From: Cytophagales bacterium
Lineage (GTDB): Bacteria; Bacteroidota; Bacteroidia; Cytophagales; Cyclobacteriaceae
Length of the DNA: 7,279 nucleotides
Reading direction: 5' to 3'
Assembly: GCA_003504855.1 (NCBI GenBank)
Contig: DNZD01000264.1
Coordinates: 1 to 7,279, forward strand
Shown here: piece by piece, positions 1 through 7,279 of the stretch
Position numbering within the stretch: position 1 is the first letter of the stretch
Layout: each line of letters begins with the position of its first letter
Notes under the pieces: generated by a model
What the model was told of the DNA's origin: nothing
The model's database searches: none
Seen by the model: the letters and a program-made list of their open reading frames with translations, nothing else
Position numbers and translations under genes: made by a program

Positions 1-708
1 GATATCCTCTTCTTCCGTGAACTTACCGGCGACGTGTATTTTGGTGACAAGGGAAGAAAAGACGATGGCAACACCGCCTTTGACCTGATGATCTATCAGC
101 GCTATGAAGTGGAGCGCATCGCACACAAGGCGTTTCAGGCAGCTCGTACCCGACGAAAGAAAGTAACCTCGGTAGATAAGGCCAATGTGCTGGAGAGTTC
201 CCGACTGTGGCGTGAAACGGTAAATCAGGTGAGCAAGCAATATCCGGACGTTCAACTGGAACATCAGTTTGTAGATGCTGCTGCGATGAAACTGATCCAA
301 AACCCCCGAAGCTATGATGTAGTGGTAACAGGCAATCTGTTTGGTGATATTCTCACCGACGAAGCCTCACAAATCGCAGGCTCTATGGGCATGCTCGCCT
401 CGGCATCCGTGGGCGACCAGGTAGGATTGTACGAGCCGATTCACGGGAGTGCACATGATATCACCGGAAAGGGTATTGCCAACCCGCTGGCTTCGATCTT
501 GTCGGCTGCGTTGTTGCTCGACATTTCTTTCGGCATGAAAGAGGAGTCGGAAGCCGTACTCGCGGCGGTGGCAGCAGTCCTGAAACAGGGTTTCCGCACG
601 GCAGATATTGCTGATGCAAAGACCCCTGCAGAAAGAGTATTAAATACCCAGGCGATGGGCATACTGGTAACCAAGGCACTTGTTCGTACCGCAATACCTG
701 TTTCCTGA
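1..708 (+). CDS. leuB: 3-isopropylmalate dehydrogenase, C-terminal two thirds (5' end cut by window edge)
   Basis: Oxidises and decarboxylates 3-isopropylmalate to 2-oxoisocaproate with NAD+, the third step of leucine synthesis, in the cytoplasm. The frame is open from base 1, so 235 codons of a protein that is usually about 350-360 residues are present and the N-terminal part lies outside. Visible family motifs, numbered by codon in the window: [10 protein letters not shown] (6-15), YEVERI near 35-40, SVDKAN with the catalytic lysine at 60, then GDILTDEAS and GSMGM, the Mg2+/substrate region, and [18 protein letters not shown], the NAD-binding loop. That loop often reads GSAPDIAGK, so the histidine after GSA is a small departure. 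The gene ends 39 nt before leuA with no terminator between, which suggests one leucine operon. The GTG at 34 is internal to the protein. Identification is firm. Confidence 0.96.
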
Positions 709-747
709 CTTTACATATTTATAGTTCAACATCACAGCCTACAACCC

Positions 748-1911
748 ATGAGCAACAAGATTCAAATCTTCGACACCACCCTCCGCGATGGCGAGCAGGT
801 ACCCGGTTGTCAATTGTCGACTGAGGAAAAAGTGGTTATCGCACGTGAGCTGGAATTGCTCGGCGTGGATGTTATCGAGGCTGGCTTCCCGATTTCCAGT
901 CCGGGCGATTTTCTTTCGGTGCTGGAGATTTCCAAGGCTGTGACTAAACCTGTTATCTGCGGACTCACCCGCGCCAGAAAAGAAGACATCGACGTAGCGG
1001 CAGAGGCCTTGAACCATGCCAAGCGCGGACGTATCCATACCGGTATCGGATCATCCGATGTGCACATCCAGCATAAGTTCCGTTCCACCCGCGATCAGGT
1101 ACTGGAGCAAGGAGTATGGGCGGTGCAGTATGCCAAGGCCAAAGGATATGAAGTTGAGTTTTATGCCGAGGACGCAGGTCGCGCAGACCTCGCCTTCCTG
1201 GCACGCATGGTGGAAGCAGTGATCGCCGCAGGGGCCGATGTGGTGAATATTCCGGATACCACTGGCTATTGTTTGCCACACCTTTACGGGAAACGCATCC
1301 AATACCTCATGGAGCATGTGAAGAACGTCGATAAGGCCATACTGTCTGTACATTGTCACAATGACCTGGGCATGGCAACCGCCAATACCCTGGCCGGATT
1401 GATCAACGGTGCCCGGCAGGCGGAAGTAACCATTAACGGTATCGGTGAACGCGCGGGGAATACGTCACTGGAAGAAGTAGCGATGGCCATTCAGGTCCAC
1501 CGCGACCTCGGTTTGTATACCAACATCAAGTCTGAGCGTATCTACGAAATCAGTCACCTCGTTTCAGAAAAGATGCGCATGCCGGTACAGGCCAACAAAG
1601 CCATCGTTGGTCGCAATGCCTTCTCGCATTCCTCGGGTATCCATCAGGATGGGTTCCTGAAACATGCAGAGAACTATGAGATCATCAACCCCGCTGATGT
1701 GGGCGTGCCCTCATCGTCTATCGTGCTCACTGCCCGCAGTGGACGTGCTGCCCTCAAGCACCGCGCTGAACTGCTTGGCTATCGCTTCGAAGGGGAGGAC
1801 CTCAACACACTGTATGAAAACTTCCTCATCGTGGCCGATGAAAAGAAAATGGTTCACGATGATGACCTGCGCACGCTGATCACCAGCTTGCCTGTATTGG
1901 TGAATAAATAA
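748..1911 (+). CDS. leuA: 2-isopropylmalate synthase, short form
   Basis: Condenses acetyl-CoA with 2-oxoisovalerate to 2-isopropylmalate, the committed step of leucine synthesis. The DRE-TIM metallolyase barrel is clear: DTTLRDGEQ at residues 9-17 with the catalytic arginine and a metal-binding aspartate, [13 protein letters not shown] with metal-binding histidines at 202 and 204, and GERAGN at 233-238. The linker region follows, including [12 protein letters not shown]. The protein stops at 387 residues, whereas enzymes such as that of E. coli exceed 500 because of a C-terminal leucine-binding regulatory domain. That domain is absent here, and no frameshifted remnant is evident in the 63 nt downstream. 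Homocitrate and citramalate synthases share this fold, but the neighbouring leuB favours isopropylmalate synthase. The ATG at 748 directly precedes the first conserved strand. Confidence 0.93.
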
Positions 1912-1974
1912 GTCGCCAGTTCCCGTTATTGACCAATCTGGTCCATATCTGCTAACTTCCGGCTTTAACCATAC

Positions 1975-2448
1975 ATGGCGTTACTGGAGAAGCAACTTTA
2001 TATTAAGAAGTCTACACTGCCCGGCGCGGGAAAGGGACTCTTCACCAAAAAGCACATATCCAAAGGCACACGTATCGTGGAGTATAAGGGTCAGGTCATG
2101 ACCTGGAAGGAAGTGCAGAAACTTCCTGATGAACGCAATGGTTACGTGTTCTACTTTACACTCAAGTATGTAATTGATGCTTGGAAGCATAAAGGTTTCG
2201 CCCATTTCGCCAATGATGCCAAAGGAATTGTGCGCAAGGAAGGCGTCAGAAACAATTCAGAATATGTCACCGAAGGCCGGCGCTGTTACATCGAAGCTAT
2301 CCGCGACATTGAGCCGTTTGAGGAGATATTCGTAGGATATGGCGGTGAATACTGGCAGGCCATCCGCTACAATATTCGGTTTGAGCAACGAAAGAAAGAG
2401 AAAGCCAAAGAGCTTCTTCAAAAGAAGAAGAATAAAAAACGCCTGTAA
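1975..2448 (+). CDS. Small SET-domain protein, putative protein-lysine methyltransferase
   Basis: A 157-residue protein that is almost only a SET domain, the fold that moves a methyl group from S-adenosylmethionine to protein lysines. Visible motifs: PGAGKGLFTKK at 16-26 (the GxG cofactor motif), GTRIVEYKGQ at 31-40, HFANDAKG at 77-84 (the place of the usual RFxNHS motif, with N80 kept and the histidine replaced by D81), and EEIFVGYGGEYW at 116-127 with Y122 at the usual catalytic tyrosine. No pre-SET or post-SET cysteine cluster is present. Residues 137-157 form a lysine-rich, probably helical tail that could bind nucleic acid or an acidic partner. It starts 63 nt after leuA and ends 9 nt from the convergent hydrolase gene. 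The substrate is unknown and the neighbours do not reveal it. The fold is likely; the activity is inferred. Confidence 0.85.
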   Translation: MALLEKQLYIKKSTLPGAGKGLFTKKHISKGTRIVEYKGQVMTWKEVQKLPDERNGYVFYFTLKYVIDAWKHKGFAHFANDAKGIVRKEGVRNNSEYVTEGRRCYIEAIRDIEPFEEIFVGYGGEYWQAIRYNIRFEQRKKEKAKELLQKKKNKKRL

Positions 2449-2457
2449 TATTCTTTA

Positions 2458-3336
2458 TCAGAGGATGCCGTTGACATACATGAGCCAGGCATTGGCGAAC
2501 AAATTGGTGGCCAGCCAGGAGCATGCAAACTGATTTCCTTTGTAGGCAGGTGCCGGTGTAATGGTCTTCGCTTTGAAATCTCCAATGAAACCAGGTCCAG
2601 GCCACTTGCCGGAACTCTTGAGGGTAAGCACCTCCGAGAAAAAATTTCCAGCCAATCGCTGTGTGGAACCAATTTCATGTTGGGCTCCTGGAGCCGACCC
2701 GAAGGCCCACAGGGCACCCACCCGCCGGTTCATCATAAACAGCCCTTTGATAATATCATTCCTTGACTCCATGTCGTTTTCACCAATAAGAAATAGTCCG
2801 GGTACGTTACGGGTAGCTTCCGGTGCCAGGGCGGTGTAATAGAAGCCGCCCTTGTTGACAACAAAGGCCATCACTCGTTCAGGTTTCCAGCAGGCGAACT
2901 CATAATTGTACTCTCCGCCGGCTGAATGCCCCCAGAAGAGCAGGGGAGCCGTGGCGAGTTCTGCCAATCCGGTGTGTTTGGCAAATCGGGAAAGGACATC
3001 CAGTAGTGCCTGCCCACTCCCTTGCTTAACATCGGCATAGTACTCAATATTCATTTCCGGGTGTGGGGCGTCGGTGAAGTAGCACCCAACCAACGCCAGG
3101 TGTTGACGGGTGGCGAGGGTCTGCCAAAACGGATCATTCGCCCATGGCCGACCGTCCTCGTTGGAACCCGGCATCAAGACAATGACACCGGTCACCGATT
3201 TCAATTCATTGGGGTACCACAACTCAAACTGCGCTTTGTCGAAATTTTTTCCAGGCGGGATTGAATCACGAACCGTGGTGGCAAACCCAGGAACAGACAG
3301 GGCCAACAGCAGTATTAGCAGGAACCGGAATAGCAT
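2458..3336 (-). CDS. Secreted alpha/beta-hydrolase-fold protein (putative esterase/lipase)
   Basis: A 292-residue protein with a hydrophobic N-terminal signal sequence (residues 1-19, likely cut after GFA), so probably exported. The mature part reads as an alpha/beta hydrolase: GVIVLMPG at 50-57 suits the strand and oxyanion-hole turn, GHSAGG at 136-141 is a nucleophile elbow with S138, LIGENDM at 183-189 offers D188 as the acid, and GAQHEIG at 217-223 offers H220 as the base. The Ser-Asp-His order and spacing fit a complete triad. The substrate cannot be told from sequence; polymer depolymerase-like esterases and peptidases share the layout. It begins 26 nt after the lipoprotein gene on the same strand and no promoter of its own was seen, so the two are probably co-transcribed. 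Its 3' end converges on the SET-domain gene. Confidence 0.85.
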   Translation of the reverse strand: MLFRFLLILLLALSVPGFATTVRDSIPPGKNFDKAQFELWYPNELKSVTGVIVLMPGSNEDGRPWANDPFWQTLATRQHLALVGCYFTDAPHPEMNIEYYADVKQGSGQALLDVLSRFAKHTGLAELATAPLLFWGHSAGGEYNYEFACWKPERVMAFVVNKGGFYYTALAPEATRNVPGLFLIGENDMESRNDIIKGLFMMNRRVGALWAFGSAPGAQHEIGSTQRLAGNFFSEVLTLKSSGKWPGPGFIGDFKAKTITPAPAYKGNQFACSWLATNLFANAWLMYVNGIL

Positions 3337-3362
3337 GGGAGAATAACTAGAATGCTCAAAGA

Positions 3363-3806
3363 CTATTTTTTGGTGTCGATAGCCTTAGCTTTATCAATGG
3401 TCTCATTGGTGAGGTCGCGCACCTTCATCACGCGCTCCATTTCTGACTCGAGGTATTCCCGTGCCTTTTCCTGATCGGCAGAGTCGGGCAGGGGCTGAAA
3501 TTTATGCATCCAGTCCATCATGGCTGCGTTGGCGGAATCCAACGAGGCCATCATGTTTTCCAGGGATTTTTTCTCGTCAGCACTAATGCCGTTGGCTGCA
3601 GCTTTCTCCTGTAAGGACTGCTTCAGGGTGTAGATGTCCTGCATCTTGGGCATCACTTCATCATGAATGTCCATGATCTGATCCAGCAACACCTTGTTGG
3701 GGTTGTCGCTTTGCGCGGACTCGGTAGCTGCATCATGTTGGTGTTCGCCGGATTTGCCGCAGGACACCAAGGCAACCAGGGCGAGGATATAGAGAAGGTT
3801 CTTCAT
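3363..3806 (-). CDS. Small helical lipoprotein of unknown function
   Basis: Starting at the ATG whose first base is 3806, this is a 147-residue protein with a lipoprotein signal: a short hydrophobic stretch and the lipobox LVSC, placing the lipidated cysteine at residue 16. After it comes a polar, histidine-containing linker (GEHQHD). The remainder is rich in Asp, Glu, Lys, Met and Leu with almost no proline and should be mostly helical, perhaps forming a helical bundle or coiled coil; it includes IHDEVMPKMQDI and SLENMMASLDS. No enzymatic motif is seen. The ATG at 3812, two codons earlier, is also possible. A TTG at 3845 is rejected because it lies upstream of the promoter -7 box. The promoter at 3825-3854 predicts a 5' leader of only about 10-15 nt. 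Small lipoproteins of this general kind are common in Bacteroidota, but I cannot assign a role. Confidence 0.85.
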   Translation of the reverse strand: MKNLLYILALVALVSCGKSGEHQHDAATESAQSDNPNKVLLDQIMDIHDEVMPKMQDIYTLKQSLQEKAAANGISADEKKSLENMMASLDSANAAMMDWMHKFQPLPDSADQEKAREYLESEMERVMKVRDLTNETIDKAKAIDTKK

Positions 3807-3824
3807 GGCCATTATTAGTTTATG

Positions 3825-3854
3825 CAAAGGTAGTTTTTTCACCAACTACCCCAA
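3825..3854 (-). promoter_or_regulatory. Bacteroidota-type sigma-A promoter for the lipoprotein/hydrolase genes
   Basis: Read on the minus strand, TTG (bases 3854-3852) is followed by exactly 19 nt and then TACCTTTG (bases 3832-3825). This matches the known Bacteroidota consensus of a -33 TTG and a -7 TAnnTTTG box about 19 nt apart. Transcription should begin a few bases beyond the -7 box, near 3820-3817, very close to the lipoprotein ATG at 3806. It faces away from the aromatic operon, so the 3846-4102 gap carries divergent signals. Confidence 0.7.
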
Positions 3855-3933
3855 CCCACCCGACTAACAGTAGTTAGTAGCAGCTGAATTTTCCGAAATT
3901 ATTGCGGTGATTGTTGCGGAAGCAGGAATTTTC

Positions 3934-4020
3934 CTCGTTCTTAGCCCCATCAATAAGACATGAGCAACGCGCGATTTTACTTTTATTTTTATTGGACTCA
4001 ATCCTCCGGGGCTGAACGAG
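3934..4020 (+). promoter_or_regulatory. Candidate anti-antiterminator (segment 1:2) pairing around the leader ORF
   Basis: CTCGTTC (3934-3940) is the exact reverse complement of GAACGAG (4014-4020), and AGCCCC (3943-3948) of GGGGCT (4008-4013). Together they give a 13-bp stem interrupted only by a TT bulge at 3941-3942, enclosing the leader start codon and all aromatic codons. It uses the bases needed for the antiterminator, so the two structures exclude each other and this one would favour termination. It can act in RNA only if transcription starts at or before about 3934, which is unproven. The complementarity is seen; the role is inferred. Confidence 0.55.
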
Positions 4021-4034
4021 TAGCGCATTGTTAA
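3960..4034 (+). CDS. Aromatic-rich leader peptide of the pheA operon (24 aa)
   Basis: A 24-codon ORF from ATG at 3960 to TAA at 4032-4034. Codons 5-12 read RFYFYFYW: three Phe, three Tyr and one Trp codon in an unbroken run of seven (3975-3995). The rest (TQSSGAERVAHC) has no aromatic residue. The peptide itself probably has no function; its translation would measure charged tRNA-Phe and tRNA-Tyr, and tRNA-Trp at the last position. The codons GGG-GCT near its middle also form part of the antiterminator arm. There is no strong Shine-Dalgarno sequence; the stretch before the ATG is A-rich (AATAAGACA), which is usual in Bacteroidota. The residues sensed match the genes downstream: pheA, tyrA and the DAHP synthase that feeds all three aromatic amino acids. 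Confidence 0.85.
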   Translation: MSNARFYFYFYWTQSSGAERVAHC

Positions 4035-4069
4035 TCTGACACGAAAAACAAGAAACTCAAAAGTCCCGG
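4006..4069 (+). promoter_or_regulatory. Antiterminator stem (segment 2:3)
   Basis: CCGGGGCT (4006-4013), inside the leader ORF, pairs with AGTCCCGG (4062-4069), which includes the whole 5' arm of the terminator: eight pairs, one of them G-U. The enclosed RNA can stack further helices: GAGT (4018-4021) with ACTC (4055-4058), and TTGTT (4028-4032) with AACAA (4047-4051), leaving a 14-nt loop. Forming this structure prevents the terminator. Segment 2 begins 10 nt after the Trp codon, so a ribosome held at the Phe/Tyr codons should leave it exposed. Confidence 0.65.
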
Positions 4070-4089
4070 TTCAACCGGGATTTTTTTTT
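4064..4089 (+). terminator. Intrinsic terminator of the attenuator, just upstream of pheA
   Basis: TCCCGG (4064-4069) and CCGGGA (4075-4080) form a perfect six-pair stem around TTCAA, which can tighten to seven pairs with a TCA loop. A run of nine T follows (4081-4089). A few upstream A bases (4059-4062) could extend the stem into the T run. There is no gene end here for it to serve on the plus strand other than the leader ORF, and it sits 13 nt before the pheA ATG, so a regulated terminator is the natural reading. Confidence 0.85.
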
Positions 4090-4102
4090 GACTAAAGCAG
4101 GA

Positions 4103-4936
4103 ATGAAGAAGAAGAAACTACAGGTGGCCATCCAGGGAATAGCAGCAAGCTTTCACGAGCTGGCGGCATTTACCCATTTCAAAGAACCTATTGACACCAT
4201 CGAGTGCCTTTCATTTCATGTACTGTGTGAGACGTTAAAAACCAACAAAGCGGACTATGCTGTTATGGCGATCGAAAACTCCATCGCCGGGTCCATCCTT
4301 CCCAACTACTTCCTCCTGCAGGAGTATCACTTTTCGATTGTTGGAGAGTTGTACCTCCCCATTCACATGCATTTGCTTGCGTTGCCGGGCGTTAAGCTTG
4401 CCGACATACGGACCATCGAGTCGCACCCCATGGCCATCCGTCAATGCAGCGATTTCCTCCAACGCCTCTCGGGCGTCGCAGTTCGCGAAAGCGATGATAC
4501 CGCATTGTCGGCACGCAACATCCGCGAAAACAAATTGAAAGACACCGCTGCCATTGCCAACGAAGCAGCCGCCAAAAAATTCGGGCTCGCCATTCTTGAA
4601 AAGAGAATCGAAACCCACAAGAAAAACTTTACGCGCTTCCTCATCCTCACGAAGAACGGTAATGTGCCCGGTGCCAACAAGGCGTCCTTGTCCTTTGAGG
4701 TTGCCAATGAAGCCGGAAGCCTGGCGAACGTACTGACGGCCTTTAAAGAACATCAGATTAACCTGACCAAGATTCAGTCCATACCCATCATCGGTAAGCC
4801 CAAAGAATATTCGATCCATGTGGATGTGGAATGGAAAAAGCGGAAGAACTATGACCTGGCCCTGGGCCAGGTGCTCCGCCAGACCCGCAACCTCAATGTG
4901 TTGGGAGAATACAAGAAATCGGAAATGAAATTTTAG
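4103..4936 (+). CDS. pheA: Prephenate dehydratase (monofunctional, with ACT domain)
   Basis: Converts prephenate to phenylpyruvate with loss of water and CO2, the branch step to phenylalanine, in the cytoplasm. At 277 residues it has the normal size for a stand-alone dehydratase. The catalytic part shows GIAASFHELAAF near the N-terminus, ENSIAGSI at 58-65, SHPMAIRQC at 107-115, DDTALSA, and NFTRFLI with T177-R178-F179, the conserved TRF catalytic motif. An ACT regulatory domain spans about 193-270: GSL at 205-207 corresponds to the usual GAL motif, and QSIP at 225-228 stands where the phenylalanine-binding ESRP motif is usual. The ATG at 4103 is chosen because the alternative TTG at 4088 lies in the terminator's T run. 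AGGA abuts the ATG with no spacing, so it is a poor ribosome site. It is the first gene after the attenuator, 5 nt before the aminotransferase. Confidence 0.95.
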   Translation: MKKKKLQVAIQGIAASFHELAAFTHFKEPIDTIECLSFHVLCETLKTNKADYAVMAIENSIAGSILPNYFLLQEYHFSIVGELYLPIHMHLLALPGVKLADIRTIESHPMAIRQCSDFLQRLSGVAVRESDDTALSARNIRENKLKDTAAIANEAAAKKFGLAILEKRIETHKKNFTRFLILTKNGNVPGANKASLSFEVANEAGSLANVLTAFKEHQINLTKIQSIPIIGKPKEYSIHVDVEWKKRKNYDLALGQVLRQTRNLNVLGEYKKSEMKF

Positions 4937-4941
4937 GACCC

Positions 4942-6132
4942 ATGATTAAAACAGCAGACCGGATAGCACAGGTGGAGGAATACTACTTCAGCAAGAAGTT
5001 AGCTGAGGTACGTGGTCTCGACACACCCGAACTTCGGGTGATTAACCTGGGCATTGGCAGTCCTGACCTTGCTCCCACGGCGGTGACGGTGGCAGCCCTG
5101 ACTGAATCGGCGCACAATCCATCGCACCACGGTTATCAGAATTACAAGGGTATTCCCGCCTTACGACAAGCTATTGCGGCCTTCTACCAAAAGACCTATC
5201 AAGTTGCGCTGGACCCTGAGTCTATGATCCTGCCCCTCATGGGTTCGAAAGAAGGGATCATGCATATCGCCATGGCTTTTGTGAATGAAGGCGATGAAGT
5301 ATTGATTCCGGATCCTGGATACCCAACATATGCTTCTGTGGCCAAATTGGTAGGAGCAAAGGTCCGCACCTACACCATGAAGGAGTCGCTGGAATGGGGT
5401 GTGGACATGGAAGCCCTGCGGGAACAAGACTTGTCGCGTGTGAAAATCATGTGGGTCAATTTTCCGCACATGCCTACTGGTCGTGTGGCCTCCAGGGCCG
5501 AGATGAAGGAATTGGTGGATCTGGCCCGGAAACATCACTTCCTGATTGTCAACGACAATCCGTACAGCCTGATTCTCAATAACGCACCGCTCAGCATCTT
5601 GTCGGTTGACGGTGCTTCCGAGGTAGCACTCGAACTTAACTCATTGTCCAAGTCACACAATATGGCTGGGTGGCGAATCGGATGGGTCGCTGGCAGAAAG
5701 GACTATGTGGAGGCTGTGTTGCGCGTAAAGAGTAACATGGATTCAGGAATGTTCCTGGGTTTGCAGCACGCCGCCGTGGAGGCATTGAAAAGTGATTCCT
5801 CCTGGTTTGAAGAACTGAATACAGTTTATCGCGGACGCAGCGTGCTTGCCCGTAAACTTTTGAAGGAACTTGGTTGTTCCTATGCCGAAGAGCAATCGGG
5901 ATTGTTTGTATGGGCAAAGGCACCACACCATGTAGCCGATGTGGAAAAATGGATCGACGAAATCCTGTATGCCACCAAAGTATTCATAACGCCTGGATTC
6001 ATCTTCGGTGAAACAGGCCGGCGCCACATCCGTGTTTCCTTGTGCGCCCCGATTGAAAAACTGGAAGAGGCGATTGGACGCATCCAGCATTGGAAAGAAA
6101 AAACCCATACCAAAGCCAAAGCTACCGTATGA
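4942..6132 (+). CDS. PLP-dependent class I/II aminotransferase, probably aromatic
   Basis: A 396-residue fold-type I aminotransferase. GIGSPD lies near 37-42, GYQNYKGIPALRQAI follows, and DPGYPTY is in the middle. D205 and Y208 in VNDNPY should contact the PLP ring, SLSKSHNMAGWRIGW carries the Schiff-base lysine K237 with R245, and R364 in HIRVS is the usual substrate-carboxylate arginine. One key site differs: the NNPTG motif reads HMPTG (176-180), putting Met177 where an asparagine normally bonds the PLP hydroxyl. Placed between pheA and tyrA, it most likely transaminates phenylpyruvate and 4-hydroxyphenylpyruvate to Phe and Tyr; prephenate itself is another possible acceptor. The fold resembles the aspartate/LL-diaminopimelate aminotransferase group, so the substrate call rests on context. 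AGGA overlaps the pheA stop codon 3 nt before the ATG, and its own TGA overlaps the tyrA ATG, suggesting translational coupling on both sides. Confidence 0.9.
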   Translation: MIKTADRIAQVEEYYFSKKLAEVRGLDTPELRVINLGIGSPDLAPTAVTVAALTESAHNPSHHGYQNYKGIPALRQAIAAFYQKTYQVALDPESMILPLMGSKEGIMHIAMAFVNEGDEVLIPDPGYPTYASVAKLVGAKVRTYTMKESLEWGVDMEALREQDLSRVKIMWVNFPHMPTGRVASRAEMKELVDLARKHHFLIVNDNPYSLILNNAPLSILSVDGASEVALELNSLSKSHNMAGWRIGWVAGRKDYVEAVLRVKSNMDSGMFLGLQHAAVEALKSDSSWFEELNTVYRGRSVLARKLLKELGCSYAEEQSGLFVWAKAPHHVADVEKWIDEILYATKVFITPGFIFGETGRRHIRVSLCAPIEKLEEAIGRIQHWKEKTHTKAKATV

Positions 6133-7028
6133 AGATCACGATTGTCGGATTGGGATTAATTGGTGGCTCGATGGCCATTGACCTACGCAAGGCAGGCATA
6201 GCCTCCCGTCTGGTGGGTGTGGACCGTTCAGAAGAGCATGGCCAACGTGCGCTTGAACTCGGATTGGTTGATGTCGTCGAGCCGGAAGACCGCGCGCTGG
6301 CAGATGCCGATGTGGTGATCCTCGCCATCCCGGTGAATATCCTCGGTGCTTTGTTGCCCCAGGTAATGGACGTAGTGAAAAAAGATACGGTGGTGATCGA
6401 CACAGGGTCAACCAAGTCACTGATCTGTAAGTCCATCAACAACCACCCTAATCGCCAGCAGTTTGTCGCCGCGCACCCGATTGCTGGTACCGAGAATTCC
6501 GGACCGGATGCTGCCTTCTCCGGGCTGTTCAATGGTATGACCAACATTATCTGTGAGCGTGACAAATCATCAGAACATGCCCTGAGTACCGCTATCCGGA
6601 TTTTTGATGCGCTTGGATTGAAGACCATCTATATGGAAGCCGAAGAACACGATCGGCATGTGGCCTACGTGTCTCACCTGTCGCACGTAAGCTCGTTCCT
6701 GCTCGGCCAAACTGTACTGGACATTGAGAAAGACGAAAAGAACATCTTCAACCTGGCAGGCAGCGGTCTGGCATCCACCGTGCGTTTGGCCAAAAGTTCT
6801 CCCGATATGTGGGCACCCATCTTTGAGCAGAATGCTGAATACCTGGGCCAGGCTTTGGCGGAATACATCATGCACCTGCAAAAATTTCACTATCAGCTGA
6901 TGAAGCGAAACACAAAAGAGCTCTATCGGGTGATGAAGGAAGCAAATAAAATCAGAAAAGTCCTGGATGGTATGGGCGCTGCCAATCGCCCGGCACCAGG
7001 ACCCGCAATAACCCATACTCCATCTTAA
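6129..7028 (+). CDS. tyrA: Prephenate dehydrogenase (TyrA, short form)
   Basis: Oxidatively decarboxylates prephenate to 4-hydroxyphenylpyruvate with NAD(P)+, the branch step to tyrosine. The 299-residue protein begins MKITIVGLGLIGGS, a Rossmann dinucleotide fold with glycines at 7-12. DTGSTK at 91-96 and HPIAGTENSG at 116-125 are family hallmarks, as is HVAYVSHLSH at 177-186 with the conserved histidines. The helical dimerisation part includes GSGLASTVRLAKSSPDMW. The last residues form a proline-rich tail with no C-terminal ACT or chorismate mutase domain. The ATG at 6129 is preferred over one at 6090 because it gives the ATGA overlap with the aminotransferase stop and starts directly at the Rossmann strand. 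Arogenate use instead of prephenate cannot be excluded. The DAHP synthase gene begins 19 nt after its stop. Confidence 0.94.
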   Translation: MKITIVGLGLIGGSMAIDLRKAGIASRLVGVDRSEEHGQRALELGLVDVVEPEDRALADADVVILAIPVNILGALLPQVMDVVKKDTVVIDTGSTKSLICKSINNHPNRQQFVAAHPIAGTENSGPDAAFSGLFNGMTNIICERDKSSEHALSTAIRIFDALGLKTIYMEAEEHDRHVAYVSHLSHVSSFLLGQTVLDIEKDEKNIFNLAGSGLASTVRLAKSSPDMWAPIFEQNAEYLGQALAEYIMHLQKFHYQLMKRNTKELYRVMKEANKIRKVLDGMGAANRPAPGPAITHTPS

Positions 7029-7047
7029 AAACGAAAACTACCTAGTC

Positions 7048-7279
7048 ATGCAATTTCAATCTGTTACCACCGCCCTGGGCATTAAGAAGCCACTGATCAT
7101 CAGTGGGCCTTGCAGCGCGGAAACTGAAAGTCAAATGATCACCACCGCCAAGCAGTTGGCGGCCACCGGAAAAGTGCATGTCTTGCGCGCCGGTATCTGG
7201 AAACCCCGGACGCGACCCGGCCAATTTGAAGGTGCGGGCGAACCCGGACTGGAATGGTTGATCGCCGCCAAAAAAGAGA
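7048..7279 (+). CDS. aroF: DAHP synthase, type I-beta, N-terminal part (3' end cut by window edge)
   Basis: Joins phosphoenolpyruvate and erythrose 4-phosphate to 3-deoxy-D-arabino-heptulosonate 7-phosphate, the entry to the shikimate pathway. The 77 codons present contain IISGPCSAET (17-26), with the metal-binding cysteine C22, and LRAGIWKPRTRPGQFEG (46-62), the phosphoenolpyruvate-binding KPRTRP region; both are diagnostic of the I-beta (Bacillus/Thermotoga-like) class. The protein goes straight into the barrel, so it lacks the N-terminal ferredoxin-like regulatory domain of the Thermotoga enzyme. In Bacteroidota this protein often carries a C-terminal chorismate mutase domain, which would supply the prephenate that pheA and tyrA need; whether it does here is outside the window. 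It begins 19 nt after tyrA and so shares the attenuated transcript. Confidence 0.92.
   Translation, partial: MQFQSVTTALGIKKPLIISGPCSAETESQMITTAKQLAATGKVHVLRAGIWKPRTRPGQFEGAGEPGLEWLIAAKKE

Follow-up and report, generated by a model that had tools for sequence, protein, structure and literature searches.

A probable Phe/Tyr-read transcription attenuator in front of the pheA operon of Cytophagales and other Bacteroidota

In enteric bacteria, pheL is a short ORF with Phe codons that lies before pheA and is followed by a terminator. The leader analysed here resembles the corresponding Rfam family (Phe_leader, RF01859) in having a short Phe-coded ORF and a terminator in front of pheA, but differs from it in its mixed Phe/Tyr code and in a match that stays below threshold. 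The window (the whole stretch of 7,279 nucleotides that was analysed) reached 23.4 bits, below the gathering score of 55, in an alignment that spans model positions 1-125 in full; among 20 relatives searched, the highest score was 34.3 bits, and 3 of them gave sub-threshold matches at E up to 0.1. It is possible that the two leaders acquired a similar layout by convergence. The Trp_leader family (RF00513) also remained below its gathering score of 41, at 20.7 bits, and no Rfam family reaches its cut-off in the window.

Leaders that respond to more than one amino acid have been described elsewhere. The ilvB-II uORF of Corynebacterium is, in the available text of the paper, a leader ORF rich in codons for several end products of its operon (PMC10272879). 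Such ilv leaders share the multi-product code with the window leader, but they concern branched-chain amino acids and Actinobacteria, whereas the window carries one aromatic run. For five genomes, none of them from Bacteroidota, candidate uORFs containing both F and Y have been reported ahead of shikimate genes; their likeness to the window leader, Phe and Tyr codons in one short ORF, is drawn from a figure legend (PMC6429828). The initial annotation had set the multi-input leader apart from the single-amino-acid pheL and trpL leaders; as a kind, multi-amino-acid leaders are not new, given the branched-chain ilv leaders and the candidate F/Y shikimate uORFs (PMC10272879, PMC6429828).

As for Bacteroidetes, the accessible part of a transcriptome study of Flavobacterium psychrophilum gives strong clues of leader-peptide attenuation before amino-acid operons, which this part leaves unnamed and which may include a Phe/Tyr-led one (PMC9723704). 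These leaders and the Bacteroid-trp RNA, of which the table entry was used (RF01692), resemble the window leader as cis-regulatory candidates of Bacteroidetes; RF01692 was not among the Rfam matches of the window at E up to 5. A map of Bacteroides thetaiotaomicron contains sORFs reminiscent of leader peptides (PMC7366714). Until it reported one from Firmicutes, a 2010 survey was aware, in its available text, of attenuators of this kind only in Proteobacteria and Actinobacteria (PMC2965389). Our literature search, with supplements and most subscription papers outside its reach, returned no description of a Phe/Tyr leader in Bacteroidota and no experimentally tested leader-peptide attenuator in this phylum. 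Lopatovskaya et al. 2010 reportedly treated attenuation across many phyla and may have predicted a Phe/Tyr leader. The kind of regulator is already known; the Phe/Tyr leader of Bacteroidota, its antiterminator and the breadth of its conservation appear undescribed in the literature searched.

Leader ORF, terminator and the operon behind them

The window contains leuB (partial), leuA, a SET-domain gene and two minus-strand ORFs with no match in Pfam or NCBIfam, and then the aromatic operon on the plus strand:

4103..4936, plus strand: pheA, prephenate dehydratase with an ACT domain (PF00800, PF01842)
4942..6132, plus strand: class I/II aminotransferase (PF00155)
6126..7028, plus strand: tyrA, prephenate dehydrogenase (NF006307, 351.9 bits against a cut-off of 295)
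7048..7279, plus strand: DAHP synthase, truncated by the window end (PF00793)

The leuA gene (748-1911, 387 aa) sits behind leuB (1-708), and its match to the 2-isopropylmalate synthase profile stops at position 382 of 516, the remainder being absent; it possibly encodes a short-type enzyme. The small SET-domain protein gene (1975-2448, PF00856) is located after leuA.

The leader and its terminator lie immediately before pheA:

3960..4034, plus strand: leader ORF of 24 codons from ATG to TAA, MSNARFYFYFYWTQSSGAERVAHC, with the stop codon TAA at 4032-4034; an aromatic leader ORF is also found upstream of pheA in 80/80 close loci
3975..3995, plus strand: codons proposed as the sensor, F Y F Y F Y W (TTT TAC TTT TAT TTT TAT TGG), of conserved aromatic composition
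4059..4070, plus strand: strand 3, the 5′ arm of the terminator (hairpin search and alignment), of which 4062-4069 doubles as the 3′ strand of the antiterminator
4074..4085, plus strand: strand 4, the 3′ arm of the terminator (94.9% of alignment cells paired, both-side changes at 8 of the 12 pairs)
4081..4089, plus strand: nine-T run of the intrinsic terminator, read from the sequence

The coordinates and codons confirm the initial annotation, which had described a 24-codon ORF with seven consecutive aromatic codons and a nine-T hairpin followed 13 nt later by the start of pheA. This start is the ATG at 4103, 13 nt past 4089; a longer version from a TTG at 4088 exists on paper, and the pheA homology queries were started at codon 2 (4106). 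Apart from 3975-3995, none of the six reading frames of the window contains a run of at least five aromatic codons. Dinucleotide shuffles of 3846-4105 (n=5000, three forward frames) gave a run of at least five in 53 cases and of at least seven in none, so the seven-codon run is not due to chance.

The locus was then compared with a close set obtained by a public-genome scan with the window PheA, made of the best 80 of 97 relatives and, with the window, of 81 loci. Their labels are mostly Cyclobacteriaceae, Flammeovirgaceae, Cytophagales and Bacteroidetes, the named genera including Chryseolinea, Ohtaekwangia and Dawidia. A short ORF with 6-8 aromatics in 8 codons was found upstream of pheA in all of these 80 relatives, and the best hairpin after the run was a terminator with a T tail in 81/81 loci, window included (the search yields the best hairpin per locus, and the T-tailed terminator was judged by eye). 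The conservation of a short F/Y/W ORF and terminator before pheA, on which the original proposal depended, is thus observed. The operon was followed in these best 80 of 97 as well: the aminotransferase follows pheA in 80/80, tyrA is present in 77/80 and DAHP synthase in 72/80, the remainder being contigs that end early. The full order pheA-aminotransferase-tyrA-DAHP synthase is found in 72 loci, and the other 8 agree with it up to the contig end.

The close runs are 7-10 codons long; aromatics make up 631 of their 654 residues, divided into 343 F, 265 Y and 23 W, and the other 23 are non-aromatic. Phe (3-6) and Tyr (1-5) occur together in every one of the 81 runs, and both are also present in all 54 runs of the phylum sample described below. 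Trp behaves differently. One W is found in 23/81 close runs and two in none, it is terminal only in the window, and its share of the run aromatics is 3.6% versus 5.1% in the PheA proteins. Of the multi-input sensing put forward at the outset, the mix of Phe and Tyr codons is conserved; the Trp codon, which had been taken to fit the control of DAHP synthase, is not a conserved input of the leader and would be at most an occasional one. One close locus kept in the set (L060) has a one-base shift within a T-rich stretch that interrupts the leader frame after RFYFF; the adjoining sequence resembles that of L045, and the break is possibly a sequencing error in that assembly.

Distribution in the phylum

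The wider sample consisted of 247 genomes centred on that of Chryseolinea serpens (Bacteroidota; L033 of the close set), 215 of which gave a pheA match. From these, 90 loci were examined, 30 as returned by the search and 60 through their fetched upstream regions. The 58 best of them by pheA match (L081-L138) form an unbroken top of the ranking, with the cut-off at 58 set after the result was known, and the 32 weaker ones (L139-L170) are a selection. L081 and L084 repeat L033 and L071 of the close set, and L082-L083 lie near it. The pheA start of L094, L097 and L109 was uncertain under the 8-codon scoring, and the three were retained.

Scored over 12 codons (at least 7 aromatics), a leader stands immediately upstream of pheA in 54 of the 90 loci, all within the 58 best matches, and is absent from all 32 weaker matches examined. 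Over 8 codons, the 90 real regions scored at least 5 in 54 cases and at least 6 in 41; antisense controls scored 5 in 6/90 and 6 in 0/90, and shuffled controls at least 5 in 17/270 and 6 in 1/270. The leader is missing directly upstream of pheA in L112, L123, L131 and L136. In the first three, pheA abuts an upstream open frame and is preceded by three genes, named on L192 only as DAHP synthase, aroB and aroA; directly before the first of these stands a leader that reads MLITAAIYFTFFYFYFRSQSRIGAVYCLAKN or differs little from it, together with a terminator. In these cases, the leader thus goes with the head of the transcription unit and not with pheA itself. Altogether 57 of the 58 best matches have it, 54 directly upstream and three heading a longer operon. 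In L136, no plus-strand stretch with at least 6 aromatics in 12 codons was found within the fetched 10 kb. The frequency of the leader among the best matches, together with a co-varying antiterminator, strengthens the initial suggestion of an attenuator.

Gene order differs under like leaders. In three genomes (L191-L193), the leader heads DAHP synthase-aroB-aroA-pheA. In the larger stretches L183-L188 of the loci L085-L090, it heads pheA, DAHP synthase and two genes resembling aroA and aroC (profile check on L183 alone), and the tyrA and aminotransferase of the window had no match at E up to 0.01 in these 8.4-8.5 kb. The Tyr share of the run was 0.50 in the seven loci with DAHP synthase after pheA (L085-L090, L097) versus 0.37 in the 47 others, a comparison made on a small related sample in which L091, with DAHP synthase in frame with pheA, is counted among the 47.

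An observation of another kind was made in one genome of the phylum sample (G018, L178 1486-2597), where a 20-codon ORF, MNSLRHHHHHHHARTGSSGG, and a hairpin precede hisZ (TIGR00443, above cut-off). This ORF is a candidate His leader. A six-His codon pattern searched in 8 genomes gave 13 matches, of which 12 were made into loci; one was a convincing leader, and none was seen by eye in the other loci that were read.

Competing pairings and a ribosome-masking model

The pairings that involve the leader ORF are built from the following elements:

3963..3972, plus strand: strand 1, AGCAACGCGC, just 5′ of the run, partner of strand 2b (cognate duplex energies)
4006..4013, plus strand: strand 2a, CCGGGGCT, putative 5′ strand of the antiterminator, within the leader ORF; pairs with 4062-4069
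4018..4020, plus strand: GAG, extension of the antiterminator helix, partner of CTC 4056-4058 (86% of cells paired)
4023..4032, plus strand: strand 2b, GCGCATTGTT, partner of strand 1 (per-locus helices)
4056..4058, plus strand: CTC, outside the terminator, partner of GAG 4018-4020 (alignment pairing)

By its sequence, strand 3 can pair either with strand 4, which gives the terminator, or with 2a, which gives the antiterminator. In the window, CCGGGGCT (4006-4013) and AGTCCCGG (4062-4069) form eight pairs including one G-U, and the helix can continue past a small internal loop through GAG:CTC. Although this extension is not part of the terminator, its three pairs all show both-side changes. 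Strand 2a lies in the final part of the leader ORF or right at its end. It is 6-10 nt long in the 81 close loci, and in 50 of them it is identical in letters to the competing stretch of strand 4, as expected for two rivals of strand 3.

The specificity of the pairings was evaluated from duplex energies. In the close set, cognate 2a:3 duplexes had -17.3 kcal/mol, versus -15.4 for swapped partners (partner strand less than 70% identical) and -6.7 for shuffled ones, and on average 34% of the distant partners paired as well or better. This moderate gain follows from the conservation of strand 3 itself. In the 54 phylum loci, the cognate value was -14.2 kcal/mol versus -8.9 swapped and -6.3 shuffled, 40 of the 54 lying more than 2 sd out. 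The 2a sequences differ there, for example AGGATT, GAGGCTTT and CGAATCGG, yet still pair with strand 3; in the operon-head leaders, 2a:3 pairs over 8 bp, and its sequence is altogether different (CGAATCGG/CCGATTCG). Control pairings of strand 1 or 2b with strand 3 gave no cognate gain in the 81 close loci. These comparisons argue for an antiterminator that is present, rivals the terminator for strand 3 and co-varies.

Strand 1 and 2b form another helix. In the close set, the cognate 1:2b duplex had -11.7 kcal/mol versus -8.5 swapped and -5.5 shuffled, 22% of the distant partners on average matching or beating the cognate one, and 58% of the cells were paired on the MAFFT alignment. Before arm 3 is made, its predicted probability was 0.99 in the window and at least 0.5 in 56/81 close loci. 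The signal is weak in the phylum set, where 9/54 loci exceeded 2 sd. Since 2a and 2b are neighbouring stretches and not one shared strand, 1:2b and 2a:3 are not strictly exclusive, and the two could coexist as a pseudoknot.

On the MAFFT alignment, 2:3 slid by -1 was better paired than as written (76.8% versus 69.0%; score 0.122 versus 0.112), which we take as a one-base offset of the window row. Because raw MAFFT pair counts apparently suffer from this offset, per-locus helices and cognate-versus-swapped energies were used in addition.

The minimum-energy fold of 3930-4110 proposed another partner, in which UUAGCCCC (3941-3948) pairs with the 2a region. It was rejected as a switch on inspection by eye, the stretch being unconserved in relatives. 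The stretch may lie within the promoter. TAnnTTTG is a promoter motif of Bacteroidota; it was matched at 5 or more of 6 positions in 52/81 upstream regions versus 38/81 control stretches, a weak difference from which no promoter is claimed.

From the start of the last aromatic codon to 2a there are 10-15 nt in 80/81 close loci, the exception being L014 (8 nt), where the run was counted with a later Phe. The same range holds for 41/54 phylum loci, and the three operon-head leaders have 15 nt. No credible 2a was found in L119, L133, L137 and L138 of the phylum set.

We then used an equilibrium model in which the RNA beneath the ribosome is masked, the downstream RNA is folded to the end of strand 3 and pairs across the ribosome are forbidden; the leading edge lay by default 13 nt beyond the first A-site base, and a helix was counted as formed from a probability of 0.5 upwards. 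When the first, middle or last aromatic codon occupied the A site, 2a:3 was predicted to form in 77, 81 and 80 of the 81 close loci, versus 0/81 for the stop codon. The phylum set gave 51/54 on the last aromatic codon and 2/54 on the stop codon. Placing the leading edge anywhere from 10 to 15 nt left the last-codon figure of the close set at 80-81/81; it dropped to 75 at 16 nt and to 36 at 17 nt. For 2a:3 in the window, the predicted probability was 1.0 on each aromatic codon, 0.97 on the first codon after the run and 0.08 on the second. In this model, 2a is left free by a ribosome that pauses within the run but not by one at the stop codon; within its assumptions, the model shows that the parts of the proposed switch fit together.

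Folding without a ribosome also favoured 2a:3, with a probability of at least 0.5 in 65/81 close loci. The terminator hairpin was not predicted to be more stable than the 2a-to-3 segment in 52/81 close loci, among them the window (-15.2 versus -20.6 kcal/mol). Since ribosome-free folding favours 2a:3, termination would have to depend on the position of the ribosome and on timing; as far as these predictions go, a simple trp-like scheme leaves the untranslated state unexplained.

Proposed mechanism and alternative explanations

These data support the view that the leader is a ribosome-mediated transcription attenuator of the aromatic operon, read by Phe and Tyr codons, to which we assign a probability of about 0.88. 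The locus combines a short ORF with codons for amino acids that are end products of the following operon, an intrinsic terminator between this ORF and the first gene (81/81), an antiterminator that competes for the terminator strand, as seen from sequence and co-variation, and, in the model, a spacing that frees 2a at paused codons (80/81) versus the stop codon (0/81). Comparative evidence makes attenuation a well supported candidate mechanism. When charged tRNA-Phe and tRNA-Tyr are ample, the ribosome would reach the stop codon and cover or pass 2a; strands 3 and 4 would then pair, and transcription would stop at about 4089. When either tRNA is scarce, the ribosome would pause in the run with its leading edge just short of 2a, which would stay free and pair with strand 3 once this is made; no terminator would form, and pheA, the aminotransferase gene, tyrA and the DAHP synthase gene would be transcribed. 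Because Phe and Tyr codons alternate, shortage of one or the other would give the same outcome, as in an OR gate. The 1:2b helix is likely an early pause or protector hairpin melted by the ribosome.

An attenuator that senses Phe alone, with Tyr codons tolerated because TTT/TTC and TAT/TAC are one base apart, seems unlikely to us. F does exceed Y in the runs (343 versus 265 in the 81 loci), and the F:Y:W proportions of 54:42:4% are near the 53:42:5% of the PheA proteins, without Tyr enrichment over this background. Single base changes from TTT, however, also give Ser, Cys, Leu, Ile and Val, and only 23/654 residues are non-aromatic; every run of the close and phylum sets holds both F and Y, and tyrA is within the operon in all 77 of the 80 close loci whose contig is long enough. 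We regard as highly improbable that the peptide itself acts, through nascent-chain arrest of the ribosome or as a small functional protein, with no signal of amino-acid supply. Conservation of the ORF and the recurrence of residues beyond the run in many loci (QS/QT, GL, ERESVC) would fit this reading, but these residues overlap 2a and 2b, so RNA pairing can account for them; moreover, F, Y and W come in varying order (RFYFYFYW, RFYFWFYFY, FFYFYYFF, RFYFSNSFYFFF), and the distance of the stop codon from the end of 2a ranges from -1 to 21 nt in 80/81 close loci.

Intergenic intrinsic terminators are common, and the hairpin and T run are truly present. That they merely terminate some upstream unit, with the ORF and the pairings as by-products, is nevertheless scarcely credible, since the adjacent ORF (3363-3845) has the opposite (minus-strand) orientation, and between 3347 and 4059 no ORF of at least 60 aa ends on the plus strand. 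The leader ORF, its spacing to 2a and the co-variation of 2a:3 would be unexpected for a plain terminator, and three genomes with an internal pheA carry the whole unit before the first gene of the operon.

Returning to the Phe/Tyr attenuator, a broader proposal, which we hold tentatively and at somewhat less than even odds, is that a single ancestral OR gate of this type is spread across much of Bacteroidota and follows the DAHP synthase and pheA unit whichever gene comes first. It would use a split strand 2, with 2a for the antiterminator and 2b for the early hairpin, possibly with a pseudoknotted intermediate, in contrast to the three-way switch of trp.

Bacteroidota rank among the major bacteria of the gut and of the environment. 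The leader offers a concrete and widely conserved candidate with a base-level model that designates the sensing codons, the switching strands and the site where read-through would change. As Phe and Tyr codons can be changed separately, two-input codon sensing is cleanly testable here.
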